Made by a program: the position numbers and the translations under genes | NCBI GenBank assembly: GCA_017937765.1 | Contig: JAGBCY010000002.1 | Coordinates: 1-32,149 of the forward strand | Direction: 5' to 3' | Origin: Alistipes sp. | Lineage (GTDB): Bacteria; Bacteroidota; Bacteroidia; Bacteroidales; Rikenellaceae | DNA: 32,149 nt | Notes under the pieces: generated by a model | The model's input: only the letters and a program-made list of their open reading frames with translations | Told to the model about the DNA's origin: nothing | Databases searched by the model: none | Shown here: positions 1-32,149 of the stretch, one piece after another | Layout: every line of letters begins with the position of its first letter | Numbering within the stretch: the first letter of the stretch is position 1

Positions 1-162
1 AGATGTGTTAGAGATTTCCATCTTATACACGGGATAGGTTTCGCCGTTCACCTCGATGGTCTCCTTTGTCGAAACGGCGGACCTGCACAAAAACACGTGG
101 TCGTTCGACATATCCTTGAACGCCACTAAACGATAATTCTCCGGATGAATACCCTTTTTCAT
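1..162 (-). CDS. rpmE2: 50S ribosomal protein L31 type B (N-terminal part; runs off the window)
   Basis: Translation of the minus strand from the ATG at 162-160 gives 54 residues beginning MKKGIHPENYR and continuing through VAFKDMSNDHVFL, TKETIEVNGETYP and YKMEISNTS. This is the hallmark N-terminus of L31 type B. The type B form lacks the zinc-binding CxxC cysteines of L31A, and only one cysteine is visible here, so it should be the zinc-independent paralogue. It is a structural protein of the large ribosomal subunit. Roughly the last third of the protein lies beyond position 1. A consensus promoter reading into it sits at 201-231. Confidence 0.93.
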   Translation of the reverse strand, partial: MKKGIHPENYRLVAFKDMSNDHVFLCRSAVSTKETIEVNGETYPVYKMEISNTS

Positions 163-200
163 TTCGTCTTTTTGTTATAATTAAGTACTTAATTCGGGCG

Positions 201-231
201 CAAAGGTAACACTATTTTCGTAAATAGCAAA
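201..231 (-). promoter_or_regulatory. Promoter of rpmE2
   Basis: On the minus strand a TTTG box (231-228) and TACCTTTG (208-201) are separated by 19 bp. This is a perfect match to the Bacteroidetes primary sigma-factor consensus. The predicted start is about 30 nt upstream of the L31 ATG. Confidence 0.8.
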
Positions 232-301
232 CATAACCGCCACTTTTTTATTACACTACAATAAAATTGAACCCCCGAAAAGATTTTTCAGCCGCGTTTT
301 C

Positions 302-332
302 TTGGCTGACTCGAAATTTTGTACTACCTTTG
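302..332 (+). promoter_or_regulatory. Promoter of mqnA
   Basis: TACCTTTG at 325-332 is preceded 20 bp upstream by a partial -33 box (TTG at 302-304). It lies about 80 nt before the mqnA ATG and diverges from the rpmE2 promoter. Confidence 0.6.
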
Positions 333-410
333 CACTGATATGGTGCGCTCGCAATCGAGCGAGCGAGGCTTATGCCAAAGTGTTGAACGAATAATTGTGG
401 ACTATGGACG

Positions 411-1181
411 ATGGCTATCATTCCCAAAATAACAGCTGTGTCGTATCTCAATACGATACCCTTCGTCTATGGACTAAAGCACGCCGATAACCTGCGTGCC
501 GACCTTCTGTTAGCACCACCTGCCGACTGCGCTAAGAACTACATCGAGGGAAGAGCCGACATCGCTCTGCTCCCTGCTGCTGTCGTGCCGCAACTCAAGC
601 AGACAAACATCATCACCGACTACTGCATAGGTGCCGTGGGTCCCGTGCGTACCGTGACGGTTATGTCCAATTCGCCAATCGGCGATGTCAAGCGCATATG
701 GCTCGACCCGCACTCTCGCACCTCGGTGCAGCTGTGTGGATACCTCGCCGAGCATAAGTGGCACATAGCCCCCGAGTGGCTCGAAATGAGGGACTACACC
801 CGTGTTGAGAGCCCTACCCCAGGCGATGCCTTCCTGCTTATCGGCGACCAGGTCTTTGGCTATGAGGGCCGCTTCCGCTACACCTACGACCTTGCCACGG
901 AGTGGCGTGAGGTGACGAAGCTACCCTTCGCCTTTGCCGTGTGGGTAGCACGCAAGGGTGTGTCACTCGAAGTTACCGACGAGCTGCAACGCGCGCTCAC
1001 CTTTGGCGTCGAGCACATATGGGAGGCCATCAACGAGTTGGGCTACACGGGTAGCGATGGTGGCATCACGGCCTACGACTACCTCACGCGCAACATAGAC
1101 TTCATCCTCGACGAGGAGAAACACCGCGCCCTAAAGAAGTTCTGGGACGCGGGCATACGCATAGTTCCCCGATCCTATTAG
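411..1181 (+). CDS. mqnA: Chorismate dehydratase MqnA (futalosine menaquinone pathway)
   Basis: This 256-residue protein has the family signature VSYLNTIPF at residues 10-18 and the periplasmic-binding-protein-like fold typical of MqnA/MqnD. MqnA converts chorismate to 3-(1-carboxyvinyl)benzoate, the first committed step of the futalosine route to menaquinone. The segment ADIALLPAAVVPQL and the nearby GAVGPVRTVTVMS are also family-typical, and the length is slightly short for the family (about 260-290). The ATG at 411 is chosen because it is the first in-frame ATG after the promoter at 302-332; an overlapping ATG at 404 is out of frame. No other menaquinone gene is adjacent, so the pathway genes must be scattered. 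MqnD is a homologue, but the VSYLN motif and N-terminus favour MqnA. Confidence 0.88.
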   Translation: MAIIPKITAVSYLNTIPFVYGLKHADNLRADLLLAPPADCAKNYIEGRADIALLPAAVVPQLKQTNIITDYCIGAVGPVRTVTVMSNSPIGDVKRIWLDPHSRTSVQLCGYLAEHKWHIAPEWLEMRDYTRVESPTPGDAFLLIGDQVFGYEGRFRYTYDLATEWREVTKLPFAFAVWVARKGVSLEVTDELQRALTFGVEHIWEAINELGYTGSDGGITAYDYLTRNIDFILDEEKHRALKKFWDAGIRIVPRSY

Positions 1182-1389
1182 AGAAGCCGCGCCCGCATCC
1201 GCGTCAGGCACAGAGCTAAGCGTCTTGATAAATCCGAGATCCGAACCGAAAGGTACCGAGCCAAGTAGAATAGCCCAGAGCCAAGCACCGAGTTGCACCG
1301 TGCGACTTCTAACCTCCGAAGGGTGGCAATTGCTCAAGCCATCCAAACCCCGCCCAACGGGCAAAGTTGAATAACAAAGAATAAAACTT

Positions 1390-1395
1390 AGGAGG
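1390..1395 (+). promoter_or_regulatory. Strong Shine-Dalgarno of corA
   Basis: AGGAGG lies 4 nt before the ATG at 1400. Bacteroidetes genes usually lack such a site, and no other gene in this window shows one this clear. It fixes the corA start. Confidence 0.7.
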
Positions 1396-1399
1396 AGAT

Positions 1400-2353
1400 A
1401 TGATCACCATCTATCTGAAGCAATACAACAAGATTATCCGTAACGCCGACCCCGACCTCTTCGACGAGCTCGGATTCGACGACATCCTCTGGATCGACCT
1501 CTTGGACCCCTCGATTAAGGAGCAGAAGGCCGTAGAGAACTTTATGGAGCTGAGCCTCCAGACCAAACAGCAGGTCGAGGAGATCGAGTCGACATCTAAA
1601 TACTCGGAGACCGAGAATGCCATAATCTCGAACTCCAACTTCTTCGTACCTCAAGGCGAGTCGTTCACCGTGGAGCCCGTGTCGTTCATCATCTCGAACG
1701 AGGGTGTGCTGGTGTCGATGCGCCAAGCCGAGTTCCGCACGTTTCGCGAGGCGGAGAAGCGTCTGCAGATGAACTACCGTTCATACTCAACTGGTTATCA
1801 CATTCTTATCTCGCTATTGGAGGTACGTATCGACTACGATGCTGACCTTGTTGAGATGGTGGGCAAGCAGGTTGCCACGATGAGCAAGGATATCTCGAGC
1901 GGCTCGAAGATCGACAAGGAGGTGCTCTACCGCATCAACGCCTTGCAGGAGAACACAATGTTGCTGCGCGAGAATATCTTCGACCGCCAGCGAGTGCTGT
2001 CGTCTATTCTCCGTTCGGAACGTTTCCCGAACGATATCTACCCGCGCTTGCAGTTGATGCTCAAGGACGTTAACTCGCTTATCAGCCACGCCGACTTCAG
2101 CTTCCAGCGTCTCGACTACATTCAGGATGCCGCCCTCGGACTTATCAACATCGAGCAGAACGAGATTGTCAAGATCTTCTCGGTGGCTGCAGTAATCTTT
2201 ATGCCCGCGACGCTTGTTGCGAGCCTCTACGGTATGAACTTCAAGTTTATGCCCGAGTTGGAGTGGGAGTATGGATATTTGTGGGCTATCGCGCTGATGC
2301 TTATCGTATCGGGTCTAACGTTCTGGTTCTTCAAGTTTATGAAGTGGCTGTAA
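1400..2353 (+). CDS. corA: Magnesium/cobalt transporter CorA family
   Basis: The 317-residue protein has a long charged, helical cytoplasmic domain and two C-terminal membrane helices (about 258-278 and 294-312). The diagnostic YGMN signature is at residues 277-280, at the end of the first helix. CorA is a pentameric inner-membrane channel for Mg2+, and sometimes Co2+ or Ni2+. The C-terminus carries the usual basic end after the second helix (FFKFMKWL). It stands alone: no promoter box was found in the preceding 218 bp, and a strong hairpin terminator follows 20 nt after the stop. Length and motif position are normal for the family. Some CorA-fold proteins transport Zn2+ (ZntB), and the substrate cannot be fixed from sequence alone. 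Confidence 0.93.
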   Translation: MITIYLKQYNKIIRNADPDLFDELGFDDILWIDLLDPSIKEQKAVENFMELSLQTKQQVEEIESTSKYSETENAIISNSNFFVPQGESFTVEPVSFIISNEGVLVSMRQAEFRTFREAEKRLQMNYRSYSTGYHILISLLEVRIDYDADLVEMVGKQVATMSKDISSGSKIDKEVLYRINALQENTMLLRENIFDRQRVLSSILRSERFPNDIYPRLQLMLKDVNSLISHADFSFQRLDYIQDAALGLINIEQNEIVKIFSVAAVIFMPATLVASLYGMNFKFMPELEWEYGYLWAIALMLIVSGLTFWFFKFMKWL

Positions 2354-2373
2354 ACCAGTGTATTAATAACAAC

Positions 2374-2400
2374 AAAGCGCGGACCTGTGGTCCGCGCTTT
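2374..2400. terminator. Bidirectional hairpin terminator between corA and the minus-strand lipoprotein
   Basis: A perfect 12-bp stem (2374-2385 with 2389-2400) closes a 3-nt loop. The A/T ends of the stem supply a short U-run in both directions. It sits 20 nt after the corA stop and 28 nt after the stop of the convergent gene at 2429. Confidence 0.85.
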
Positions 2401-2428
2401 GTTTATTCCAGCCCCCCTTCTCGAGCGA

Positions 2429-2848
2429 TTACTCCTCCTCTACCGAGTAGACGTAGCACTCATCGCCGATGCGTAGCACGAGTTCGAAGCCCGTATCGGG
2501 TACAGCGATCTCGATACGATCGCCCTCAAAGAGGTAGCCAACCTCCTCAGCCGTAAGCATATCGCGGATGATAACCTCAGCCGCCGACACGCTCTCGGCC
2601 AACTGCACCGAAAGAGCACCACCACGCGTCCACTCTACCCTCTCGATAATTCGCGGGCGCGGCAACTTTGTCGTTGGCACTATCGGGCGACGCTTGATGG
2701 GCACCGTCGGTTTTCCGGGTTTAGCGGGTTTATCAGGGTCGGAATTATTACTACTACCATCCTCTATTAAGTCCATTTCACTACACCCCCACATTAAGAG
2801 AGCCGTCGCAACAGTAGATATATATATAAGGTATCGTCTCATAATCAT
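2429..2848 (-). CDS. Small lipoprotein of unknown function, coupled to the TPR regulator
   Basis: This 139-residue protein starts at the ATG at 2848, which overlaps the TGA of the upstream gene by one base (TGATG), so the two are translationally coupled. A GTG three bases earlier is possible but less likely. The N-terminus is a lipoprotein signal peptide ending in the lipobox LMWGC (Cys22). An Asp/Ser/Pro/Lys-rich linker with PDKPAKPGKPTVP follows. A C-terminal domain of about 70 residues (from RIIERVEWTRGG) looks all-beta, ends in an acidic tail, and may be a short Ig-like or beta-sandwich module. I do not recognise the family. The coupling suggests it works with the TPR/HTH protein, perhaps as an envelope partner; that is inference. 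Confidence 0.8.
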   Translation of the reverse strand: MIMRRYLIYISTVATALLMWGCSEMDLIEDGSSNNSDPDKPAKPGKPTVPIKRRPIVPTTKLPRPRIIERVEWTRGGALSVQLAESVSAAEVIIRDMLTAEEVGYLFEGDRIEIAVPDTGFELVLRIGDECYVYSVEEE

Positions 2849-4551
2849 CACTTTTCCGAGAGGGCCTCGAGAAGCTGCTCCGCACCCTCGGCACCCGAAT
2901 TCTTAATCTTGTGTTTAATGTTATATCGTATCTTCGACACCGACACAGGGTCGCTATCAATAAAAATCGCAATCGCACGGTTCGAGAATCCCGCAAAGAC
3001 ATATATCGACACACGTCTATCGCGCTCGCTAATCTTTGGCAGCGCAGCGTCAAGCAACTCGATGAGTCCTCCGCGATACATATTCACCGCAGCCTCCAAC
3101 TCGGCGATACGCTCCGAGTCATTCTTGATGGCATCAATCGTCTGCGACAACTTGTTAAATACCATACTCTTATGTCGCGACGAGCCGCTATGCTCGTAGT
3201 ATGTCTCGCATAGTTCGTTGAGCTCCACAAACCTATCGCGATAGAGCGCGCCTACGCTCTGCGCCATCTCCTCAGGTAGCGCGCGAAGCGTGAGTTGCAG
3301 CTCGCTCACCGTCTCCACGTACTGCGCAATCTCACGATTCTTACGCCTAAGCCTATACCACGCAAAGAGAATAATCGCCACAACCACTATCGCCACAACA
3401 ATGAATATCACAGCGTTACGCTCAGCAATAAGTTCTCTTTCGCGACGCTCGGCACGTAGGTTGCGCTGCAACATCTCCACCTCGACGTTGAGCACCGGCT
3501 GCTCCAACACCTCGAGCATCAGTCTATCCTGCGCGTGTTTACTACGCTCCTGCCAGATGAGAGCCTGCTCCGTATTTCCCGCATTGCGGTAGATTATATA
3601 TCGGGCATACTCAACATCTGCCCACTCGTTATCCTCCATAGTCCCGGCCTCCTTGACAAGCGCGAGAGCCTCTTCCACACGTCCCTGCCGCGAGAGGACC
3701 ATAGCCCTCACTGCGTGATAGTGCGCCTGTCCAAAGAGCAAGACATCGTGTTCCTCGAAGGTCGCAAGGAATTGGCTACAAGCCTTATAATCATCGCGAT
3801 AGATAGAAAGGTCGAGCAGTTCGTGCAACACACCGCACTCAAACTCGCGATTTCCTTCGGCCACGGCGTAGTCCAACGCCTCGAGCAGCACCTCCTCCGC
3901 ACGATCAAACTCGCGCAGTTGGATAAGCATACCGCCCATATCGTAGTCGAGGCTCGCACAATGATAGCCCAACCCCTCAGCCGCGAAGCACTCCTTAGCC
4001 CTCGCATACTCCTCTAAGGCGTTGGCAAAGAGGCAACCCTCACTATATATATCACCTTTCGTTCGATAGAGAAGTCCACGCAAGCGACCATCATTCGCTG
4101 CGTCGATCGACTCCTCGGCCTCGAGCAACGCCACCATAGCCTCAGCCAAACGGCCATCACCCGCAGCCACAAGGGCGCACTGTACAAGAGCACGAGCACG
4201 CTCAGCGTGGTTGTCGCTCTCAAGATAGTAGGCCATCATCGGACGCGCCAACGAGTCCGACGCAATATCAATATAATTATAGTAGCACACCTCGCTGCAA
4301 ACAAGGGCATAGCGTGCACGGCTGCCATCAGCGCGGAAGTCGTCGAGCGACACGCTGTGGATAAGTTCCAACGCCTCCTCCGGGTTCTCAATTCGCAGCC
4401 TCTCGGCCTCGTTGACACGCTCCATTGCCTCGCGCTCCGATCCACAACCCGCACTCATCGCAGCCACCACCACGGCAACAGCCACGGCAACGCCGTTGCG
4501 CCAGTTACCGAAGAATCGCTCCTTGCGCCACTCTCTTAGCCAAAATCTCAT
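2848..4551 (-). CDS. TPR-containing transmembrane regulator with C-terminal HTH
   Basis: The protein has 567 residues from the ATG at 4551. An upstream TTG at 4584 is rejected because it lies inside the -7 promoter box. The N-terminus has a hydrophobic signal segment (20-34) ending in a lipobox-like SAGC (Cys36). About 330 residues of helical TPR-type repeats follow (AERLRIENPEEALELI, RAKECFAAEGLGYHCASLDYD and similar). A membrane helix lies near 377-398 (VIFIVVAIVVVAII), then a coiled linker. The C-terminal segment, about 514-560, resembles a LuxR-type helix-turn-helix (SERDRRVSIYVFAGFSNRAIAIFI...). The architecture implies a periplasmic TPR sensor linked through the membrane to a cytoplasmic DNA-binding domain, as in other Bacteroidetes TPR regulators. 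A consensus promoter lies immediately upstream, and a small lipoprotein gene is coupled downstream. The target genes are unknown. Confidence 0.8.
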   Translation of the reverse strand: MRFWLREWRKERFFGNWRNGVAVAVAVVVAAMSAGCGSEREAMERVNEAERLRIENPEEALELIHSVSLDDFRADGSRARYALVCSEVCYYNYIDIASDSLARPMMAYYLESDNHAERARALVQCALVAAGDGRLAEAMVALLEAEESIDAANDGRLRGLLYRTKGDIYSEGCLFANALEEYARAKECFAAEGLGYHCASLDYDMGGMLIQLREFDRAEEVLLEALDYAVAEGNREFECGVLHELLDLSIYRDDYKACSQFLATFEEHDVLLFGQAHYHAVRAMVLSRQGRVEEALALVKEAGTMEDNEWADVEYARYIIYRNAGNTEQALIWQERSKHAQDRLMLEVLEQPVLNVEVEMLQRNLRAERRERELIAERNAVIFIVVAIVVVAIILFAWYRLRRKNREIAQYVETVSELQLTLRALPEEMAQSVGALYRDRFVELNELCETYYEHSGSSRHKSMVFNKLSQTIDAIKNDSERIAELEAAVNMYRGGLIELLDAALPKISERDRRVSIYVFAGFSNRAIAIFIDSDPVSVSKIRYNIKHKIKNSGAEGAEQLLEALSEK

Positions 4552-4581
4552 AGTCACGCTGATAATGATGTATTCGTTTTG

Positions 4582-4612
4582 CAAATATACACATTTATTC
4601 TATAAACACAAA
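4582..4612 (-). promoter_or_regulatory. Promoter of the TPR regulator operon
   Basis: A TTTG box (4612-4609 on minus) and TATATTTG (4589-4582) are separated by 19 bp, a full Bacteroidetes consensus. The predicted start near 4575 leaves a leader of about 24 nt before the ATG at 4551. A second TACTTTTG-like match at 4658-4651 has no -33 partner. Confidence 0.8.
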
Positions 4613-4729
4613 AAAAAGAGTATCTAAGCCCGGATACCCCACTCCGCACGCAAAAGTACGGGGCCACATAAAAATGAAAAGTTTTTAGAAATTATTTAAA
4701 TTTTAAGGATAATTTACAAAATATTTTAT

Positions 4730-4737
4730 TATCTTTG
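4730..4737 (+). promoter_or_regulatory. Promoter -7 box of the ROK gene
   Basis: TATCTTTG lies 13 nt before the ATG at 4751. No good -33 box is seen at 19-21 bp spacing. The leader would be very short, so translation could start at 4751 or at the next in-frame ATG, 4766. Confidence 0.55.
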
Positions 4738-4750
4738 TGTAACGATTTAA

Positions 4751-5995
4751 ATGTTTGCACGAAAAATGACATCACTGGCCAAGTTTTTTAATATTGATGC
4801 CGACGAGACACTCAAGGGCATCACCCACAAGAATAACATTCTGAAGCGCAACATCATAGCATATATGGCGCTCAACGGAGAATGTACCCTCTCGGAGCTC
4901 ACGCGCGAGTTACACATCAGCGTGCCTACGATGACAAAGCTCGTTCAAGAGCTTGTCGACGATCTTATCGTCATCGACCTCGGTAAGGTTGAAACCCCCG
5001 GCGGCCGCCGACCTAATGTCTTCGGTCTGGCCAACTCGGCCATCTACTTTGCAGGCATCAACGTCGGCCGCGACCATATGACCTATGTTGTTACCGATCT
5101 GCAGAACAACGTCATCAGCGAGCGCACCGACAACACCTTCGAACTCGTCGACCGACCTCAGTGCCTCGAGCGCATCTGCCAAAATATCGAGACCTTCGTT
5201 GCCGACTGCGGCATTGACCGAGAGAAGATTCTCGGCGTAGGTGTCTCGATGGTGGGCCGCGTGAACCCCGAGACCGGCCGCTCGTACAAGTACTTCACCT
5301 CGAGCGAGGAGTCACTCACCGACATCATCTCGTCGCGCATCGGCATCCGCGTAATGCTCGAGAACGACACCCGCGCACGCTGCTATGCGGAGTACACCAC
5401 GGGTAAGTCGAAGAACGAGAGCAACGTTCTCTATCTACATATGGGTCGCGGCGTGGCTATCGGCATCGTCATCGACGGTAAGCTCTACTACGGTAAGAAT
5501 GGCTTTGCTGGCGAGTTCGGCCACATCCCATTCTTCGACAATGAGATAATCTGCGCCTGCGGCAAGAAGGGCTGTCTGGAGACCGAGGTGTCGGGTATCG
5601 CCATAGAGGATAAGATCGTGAAGCTGATCAAGAATGGCGTAAACACACGCCTCAGAGATATGTACGACCGTGGCGAGAGCATCCACATCAACGACATCAT
5701 CGCCGCAGCACGTAACGACGACAACCTCTCAATCGAGCTTATCGAGGAGGCAGGCGAGAAGGTCGGCAAGGCCGTCGCTTTCCTTATCAACACCTTCAAC
5801 CCCGAGACCGTCATCGTGGGTGGCAACCTCGCGCAAGCAGGTGAGTATCTGATGCTTCCGCTCAAGTCATCGACGAGCAAATACTCGCTGAACCTCGTGT
5901 ATAAGGATACCAAGTTCCGCGTCTCGAAGATGAGCGACAGTGCCAACGCCTGGGGCGTTGCGATGCTTATCCGCAACAAGATTATCGGCCTTTAG
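4751..5995 (+). CDS. ROK family transcriptional regulator/sugar kinase (NagC/XylR type)
   Basis: The 414-residue protein has an N-terminal winged HTH (about 25-85; LKRNIIAYMALNGECTLSELTRELHISVPTMTKLV). A ROK domain follows, with the phosphate-binding start FAGINVGRDHMTYVV and the ROK zinc site: His258 in GEFGHIPF, then Cys268, Cys270 and Cys275 in CACGKKGC. ROK proteins with an HTH are usually repressors that sense sugars or sugar phosphates, and some also phosphorylate sugars. The motif MLENDTRARCYAEY (around residues 202-215) carries the END triad expected around the catalytic Asp, so sugar binding or kinase activity may be retained. A GNAT acetyltransferase gene follows one base after the stop, so the two are co-transcribed. 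The sugar and target genes cannot be named from this window. Confidence 0.88.
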   Translation: MFARKMTSLAKFFNIDADETLKGITHKNNILKRNIIAYMALNGECTLSELTRELHISVPTMTKLVQELVDDLIVIDLGKVETPGGRRPNVFGLANSAIYFAGINVGRDHMTYVVTDLQNNVISERTDNTFELVDRPQCLERICQNIETFVADCGIDREKILGVGVSMVGRVNPETGRSYKYFTSSEESLTDIISSRIGIRVMLENDTRARCYAEYTTGKSKNESNVLYLHMGRGVAIGIVIDGKLYYGKNGFAGEFGHIPFFDNEIICACGKKGCLETEVSGIAIEDKIVKLIKNGVNTRLRDMYDRGESIHINDIIAAARNDDNLSIELIEEAGEKVGKAVAFLINTFNPETVIVGGNLAQAGEYLMLPLKSSTSKYSLNLVYKDTKFRVSKMSDSANAWGVAMLIRNKIIGL

Positions 5996-5996
5996 T

Positions 5997-6515
5997 ATGC
6001 CAGCACCGTCGCAAGATAACTGCCGCCTTCGAGCCCTCGAGCCCTCGGACCTTGAGCTCGTCTACCTCTGGGAGAACGACCCCGAGGTGTGGCGCGTGAG
6101 TGGAACCATCACCCCCATCTCGCGCGAACGTCTCGCACGCTTCATCGAGGAGCAGAACTACGACCTATACGCCACACGTCAAATGCGATTAATCATTGAG
6201 AGTGAAGGTATTGCCGTGGGCACGTTGGATATTCTCGACTTCGATCCTCATCACCGTCGCTTCGGCATCGGCATACTCATATACGCAACCTCGGACCGAC
6301 ACAGAGGCTACGCGCGCTACGCCATCGAGACCATCAAAGGCTATGCACGCGACACCCTCGGTCTGCATCAGATATGGGCGACGATTGCTGCGGATAACAC
6401 GCCGAGCATCGCCCTTTTCGAGAGCTCGGGTTTCACGCTCACGGGTCGTCGGCAGGAGTGGCTTCGCCGTGGCGATACCTACATCGACGAGCTTGAGTAC
6501 CAGTTTCTACTCTAA
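5997..6515 (+). CDS. GNAT family N-acetyltransferase (RimJ/SpeG-like)
   Basis: The 172-residue protein starts at the ATG at 5997, one base after the ROK stop. The longer reading frame from 5940 would overlap ROK and adds no family-like sequence. It begins with the RimJ-type pattern CRLRALEPSDLELVYLWENDPEVW. The acetyl-CoA-binding motif A is around residues 87-106 (GIGILIYATSDRHRGYARYA), and the final strand-helix NTPSIALFESSGFTLTGRR is typical of GNATs. It transfers an acetyl group from acetyl-CoA to an amine; the acceptor could be a protein N-terminus, a polyamine or an amino sugar. The context with a ROK regulator makes an amino-sugar role possible, but nothing shows it. Confidence 0.85.
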   Translation: MPAPSQDNCRLRALEPSDLELVYLWENDPEVWRVSGTITPISRERLARFIEEQNYDLYATRQMRLIIESEGIAVGTLDILDFDPHHRRFGIGILIYATSDRHRGYARYAIETIKGYARDTLGLHQIWATIAADNTPSIALFESSGFTLTGRRQEWLRRGDTYIDELEYQFLL

Positions 6516-6533
6516 ACCATACCACACATATCT

Positions 6534-6564
6534 CAGGGGCAGCACTTTTAGGGTGCTGCCTCTG
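6534..6564 (+). terminator. Hairpin after the ROK-GNAT operon
   Basis: A 12-bp stem (6534-6545 with 6553-6564, one G-U pair) encloses a 7-nt loop, 19 nt after the GNAT stop. No U-tract follows, so intrinsic termination is plausible but not certain. Confidence 0.55.
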
Positions 6565-6641
6565 ACACGCTATGCATCCCGCCACACCACTGATATATAG
6601 ATATATATAGTAAGATATAACAGCAATGGCCGCACATCAAT

Positions 6642-6672
6642 TTTGCAGTTTAAGAAATTATATGTACTTTTG
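6642..6672 (+). promoter_or_regulatory. Promoter of fabD
   Basis: TTTG (6642-6645) and TACTTTTG (6665-6672) are separated by 19 bp, the Bacteroidetes consensus. The leader to the fabD ATG is about 53 nt. Confidence 0.78.
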
Positions 6673-6731
6673 CGCGATTTAGGATAGAGTTTAACCCGTA
6701 GGACCAATCGTCTTACACAATATTTAAGATA

Positions 6732-7613
6732 ATGAAACACGCATACGTTTTTCCCGGTCAGGGATCACAGGCCGTTGGTATGGGCAAGGATATCTACGAT
6801 AACGTGCCCGAGGCGAAGGAGTTGTTCGAGAAGGCTAACGAGATCCTCGGCTTCCGTATCACAGATATTATGTTTGCCGGCACCCCCGAGGAGCTCAAGC
6901 AGACAAAGGTAACACAGCCCGCCGTATTTCTCCACTCGGTAATCCTCGCTAAGGCCCTCGGCATCAAGCCCGATGGCGTTGCAGGGCACTCGCTCGGCGA
7001 GTTCTCGGCGTTGGTTGCGGCTGGTGCCCTCTCGTTCGAGGACGGTCTGAAGCTCGTATCAAAGCGCGCTATGGCTATGCAGAAGTGCTGCGAGCAGCAG
7101 CCTGGTGGTATGGCTGCAGTTCTCGGCTTGGACGATAAGACCGTCGAGGATGTATGTGCATCGGTTGATGGCGTTGTTGTTGGTGCTAACTACAACTGCC
7201 CCGGTCAGCTCGTAATCTCTGGCGCGAATGCCGCAGTAGACGAGGCTTGCGAGAAGCTCAAGGCAGCTGGTGCCCGCCGTGCTCTGCGTCTCCCTGTGGG
7301 CGGAGCTTTCCACTCTCCGCTTATGGAGCCTGCACGTCAGGAGCTCGAGGCAGCCATAGCCGAGGCAGAGTTTATGACGCCTACGTGCCCTGTATATCAG
7401 AACGTTGACGCTAAGCCCTACACCGATGCTGAGACCATCAAGAAGAACCTTATCGCACAGCTCACAGCTCCCGTGCGCTGGACTCAGATCGTGGAGAATA
7501 TGATCGCCGACGACTTTACAGCCTTTACCGAGGTAGGTCCTGGCAACGTACTTCAAGGCCTTGTATCGAAGGTTAGCCGCGAGGTAACTGCCGAGTCGAA
7601 GTCGACATTGTAA
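6732..7613 (+). CDS. fabD: Malonyl-CoA:ACP transacylase FabD
   Basis: The 293-residue protein begins with FPGQGSQAVGMG. It carries the nucleophile motif GHSLGE with catalytic Ser87, and the catalytic His194 in GGAFHSPLM. FabD moves the malonyl group from CoA to acyl carrier protein to feed fatty-acid elongation in the cytoplasm. Length and motif spacing are normal for a stand-alone FabD. It is monocistronic here, with its own consensus promoter and a hairpin downstream, and is not in a fab cluster. Confidence 0.96.
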   Translation: MKHAYVFPGQGSQAVGMGKDIYDNVPEAKELFEKANEILGFRITDIMFAGTPEELKQTKVTQPAVFLHSVILAKALGIKPDGVAGHSLGEFSALVAAGALSFEDGLKLVSKRAMAMQKCCEQQPGGMAAVLGLDDKTVEDVCASVDGVVVGANYNCPGQLVISGANAAVDEACEKLKAAGARRALRLPVGGAFHSPLMEPARQELEAAIAEAEFMTPTCPVYQNVDAKPYTDAETIKKNLIAQLTAPVRWTQIVENMIADDFTAFTEVGPGNVLQGLVSKVSREVTAESKSTL

Positions 7614-7636
7614 TCGGACAATAGGAGTCGTATACA

Positions 7637-7675
7637 AATTATGGGCTGTGTCACAATAGGATATGGCCCATAATT
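7637..7675 (+). other. Inverted repeat downstream of fabD
   Basis: A perfect 10-bp inverted repeat (7637-7646 with 7666-7675) has a 19-nt loop and lies 24 nt after the fabD stop. There is no U-tract, so it could be a weak terminator or a 3' stabilising structure. Apart from this and the next promoter, the 7614-7960 gap holds nothing recognisable. Confidence 0.5.
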
Positions 7676-7781
7676 CGCATAGGTGAAAAATGATAATGGA
7701 TGAAAATCGCATTTAAAAAAGTTCACAAAGAGGGATGATTAAAAAAATCTATCACTTTTTATGAAATTTTATTGAAAAATG

Positions 7782-7812
7782 TTTGCTATTTAATATAAAT
7801 TTTCTACCTTTG
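7782..7812 (+). promoter_or_regulatory. Promoter of the DUF3575/fimbrillin-like operon
   Basis: TTTG (7782-7785) and TACCTTTG (7805-7812) are separated by 19 bp. The predicted start is near 7819, giving a leader of about 140 nt before the preferred ATG at 7961. Confidence 0.8.
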
Positions 7813-7960
7813 CAGTGTTAAGCGCTGGGATTGGATTTGTGTCTGCTTTGTTTTTAAATGCTTATCGCCTATGTGAGTAGGTATGAATTTGACACATCAA
7901 AGCACCGAATCACACACTCAACGTATTAAGAATAAGACAATTAACATCACCGACAAACGG

Positions 7961-9265
7961 ATGATTAAACGAGATAAAATATCGATAATAATCTTAGCGT
8001 TCATCGCAGCGTTCTGTATGCCGCAGGACACTTTCGCTCAGGACGATCGTCTTGACGAGGTTTGGCAGACAGACTATCGCCACGGTGTGCGCGTTGATTT
8101 CCGTGTGAATTCTACGGTTGTCGATCGTAATTATCTCAATAATGATGATGTACTGGATCGTATCGACTCGCTCTTCCAGGTTATCAACAACGATACACTG
8201 ATTCAGGTTAAGTATATCGAGTTCTGCGGTACGGCATCTCCCGAGGGTAACTCTCGCGTGAATAGCCGACTCAGCCGCGCTCGTATGCTTTCGATGGAGG
8301 AGATGGTGCTCGATCGCCTCGATATTCCCGAGAGCATCATCACACACAACGACCGCTACATCGCGTGGGATCACCTTATCGAGCTCGTCGAGCTTGACGA
8401 GGATCTCCCATACAAGGAAGAAGTACTCAATATTTTGCGTACAACATACCCTGAGGCTAAGGACTTTAGAGGCGTACCTATCGACGGTCGTATCCCCGAG
8501 CTCAAGGCTTTGGACAATGGTCGCGTGTGGAAGTTACTCAACAGCCGCTACTTCGTAAAGATGCGTAACGCTTGGTTTATTATGCACACCGAGCGCAGAA
8601 AGCTCCTCGAGCCGGCGGTAGAGTCGAGACCTATTGCTATGTCGGTTGGCGTACCGCGTCCCTCCGCACTCCTTATGCCATACATTGCTACGCCAGTGTA
8701 CGAGCCCGTGAGAAGGATTCCCGTTATGAGCATCAAGACCAACGTATTGGAGTTGGCTACGCTTGTCGCAAATGTTGGTTTCGAGTTCCGTATCACACCT
8801 CGCGTATCATTGGATATTATGGGTCACTACTCACCATATGACCTCGGTAGTGCACACCGTAAGATTCGTGTTTTTGCGACACAGCCCGAGGTACGTTACT
8901 GGTGGGGTGAGTCACTCGTGAAGGGTCACTTTGTGGGTATCCACGTTCCGGTTGCAGGCTTCAACGTTCAGCTTAATGATAGCTACCGTTATCAGGATCC
9001 TAACCACGCATTGTGGGGTGTAGGTGTGAGCTATGGTTATGCACTACCCATTAATGAGAATAATCACTGGGGCTTGGAGTTCACCGTGGGCTTCGGTTAT
9101 ATGGACATAAAGTATGACACTTACGAAGGTGTGACCAACGGTAAGTATATTGGCACGCAGACTCGCCACTACTTGGGTCTCACTCGCTTGGGAGTGAATC
9201 TCTCTTATCGCATTAACCGAAAAGAGAAAATTGATTTTGATAATCCTTGGGTAAATTTTGAATAA
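7961..9265 (+). CDS. DUF3575 outer-membrane protein with OmpA-like N-terminal domain
   Basis: The protein has 434 residues from the ATG at 7961. This start is chosen because MIKRDKISIIILAFIAAF...TFAQ is a normal signal peptide; the first ATG at 7883 would place 26 polar residues before it. An N-terminal domain (about 40-200) contains the OmpA-like signature CGTASPEGN...NSRLSRARM near residues 88-110. The C-terminal domain (about 255-434) has the DUF3575 pattern of beta-strands (SIKTNVLELATL, VGFEFRITPRVSLDI, GVNLSYRI), expected to be an outer-membrane barrel. In Bacteroidetes such proteins are commonly encoded beside fimbrillin/Mfa-type genes and are thought to help anchor or assemble surface fibres. 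The next gene starts directly after this stop codon, so they form one operon. Confidence 0.8.
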   Translation: MIKRDKISIIILAFIAAFCMPQDTFAQDDRLDEVWQTDYRHGVRVDFRVNSTVVDRNYLNNDDVLDRIDSLFQVINNDTLIQVKYIEFCGTASPEGNSRVNSRLSRARMLSMEEMVLDRLDIPESIITHNDRYIAWDHLIELVELDEDLPYKEEVLNILRTTYPEAKDFRGVPIDGRIPELKALDNGRVWKLLNSRYFVKMRNAWFIMHTERRKLLEPAVESRPIAMSVGVPRPSALLMPYIATPVYEPVRRIPVMSIKTNVLELATLVANVGFEFRITPRVSLDIMGHYSPYDLGSAHRKIRVFATQPEVRYWWGESLVKGHFVGIHVPVAGFNVQLNDSYRYQDPNHALWGVGVSYGYALPINENNHWGLEFTVGFGYMDIKYDTYEGVTNGKYIGTQTRHYLGLTRLGVNLSYRINRKEKIDFDNPWVNFE

Positions 9266-10327
9266 ATGATTGGCAGAGTGAAACATATCGCTATGATGAT
9301 GCTGTCGGTGCTTGCGTTGGTAAGTTGCGACCGTACCATCCATGAGTATCCCGGTGAGCCAAATATAGAGCTTATCGTGAGTTGCTCTGTCGACCTCACA
9401 CACCCCGAGCACTTCGTAACGGTGGAGTGTGACGCAGAGACGGGTACGACCTATATTGTGCGTACTCAGAATGCTGAGCTCAAGGGTACACGATTTAATG
9501 AGCCTGTATGCTTGCGCTACGTTATCGACCTCTACCGTGTGGCATCGTCGCACTCAGTGTTCGTAGAGCGTAGAGTATGTTACTCATCGCTTACTGATCC
9601 TAAGATAGAGGCTACTACGATGTTCAACGTGGACGCTGCGAAGTATAAGGTTCTTATCTGGTGTGACTACGTTCAGGATGACGTGCGCGAGGCTTGGTAC
9701 TACCAGACTGATGATCTTACTAAGATTTTGTACTCTGATATTGAGGTAGTTGATAACAACGATAAGGACGTATTCTCTAATATGATTGACGTTGACCTTA
9801 CCGACTACTACTACCTTGACGGCGACTTCATCGTAAGCTACGATACGGAGCTCACACGTCCTAAGGGCCGCTTCAAGTGTATAACGACCGACGATGGCGA
9901 TTTTGAGCACGGTGGTGGTGTAGCTGAGGATATCACAGCAGTGATTACCTACACGCAGTATGTATCAGCGGGTTACAATGTCGAGGAGCAGAAGCCTAAC
10001 TACTTCGAGCCTACACGTACGTTCATTACTAAGGCAAAGAGAGATAAGGACGGAGCACTTGAGCTATTCTACGACTATGTATTCGTGAATGGTAAGCAGA
10101 CAAACGTCAAGCTCAATATGTTCTTCTATAACGGAGATATTAGCATTGGCGAGGGTGGCGAGATTATCGGTGAGGAGATTAGCCACTGGACAAGTATTGT
10201 TGTACCGTTGAAGCGTAATATGGAGACAATCATCGAGGGTCGTATGCTTACAACCTCGTTCGGTACTGGCGGTATCGGTATCGATCCTGGTTTCGATGAT
10301 GAGATTGTCGTTGAGTGGCCAGATTAA
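9266..10327 (+). CDS. Fimbrillin/Mfa-like surface lipoprotein (DUF6562-type)
   Basis: The 353-residue protein begins immediately after the upstream TAA. A lipoprotein signal ends in LALVSC (Cys21), followed by RTIHEYPGEP, a start I associate with DUF6562/Mfa2-like lipoproteins. The body is beta-rich: RYVIDLYRV, KYKVLIWCDYV and PKGRFKCITTD follow the order seen in fimbrillin-type sandwich domains. In Bacteroidetes such proteins form, cap or anchor pili after outer-membrane export. It is paired with the DUF3575 barrel upstream and shares its domain type with the N-terminal part of the protein at 13781. It could be an anchor (Mfa2/FimB-like) or a minor pilin. A tandem repeat and terminator follow. 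Confidence 0.72.
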   Translation: MIGRVKHIAMMMLSVLALVSCDRTIHEYPGEPNIELIVSCSVDLTHPEHFVTVECDAETGTTYIVRTQNAELKGTRFNEPVCLRYVIDLYRVASSHSVFVERRVCYSSLTDPKIEATTMFNVDAAKYKVLIWCDYVQDDVREAWYYQTDDLTKILYSDIEVVDNNDKDVFSNMIDVDLTDYYYLDGDFIVSYDTELTRPKGRFKCITTDDGDFEHGGGVAEDITAVITYTQYVSAGYNVEEQKPNYFEPTRTFITKAKRDKDGALELFYDYVFVNGKQTNVKLNMFFYNGDISIGEGGEIIGEEISHWTSIVVPLKRNMETIIEGRMLTTSFGTGGIGIDPGFDDEIVVEWPD

Positions 10328-10348
10328 TAGGGTCCCCTGATTACGGAC

Positions 10349-10452
10349 GGGCTGACGGGCTGACGGGCTGACGGGCTGACGGGCTGACGGGCTGACGGGC
10401 TGACGGGCTGACGGGCTGACGGGCTGACGGGCTGACGGGCTGACGGGCTGAC
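10349..10452. repeat. 8-bp tandem repeat, 13 perfect copies (GGGCTGAC)
   Basis: GGGCTGAC is repeated without mismatch from 10349 to 10452, giving 13 units and 104 bp. It starts 22 bp after the stop of the fimbrillin-like gene and lies upstream of its terminator, so it is transcribed in the 3' untranslated region. Perfect short arrays of this sort change copy number by slippage. Confidence 0.97.
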
Positions 10453-10501
10453 GGCCAATGATAGAACCGGGAATAGTGACTGACGGAAATATAACAGATA
10501 T

Positions 10502-10538
10502 AAAAGACTATCCATAAAAACTGGATAGTCTTTTTTTT
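10502..10538 (+). terminator. Rho-independent terminator of the DUF3575/fimbrillin-like operon
   Basis: A 13-bp perfect stem (10502-10514 with 10522-10534) with a 7-nt loop runs into eight consecutive T (10531-10538). Confidence 0.92.
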
Positions 10539-10593
10539 ATGGTATGCTTCCTACTATTTGACGTGACAGTCTCGATATATCAAATTTAATCAC

Positions 10594-10601
10594 TACCTTT
10601 G
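10594..10601 (+). promoter_or_regulatory. Promoter -7 box of maf
   Basis: TACCTTTG lies about 110 nt before the maf ATG. No convincing -33 box is seen. The rest of the 10539-10712 gap contains nothing else that I recognise. Confidence 0.55.
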
Positions 10602-10712
10602 TACGATGGATGTATATGAACATTAACGCTACAAAAATAACGCTTGTCACACGTGAGGGATAAAACATAAACGCACGTGAGACAGAGAGAAGAGATATAA
10701 TTTATAAAAAAT

Positions 10713-11327
10713 ATGCTACTACACGACAAACTAAAGTCATACAACGTAATACTCGCCTCAGCGTCGCCACGTCGTCGCGAACTACTGAGGGCTACGGGCA
10801 TAGAGTATCGCCTCGCAGAAAAGTTCGAGTGTGAGGAGGAGTATCCCGCATCGCTCCCAGCCGAGGAGGTTGCGCCATACCTCTCTCGCCTAAAGAGCAA
10901 CGCCTACCCCACCAACTTGGCATATAACGACTTGCTAATCACGGCCGACACTACCGTCGTTCTTGACGGTGACGTATTAGGTAAGCCTGCAACAGAGGCA
11001 GAGGCCCGCAAGATGATTGCGCAACTCTCTGGCCGTGAGCACAGCGTAATCACGGGCGTAACTCTTCGTATGGCCGACCGCGAACGCACCTTCTCGTCAC
11101 GTAGCGTCGTGCGATTCGCTGCGCTTACCGACGAACAGATTAACTACTACGTGGACAACTATCACCCGATGGATAAGGCTGGGGCATACGGTATTCAAGA
11201 GTGGATTGGCTACGTTGGCATCGAGTCCATCGAGGGTTCGTTCTACAACGTGATGGGCCTCCCCGTACAACGCCTCTGCCGCGAGATTGAGGCACTCGTC
11301 GAGGAACTACCTTCGTGTTACCTTTAA
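10713..11327 (+). CDS. maf: Maf-like nucleotide pyrophosphatase
   Basis: The 204-residue protein has the Maf signature SASPRRREL (residues 16-24), the catalytic Asp79 in TADTTVV, GKP at 90-92, and the C-terminal block GAYGIQEWIG...EGSFYNVMGLP. Maf proteins hydrolyse non-canonical or free nucleoside triphosphates (dTTP, UTP, or modified forms depending on subgroup) to monophosphates, a house-cleaning role linked to septum control. The DTTVV and GIQEWIG motifs suggest the YhdE-like dTTP/UTP subgroup, though subgroup assignment is inference. The S46 peptidase follows 25 bp later with no promoter seen between, so the two may be co-transcribed. Confidence 0.93.
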   Translation: MLLHDKLKSYNVILASASPRRRELLRATGIEYRLAEKFECEEEYPASLPAEEVAPYLSRLKSNAYPTNLAYNDLLITADTTVVLDGDVLGKPATEAEARKMIAQLSGREHSVITGVTLRMADRERTFSSRSVVRFAALTDEQINYYVDNYHPMDKAGAYGIQEWIGYVGIESIEGSFYNVMGLPVQRLCREIEALVEELPSCYL

Positions 11328-11352
11328 CCGAACAAACAAAACCTAAAACGAT

Positions 11353-13377
11353 ATGAAAAGAACATTACTACTTGTCGCTCTGCTCTTTGCAACGACATTC
11401 ACGGCTGTTGCCGACAAAGGTATGTGGCTACCCTCGCTTATCGGGTCGCGCATCAAGGATATGAAGTCGAAGGGCTTTAAGCTCTCGGCCGAAGATATCT
11501 ACTCCGTAAATCAGGCATCGCTCAAGGATGCAGTTGTGCTCTTCGATGGCGGCTGCACGGGCGAGATCGTCACCGAGAAGGGCCTGTTGCTTACCAACCA
11601 CCACTGCGGCTACGACGCCATTCAGGCACTCTCGACCGTTGAGCACGACTATCTCACCGACGGATTCTGGGCTATGAATCACACCGAGGAGCTCTACTGC
11701 CCAGGCCTCAAGGTGCACATCCTTCAGCGTATGGAGGAGGTTACCGACCGCCTCGCTGCCGGCGAGACTAAGGCCGATATCATCGCTAAGGCTGAGGCCG
11801 AAGGCATCGGTTTCAAGGCCACGGTCGAGTCGATGTACTACGGTAACATTGCCTATCTATTTGTCTATCGCGAGTTTACGGACGTGCGCCTCGTGGGTGC
11901 ACCTCCCACCACGATTGGTAAGTTCGGTGCCGACAACGACAACTGGATCTGGCCCCGCCACACTGGCGACTTCTCGGTATTCCGCATCTATGCCGACAAG
12001 GATAACAACCCTGCGGATTACAGCGCGGAGAACCGTCCCTACAAGCCCGCACGCCACTTCGAGATCTCGACCGACGGCATCAAGGAGGGCGACTTCACTA
12101 TGATCTATGGCTTCCCCGGTAACACTCAGGAATACATCACCTCGGATGCCGTGCAGTATATCGCCGAGACCTCTGACCCCACAAAGATTGCCCTCCGCAC
12201 CGAGCGTCTCGATATCATCGGCACAGCACAGTCTGCATCGGCCGAGGTACGTATCCAGTACGCTGCCAAACAGGCCAACATCGCTAACGCTTGGAAGAAG
12301 TGGCAGGGCGAGGTTATGGGTATCAACCGCCTCGGCACCTACGATAAGAAAGTGGCATACGAGACTCGTTTCCGCACGGAGAATCCCGATAAGGCATATC
12401 TGCTCGACTCGCTCAGCGCAGCCTATGAGCGCAACATCGAGGGCTACTTCAACTACGAACTCTACAACGAGACACTCCGCGGCATCGAGCTCCAGCAGGC
12501 CGTGATGATCGCCCTTAGCCCCAAGCTCTCGGCCGAGGAGAAGCAGGCAGCTGCCGAGCTCTTCTACAAGGATTTCCAGCTCGATGTTGACCGCCAGCTC
12601 GCCGTGGCTATGCTTACCGAATATGAGAAGATGGGCAGCTACATCTCCGACGAGCTCAAGTCGCTCTTCGCTCGCCACGAGGGCGCAGCAAACTATGCCG
12701 AGTGGCTCTACTCGAACACCGCACTCGGCACACTCGAGGGCTTCCAGAGCGCAAACATCGAGGAGGACCCGATGACCGAGTTCGTTATGGCAATCGCTCC
12801 AATCCAGCAGCGCGTTAAGCCCTTCGCTTATCGCAACCTGAGCAACATCCCCGATATCGAGCGTTGGTTCCGTCCCTACGTCAAGGCCCTTATGGAGTGG
12901 GATACTAAGCGTGCCTTCTTCCCCGATGCAAACCTCACACTACGAGTAGCTTACGGCAAAGTTGCAGGCTATGAATATGCCGATGGCGAGTACCACCTGC
13001 CACAGACCACGATCGAGGGTATTATGGAGAAGGACAACCCCGAGATCTACGACTACAACATCCCTCAGCGTCTGCGCGACGTGTACGCAACGAAGGACTA
13101 CGGTCGCTGGGGCGTGACGATGAATGGCAAGTACACCGTGCCTGTCTGCTTCATCGCTACGAACCACACGACGGGAGGTAACTCGGGATCGCCCGTTCTC
13201 AACGGCAACGGCGAGCTTATCGGTATCAATTTCGACCGCACTTGGCTCTCGACAATGTCGGATATCGAGTTCGACGAGACCTTGTGCCGCAACATCATCT
13301 GCGACATCCGCTACGTGTTGTTCGTTATCGACAAGGTGGGTGGAGCCGAGTGGCTTATCGAGGAGATGGGCCTGTAA
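11353..13377 (+). CDS. dpp11: S46 family dipeptidyl-peptidase, DPP11-type (Asp/Glu-specific)
   Basis: The 674-residue periplasmic serine exopeptidase has a signal peptide ending near TFTAVA (residue 20). The chymotrypsin-fold catalytic parts are His84 in LTNHHCGYD, an Asp within the DNDNW...TGDFSVFR block (194-206), and Ser611 in GGNSGSPV. Eighteen residues after the serine is Arg629 in INFDR. In DPP11 of Porphyromonas this position (Arg673) dictates cleavage after acidic residues, whereas DPP7 has Gly there. So I predict release of Xaa-Asp/Glu dipeptides from peptide N-termini for use as nutrients. It is somewhat shorter than characterised S46 enzymes (about 700-720). A terminator follows. 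Maf is its upstream neighbour, with no obvious functional link. Confidence 0.9.
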   Translation: MKRTLLLVALLFATTFTAVADKGMWLPSLIGSRIKDMKSKGFKLSAEDIYSVNQASLKDAVVLFDGGCTGEIVTEKGLLLTNHHCGYDAIQALSTVEHDYLTDGFWAMNHTEELYCPGLKVHILQRMEEVTDRLAAGETKADIIAKAEAEGIGFKATVESMYYGNIAYLFVYREFTDVRLVGAPPTTIGKFGADNDNWIWPRHTGDFSVFRIYADKDNNPADYSAENRPYKPARHFEISTDGIKEGDFTMIYGFPGNTQEYITSDAVQYIAETSDPTKIALRTERLDIIGTAQSASAEVRIQYAAKQANIANAWKKWQGEVMGINRLGTYDKKVAYETRFRTENPDKAYLLDSLSAAYERNIEGYFNYELYNETLRGIELQQAVMIALSPKLSAEEKQAAAELFYKDFQLDVDRQLAVAMLTEYEKMGSYISDELKSLFARHEGAANYAEWLYSNTALGTLEGFQSANIEEDPMTEFVMAIAPIQQRVKPFAYRNLSNIPDIERWFRPYVKALMEWDTKRAFFPDANLTLRVAYGKVAGYEYADGEYHLPQTTIEGIMEKDNPEIYDYNIPQRLRDVYATKDYGRWGVTMNGKYTVPVCFIATNHTTGGNSGSPVLNGNGELIGINFDRTWLSTMSDIEFDETLCRNIICDIRYVLFVIDKVGGAEWLIEEMGL

Positions 13378-13399
13378 AAGACCATATTCCTAATATTAC

Positions 13400-13438
13400 A
13401 AAGAATTGCCGACGCGATGTGCGCCGGCAATTCTTTTA
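13400..13438 (+). terminator. Terminator of the maf-dpp11 unit
   Basis: A 12-bp stem (13400-13411 with 13425-13436), extended inside by a further 3 bp after an A/C mismatch, ends in a short T-run. It starts 22 nt after the dpp11 stop. Confidence 0.85.
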
Positions 13439-13522
13439 TACTAAAGTATAACATTTCGAGATGGTCGGTAGAAAATCAAACATTTTTTTTACATTTTGAG
13501 TACAACTATAGTATATTTTTCG

Positions 13523-13530
13523 TATATTTG
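13523..13530 (+). promoter_or_regulatory. Promoter -7 box of the beta-helix lipoprotein transcript
   Basis: TATATTTG has a TTTG at 13495-13498, but the spacing is 24 bp, longer than the usual 19-21. The predicted start near 13537 lies just before a small ORF and gives a 245-nt leader for the gene at 13781. Confidence 0.55.
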
Positions 13531-13539
13531 TACTACCAA

Positions 13540-13674
13540 ATGAAAGTTCTCTCACAACGAAAGAGCGCAAAAAATAACAACAAACAGCGTAACTCGCTGA
13601 GGGGGGGGGCAGTTAGCCCTCTCTCCTTGGTTGGTTTATGGGCCGTAGCACGCCATACCAAAGAGTGTTCGTGA
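13540..13674 (+). CDS. Possible 44-residue upstream ORF containing a G9 tract
   Basis: The ATG lies about 10 nt after the -7 box and opens a basic 44-codon ORF (MKVLSQRKSAKNNNKQRNSL, then RGGAVSPLSLVGLWAV, ending in KECS). It closes 106 nt before the lipoprotein ATG. The nine G residues at 13601-13609 fall in codons 21-24, so gain or loss of one G would change the frame of the second half. The N-terminal half is rich in Lys, Arg and Asn, and the middle has a short hydrophobic run. I do not recognise it as a family. It may be a regulatory leader peptide, or simply an ORF by chance in a structured leader. Confidence 0.3.
   Translation: MKVLSQRKSAKNNNKQRNSLRGGAVSPLSLVGLWAVARHTKECS
13601..13625 (+). 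other. Leader hairpin with poly-G arm
   Basis: The tract G9C (13601-13610) can pair base for base with GCCCTCTCTC (13616-13625), using three G-U pairs, around the loop AGTTA. A smaller hairpin, CAGCG/CGCTG (13585-13589 with 13595-13599), lies just upstream. Both lie in the leader of the lipoprotein gene. Confidence 0.6.
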
Positions 13675-13780
13675 GAGGAAATCAGCATATCCGAAGGGAT
13701 TATGTCGATGGCATTTGGTAGAGGTTGATTTGAGCAAAAAACATTTTTACAACACTAACTTTTTTTAAAACCATTACACA

Positions 13781-16700
13781 ATGAAAGCAAGATTTTTAGC
13801 TTTGGCGGCATTGGTGCTTGGTTTAGCATCGTGCCAGAACGACTTCGACGCTGCCAACGTTGGCGCAGGCGGTGAGGTCGACTTCCAGCTTTCTGTCAAC
13901 GCTCCCGAGCTCGCAACACGTGCAGGCTTGGATGGCGTAACTCCCGACGGACAGGCTGATTTGAATAGTGCCTATGGTGCTATCGACTATTTCCAGGGTG
14001 GAACTGCCGGAGATAATCTCCGCAGGGACTGGAGCGACGTTAACCTCCGTTACACCTTGGAGGTTTACGATGTTGATGAGAATGGCAACCTTGTTGGCGA
14101 GGCTGCCTACGCTCCCGTAAAGGATCGTCAGGTTATCATCGTTGACGAGTACCAGCCCGTAACGTTCGAGCTCCGTCTCGTTCCTAAGCGTCACTACCGT
14201 TTCGTAGTATTCGCCGACTTCGTGCCTCAGGATGTTACTAACACATCACAGAGTACGGCAATCGCTTTGCAGCAGAACCTCGGTATTAGCCATACGATTG
14301 GTAACACGTTGGCCGACATCAAGGTTAAGAACGATGGTATCAACGACGAGCGCACGGATGCTTACTTCGGTTACGAGAACTTCACAATCACCAACTCGGC
14401 ATCGAACGATATCGTTTTGAAGCGTCCTTATGGTAAGCTCCGCGTTATCGCTACCGACCTCCACGAGCTTAACCTCAACGTTAACCCCAAGAAGGTAAAG
14501 GTTGAGTACACCGCTACTCACCTCACAAACTTCAACGCTGTAACTGGTGCTGCTACGTTTGACACTGAGAACACCGAGGTAGAGTTTGACTCTACATACA
14601 ACGACGTGTACAAGGAGGCAGACGAGGGCGGCCTTGCTAACCACTTCTACACAACTGGTTACGATGCTCTCAACGGTGCTAATCACGAGCAGTACACTAA
14701 CGCAAACGGTGCAGTACGTCATACTCATATGACGCTCTTCACGGACTACATCCTTGCAAACAACGAGGTTAGCCCCGTACACTTCACAATGACCGTTTAC
14801 GATCGCGAGAACAAGGAGATCAAGTCTACAACGTTCAACACCGATATCCCCGTACAGCGTAACTACTTGACAACCGTTATCGGTAACGTCCTCACTACTG
14901 CTACCGAGGTTGAGGTACGCATCGACGATAACTTCTCAAATGGTACAGAGTGGAATCCTGAGGAGGACGACTTTGATATCGAGTTGGTTGAGGTTGACTC
15001 TGCTAAGACACTCCAGGAGGCTCTCGACAACTACGTTAATGGCCAGACTATCTTCTTTGTTGACGATATCGAGGGTAATGTAACTGTTGACCAGATTGAG
15101 GGTAAGGATTATGTTATCGACGGTAACGGTTTCAACTACGATGGTACTATCTACATTGATGGTAATGCACGTAGCACTGGTGCTGAGACTCTTACTATCC
15201 GCAATATCAACTTCGCTACTGATAAGGATAATATCAACTTCATCGAGCAGAATAGCACAGATAGTGCTGTTCGTTACCCACACAACGTAACTGTTGAGAA
15301 CTGTTCATTCCGAGCTACTGGCGTAGATGTTGCTGCTCTCAAGATTCGTCAGGGTTACAACATCACGGTTAAGGATTGCGTTGCTGACGGCGTAACACGT
15401 GCAAACACTTCTGGTATGCACTCTTTGGGTCAGTTCTACGGCTGTACTGGCATCACTATCGATGGTGTTAATTTCAACGCAGGCCGTGGTGTATCGTTCG
15501 GCACTTCACTCAACGTTGTTGTTAAGAACTCTACATTCGTAGCTGAGTCTTACGGTTTGCGTGCTGATGCATCAGTAGCTACTACTCTTACTCTCGAGAA
15601 TGTAAACATCTCAGCTAACCTCCCCGTTGTTGCTCGCAAGTGCACGGCTGATTACACAATCAACATCTCTGGTGACAACACATTCGACGCTCCTGGCTAC
15701 CAGATTGTATTCACTAAGGGCGACGATGCAACTCCATTCGAAACTCCTACCAGCAACTGGAAACTTAATGGCGGCGTTGGTCTCCGCGTATTCCCCGGTA
15801 ACACTGCTTTGTACGCATACGATGCAGAGAACCTCCAGTATCTTCTCGACAACGCTACTGGCAATACCGAGATTCACCTCGCAGCTGATATCGTAGGTGA
15901 CGTTACTGCTACTCAGAAGTCAGGCGTTAAGGTTACTATCGAGGGTAACGGCCACAACTACGCTGGTGTTATCACCGTTGATGGCAAGAGCGCGACTTAC
16001 ACAACAGCTGGCTTGACTATCAAGGAGCTTAACTTCAATGCCGACAGCATCTCAGCAGATGCTTGTATTCGTTTGGGTAAGGACGACAATAGTCGCTATA
16101 CTTGCAACGTAACTGTTGATAGCTGTACATTCGACGTTCCCGGTGCCGTAGGTGTTAAGTCTTACACTGGTGGTGACAAGAATTTGAAGATTGCTAACTG
16201 TACTGCTACTGCAAATGCACACTCATTGGTTCAGGCTAAGGGTATCGACGGCATCCTTGTAGAGAAGTGTACTGTTAACTCTAAGAATGGTATGAACTTC
16301 AACAATAGTACGAACGTTACTGTTGACCAGTGTACTACAAACGTAAAGGGCTACGCCGTTCGCTACGGTGAGAGCTCAGGCGGTGCAGGTGCAGCTGAGG
16401 TGTACTACATCAATAATAGCACATTGAAGTCTGCTTGCGAGGATGGCGATGCAGTTATTGTTCTTCGTGGTACTGCCGACTATGCTACTTTGACAATCAC
16501 TAACACGACTCTCGATGGTGCTATCAAGATTACTAATAATGCTGTTGACGCTAAGGTTATCATCGACGGCAAGGAGCAGGTTGAGGCTGCGTCACAGAGC
16601 GAGTTGAATGACATTTTCGCTGCTGGCGGCGATGTTGCTGTAACCCTTGCTGATGGCAACTACGCGCTTCCATCAATTAGCAATGGTGATGTTGCTATCT

Positions 16701-17335
16701 CTGGTGGTAAGGATGTAGTTATTACTATTGGCAAGCCTAACTTGACAGGTTCAGACGTTACCTTTACGGGCGTGACAGTTAAGGGTAGCGGTTATGCAAC
16801 AGGTGTACAGCACGTGAATACTGTTACTTACAACGACGTTACTATCAATGGTGAGATGTGCTTGTATGGCGAAAAGAACGTATTTAACGAGTGTACCTTC
16901 AACTTGGCTGGTGGTCAGTATATCTGGACATACGGCTCGGACGTAACAGAGTTTAACAACTGTACTTTCAACACCGCCGGCAAGGCAATCTTGGTTTACA
17001 ACGAGGGTGATGGTGCTTGCGAGGTAAAGGTTGATGGCTGTGAGTTCAACGCAACAACAGCAGGTTTTGCTGGTGCTATTAAGAACCAGGCTTGTGCTGC
17101 TGTCGAGATAGACAACTTCCAGAGTCCAACTGAAACAAATAACGGTGCTGCTCACAATGTGACATATACAAACACCAATATATTTGATTCTAACTTCTCA
17201 GGTGGTTGGAGAATTAAGAACTATGAGGCTGGTAACCCTATTACCGTAAATGGTGTAGAGTACACTCAGATTGCTATTGATGGTAAGTTGATGACTATCG
17301 ACGCAGACAAGAACGTATCTGTTCTTTTGCATTAA
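13781..17335 (+). CDS. Large surface lipoprotein: fimbrillin-like N-terminus plus tandem beta-helix modules
   Basis: The 1184-residue protein has a lipoprotein signal ending in LGLASC (Cys18). Residues of about 30-400 are beta-rich and read like a fimbrillin/DUF6562-type domain (VDFQLSVNAPELATRAG, VTFELRLVPKRHYRFVVFADF, RPYGKLRVIATDL, then the fimbrillin-like stretch QRNYLTTVIGNVL). From about residue 408 come modules of right-handed parallel beta-helix type: KTLQEALDNYVNGQTIFFVD leads the first, a related block AENLQYLLDN starts near 682, and SQSELNDIFAAGG near 937. Each is followed by rungs with repeated NVTVENCSF / NVTVDSCTF / KVDGCEF motifs. The protein is probably surface exposed and could be an adhesive or glycan-binding fibre. 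Codon use in the second half is T-rich compared with neighbouring genes. It has its own long leader and terminator. Confidence 0.78.
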   Translation: MKARFLALAALVLGLASCQNDFDAANVGAGGEVDFQLSVNAPELATRAGLDGVTPDGQADLNSAYGAIDYFQGGTAGDNLRRDWSDVNLRYTLEVYDVDENGNLVGEAAYAPVKDRQVIIVDEYQPVTFELRLVPKRHYRFVVFADFVPQDVTNTSQSTAIALQQNLGISHTIGNTLADIKVKNDGINDERTDAYFGYENFTITNSASNDIVLKRPYGKLRVIATDLHELNLNVNPKKVKVEYTATHLTNFNAVTGAATFDTENTEVEFDSTYNDVYKEADEGGLANHFYTTGYDALNGANHEQYTNANGAVRHTHMTLFTDYILANNEVSPVHFTMTVYDRENKEIKSTTFNTDIPVQRNYLTTVIGNVLTTATEVEVRIDDNFSNGTEWNPEEDDFDIELVEVDSAKTLQEALDNYVNGQTIFFVDDIEGNVTVDQIEGKDYVIDGNGFNYDGTIYIDGNARSTGAETLTIRNINFATDKDNINFIEQNSTDSAVRYPHNVTVENCSFRATGVDVAALKIRQGYNITVKDCVADGVTRANTSGMHSLGQFYGCTGITIDGVNFNAGRGVSFGTSLNVVVKNSTFVAESYGLRADASVATTLTLENVNISANLPVVARKCTADYTINISGDNTFDAPGYQIVFTKGDDATPFETPTSNWKLNGGVGLRVFPGNTALYAYDAENLQYLLDNATGNTEIHLAADIVGDVTATQKSGVKVTIEGNGHNYAGVITVDGKSATYTTAGLTIKELNFNADSISADACIRLGKDDNSRYTCNVTVDSCTFDVPGAVGVKSYTGGDKNLKIANCTATANAHSLVQAKGIDGILVEKCTVNSKNGMNFNNSTNVTVDQCTTNVKGYAVRYGESSGGAGAAEVYYINNSTLKSACEDGDAVIVLRGTADYATLTITNTTLDGAIKITNNAVDAKVIIDGKEQVEAASQSELNDIFAAGGDVAVTLADGNYALPSISNGDVAISGGKDVVITIGKPNLTGSDVTFTGVTVKGSGYATGVQHVNTVTYNDVTINGEMCLYGEKNVFNECTFNLAGGQYIWTYGSDVTEFNNCTFNTAGKAILVYNEGDGACEVKVDGCEFNATTAGFAGAIKNQACAAVEIDNFQSPTETNNGAAHNVTYTNTNIFDSNFSGGWRIKNYEAGNPITVNGVEYTQIAIDGKLMTIDADKNVSVLLH

Positions 17336-17370
17336 TAAGTAGTTTACTATCATTAGTAGACTATTAATCC

Positions 17371-17404
17371 AAAGCAGCACTCTTTAAGGGTGCTGTTTTT
17401 CTTT
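17371..17404 (+). terminator. Terminator of the beta-helix lipoprotein gene
   Basis: A CAGCAC/GTGCTG stem (17375-17380 with 17390-17395), extended outward by A-T/G-T pairs, is followed by a T-rich tail. It lies 36 nt after the stop. Confidence 0.82.
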
Positions 17405-17454
17405 TATCGTGCAAGCGTAACGATAAAGTAGCCTTACGACCAAAAGGAGCTGAA

Positions 17455-17676
17455 TTATTTATTTTTCTGCTTGTTATACTCCTCCATAAGGCTCTTGCCC
17501 ATATTTACAGCCGTGTCCTCAACCGACTTATATGCATCAACCGTGGCACTCTCAACAGCCTTATAGCCCTCGACAACGCCCTTCTCGATGGCCTTATAAC
17601 CACCAACAACACCCTTCTCGATGGCAACATAGGTGCCAACAACACTCTCCTTCAAGCTCTTCTTCTTTGTCTCCAT
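17455..17676 (-). CDS. Small protein of five 11-residue repeats
   Basis: This 73-residue protein has no signal peptide or membrane helix. Residues 11-65 are exactly five consecutive 11-residue units: SVVGTYVAIEK, GVVGGYKAIEK, GVVEGYKAVES, ATVDAYKSVED, TAVNMGKSLME. The N-terminus (METKKKSLKE) and C-terminus (YNKQKNK) are Lys-rich. Aligned Val, Tyr/Ala and Glu-Lys positions predict one continuous amphipathic helix with 11/3 periodicity, as in LEA proteins, apolipoproteins and synuclein. Such helices bind membrane surfaces or lipid droplets, or protect proteins under stress. I do not know a named family. It lies between convergent and divergent neighbours and is transcribed alone. Confidence 0.78.
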   Translation of the reverse strand: METKKKSLKESVVGTYVAIEKGVVGGYKAIEKGVVEGYKAVESATVDAYKSVEDTAVNMGKSLMEEYNKQKNK

Positions 17677-17711
17677 AATCGTATAGTTTTAATTGTTTAA
17701 CTTTCACGCTG

Positions 17712-17719
17712 CAAAGGTA
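17712..17719 (-). promoter_or_regulatory. Promoter -7 box of the 11-mer repeat gene
   Basis: TACCTTTG on the minus strand lies 35 nt upstream of the ATG at 17676. No clear -33 box is present. Confidence 0.55.
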
Positions 17720-17783
17720 CGTCACTTCGCGCCGCAGAGAAAGAGCCATCGTACCGATTTGTTGGACGATTATTCCGATTAGC

Positions 17784-17815
17784 ATTGCACAATAGGAAAA
17801 TAAACATTACTTTTG
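17784..17815 (+). promoter_or_regulatory. Promoter of the AraC gene
   Basis: ATTG (17784-17787) and TACTTTTG (17808-17815) are separated by 20 bp. The leader to the ATG at 17862 is about 40 nt. Confidence 0.65.
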
Positions 17816-17861
17816 TGGAGCAATAAACTGATTAGACCAATATAATAAGAACATCAGACCA

Positions 17862-18737
17862 ATGAGCAACAACCTCTCCGACACGCTTCGCACCTACCTC
17901 GACCGTGGACACAAGGGGGCGATAGTTAGCATAGGCGACAGCTTCGGCATAGTGCGCAACCCATCGTTTGACGTCCTCCCCAACCACCCCTATCGCAGTC
18001 AGCTGATAGTCGCAGTCTACTGCACCGAGGGGCGCGCCACGGGGCGCATAAATGCCCGCACCTATGAGTTAGAGGCGGGCGGCTTCTTCATTGTCCTGCC
18101 GGGCCAGATAACCGAGTTTGTGGATACCTCGGCCGACTTCGGGGCAACGTATGTGCTGATGTCGGAGGAGTTCACCGGAAGCCTCGGTATAAGCAACACC
18201 TTCGACATCGCGTCGATAGTAGCCGAGCGTCCCTACGTCCTACTACCCGACCGTGCGCGCGGAGCGTTGGAGGCATACCTCGCCATGTGCGAGAACCTTA
18301 TACCCATCGACGAGCACCCTCATCGAATGGAGATTCTGCGTCTTATGACACGAGCCTTCTTCCTCGGCCTCGGCCACTTCCTCCACGAGCCCACGGCGAC
18401 GTCAACGACGCGCCAATCGGAGCTGACGTCGTCGTTCATACGCCTCGTCGAGCAGAACTACCGCACCACACGCGACCTAAAGTTCTATGCCGAGGCTATG
18501 GGGCTCACACCCAAGTACCTATCAACCGTGGTGAAGCAGACGAGCGGCAAGAGTGCCGTAGAGTGGATCGAGAAGTACGTCGTGCTCGATGCCGTGACGC
18601 AACTCACCTCCACCGACAAGAGCATCAAGCAGATAGCCTACGACCTAAACTTCCCGTCGCAATCATTCTTCGGCAAGTACTTCGCACGCATAGTGGGCAT
18701 ATCGCCCGCGGCATATCGCGAAAAAGAGAGGGCATAG
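17862..18737 (+). CDS. AraC family transcriptional regulator
   Basis: The 291-residue protein has an N-terminal cupin-like sensing half (GRINARTYELEAGGFFIVLPGQITEF, about 59-85). A C-terminal AraC double helix-turn-helix spans about 190-290: the first HTH is around LKFYAEAMGLTPKYLSTVVKQ, and the second carries the family signature IKQIAYDLNFPSQSFFGKYF...GISPAAYR. It is a cytoplasmic activator or repressor with an unknown small-molecule signal. It diverges from the 11-mer repeat gene across a 185-bp region holding both promoters, and is followed by lpxB, which has its own -7 box. The divergent neighbour is the most natural local target, but that is inference. Confidence 0.92.
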   Translation: MSNNLSDTLRTYLDRGHKGAIVSIGDSFGIVRNPSFDVLPNHPYRSQLIVAVYCTEGRATGRINARTYELEAGGFFIVLPGQITEFVDTSADFGATYVLMSEEFTGSLGISNTFDIASIVAERPYVLLPDRARGALEAYLAMCENLIPIDEHPHRMEILRLMTRAFFLGLGHFLHEPTATSTTRQSELTSSFIRLVEQNYRTTRDLKFYAEAMGLTPKYLSTVVKQTSGKSAVEWIEKYVVLDAVTQLTSTDKSIKQIAYDLNFPSQSFFGKYFARIVGISPAAYREKERA

Positions 18738-18760
18738 TAGCGTAATTGCAAATAAAAGGT

Positions 18761-18768
18761 TACCTTTG
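18761..18768 (+). promoter_or_regulatory. Promoter -7 box of lpxB
   Basis: TACCTTTG lies 17 nt before the lpxB ATG. The -33 region is poor, so read-through from the AraC gene is also possible. Confidence 0.5.
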
Positions 18769-18785
18769 TAGAAAATAGCAACGCA

Positions 18786-19910
18786 ATGAGATACTACATA
18801 ATTGCCGGCGAGCCCTCGGGCGACCTACACGGCAGCAAGCTGATGCGTGGCATACGCCACAACGACACCGAGGCCGAGTTTCGCTTTTCAGGTGGCGACC
18901 GTATGGCCAGCATCGGAGGCAGGGAGAATATGCTCTACCACTACACGGAGATGTCGTTCTTCGGCTTCGTGCAGGTGGCAATGAACCTACGCACCATATT
19001 CCGACAGATAGACGACGTGAAGCGCGACATCGAGCGTTTCCGCCCTGATGTCATAATCCTCATCGACTACCCCGCCTTCAACCTCCGCATTGCCAAGTGG
19101 GCCAAAGCGCGCGGCGTGAAGGTCTACTACTACATCGCCCCAAAGGTGTGGGCGTGGAAGGAGCGCAGGGTGAAGAGCCTACGTCGCTATGTCGACCGTC
19201 TATATACCATCTTCCCGTTCGAGACGGACTACTTCCGCGGTCACGGCATCGAGCCTGTGTTCTTGGGTAACCCACTCACGGACGACATCGCCGAGCGACG
19301 CGCTACGCTACCCTCGCGCGAGGAGTTCATCAAAGAGTGCAAACTCGACAACCGCCCGATTGTGGCCCTGCTGGCCGGTAGTCGCAGGTCGGAGATCAAG
19401 GCCAACCTCCCCGATATGGTGGCCATAGCACGACGCTTACCCGACTATCAGTTTGTGGTGACCGCCGTGCCGTGGATCGACAAGTCGCTCTACGACAAAT
19501 ATATCGACAACTCGGGCGTGAGGTACGTCTGCGACCGTACGCAGCAGGCCCTCGCCCACAGCGAGGCAGCCATCGTGACGTCGGGCACGGCGACGCTTGA
19601 GACAGCACTAATGGGCATCCCCGAGGTGGTGCTCTACCACGTGCCGTGGCTCTACGAGAAGCTCAAGCCCTACTTCCTACGCATACCCTACATCTCGCTC
19701 GTAAACATCAACCTCAACCGCGAGGCCGTTAAGGAGCTTGTGCGTGCCAACCTCAGCATCGACGAGGCTGCGGCAGAGCTTCGTGCGATACTCCCCGGAG
19801 GCAAGGAGAGAGAGCGTATGATGGATGATTTCCGCGAGCTGAGCGCGATGATCGGTGGCGAGGGTGCCTCGGAGCGCGTGGCAAGGGATATTGTGACAAC
19901 ACTACGATAA
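18786..19910 (+). CDS. lpxB: Lipid-A-disaccharide synthase LpxB
   Basis: The 374-residue GT19 glycosyltransferase has IAGEPSGD at residues 6-13, MSFFGFVQV, DVIILIDYPAFNLRIA, YYIAPKVWAWKERR, and the nucleotide-sugar part VTSGTATLETAL...VVLYH. It joins UDP-2,3-diacylglucosamine and lipid X to give the beta-1,6 disaccharide of lipid A at the cytoplasmic face of the inner membrane. Length is normal. The FAH-fold gene follows 10 bp after its stop, so they are co-transcribed. Other lipid A genes are not in the window. Confidence 0.95.
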   Translation: MRYYIIAGEPSGDLHGSKLMRGIRHNDTEAEFRFSGGDRMASIGGRENMLYHYTEMSFFGFVQVAMNLRTIFRQIDDVKRDIERFRPDVIILIDYPAFNLRIAKWAKARGVKVYYYIAPKVWAWKERRVKSLRRYVDRLYTIFPFETDYFRGHGIEPVFLGNPLTDDIAERRATLPSREEFIKECKLDNRPIVALLAGSRRSEIKANLPDMVAIARRLPDYQFVVTAVPWIDKSLYDKYIDNSGVRYVCDRTQQALAHSEAAIVTSGTATLETALMGIPEVVLYHVPWLYEKLKPYFLRIPYISLVNINLNREAVKELVRANLSIDEAAAELRAILPGGKERERMMDDFRELSAMIGGEGASERVARDIVTTLR

Positions 19911-19920
19911 ACATCAGATT

Positions 19921-20496
19921 ATGAAGCTCATAAACATAATAAACAACCACACTACGGAGGGCGCGACGCCACAGTTCTACCTTAAGGCCGACACGGCACT
20001 CCTGCGCAACAACGACGCCTTCTACATCCCCGATGGCGTTGGACGCGTTGTGGCCTCGCCGCATATCGTGCTCAAGGTCTCGCGCCTTGCCAAGTGCATA
20101 GGCGAGCGTTTCGCGCCGCGCTGCATCGACGGCATTATGGGAGGCGTCACCTTCACCGCAGCCGATAAGCTCGACGCGGCGCGCCGCAAGGGGCTCCCGT
20201 GGGACGAGGCTGTGGGCTTTGACCACTCCTCGGCCCTATCGCTCGACACCCTCGCACGCGATGCTATGCTTCAGGGCGCAACGTTCTATATCAACGGCGA
20301 GGAGCGGGCGCGACTCTCTATCGGCGATATGCGCTTCACGCCCGACAGCGTTGTTGCACACCTTTCGGAGTGTATGACACTGCGTATTGGCGACCTCATC
20401 TTCTTGGGCTCGCCCGCGGAGTTCGACGTGAAGGCTGGCGACAACTACCGCCTCACGATCGGCGACCACACGCTGCTAAACTTCGACATCAAGTAG
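19921..20496 (+). CDS. FAH-fold protein with substituted metal-ligand positions
   Basis: This 191-residue protein matches the short FAH-domain hydrolase/isomerase family: FYLKADTALL near residue 19 corresponds to the usual FLKPD(S/T)ALL, and GLPWDEAVGFDHSSALS and IGDLIFLGSPAEF are typical later blocks. Family enzymes cleave or isomerise acyl-pyruvates using Mg2+ held by a Glu-x-Glu pair and an Asp. At the expected Glu-x-Glu position the sequence reads VVASPHIVLKV, and at the usual G-x-D-x-T-A-R-D block it reads GVTFTAADKL. So the ligands appear to be missing and it may be non-catalytic or have changed chemistry. It is in an operon with lpxB, with no known functional link. A strong hairpin terminator follows. 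Confidence 0.75.
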   Translation: MKLINIINNHTTEGATPQFYLKADTALLRNNDAFYIPDGVGRVVASPHIVLKVSRLAKCIGERFAPRCIDGIMGGVTFTAADKLDAARRKGLPWDEAVGFDHSSALSLDTLARDAMLQGATFYINGEERARLSIGDMRFTPDSVVAHLSECMTLRIGDLIFLGSPAEFDVKAGDNYRLTIGDHTLLNFDIK

Positions 20497-20515
20497 CCGA
20501 TACCTATATTAAAAT

Positions 20516-20548
20516 AAGACTGCGACTTCATACTGAAGTCGCAGTCTT
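20516..20548. terminator. Bidirectional terminator (copy 1 of a duplicated hairpin)
   Basis: A perfect 15-bp stem (20516-20530 with 20534-20548) has a 3-nt loop. It lies 19 nt after the FAH-fold stop on plus and 21 nt after the stop of the minus-strand gene at 20570. On minus it is followed by ATTTTAAT. Its core is nearly identical to the hairpin at 21506-21534. Confidence 0.9.
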
Positions 20549-20569
20549 CTCAATATTACTACAAGTAAT

Positions 20570-21130
20570 TTAATAATCTGCACTATTTAGGTCAATAATA
20601 CGATAATCCAAAGATACACTAACCTCATGAACTATCCAACCATACTGATCATATTGATACACATACTTATAATCTAAAGTTATTCTTTGATCTCCAATTT
20701 GCCACATTGCTGTACTATCAGAATACGCTACGGGTTCACCATATTTTAATACCAGATTTTGCGACATTGTTAAAAATGCATTTTTACATTTAGCGGCCTT
20801 TCTCTTAAACTCAGCTTCCCAAGGCATACCTGGAGTTCCAGTACCACCAGGATCAGAAGCATAAAAGGATATCAGACGTAATTTATTTTCATCGTTAAAT
20901 ACAAAAGATACACTATCGAAATTTGCACCTCCAATTGATGGATTTGAAACTCTGTATATTTCTTCGCCGTACTTATTAGTAGTGTACTTTATTTTTTTGC
21001 CTTTCGATTCTAATTCATCTTCTACAACATATTTAGAATCTCCGAGAGATACTCCATACGCAGAAAGATTTTGCGCAACAACAAATATTGGCATTAATAA
21101 AACGATAAGCGCAGCTAATATTTTTTTCAT
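20570..21130 (-). CDS. Secreted protein of unknown function, AT-rich
   Basis: The protein has 186 residues from the ATG at 21130. A TTG at 21142 is possible but less likely. MKKILAALIVLLMPIFVVAQ is a clear signal peptide with no lipobox, so the protein is periplasmic or secreted. The mature part begins with YGVSLGDSKYVVEDEL, a pattern like small periplasmic domains that start by testing a 'GxSLG' turn. It continues with alternating beta and helix, including GGANFDSVSFVFNDENKL and NLVLKYGEPV. I do not recognise a family. The gene is visibly more AT-rich than its neighbours and lies between two copies of the same hairpin, suggesting recent gain. Confidence 0.72.
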   Translation of the reverse strand: MKKILAALIVLLMPIFVVAQNLSAYGVSLGDSKYVVEDELESKGKKIKYTTNKYGEEIYRVSNPSIGGANFDSVSFVFNDENKLRLISFYASDPGGTGTPGMPWEAEFKRKAAKCKNAFLTMSQNLVLKYGEPVAYSDSTAMWQIGDQRITLDYKYVYQYDQYGWIVHEVSVSLDYRIIDLNSADY

Positions 21131-21212
21131 TATATCATACAATTACAAAAACTTCTTACTCACTTAATGGCTTTTCAGTTACTCCACTTCCCAATATATT
21201 AGTTACACGCAC

Positions 21213-21388
21213 AAAAAAAGCGGGCGGGACATTTAGTCTACTCCATTCTCAAGGTGTTTGGCGTAACCCGATCTGCAGAATAACCAAAAGCCCGCACCGA
21301 AAGGCACGAGCATTTTTGCAAAATTCCTACAGATCCATTTAAGTCGCCAAACTTTTGAGAATACAGAATAGTGCTAAAACGCTTTTCC
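21213..21388 (-). ncRNA. Candidate rod-shaped structured RNA (6S RNA-like)
   Basis: Read on the minus strand, about 176 nt fold into one long interrupted rod. The stems, outermost first, are: 21380-21388 with 21214-21222; 21374-21378 with 21232-21236; 21366-21371 with 21238-21243; 21355-21362 with 21245-21252; 21345-21352 with 21256-21263; 21327-21335 plus 21323-21325 with 21270-21281; and an apical 9-bp hairpin 21303-21311 with 21290-21298 (loop UUUC). Several pairs are G-U on minus and would be A-C mismatches on plus, which fixes the strand. The 3' end is CGC followed by seven U. An internal loop of 9 and 6 nt splits the rod. A consensus promoter lies upstream at 21458-21488. The size, rod shape, central bubble and U-run resemble 6S RNA, but identity is not proven; a leader element of the downstream gene is the alternative. 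Confidence 0.55.
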
Positions 21389-21457
21389 AATATGTCTATA
21401 TGTGCGTATCAAACTATACGCTGTGTTTCATAGGCAAAAATTTATTAGTTACAAAAG

Positions 21458-21488
21458 CAAATATAGTAATAAAGATTAATATTACAAA
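21458..21488 (-). promoter_or_regulatory. Promoter of the structured RNA / secreted-protein transcript
   Basis: On minus, TTTG (21488-21485) and TATATTTG (21465-21458) are separated by 19 bp, a full consensus. The start would be near 21451, 63 nt before the rod. A closer, less perfect box (TATAGTTTG on minus, 21418-21410) could give a start near 21403. Confidence 0.72.
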
Positions 21489-21505
21489 ATTAGAGAACAA
21501 CTTAT

Positions 21506-21534
21506 AACTGCGACTTCATACTTAAGTCGCAGTT
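21506..21534. terminator. Terminator hairpin downstream of trmD (copy 2 of a duplicated hairpin)
   Basis: An 11-bp stem (21506-21516 with 21524-21534) lies 21 nt after the trmD stop. The 25-base core matches the hairpin at 20516-20548 except for one base. Confidence 0.8.
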
Positions 21535-21555
21535 AGTGTCTATTAACGCCATCAT

Positions 21556-22236
21556 CTACTTATCGCCGATAAGGTCCGGACGCAAGGCCTTTGTTCTGCT
21601 CCACGCCTGCTCGTCCTGCCACTTCTCTATCTCGGCAAAGTTGCCTGAGAGTAGCACATCGGGGACCTTCCAGCCATTGAACTCCGCAGGGCGCGTATAG
21701 ACGGGCGGTGCGAGAAGATTATCCTGAAAGCAGTCGGTCAGAGCCGAGGCCTCGTCGCCAATAGCTCCAGGGATGATACGCACCACCGAGTCGGCAATAA
21801 CGCACGCCGCAAGCTCTCCACCTGTAAGAACGTAGTCGCCGATGGATATCTCGCGCGTGATAAGGTGCTCGCGGATACGGTAGTCAATGCCCTTATAGTG
21901 GCCACAGAGGATGATGATGTTCTTCATCAGCGACAGGCGGTTTGCCTCGTGTTGGTTGTAGGTGATGCCATCGGGCGAGGTGAAGATAATCTCGTCGTAG
22001 TCGCGCTCCGACTTCAGCTTCTCGATACAGCGGAAGACGGGCTCGATCTTCATAACCATACCCGCCTCGCCACCAAACGGATAGTCATCGACCGTGCGAC
22101 GCTTGTCGTCGGTATAGTCGCGGAGGTTGTGAACATATATCTCAGCGTGGCCCGACTCCTGCGCGCGCTTCAAGATGGACTCGTTCAGGGGTGAGGCCAG
22201 AAGCTCAGGCACAACAGTAATAATATCTATGCGCAT
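21556..22236 (-). CDS. trmD: tRNA (guanine-N1)-methyltransferase TrmD
   Basis: The 226-residue SPOUT methyltransferase starts [17 protein letters not shown]. It carries [15 protein letters not shown] (around residues 53-67), the trefoil-knot SAM-binding segments [14 protein letters not shown] and [15 protein letters not shown], and the C-terminal [13 protein letters not shown]. TrmD makes m1G37 in tRNAs reading CNN/CCN and similar codons, which prevents frameshifting. Length is normal. It is the last gene of the exbB-to-trmD run, 15 bp after the MBL hydrolase, and is followed by the hairpin at 21506-21534. Confidence 0.96.
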
Positions 22237-22251
22237 AACTTAGCCCATCTT

Positions 22252-22917
22252 TTAGCCTTTGTAGTTAACCTCGTCGTTCAGCACCTCGACGATGAACGGG
22301 TTGTACAGCACCTCGTGGCCAATGGTCGACTCGTGCTCGTGACCAGGGTATATGGTAACATCATCGCCCAGAGGCACGATCTGCTCCAATATAGACTTCA
22401 TAATCCACGAGTAGTCACCACCGGGTAGGTCCGTGCGGCCGATGCTCTCGCGAAAGAGCGTGTCGCCCGTGAAGAGCATCTTCTGCTCCTCGTTATAGAG
22501 CACCACGTGGCCCGGGGTATGGCCCGGGGTCTTAAGCACCTTGAGCACCGTGCTACCGAAGCGAAGCTCCTCCATAGCGTCGAGGTCGAGGTCGATGGGT
22601 GGCACCTCGTTGCACTTTAGGCCATACATCATACCTCCCGATGTACTCTCTATAAGGAAGGCATCCTTCTTCGAACAGGCAAACTGCGCACCGTAGGTAT
22701 CCTTGAGCCACTTGACACCACCCACGTGGTCGAAGTGGCCGTGGGTATTTACTGCCATCACGGGCTTCAAACCGCGAGCCTCGATCATATCCTGAAGGAT
22801 TCGATTCTCGCCATCGTTCATATTACCAGCATCAACAACGATGCACTCCTTCGTCTCATCCCACACGAGGTATGTATTCTCGCGGAAGGGGTTAAAAACA
22901 ACACATTTTATATCCAT
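22252..22917 (-). CDS. MBL-fold metal-dependent hydrolase (glyoxalase II-like)
   Basis: The protein has 221 residues from the ATG at 22917; an in-frame TTG at 22935 would overlap the previous gene. The metallo-beta-lactamase motif THGHFDH places metal ligands at His59, His61, Asp63 and His64. Further ligands lie in TPGHTPGH, LFTGDTLFRESIGRTDLPGG and IYPGHEHESTIG. These fit the glyoxalase II/YcbL-like thioesterase subgroup, which hydrolyses thioesters such as S-lactoylglutathione. Bacteroidales generally lack glutathione, so the real substrate is uncertain. It lies 10 bp after the DUF1573 gene, in the TonB operon. Confidence 0.88.
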   Translation of the reverse strand: MDIKCVVFNPFRENTYLVWDETKECIVVDAGNMNDGENRILQDMIEARGLKPVMAVNTHGHFDHVGGVKWLKDTYGAQFACSKKDAFLIESTSGGMMYGLKCNEVPPIDLDLDAMEELRFGSTVLKVLKTPGHTPGHVVLYNEEQKMLFTGDTLFRESIGRTDLPGGDYSWIMKSILEQIVPLGDDVTIYPGHEHESTIGHEVLYNPFIVEVLNDEVNYKG

Positions 22918-22927
22918 AATTCTATAT

Positions 22928-23317
22928 TTATTCAATTTCTGCCTTTAGCGTAATATGTTGCACGCCGCCAACTGCCGTAGAGTACACCTTGAGTACGCGG
23001 TAGAGGCTACCCTCGGGAGCCTTCGACGGGTCGAACGCGATGCTCAGCACACCACGCTCACCGGGGAGCACCTTTCTGCGCTCGTAGCTCACCGTCGTAC
23101 ACGAACAACTCGTCGTGACCTCTGTGACTACCAGCGGTAGGTCGCCCGTATTCGTATAGCTAAGGCGCACGATCTGCACCTCATCGTCACGAAACAACGT
23201 ACCTAAATCTACCACCTTCGTCTGAAACTCTATATCGGCACCCGTGGGGCTCTCGGCCCTGAGGGCGACGGGGAGCACGACCATAAGGAGTGCAATGAAC
23301 ATAGCGGCGCGTCTCAT
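22928..23317 (-). CDS. DUF1573 domain-containing periplasmic protein
   Basis: The 129-residue protein has a signal peptide ending near LRAES. A single Ig-like DUF1573 domain follows (about 28-128), with the family pattern VVDLGTLFRDDEVQIVRLSYTN, VTEVTTSCSCTTV (two cysteines that may form a disulfide) and GERGVLSIAFDPS. DUF1573 proteins are common in Bacteroidetes and are exported; their role is not established. It lies 3 bp after tonB and 10 bp before the MBL gene. The position suggests a periplasmic accessory to the TonB system, which is inference. Confidence 0.88.
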   Translation of the reverse strand: MRRAAMFIALLMVVLPVALRAESPTGADIEFQTKVVDLGTLFRDDEVQIVRLSYTNTGDLPLVVTEVTTSCSCTTVSYERRKVLPGERGVLSIAFDPSKAPEGSLYRVLKVYSTAVGGVQHITLKAEIE

Positions 23318-23320
23318 ATC

Positions 23321-24031
23321 TTACTGCAATTTAAAGTCATAGGTTATCCTGCCGCCCTGAGCTGTACGGCTGCTGGGCTTAAACTTAGCCTTCTTCGCAG
23401 CTTCAACAGCCAGACGGCGGAGAGTTTCATCCGAGGTAGTCGTGCCACTGAGGTCGACATCAGCCGTGAGCACGTTACCATCGCTATCGATAGTCACGTA
23501 GACCACAACCTTACCCGCTGTATTATACTGCGTTGCGGGCTTGGGTAGTCCCTCGCGTAGGCCACGGCCCTGAAGGCCGGCATCGAGCTGATCGGTACCC
23601 TGAAGGTTATAGCCCGAGCCCTCGCCACGGTTGCGCTCCTCATCGCCATCGGGCGCAAGGCGGTTACCTGTGGGTACGCTCTCCGCGCTGTTACCCACCG
23701 TGGGTTTAAAGAGCGCGTTAGGGTTGACGGTCTCGGTCTTTTCGGCCTCGCCCGAAGTCTGGCTACTACTCTCCGTGGGAGCCTCCTCGACGTGGGCAGG
23801 AGCACGATCGCGACGTTGATCCGTCGGAGCACTCTGCTGCTCGACACGTGGTGGCTCCTCCGCCTCCGTCTCCGTCTCGAAGATAATCTCCACGGGTGGT
23901 AACACCCTATCGAGAACATCTACATCGACACGTATGAGGCTAAGCAACAGTCCACCACCCACCATCACTACCAACGTAGTGAGGGCAGCATAACGCTTCG
24001 ACGTGCGATCTATGGGATCGTAGTACTCCAT
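23321..24031 (-). CDS. tonB: TonB-family energy transducer
   Basis: The 236-residue protein has a short cytoplasmic N-terminus and one membrane helix at about 14-34 (RYAALTTLVVMVGGGLLLSLI). A long Glu/Ser/Thr/Arg-rich periplasmic linker follows (about 50-170), less proline-dominated than classical TonB. The C-terminal domain from about 165 contains KVVVYVTIDSDGNVLTADV and the helix LRRLAVEAAKKAKFKP followed by ITYDFKL. It carries proton-motive energy from ExbB/ExbD to outer-membrane SusC/TonB-dependent receptors. Its ATG overlaps the exbD stop by one base (TAATG), so the two are translationally coupled. Confidence 0.92.
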   Translation of the reverse strand: MEYYDPIDRTSKRYAALTTLVVMVGGGLLLSLIRVDVDVLDRVLPPVEIIFETETEAEEPPRVEQQSAPTDQRRDRAPAHVEEAPTESSSQTSGEAEKTETVNPNALFKPTVGNSAESVPTGNRLAPDGDEERNRGEGSGYNLQGTDQLDAGLQGRGLREGLPKPATQYNTAGKVVVYVTIDSDGNVLTADVDLSGTTTSDETLRRLAVEAAKKAKFKPSSRTAQGGRITYDFKLQ

Positions 24032-24471
24032 TATCTCTTCTCCTTGGTGGCGAGCACCATTTTATACTCATTCTCGCGCGTGAGGTCGATAATCTCGACC
24101 AACGCATCTACCGTAACCTTCTCGTCGCAGCGCAACGATATATAGGGACGCTCCTCAACGGGACGGCCCTCGTACTCGGCGTAGTGGAGCCTAAGAGCTG
24201 CGGCCACCTCCGTAACCTCGTTATACTGCTCATCGCTGTTAATCACATACTTATATCCCGATGGGCTCGACACATCGCCCACCACCGAGAGAGCGATAAC
24301 CGAAGGGTCACCCTCCTCGCTCGACGACGACGGCAACGTGAGCTTCACCGCATTGTTGGGATTTATGAGCGTAGTTGCCAAGATGAAGAACACCAACAGA
24401 AGGAAGATAAGGTCGGTCATCGACGACGATGAGAACGACGAATCTACTTTAGAACTTCGCTTAATTGCCAT
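24031..24471 (-). CDS. exbD: ExbD/TolR biopolymer transport protein
   Basis: The 146-residue protein has one N-terminal membrane helix (about 18-38) containing the key aspartate in MTDLIFLLLVFFIL, the proton-path residue of ExbD/TolR. A periplasmic domain (about 45-146) follows and ends with the usual ISLRCDEKVTVDALVEIIDLTRENEYKMV block. It works with ExbB as the stator and proton channel. It starts 8 bp after exbB and is coupled to tonB. The single exbD gene here differs from the paired exbD genes of some Bacteroides loci. Confidence 0.93.
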   Translation of the reverse strand: MAIKRSSKVDSSFSSSSMTDLIFLLLVFFILATTLINPNNAVKLTLPSSSSEEGDPSVIALSVVGDVSSPSGYKYVINSDEQYNEVTEVAAALRLHYAEYEGRPVEERPYISLRCDEKVTVDALVEIIDLTRENEYKMVLATKEKR

Positions 24472-24479
24472 AGCTCAAA

Positions 24480-25217
24480 CTATTTTTGTACGGGCTGGTT
24501 AAGGATATCCATAAAGGCGATGGTCGTAGCCTCCATTCTAAAGATTAGTTTCTCGATGCGGGCCACGAGGTAGTTGTGGCCGAAGTAGGCGGGGATACCG
24601 ACGATAAGACCACCCACTGTGGTAACCATCGCAACGTACATACCGGCCGAGAGCTGCGAGAGCTCGATGGCACCCGACGTGTTAGCCGACATACTGATAA
24701 ACACCTGCACCATACCTACTACCGTACCCAAGAAACCGATCATAGGCGCACCACCCGAGATAGATGCCAACCACGGCAGGCCCGACTCGAGCTTAGCGAC
24801 CTCAACATTTGCAACATTCTCGATGGCGGTCTGGATATCGCCCATAGGACGGCCAATACGCTCGATACCCTTCTCGATCATACGAGCCACGGGCGAGTCG
24901 GTACGACGGCAAAGGTCGATGGCTGCGTCGATGTTACCCTCCGAGATATAGTCGCGGATGCGGTTCATAAAGTTGTTGTCTACGCGCGTAGCCTTACGGA
25001 TAGCGATGAATCGCTCGACGAAGATAAAGATCATCACAGCTGCAAGTGCAACGAGCACCCACATAAGCCAACCTCCGCTCGTAAAGAGTTCCCAGAAGCC
25101 TATCGACACGTTATCGGTCTGATCGCCAACCTGGCGAAGGGCCTCCTCGGCCATTGTTACTGAGTCAACTGGTGCGAGTTCTTCCATCGCAGGGTTAGCA
25201 TTTACGTTGTTAATCAT
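24480..25217 (-). CDS. exbB: ExbB/MotA/TolQ-family proton channel subunit
   Basis: The 245-residue protein has three membrane helices: about 47-69 (GWLMWVLVALAAVMIFIFV), about 150-172 (GGAPMIGFLGTVVGMVQVF) and about 190-213 (AGMYVAMVTTVGGLIVGIP). A cytoplasmic helical region lies between the first two. The GFLGTVVGM and TTVGGLIVGIP segments are the MotA/TolQ/ExbB signature. With ExbD it forms the inner-membrane motor that energises TonB. It opens the tight six-gene run down to trmD. No TAnnTTTG promoter was found in the 128-bp gap to tamB, so the run may depend on read-through from tamB. Confidence 0.93.
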   Translation of the reverse strand: MINNVNANPAMEELAPVDSVTMAEEALRQVGDQTDNVSIGFWELFTSGGWLMWVLVALAAVMIFIFVERFIAIRKATRVDNNFMNRIRDYISEGNIDAAIDLCRRTDSPVARMIEKGIERIGRPMGDIQTAIENVANVEVAKLESGLPWLASISGGAPMIGFLGTVVGMVQVFISMSANTSGAIELSQLSAGMYVAMVTTVGGLIVGIPAYFGHNYLVARIEKLIFRMEATTIAFMDILNQPVQK

Positions 25218-25345
25218 AATGTTTGATGTTGTTTAGTTTATTAATTATTCTCTATCTTATTCTATTTCTTTTACCTCCATACATATCGGTAGCTATTCCT
25301 ACACACTACCGTTAAACCTCCTCACATCGGCCGTTGTGCCCTATA

Positions 25346-28300
25346 TTACTCAACGCGCTCGGCCCTCCTTTTATTACGCCTCTCCTCTCGCATATCGGCC
25401 CTCATTTCGCGGTACTCCTTACGCGATATTAGACGTCCGAGCGTGTCGCGTCGCATAGAGCGGTTTCGGAAATTCGTACGTATATCCTTAAACCTATTGA
25501 AGCTCTCGCCGTAATAGAGTCCAATACCCGACTCCTGCATACCCTGATTCTCGCCATAGCGTTCGATCGTCTGGGTAAAGCCGCGCACACGCAACGTTCC
25601 ATCCGGCACAATCTGCCACGTCACAAAGGCCTCGCCCACGAAATTCGAATTACGCTCGGTGGTCTGCAACGCCTCATCCGACAGATAACCGCCTTCGACC
25701 TCCAACAGCAGACGGTCGTTCAACATACTCTTCGAGAAGCCGAAATCCACCTCGTCGCCCGTAAGCTCGGTACGCGGGCGATAGCGTAGGATAACGTTAT
25801 AATCATCGCCCGAGAGCCAGTTGCTCAGCTGGTTCGACAAGAGCTCGAAGCCCGTAGTTGCTGACAACGAGGCACCCATCGAGCTCGTATCCTCCGCTGC
25901 AAAGCTATTCACGGCAAGCAACCATATCATCTGCGCCGAGATAGCCTGTTGGTCGTTCAACGTCGATTGTATGATGGTCTGAATCTCGGGAGCGACATTC
26001 GGCACCTGAACATCGAAGGTAACAGTCGGTTGCATAAGCTCGTCGGTGAGCTTGATATAGCAATCCACCGACACCGCGCGCGACGTGTCGAAGCCCTGCA
26101 CCGAGCTACCCAACAGTGGCAACAGCGAGGTCTTTGTGCTATACACTGCGTTGATATCGAGCGTTGCGCCCAAAGGATCGCCAGTCCAATGTATCGACGA
26201 ACCGGGCTCCACGGTAAATAGCTTATTGATAATGTTTTGCAGCGTGAAGAGGTAGGTACCCTCGGTAATCTCCACGTCGCCACGCATCTCAAAGATATCT
26301 GCCTTAGGCACGATGTGCATCGTAAGCTGACCCATACCCTTACCCTTGATGACGTCGCCCACCGTGGGGTCGATGACCAGCTGCATCTCGATATTGGGCA
26401 ATACGTTAAGCGTCATATCTATATCCATCATACCACCCGATGTATTCATCTGGCGGTTCTTGCGCTCGTAAAACATCATTCTTCGCGTAAGGAACGTCGA
26501 GTCACGCTCCTCGGCCACAGGCGTCTCGAACTTCACAAAGTCGGCATACGAGACATCCTCCTTACCCAGCAGCGGCATATAGAACTTCGAGTTATCGGCA
26601 CTCGTACCCTCGATATCCATCTTAATTCCGCGTTTATCGCCACGGAACGATGCTGCACCCGTAGCATAGACGTGGCCATAGAAGAGGTCGTTATCCTTCG
26701 ACTTAGTATCCAGCACAAGCATCTCGGTAGCCTCGACATTGATGTCGTAGGTTATGTTCGAGAGGTGGTCGAGGCTGATATCCATCGAGTAGTAACCCAC
26801 GTTACCCTCGGGATCATAGACAGGCACACGCGAAGCACGGATATGGTTATCCTCGATATCCAGACGCGCAAAGGGTGCCGTATATCTCACCTTCGTATAA
26901 TCCACCGTGGCACCAATCGAGTCCACCGTGGCACCACCCCTAAGCGTTGCCTGACGACCCTCACCACGAACCTCGGCATAGATGTTTGCACTACCCTCGA
27001 CATCCGAGATGATGCCCTTGAGGAAGGGCGAGATTAGATCCACATCTACCCTACGCATACGCGCCTGCGCCCAATAGCGGTTGCCCTGCGGCTGGTAGTA
27101 ACCGCGGATTACGGTATCCTGTGACCTGCGATCGCGGATGATAACACGCGCACGGTTGGCCTCGAAATCCCAATTCGACATAAGCTCCTGTGGAGGAGCC
27201 ACGATGCCGTTAACGTCGAGACTATCGAGGTCGATATGTGCCTCGATCTCGGGATTCTTAAGTGCCGACTTAACCGTGGCATAACCATTCGACACGCCTC
27301 CCACGTTATAGCCCCAGCGTTTGATAATCTCCGAGAGTGGCGATATATCGAAGTTTCTGAGCGTAAGACGTATCGAGTCGCTGCGCTCACGCGAGGCAAC
27401 ACCGTCGATAACCAATTGTTGATCGGGGCGGGCGATGCGCAGATCACGGATCGAGATATGGGTCGAGTCGATATCAATACCGCGTGAGTAGAGCTTCCAC
27501 TGCTGCGTGGCATTTGTGAAGTGCGACGGCGTGATGTCGATGTGGATAGCGCGGCGGTTGGTCTCGGGGTTGCGGCTGAACTGCGCACTGAGGCCCAGCA
27601 TCGCCGAGCTATTATTCGCGACACCCGCCTGCTTGAATCCCGCCTTGAGGCTTATTCGGTTCTCGCGAGCACCGCCCACGATGCTGAAGTTCGGAATTAG
27701 CTGGCGTGCTCCGACGTACAGGCCCGATGACTTGACGTGCATCGAGAGCGAATCGAGGCTATTGTTGTTGACATTCCACTCAGCCTGATCGAGGATCACG
27801 CCCGAGTACTCCAAACCCTCCGACGTGCCGCTAAGCGTGAGGTTGTTGCTCTTGGGGTTGAACGTCAGACGCATCTCGGTATCCGAGGCCATAAGCAAAC
27901 CACCAGCCACAGCGTCGAGCAGATCGTTTATCGACTCCCCCGCCTGGAACGTCACGGCCGTATAGTCGCTCGGATTAAGTGTCGAACTCTGGCCAACGAC
28001 ACGGCTCGAATCGTTATCATAGAGTAACGGCACGTAGGTCTTGAGCGAGTTATAGATATAGTCGTAGACCTCGCGGTAGCTCGAGTGGCTATAATAGTCG
28101 AGCTCGAAATACTCCGACTTCAGACGCAGGAACTTCTGTCGACGGCTACCCTCGATGCCTATATCCATACGGCCGAGGCTGAGCTCACCACCCGGGTACT
28201 CATACTCTCCACCTGCCAAGCTGACGGCACCATCCATCTCGTCGAGGCTGCGTCCAGCGAGCTCGGCACCGACACTCACCGACAGGCACGACACCGAATC

Positions 28301-29920
28301 GCGGCGATTAATACCTAAAGCGTGCAGATCGGCACGCTCCAACGAGAGGGCCACCTCGTAAGTCGGCAGTTCACTATCCATATCTATGTTTGCAAAGAGT
28401 CCGAACTCGAGGTTGGGGTCCGCGGCGTTAACCTCGGCGTAGTACCGACCGCCATCAATACGACCCTGACCAGCGATGTTTCTATATACGTAATCCTTGA
28501 GGCCGATGCCGTCGACCATAACATCCACGTCGCCGATGATGCCGCCCGACTCCTTATCACCGAGCGTACCTGCGGCAACGACCCTCGAGTCGAGCTGGCG
28601 AAGCGACCTAATGCCCAACAATCTGCCGAGGTGGAGGCCCGCCGTACTCACCGTGCCATTGGTATCGTAACGACCATCTTTCAGCTTACGCATCGTGACA
28701 TCACCCGAGATATCACCCACACCGCTCTTTACGTTACCAACGACGCGGAACGAGCTAAAACGTCCGCCAAACGTAGCACGCATATCGACCCACTCCGCAC
28801 TACGGATGATCTCCATAACCCTATCCGGTAGCGGCTCCTTGAGGATATTATCCACGAGCACGGTGATATCGTCCGACGTGGCGTACAACTCCTCGATGCC
28901 AAAGGCGTAGTTCGACGTGCGCCAATCAGGCAGACCCGTGATGTGGTATTTACCACGTACACGGCTGCCGTCGCCGATAGATGCACTGCTAAGCACACCT
29001 TCGAAGTCGCGTACAACACCCACGAACGTAGCCTCTATATCGCGCACCGTAGTATTCCAATCCTTAAGTCCCGGGGCGAAGTAGCCGAGATCCTCGGTCG
29101 AAATCGTCGTCGCGGTGACGTTTCCAATCATATCAACCTCGTCGATATAATATTTATACTCGTTCCAGTCCTCGCCATCAAGGACCACCGACGGAGCATA
29201 GAGCGACGACGTAGCAGTCTGTGCCCTAAACTCATCGAAGCGTATCACGCCACGGTTGACGTACAATCCGCTCGAGATGTTGTCGATAACAAAGCCGCTA
29301 CGCTCTCTACCCGAGAGGCTCGCAACCTCGCATTCCACACACCCCTTCACAACCGAGAAGTCACGGACCGTAGCCTTGATATCGGTTACCTGCATATCGT
29401 AGTAGTCAATGCCGTACTCGGGGTTACGGTGTACGAGACGCTCGAAACGGAACTCCGCGTCGCGGGCCTCGATATCGTCGATAAAGAGTCGGAAGTTACT
29501 TTGGCCGTTGGGATTTTGCAGATTGCGAACAATGGGACGTATGTTTATCTCGCCGTTGGCAAGCTCCTGAAGATAGAGCTTAGCACCCTCGACCTCGGCC
29601 GTGGAGATACACAGTCCATCTTGCACGATGTTAAGGCTCGAGATAGATGCCGTGGCGCGCTTGACGTAGATCATCGTATCCTGCTCGTAGTCCTCGACGT
29701 AGAAGCCCTCGACACGCACCCTCGAGAAGAGATCGAGGTCGATGCGGTCAATTTCGACACGCGTGCCCAAAAACTCCGAGGCATACTCCGAGGCGTGCTT
29801 GATAATCACGTTCTGCACCGCCTCAATATTTAGCACAAGGGTTATGGTCACAGGTAAAAATATCAACAACAAAATGATTGTCGATATTACCTTTGCCAAT
29901 ATTTTTATACCTTTGCGCAT
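25346..29920 (-). CDS. tamB: TamB/AsmA-like inner-membrane protein (translocation and assembly module)
   Basis: The 1524-residue protein has an uncleaved N-terminal membrane anchor (about 8-30, VISTIILLLIFLPVTITLVL). Over 1000 residues of repetitive beta-strand sequence follow, expected to form a long periplasm-spanning hydrophobic groove. The C-terminal DUF490/TamB domain is at about 1050-1460, with the hallmark EITEGTYLFTL...FTVEPGSSIHW...GDPLGATLDINAVY near 1223-1260. The tail is strongly basic (about the last 40 residues). TamB-type bridge proteins move phospholipid between membranes and help insert outer-membrane proteins. No tamA is seen beside it. It sits upstream of the ExbB/ExbD/TonB genes and has its own -7 box. 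Confidence 0.92.
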   Translation of the reverse strand: MRKGIKILAKVISTIILLLIFLPVTITLVLNIEAVQNVIIKHASEYASEFLGTRVEIDRIDLDLFSRVRVEGFYVEDYEQDTMIYVKRATASISSLNIVQDGLCISTAEVEGAKLYLQELANGEINIRPIVRNLQNPNGQSNFRLFIDDIEARDAEFRFERLVHRNPEYGIDYYDMQVTDIKATVRDFSVVKGCVECEVASLSGRERSGFVIDNISSGLYVNRGVIRFDEFRAQTATSSLYAPSVVLDGEDWNEYKYYIDEVDMIGNVTATTISTEDLGYFAPGLKDWNTTVRDIEATFVGVVRDFEGVLSSASIGDGSRVRGKYHITGLPDWRTSNYAFGIEELYATSDDITVLVDNILKEPLPDRVMEIIRSAEWVDMRATFGGRFSSFRVVGNVKSGVGDISGDVTMRKLKDGRYDTNGTVSTAGLHLGRLLGIRSLRQLDSRVVAAGTLGDKESGGIIGDVDVMVDGIGLKDYVYRNIAGQGRIDGGRYYAEVNAADPNLEFGLFANIDMDSELPTYEVALSLERADLHALGINRRDSVSCLSVSVGAELAGRSLDEMDGAVSLAGGEYEYPGGELSLGRMDIGIEGSRRQKFLRLKSEYFELDYYSHSSYREVYDYIYNSLKTYVPLLYDNDSSRVVGQSSTLNPSDYTAVTFQAGESINDLLDAVAGGLLMASDTEMRLTFNPKSNNLTLSGTSEGLEYSGVILDQAEWNVNNNSLDSLSMHVKSSGLYVGARQLIPNFSIVGGARENRISLKAGFKQAGVANNSSAMLGLSAQFSRNPETNRRAIHIDITPSHFTNATQQWKLYSRGIDIDSTHISIRDLRIARPDQQLVIDGVASRERSDSIRLTLRNFDISPLSEIIKRWGYNVGGVSNGYATVKSALKNPEIEAHIDLDSLDVNGIVAPPQELMSNWDFEANRARVIIRDRRSQDTVIRGYYQPQGNRYWAQARMRRVDVDLISPFLKGIISDVEGSANIYAEVRGEGRQATLRGGATVDSIGATVDYTKVRYTAPFARLDIEDNHIRASRVPVYDPEGNVGYYSMDISLDHLSNITYDINVEATEMLVLDTKSKDNDLFYGHVYATGAASFRGDKRGIKMDIEGTSADNSKFYMPLLGKEDVSYADFVKFETPVAEERDSTFLTRRMMFYERKNRQMNTSGGMMDIDMTLNVLPNIEMQLVIDPTVGDVIKGKGMGQLTMHIVPKADIFEMRGDVEITEGTYLFTLQNIINKLFTVEPGSSIHWTGDPLGATLDINAVYSTKTSLLPLLGSSVQGFDTSRAVSVDCYIKLTDELMQPTVTFDVQVPNVAPEIQTIIQSTLNDQQAISAQMIWLLAVNSFAAEDTSSMGASLSATTGFELLSNQLSNWLSGDDYNVILRYRPRTELTGDEVDFGFSKSMLNDRLLLEVEGGYLSDEALQTTERNSNFVGEAFVTWQIVPDGTLRVRGFTQTIERYGENQGMQESGIGLYYGESFNRFKDIRTNFRNRSMRRDTLGRLISRKEYREMRADMREERRNKRRAERVE

Positions 29921-29964
29921 TGAAACAGCCTTTGTGGTTTTTGCACTTTACAGCAATTAACCTA

Positions 29965-29972
29965 CAAATGTA
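29965..29972 (-). promoter_or_regulatory. Promoter -7 box of tamB
   Basis: TACATTTG on the minus strand lies 44 nt before the tamB ATG. No good -33 box is present. It diverges from tsaD, for which I found no clear box. Confidence 0.5.
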
Positions 29973-30032
29973 GTAATTTTTCTATTAACATAGAAAAAAA
30001 ATTGAAGAAAACGTAATTTTAAATTATCCGTT

Positions 30033-31058
30033 ATGGACATTACAATACTCGGCATCGAATCTTCGTGCGACGACACCTCGGCGGCGGTGATCCGCAATCG
30101 CACACTTCTATCGAATGTAATCGCCTCACAGGCAGTGCATCAGAAGTATGGCGGCGTAATCCCCGAGCTCGCCTCGCGTGCCCATCAGCAGAACATTATC
30201 CCCGTGGTCGACACTGCGCTCAAGGATGCCGGCATCACGATAGATAAGGTCGATGCCATCGCCTTCACGCGCGGTCCCGGCCTGTTGGGTTCGCTGCTCG
30301 TGGGCGTCTCGTTCGCCAAAGGTCTATCTATCGCCCACAACATACCGCTCGTGGAGGTGAACCACCTCGAGGGACATATCCTCTCGCACTTCGTTGATAT
30401 GCCCGACAGGGAGATTCCCCACCCCGACTTTCCGTTCCTATGTCTCTTGGTCAGCGGTGGCCACACGCAGATTGTACGCGTAGACTCACCCACCGAGATG
30501 GAGATCATCGGCACCACCATTGACGACGCCGCCGGTGAGGCTTTCGACAAATGTGCAAAGGTTATGGGGTTGCCCTACCCCGGAGGACCGGTCATCGACC
30601 GTTTGGCTAAGGAGGGCGACAGCAAGGCCTTCAAGTTCGCCAAGCCCCACGTTGAGGGTGAGTTCGACTACTCGTTCTCGGGACTCAAGACCTCGTTCCT
30701 CTACACCTTGCGCGATGCTGTAAAGGAGGACCCCGACTTCGTCGAAAAGAACAAGGCCGACCTCTGTGCCTCGTTGCAAAAAACCATCGTTGACATACTC
30801 CTCGACAAGCTCATCAAGGCATCTAAAGCCACGGGAATCAAGGATATAGCCATCGCTGGCGGTGTATCAGCAAACTCAGGTCTGCGCGACGGAATCACCG
30901 AAGCGGGCCGTCGTCGCGGCTGGCGCACGTTCCTTCCCGAGCTGAAGTTTACCACCGACAACGCCGCGATGATCGCCACGGCGGGCTACTATCGCTATAT
31001 GGCCGGCGAGCTATCGTCGCTCGACGTATCGCCCGTAGCACGCCTCGAGGATCTATAA
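30033..31058 (+). CDS. tsaD: tRNA N6-adenosine threonylcarbamoyltransferase TsaD
   Basis: The 341-residue ASKHA-fold protein starts with ILGIESSCDDTSAA. It carries the metal-binding HxxxH as His111 and His115 in NHLEGH, with TRGPGLLGSLLVG before it, LVSGGHTQIV after it, and the C-terminal CFE-like block FTTDNAAMIA (Asp in TDNAAM). With TsaB and TsaE it transfers threonylcarbamoyl to A37 of ANN-reading tRNAs. Length and motifs are normal. The radical SAM gene follows 3 bp after the stop. Confidence 0.96.
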   Translation: MDITILGIESSCDDTSAAVIRNRTLLSNVIASQAVHQKYGGVIPELASRAHQQNIIPVVDTALKDAGITIDKVDAIAFTRGPGLLGSLLVGVSFAKGLSIAHNIPLVEVNHLEGHILSHFVDMPDREIPHPDFPFLCLLVSGGHTQIVRVDSPTEMEIIGTTIDDAAGEAFDKCAKVMGLPYPGGPVIDRLAKEGDSKAFKFAKPHVEGEFDYSFSGLKTSFLYTLRDAVKEDPDFVEKNKADLCASLQKTIVDILLDKLIKASKATGIKDIAIAGGVSANSGLRDGITEAGRRRGWRTFLPELKFTTDNAAMIATAGYYRYMAGELSSLDVSPVARLEDL

Positions 31059-31061
31059 GCT

Positions 31062-32006
31062 ATGGCCACGGAGCCCCTGCCATACCTCGACTACGGAGGA
31101 GCTATGCGCCAACGCCTCGGCGGACGTGCGCAGAAGCTCTCGATTGATGCCCATCTCGGGTGCCCGAATCGTGATGGCACGGTGGCTCACGGAGGTTGTA
31201 CGTTTTGCTTGGGCGAGGCATTTTCTCCATCGTACTGTCGTCGTAGCGCGACTATCACCGAACAGATAGACCGCGGCATAGAGTTCCATCACTGGCGCGG
31301 CAGACATAGCGACATATATCTTGCTTATTTCCAATCGGGTACAAATACCCACGCATCGTGCGATAAGCTACGACGGCTATACGTCGAGGCTCTGTCGCAC
31401 CCCTCTATTTCGGGCATTGTCGTAGCCACACGCCCCGATGCCATTGATTCCGAAAAACTCGAGCTTTTGGACTCTTTACGAAGCAAGGGTTACGTCGCTG
31501 TGGAGTACGGTATCGAGTCGGTCTACGATACCACGCTCAACCACGTAAACCGCGGCCATACGTTTGCCGACACGCAGCGCGCCATAGCAGCTACCAAGCA
31601 ACGCGGCATTGATATCGGCGCACACCTAATCCTCGGCCTCCCCAGCGAGAGTCGCGAGGATATAGTCCGCTCCATCGACACCATCAACTCGCTACAACCC
31701 AACTTCTTAAAGCTACACCAACTTCAGATTTACCGCGGCACGGCAATGGCCGAGGAGTGGGCCTTGTACCCCGAGCGATTCCTCTTCGGGAACGGTGATG
31801 CTACGGAGGAATACGTATCGCTCCTTGTCGACATAGTACGCCGTCTCCACCCCGAGATAGCCCTCGAGCGTCTGGTATCGGAGGCACCGCGCTCGCTACT
31901 GCTCCACTCGCCACTCGGCGGCATACGCCCCGATGCTGTGCGTAACGAGGTGGTCGGGCGTATGCTGCGTGCAGGATTTCGGCAAGGCGATTTGTATATC
32001 CCATAG
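31062..32006 (+). CDS. Radical SAM protein, TIGR01212/YhcC family
   Basis: The 314-residue protein has the N-terminal block YLDYGGAMRQRLGGRAQKLS followed by the cluster motif with Cys34, Cys46 and Cys49 (GCPNRDG...GGCTFC), typical of the YhcC/TIGR01212 family and consistent with a [4Fe-4S] radical SAM site. Elp3-like barrel motifs follow: VVATRPDAI, VAVEYGIESVYD, GAHLILGLPSESRED and FLKLHQLQIYRGT. The family function is not firmly established; a role in tRNA or sulfur chemistry has been proposed by context. It starts 3 bp after tsaD, so the two are co-transcribed, which fits an RNA-modification theme. Confidence 0.92.
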   Translation: MATEPLPYLDYGGAMRQRLGGRAQKLSIDAHLGCPNRDGTVAHGGCTFCLGEAFSPSYCRRSATITEQIDRGIEFHHWRGRHSDIYLAYFQSGTNTHASCDKLRRLYVEALSHPSISGIVVATRPDAIDSEKLELLDSLRSKGYVAVEYGIESVYDTTLNHVNRGHTFADTQRAIAATKQRGIDIGAHLILGLPSESREDIVRSIDTINSLQPNFLKLHQLQIYRGTAMAEEWALYPERFLFGNGDATEEYVSLLVDIVRRLHPEIALERLVSEAPRSLLLHSPLGGIRPDAVRNEVVGRMLRAGFRQGDLYIP

Positions 32007-32022
32007 AAAATGTATATTTTTG
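31991..32022 (+). promoter_or_regulatory. Promoter reading out of the right edge
   Basis: TTTG (31991-31994, inside the end of the radical SAM gene) and TATTTTTG (32015-32022) are separated by 20 bp. The predicted start is near 32029. No convincing gene start is seen in the remaining 120 bp. Confidence 0.6.
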
Positions 32023-32149
32023 GAATAATCTCATAATCCGCTAAGAATAAAAAGTTTATGCGGAAAGTTCAAGAACGAGGTAATGAGTTGGCAACTGTTC
32101 TGATTTCTACATACTTGCGTGATTTGCATTGATGTACAACTCATCTTGG

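Follow-up and report, generated by a model that had tools for sequence, protein, structure and literature searches.

Among the described RNAs that stand closest to the one reported here are 6S RNA, of which a genome carries one or two stand-alone genes, the tetQ leader, whose leader peptide is very short, and the DUF805 motifs, reportedly described by Weinberg and colleagues in 2017. For the Bacteroidota, B. thetaiotaomicron is described as having a validated 6S RNA of its own (PMC7366714), the tetQ leader of Bacteroides as a translational attenuator (PMC5418344), FopS and GibS as multicopy Bacteroides sRNAs with canonical sigma-ABfr promoters (PMC11697453), and Flavo-1 as a structured Bacteroidota motif of unknown function that lies in several 5' regions (PMC9723704). 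A parallel in architecture comes from the shunt leaders of the pararetroviruses CaMV and RTBV and of RTSV, which are described as carrying a short uORF before a large stem, with the uORF ending 7-8 nt before that stem in two described cases (PMC5902531).

The element described here lies on the minus strand of a 32,149-nt stretch of Alistipes sp. DNA (the window, meaning the whole stretch that was analysed). It resembles 6S RNA (RF00013) and 6S-Flavo (RF01685) in its rod shape and rough size, but neither model matched its region at E <= 10, and it occurs many times per genome, is linked to a gene and has, by eye, no two-sided central bubble in the window copy. Like FopS and GibS (GibS, RF04182) it belongs to a multicopy Bacteroidales RNA family, whereas those two are trans-acting sRNAs. 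The tetQ leader, compared by description only, is likewise a Bacteroides leader with translational attenuation but serves an antibiotic-resistance gene. DUF805 and DUF805b (RF03081 and RF02914; clan CL00115) are cis-regulatory motifs that lie in the same leaders ahead of the start codon, but they are separate elements of 35-68 nt that also occur without the rod and cover no part of it. The CaMV and RTBV leaders share with it a 5'-proximal short uORF, then a large stem-loop with the main ORF beyond, although they belong to eukaryotic viruses and the likeness is one of architecture, not homology.

Comparison of the relatives of this element indicates that the rod is most likely the front part of an mRNA and one copy of a widespread structured leader. 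We put the probability at about 0.55 that it forms the central part of a 5' leader that acts in cis on the mRNA of the exported protein at 21130, sensing translation by way of a micro-ORF. The class is apparently undescribed, as no Rfam 15 match lay over the rod in the window or in 80 loci and a literature search, made outside the 2017 motif collection and the 2022 Bacteroides RNA comparison, gave none.

Structure and setting of the rod in the window

The original prediction was of a rod-shaped RNA of nested stems on the minus strand, ending in CGC and seven U, with a promoter upstream at 21458-21488, and in these respects it was borne out. The minus-strand fold of 21205-21395 has a predicted energy of -69.2 kcal/mol compared with -46.7 ± 4.0 in 200 dinucleotide shuffles (z -5.69; 0/200 as low), the stems were found where they had been placed, the rod ends in CGCTTTTTTT (21213-21222), and TTTTG and TATATTTG are present upstream. 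We take this upstream box, by its consensus, to be of the Bacteroides type; a plain sigma-70 scan gave 2 promoter-like sites compared with 2.0 in shuffles. The conserved matching unit is longer than the rod first proposed (237 nt, 21204-21440, minus), and four parts of it had been missed, namely a 5' hairpin (P0), a micro-ORF, a base helix (P1) that draws on bases 3' of the U-run, and a pairing beyond the U-run. The features, in the 5' to 3' direction of the minus strand, are:

21458..21489, minus: Bacteroides-type promoter located in the window, TTTTG at 21485-21489 and TATATTTG at 21458-21465
21414..21431, minus: micro-ORF ATG AAA CAC AGC GTA TAG (MKHSV-stop), at a GCCTATG-type box
21404..21421, minus: P0 hairpin, GCGTAT (21416-21421) with ATACGC (21404-21409), overlapping the end of the micro-ORF
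21401..21409, minus: switch strand ATACGCACA, with two possible partners, the 5' arm of P0 and the rod's 3' base (giving P1)
21380..21388, minus: 5' strand of P2, partner 21213-21222 (CGC and U-run)
21354..21379, minus: 5' side of P3, partner 21232-21252
21345..21352, minus: 5' strand of P4, GTTTGGCG, partner 21256-21263
21323..21335, minus: 5' side of P5, partner 21270-21281
21290..21311, minus: P6 apical hairpin, GCTCGTGCC-TTTC-GGTGCGGGC, alignment helix 11
21226..21229, minus: 5' strand of the pseudoknot, UCCC (within GTCCC), placed by the family-wide GTNCC/GGNAC covariation
21205..21213, minus: 3' strand of P1, TGTGCGTGT, overlapping the final base of the U-run
21189..21192, minus: 3' strand of the pseudoknot, GGGA, downstream of the U-run
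21153..21187, minus: DUF805b-like element (RF02914), 20.3 bits (gathering score 35.6), E 0.0024
20570..21130, minus: downstream gene, 186 aa, with a signal-peptide-like start and no Pfam or NCBIfam family at E <= 0.01

The rod sits between trmD (21556-22236, minus) and the 186-aa gene that starts at 21130 on the same strand. By eye, its largest gaps are all one-sided, the 5' side having one of 12 nt close to the base and the 3' side one of 9 nt. In the window the P6 apical hairpin is terminator-like by pattern; it was set aside as a terminator, since the T-run behind it is lost in several relatives. Elsewhere in the window, a 12-pair inverted repeat at 21505-21535, between trmD and the leader promoter, is possibly the end of the trmD transcript, and two large ORFs (13781-17335, 1184 aa, and 25346-29920, 1524 aa) gave no NCBIfam match at E <= 1e-10.

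Covariation and pairing past the U-run

Before alignment, six loci that were exact duplicates were removed along with four cut or repeated copies (L017, L022, L025 and L036), and 66 of 76 copies entered the alignment used here (A1), the other ten being more than 90% identical to others. RNAalifold gave a consensus of only 33 pairs. The structure evaluated has 72 pairs and was obtained by projecting the fold of one copy (L047) onto A1 and retaining the pairs that most rows can form. Over the 66 copies, 91.7% of its cells are paired, compared with 34.6-55.5% when the same structure is slid by 1-3 columns; as projection and filtering used the same alignment, the paired percentage is raised and the weight rests on the double changes. 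A test of compensatory changes in aligned homologues had been proposed with the original prediction, and it gave changes on both sides at 44 of the 72 pairs (371 cells, counted as non-independent events because the copies are related). None of 500 shuffles reached the observed value on any of five covariation measures. The alignment also holds 731 G-U cells compared with 86 A-C cells, and the selected molecule is therefore the minus-strand RNA, so that an argument first made from G-U pairs in the window holds across its homologues. These comparisons support a structured minus-strand RNA with its own promoter, under selection.

The helices of A1 differ in what they contribute. P1 (helix 1) is paired in 95.2% of cells, with double changes at 5/9 pairs, P4 (helix 5) in 97.1% (8/11 pairs) and P6 (helix 11) in 95.3% (7/13 pairs). 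Within P3, helix 4 is paired in 89.5% of cells with double changes at 13/14 pairs, and helix 3 in only 79.1%. P5 (helices 6-10) reaches 68-89% in a part where the alignment is poor. P2 (helix 2), which contains the U-run, is paired in 97.1% of cells and has 0 pairs with a double change; the alignment is compatible with it, and covariation gives no proof.

A GTNCC segment lies just 5' of the CGC and U-run, and GGNAC follows shortly 3' of the U-run (21 nt in the window). By pattern, GTNCC is present in 98/144 copies, and GGNAC occurs in the following stretch in 73 of these 98 and is absent in 25. The variable position pairs as A-T in 33, T-A in 22, G-C in 8 and C-G in 6 of the 73 copies, that is, 69 Watson-Crick pairs, with two wobbles and two mismatches. 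In a test that used no motif, the mean longest complementarity across the U-run was 5.36 compared with 4.58 ± 0.08 in 300 permutations (maximum 4.83, n = 143), and 0/300 attained the observed mean. On this comparative evidence the GTNCC/GGNAC helix is a pseudoknot with the base of the rod, although in the window copy only four of its pairs are possible (UCCC/GGGA). It follows from the covariation that RNA 3' of the U-run belongs to the structure and that the U-run is not its functional end. The U-run was accordingly set aside as a terminator, since the sequence beyond it covaries with the rod, and conserved pairing reaches past the putative terminator, as expected of a cis-acting 5' leader.

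Cargo genes, micro-ORF and switch strand

ORFs around the copies were called with a purpose-made ORF caller. A downstream ORF was called for 142 of the 144 copies (of which at least L095, L097 and L099 are second fetches of L077, L031 and L008); it lies on the same strand in 136/142, and in 132 of these 136 within 150 nt, at a median distance of 71 nt. On the upstream side, the closest ORFs occur in both orientations (91 and 48). A signal-peptide-like start was found in 114/134 nearby downstream proteins compared with 184/519 other ORFs of the same loci, by a crude hydrophobicity rule under which the test proteins may take a better internal ATG and the controls need no positive charge. These cargo proteins have no common family: among 103 scanned, no Pfam family is commoner than the type IX sorting tail, found in 7 (103 of 114 were scanned, the 11 left out by hand being mostly proteins with no signal-peptide-like start or doubtful ORFs).

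Two observations concern the exchange of cargo. In one genome, proteins that are homologous by eye (L009 and L024) stand behind two different rod sequence types. In five MAGs, four labelled Paludibacteraceae and one Bacteroidales (L027, L062, L064, L068 and L073), the gene upstream of the rod, of 591 aa, is apparently the same throughout. The exported proteins downstream differ from one another except for similar starts, which looks like replacement of the cargo under a fixed leader.

The box TAnnTTTG lies within 70 nt upstream of the micro-ORF ATG in 88/133 copies (counted after removal of the same duplicate and cut or repeated loci), with 68 of 96 distances to the ATG falling at 21-33 nt, and between rod and gene in only 1/132 spacers. 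For comparison, the most frequent 5' UTR length of Bacteroides mRNAs is given as 23 nt (PMC7366714). Across the homologues a promoter thus lies upstream of the rod and a same-strand gene downstream of it, the arrangement of a cis-acting 5' leader.

At the 5' end of the element, at a GCCTATG-type box, is a micro-ORF of 1-6 codons. The 144 copies were classified as 108 with this box, 17 without and 19 unclassifiable. All 108 boxed copies (75 + 33) have an in-frame stop within 6 codons after the ATG, compared with 187/669 ATGs taken from non-coding sequence of these loci, whereas the codons and the position of the stop vary among copies, from M-stop to MKHSV-stop and similar. Counted by frame, a stop within 6 codons is present in 126 (own frame), 111 (+1) and 87 (+2) of 133 copies; the other frames were judged an unsuitable control, since ATGA gives a trivial +1 stop, and the non-coding ATGs were used instead. 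Where there is no stop ahead of the P0 loop, the first loop bases supply one in 37/37 copies, compared with 17/33 copies that have an earlier stop (Fisher p 4.7e-7, uncorrected for relatedness and with 5 copies lacking the hairpin pattern left out).

P0 forms at least 5/6 of its pairs in 63/66 copies of A1. Its 3' arm, ATACGC, has two mutually exclusive partners, GCGTAT at the end of the micro-ORF (P0) and a GCGTAT-like sequence past the U-run (P1). In an energy model of 88 copies, P0 had a median probability of 0.81 on the nascent RNA, and on the full-length RNA P0 had a mean of 0.25 and P1 of 0.65; with the micro-ORF blocked P1 rose to 0.86, which partly follows from the removal of P0. In the window copy the model favoured P1 with or without a ribosome. 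The automatic helix search proved unspecific, as it reported a 'P1' also in 16/17 unboxed copies, and P1 therefore rests on the covariation of A1 in the closer copies. By the same unspecific search, the gap between the micro-ORF stop and P1 has a median of 5 nt in 74 copies and of 9 nt in 33, and is negative in 6 and 8 copies, where the automatic P1 lies upstream.

The structure, the pairing past the U-run, the placement between promoter and exported gene, and the micro-ORF in boxed copies are thus supported by comparison of sequences; from them we infer that the choice between P0 and P1 depends on whether a ribosome occupies the micro-ORF, and that initiation at the downstream gene is tuned in this way. 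Ribosomes would begin at the micro-ORF, which is roughly as far from the transcription start as is usual. In its absence P0 would form first on the nascent RNA and hold the base of the rod open, whereas a ribosome initiating or terminating there would cover the 5' arm of P0, and the freed switch strand would then, along with the pseudoknot, close the base (P1) not far from where the gene proper begins. Expression of the envelope or secreted protein would then depend on ribosome loading at the micro-ORF, the closed rod being either the on or the off state. If this is correct, a large, strongly covarying leader matched in 96/101 sampled genomes of the genus and 134/393 of the order, among the matches listed, marks otherwise unrelated exported proteins and would point to post-transcriptional control that is common to the surface proteins of gut Bacteroidales. 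The leader would then also allow a test of whether a start-stop micro-ORF can serve as a ribosome sensor, or whether bacterial ribosomes can shunt.

That last possibility, argued by analogy with the viral leaders, is improbable in our estimation. The micro-ORF of 1-6 codons would be translated up to a stop that lies just short, by a few nt, of the base of the rod of about 200 nt, the ribosomes themselves would promote closure of the rod, and they would be handed across its base and the pseudoknot to the start codon of the exported protein. As in shunt leaders, the end of the short 5' uORF does lie a few nt ahead of a large stem-loop's base, by the unspecific helix search. Were it so, shunting would be a general Bacteroidales device for starting the translation of envelope proteins.

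Distribution of relatives and alternative readings

When the species genome collection was scanned by pattern, 63 stretches were found, of which 61 are labelled Bacteroidales or groups within, one Flavobacteriales and one Kurthia; the Kurthia stretch is absent from the profile matches. The profile matches mostly span nearly all 233 positions, the shorter ones being two copies cut by the end of a locus or contig (L036 and L017) and others that are slightly shorter. The second of these two (L017, G000:C33:31590-31764) is a second copy in the window's own genome, cut off by the contig end. BLAST with the window copy alone saw 15 of 61 relatives, a patchiness that is largely one of poor sensitivity, because a covariance model built from 66 copies matched, at E <= 1e-4 and among the matches listed, 96 of 101 sampled genomes of the window's genus, including 38/38 of good quality, with up to 20 matches in one genome. 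In the order it matched 134/393 genomes and 81/207 genera, and in the phylum, at E <= 1e-6, 38/395 genomes, most of them outside the order, again among the matches listed; the E-values are rough, the larger searches used stricter filters with few candidates scored per genome, and weak matches may be chance, given that the reverse strand of true copies alone scores about 30 bits. From the matches listed, 40 loci were picked by hand, nearly all full length and away from contig ends.

By eye, relatives outside the order (L163-L182, L183 3001-3220 and L185 7001-7213) keep the core, in the form GAA-stem, TGCTCAYG/CRTGGGC and GGTA-stem-TACC, in many of 20 fetched loci. Two of these copies, of the same class, lie about 220 nt before susC/susD operons and are probably from Flavobacteriales. 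Of 50 copies classified in the wider set, 17 lack the box, and inspection by eye of copies from outside the order showed none. The micro-ORF switch is therefore not essential to the rod core, which must have a function of its own; the main rival to translation sensing is a bound ligand or protein. On that account the leader would be a riboswitch or regulon tag that coordinates exported proteins, with the conserved core (the GAA/ACC loop, the GCUC/GGGC helix with its U-G wobble, and GGUA) bound by one signal and the micro-ORF only loading or spacing ribosomes. The wider conservation of the core than of the micro-ORF, in unboxed copies and in those outside the order, the susC/susD operons behind two of the latter, and the sequence conservation of the loops and the apical helix all speak for this reading; the absence of a shared family among the cargo proteins is unusual for a metabolite riboswitch, however, and the data suggest no ligand or binding protein. 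We regard it as possible but doubtful.

It is unlikely that the rod senses nothing and mainly protects or processes the mRNA, as a double-stranded barrier or an RNase III site. A long, stable, GC-topped helix near the 5' end would suit such a role, which would leave the micro-ORF, the two-way switch strand and the covarying pseudoknot unexplained.

The original prediction favoured a discrete small RNA, with 6S RNA as its candidate identity. The promoter, the U-run and the strong fold suit a trans-acting RNA that ends at the U-run, 6S-like or other, and a leader could also be released as a short RNA; nevertheless we consider a discrete RNA very unlikely, since pairing extends past the U-run, the rod has a regular place before a same-strand gene (136/142), the promoter boxes recur in only 1/132 spacers and there are many matches per genome. 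The 6S identity was rejected, as far as models can decide, for want of a match, for its many matches per genome (up to 20) and for its gene-linked, leader-like position. RF00013 matched neither the window nor, at E <= 10, the region, and it was without a match in the window's own genome (86% complete), in a search that found a match in 5/14 control genomes, and RF01685 had none in the own genome (the control genomes were also without a match) or in the region at E <= 10. Searches with Rfam 15 likewise gave no match overlapping the rod, whether in the window, where the gathering threshold was applied, or in 80 loci searched at E <= 0.05 or 0.1. At E <= 10 only Thr_leader touches the rod in the region, at chance level (15.1 of 55 bits, E 3.2), GibS reached only 17.2 bits (E 6.2), at 21421-21541 of the other strand, and Flavo-1 had no match at E <= 0.1 in 20 fetched loci of the phylum search. 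Thus, what stands of the earlier reading is a selected, structured minus-strand RNA with a promoter; the 6S identity and the discrete end at the U-run do not, and the comparison favours what that reading had named as counting against it, a continuous mRNA leader for the gene at 21130.

If the rod were a hairpin that spreads by insertion, either mobile (MITE-like) or recombining as single-strand DNA (attC-like), this would account for many copies in different places and families, but the reading ranks last and is hardly credible, because of the regular orientation to promoter and gene, the excess of G-U over A-C cells (731:86) and the strong covariation, and in addition the window copy matches no phage or plasmid record and a search of viral contigs with an exact pattern for one sequence type gave no match.

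Immediately 3' of the rod in the window is the DUF805b match listed above, which is below the gathering score; those in L002 and L094 pass it. In eight genomes searched at E <= 0.01, 9 of 19 DUF805b matches lie about 20 nt 3' of a rod and 10 elsewhere; the model also weakly matches 2/14 control genomes, so the weakest matches, that of the window included, could be chance. A DUF805b-like pattern is present in 37/132 spacers compared with 30/4254 random 80-nt stretches, and in 28 of the 37 it ends 21-30 nt before the start codon. DUF805b may form a further module of these leaders, or show where processing or landing takes place; it follows directly after the rod in the window (21153-21187) and in L002, L019, L094, L102 and L105.
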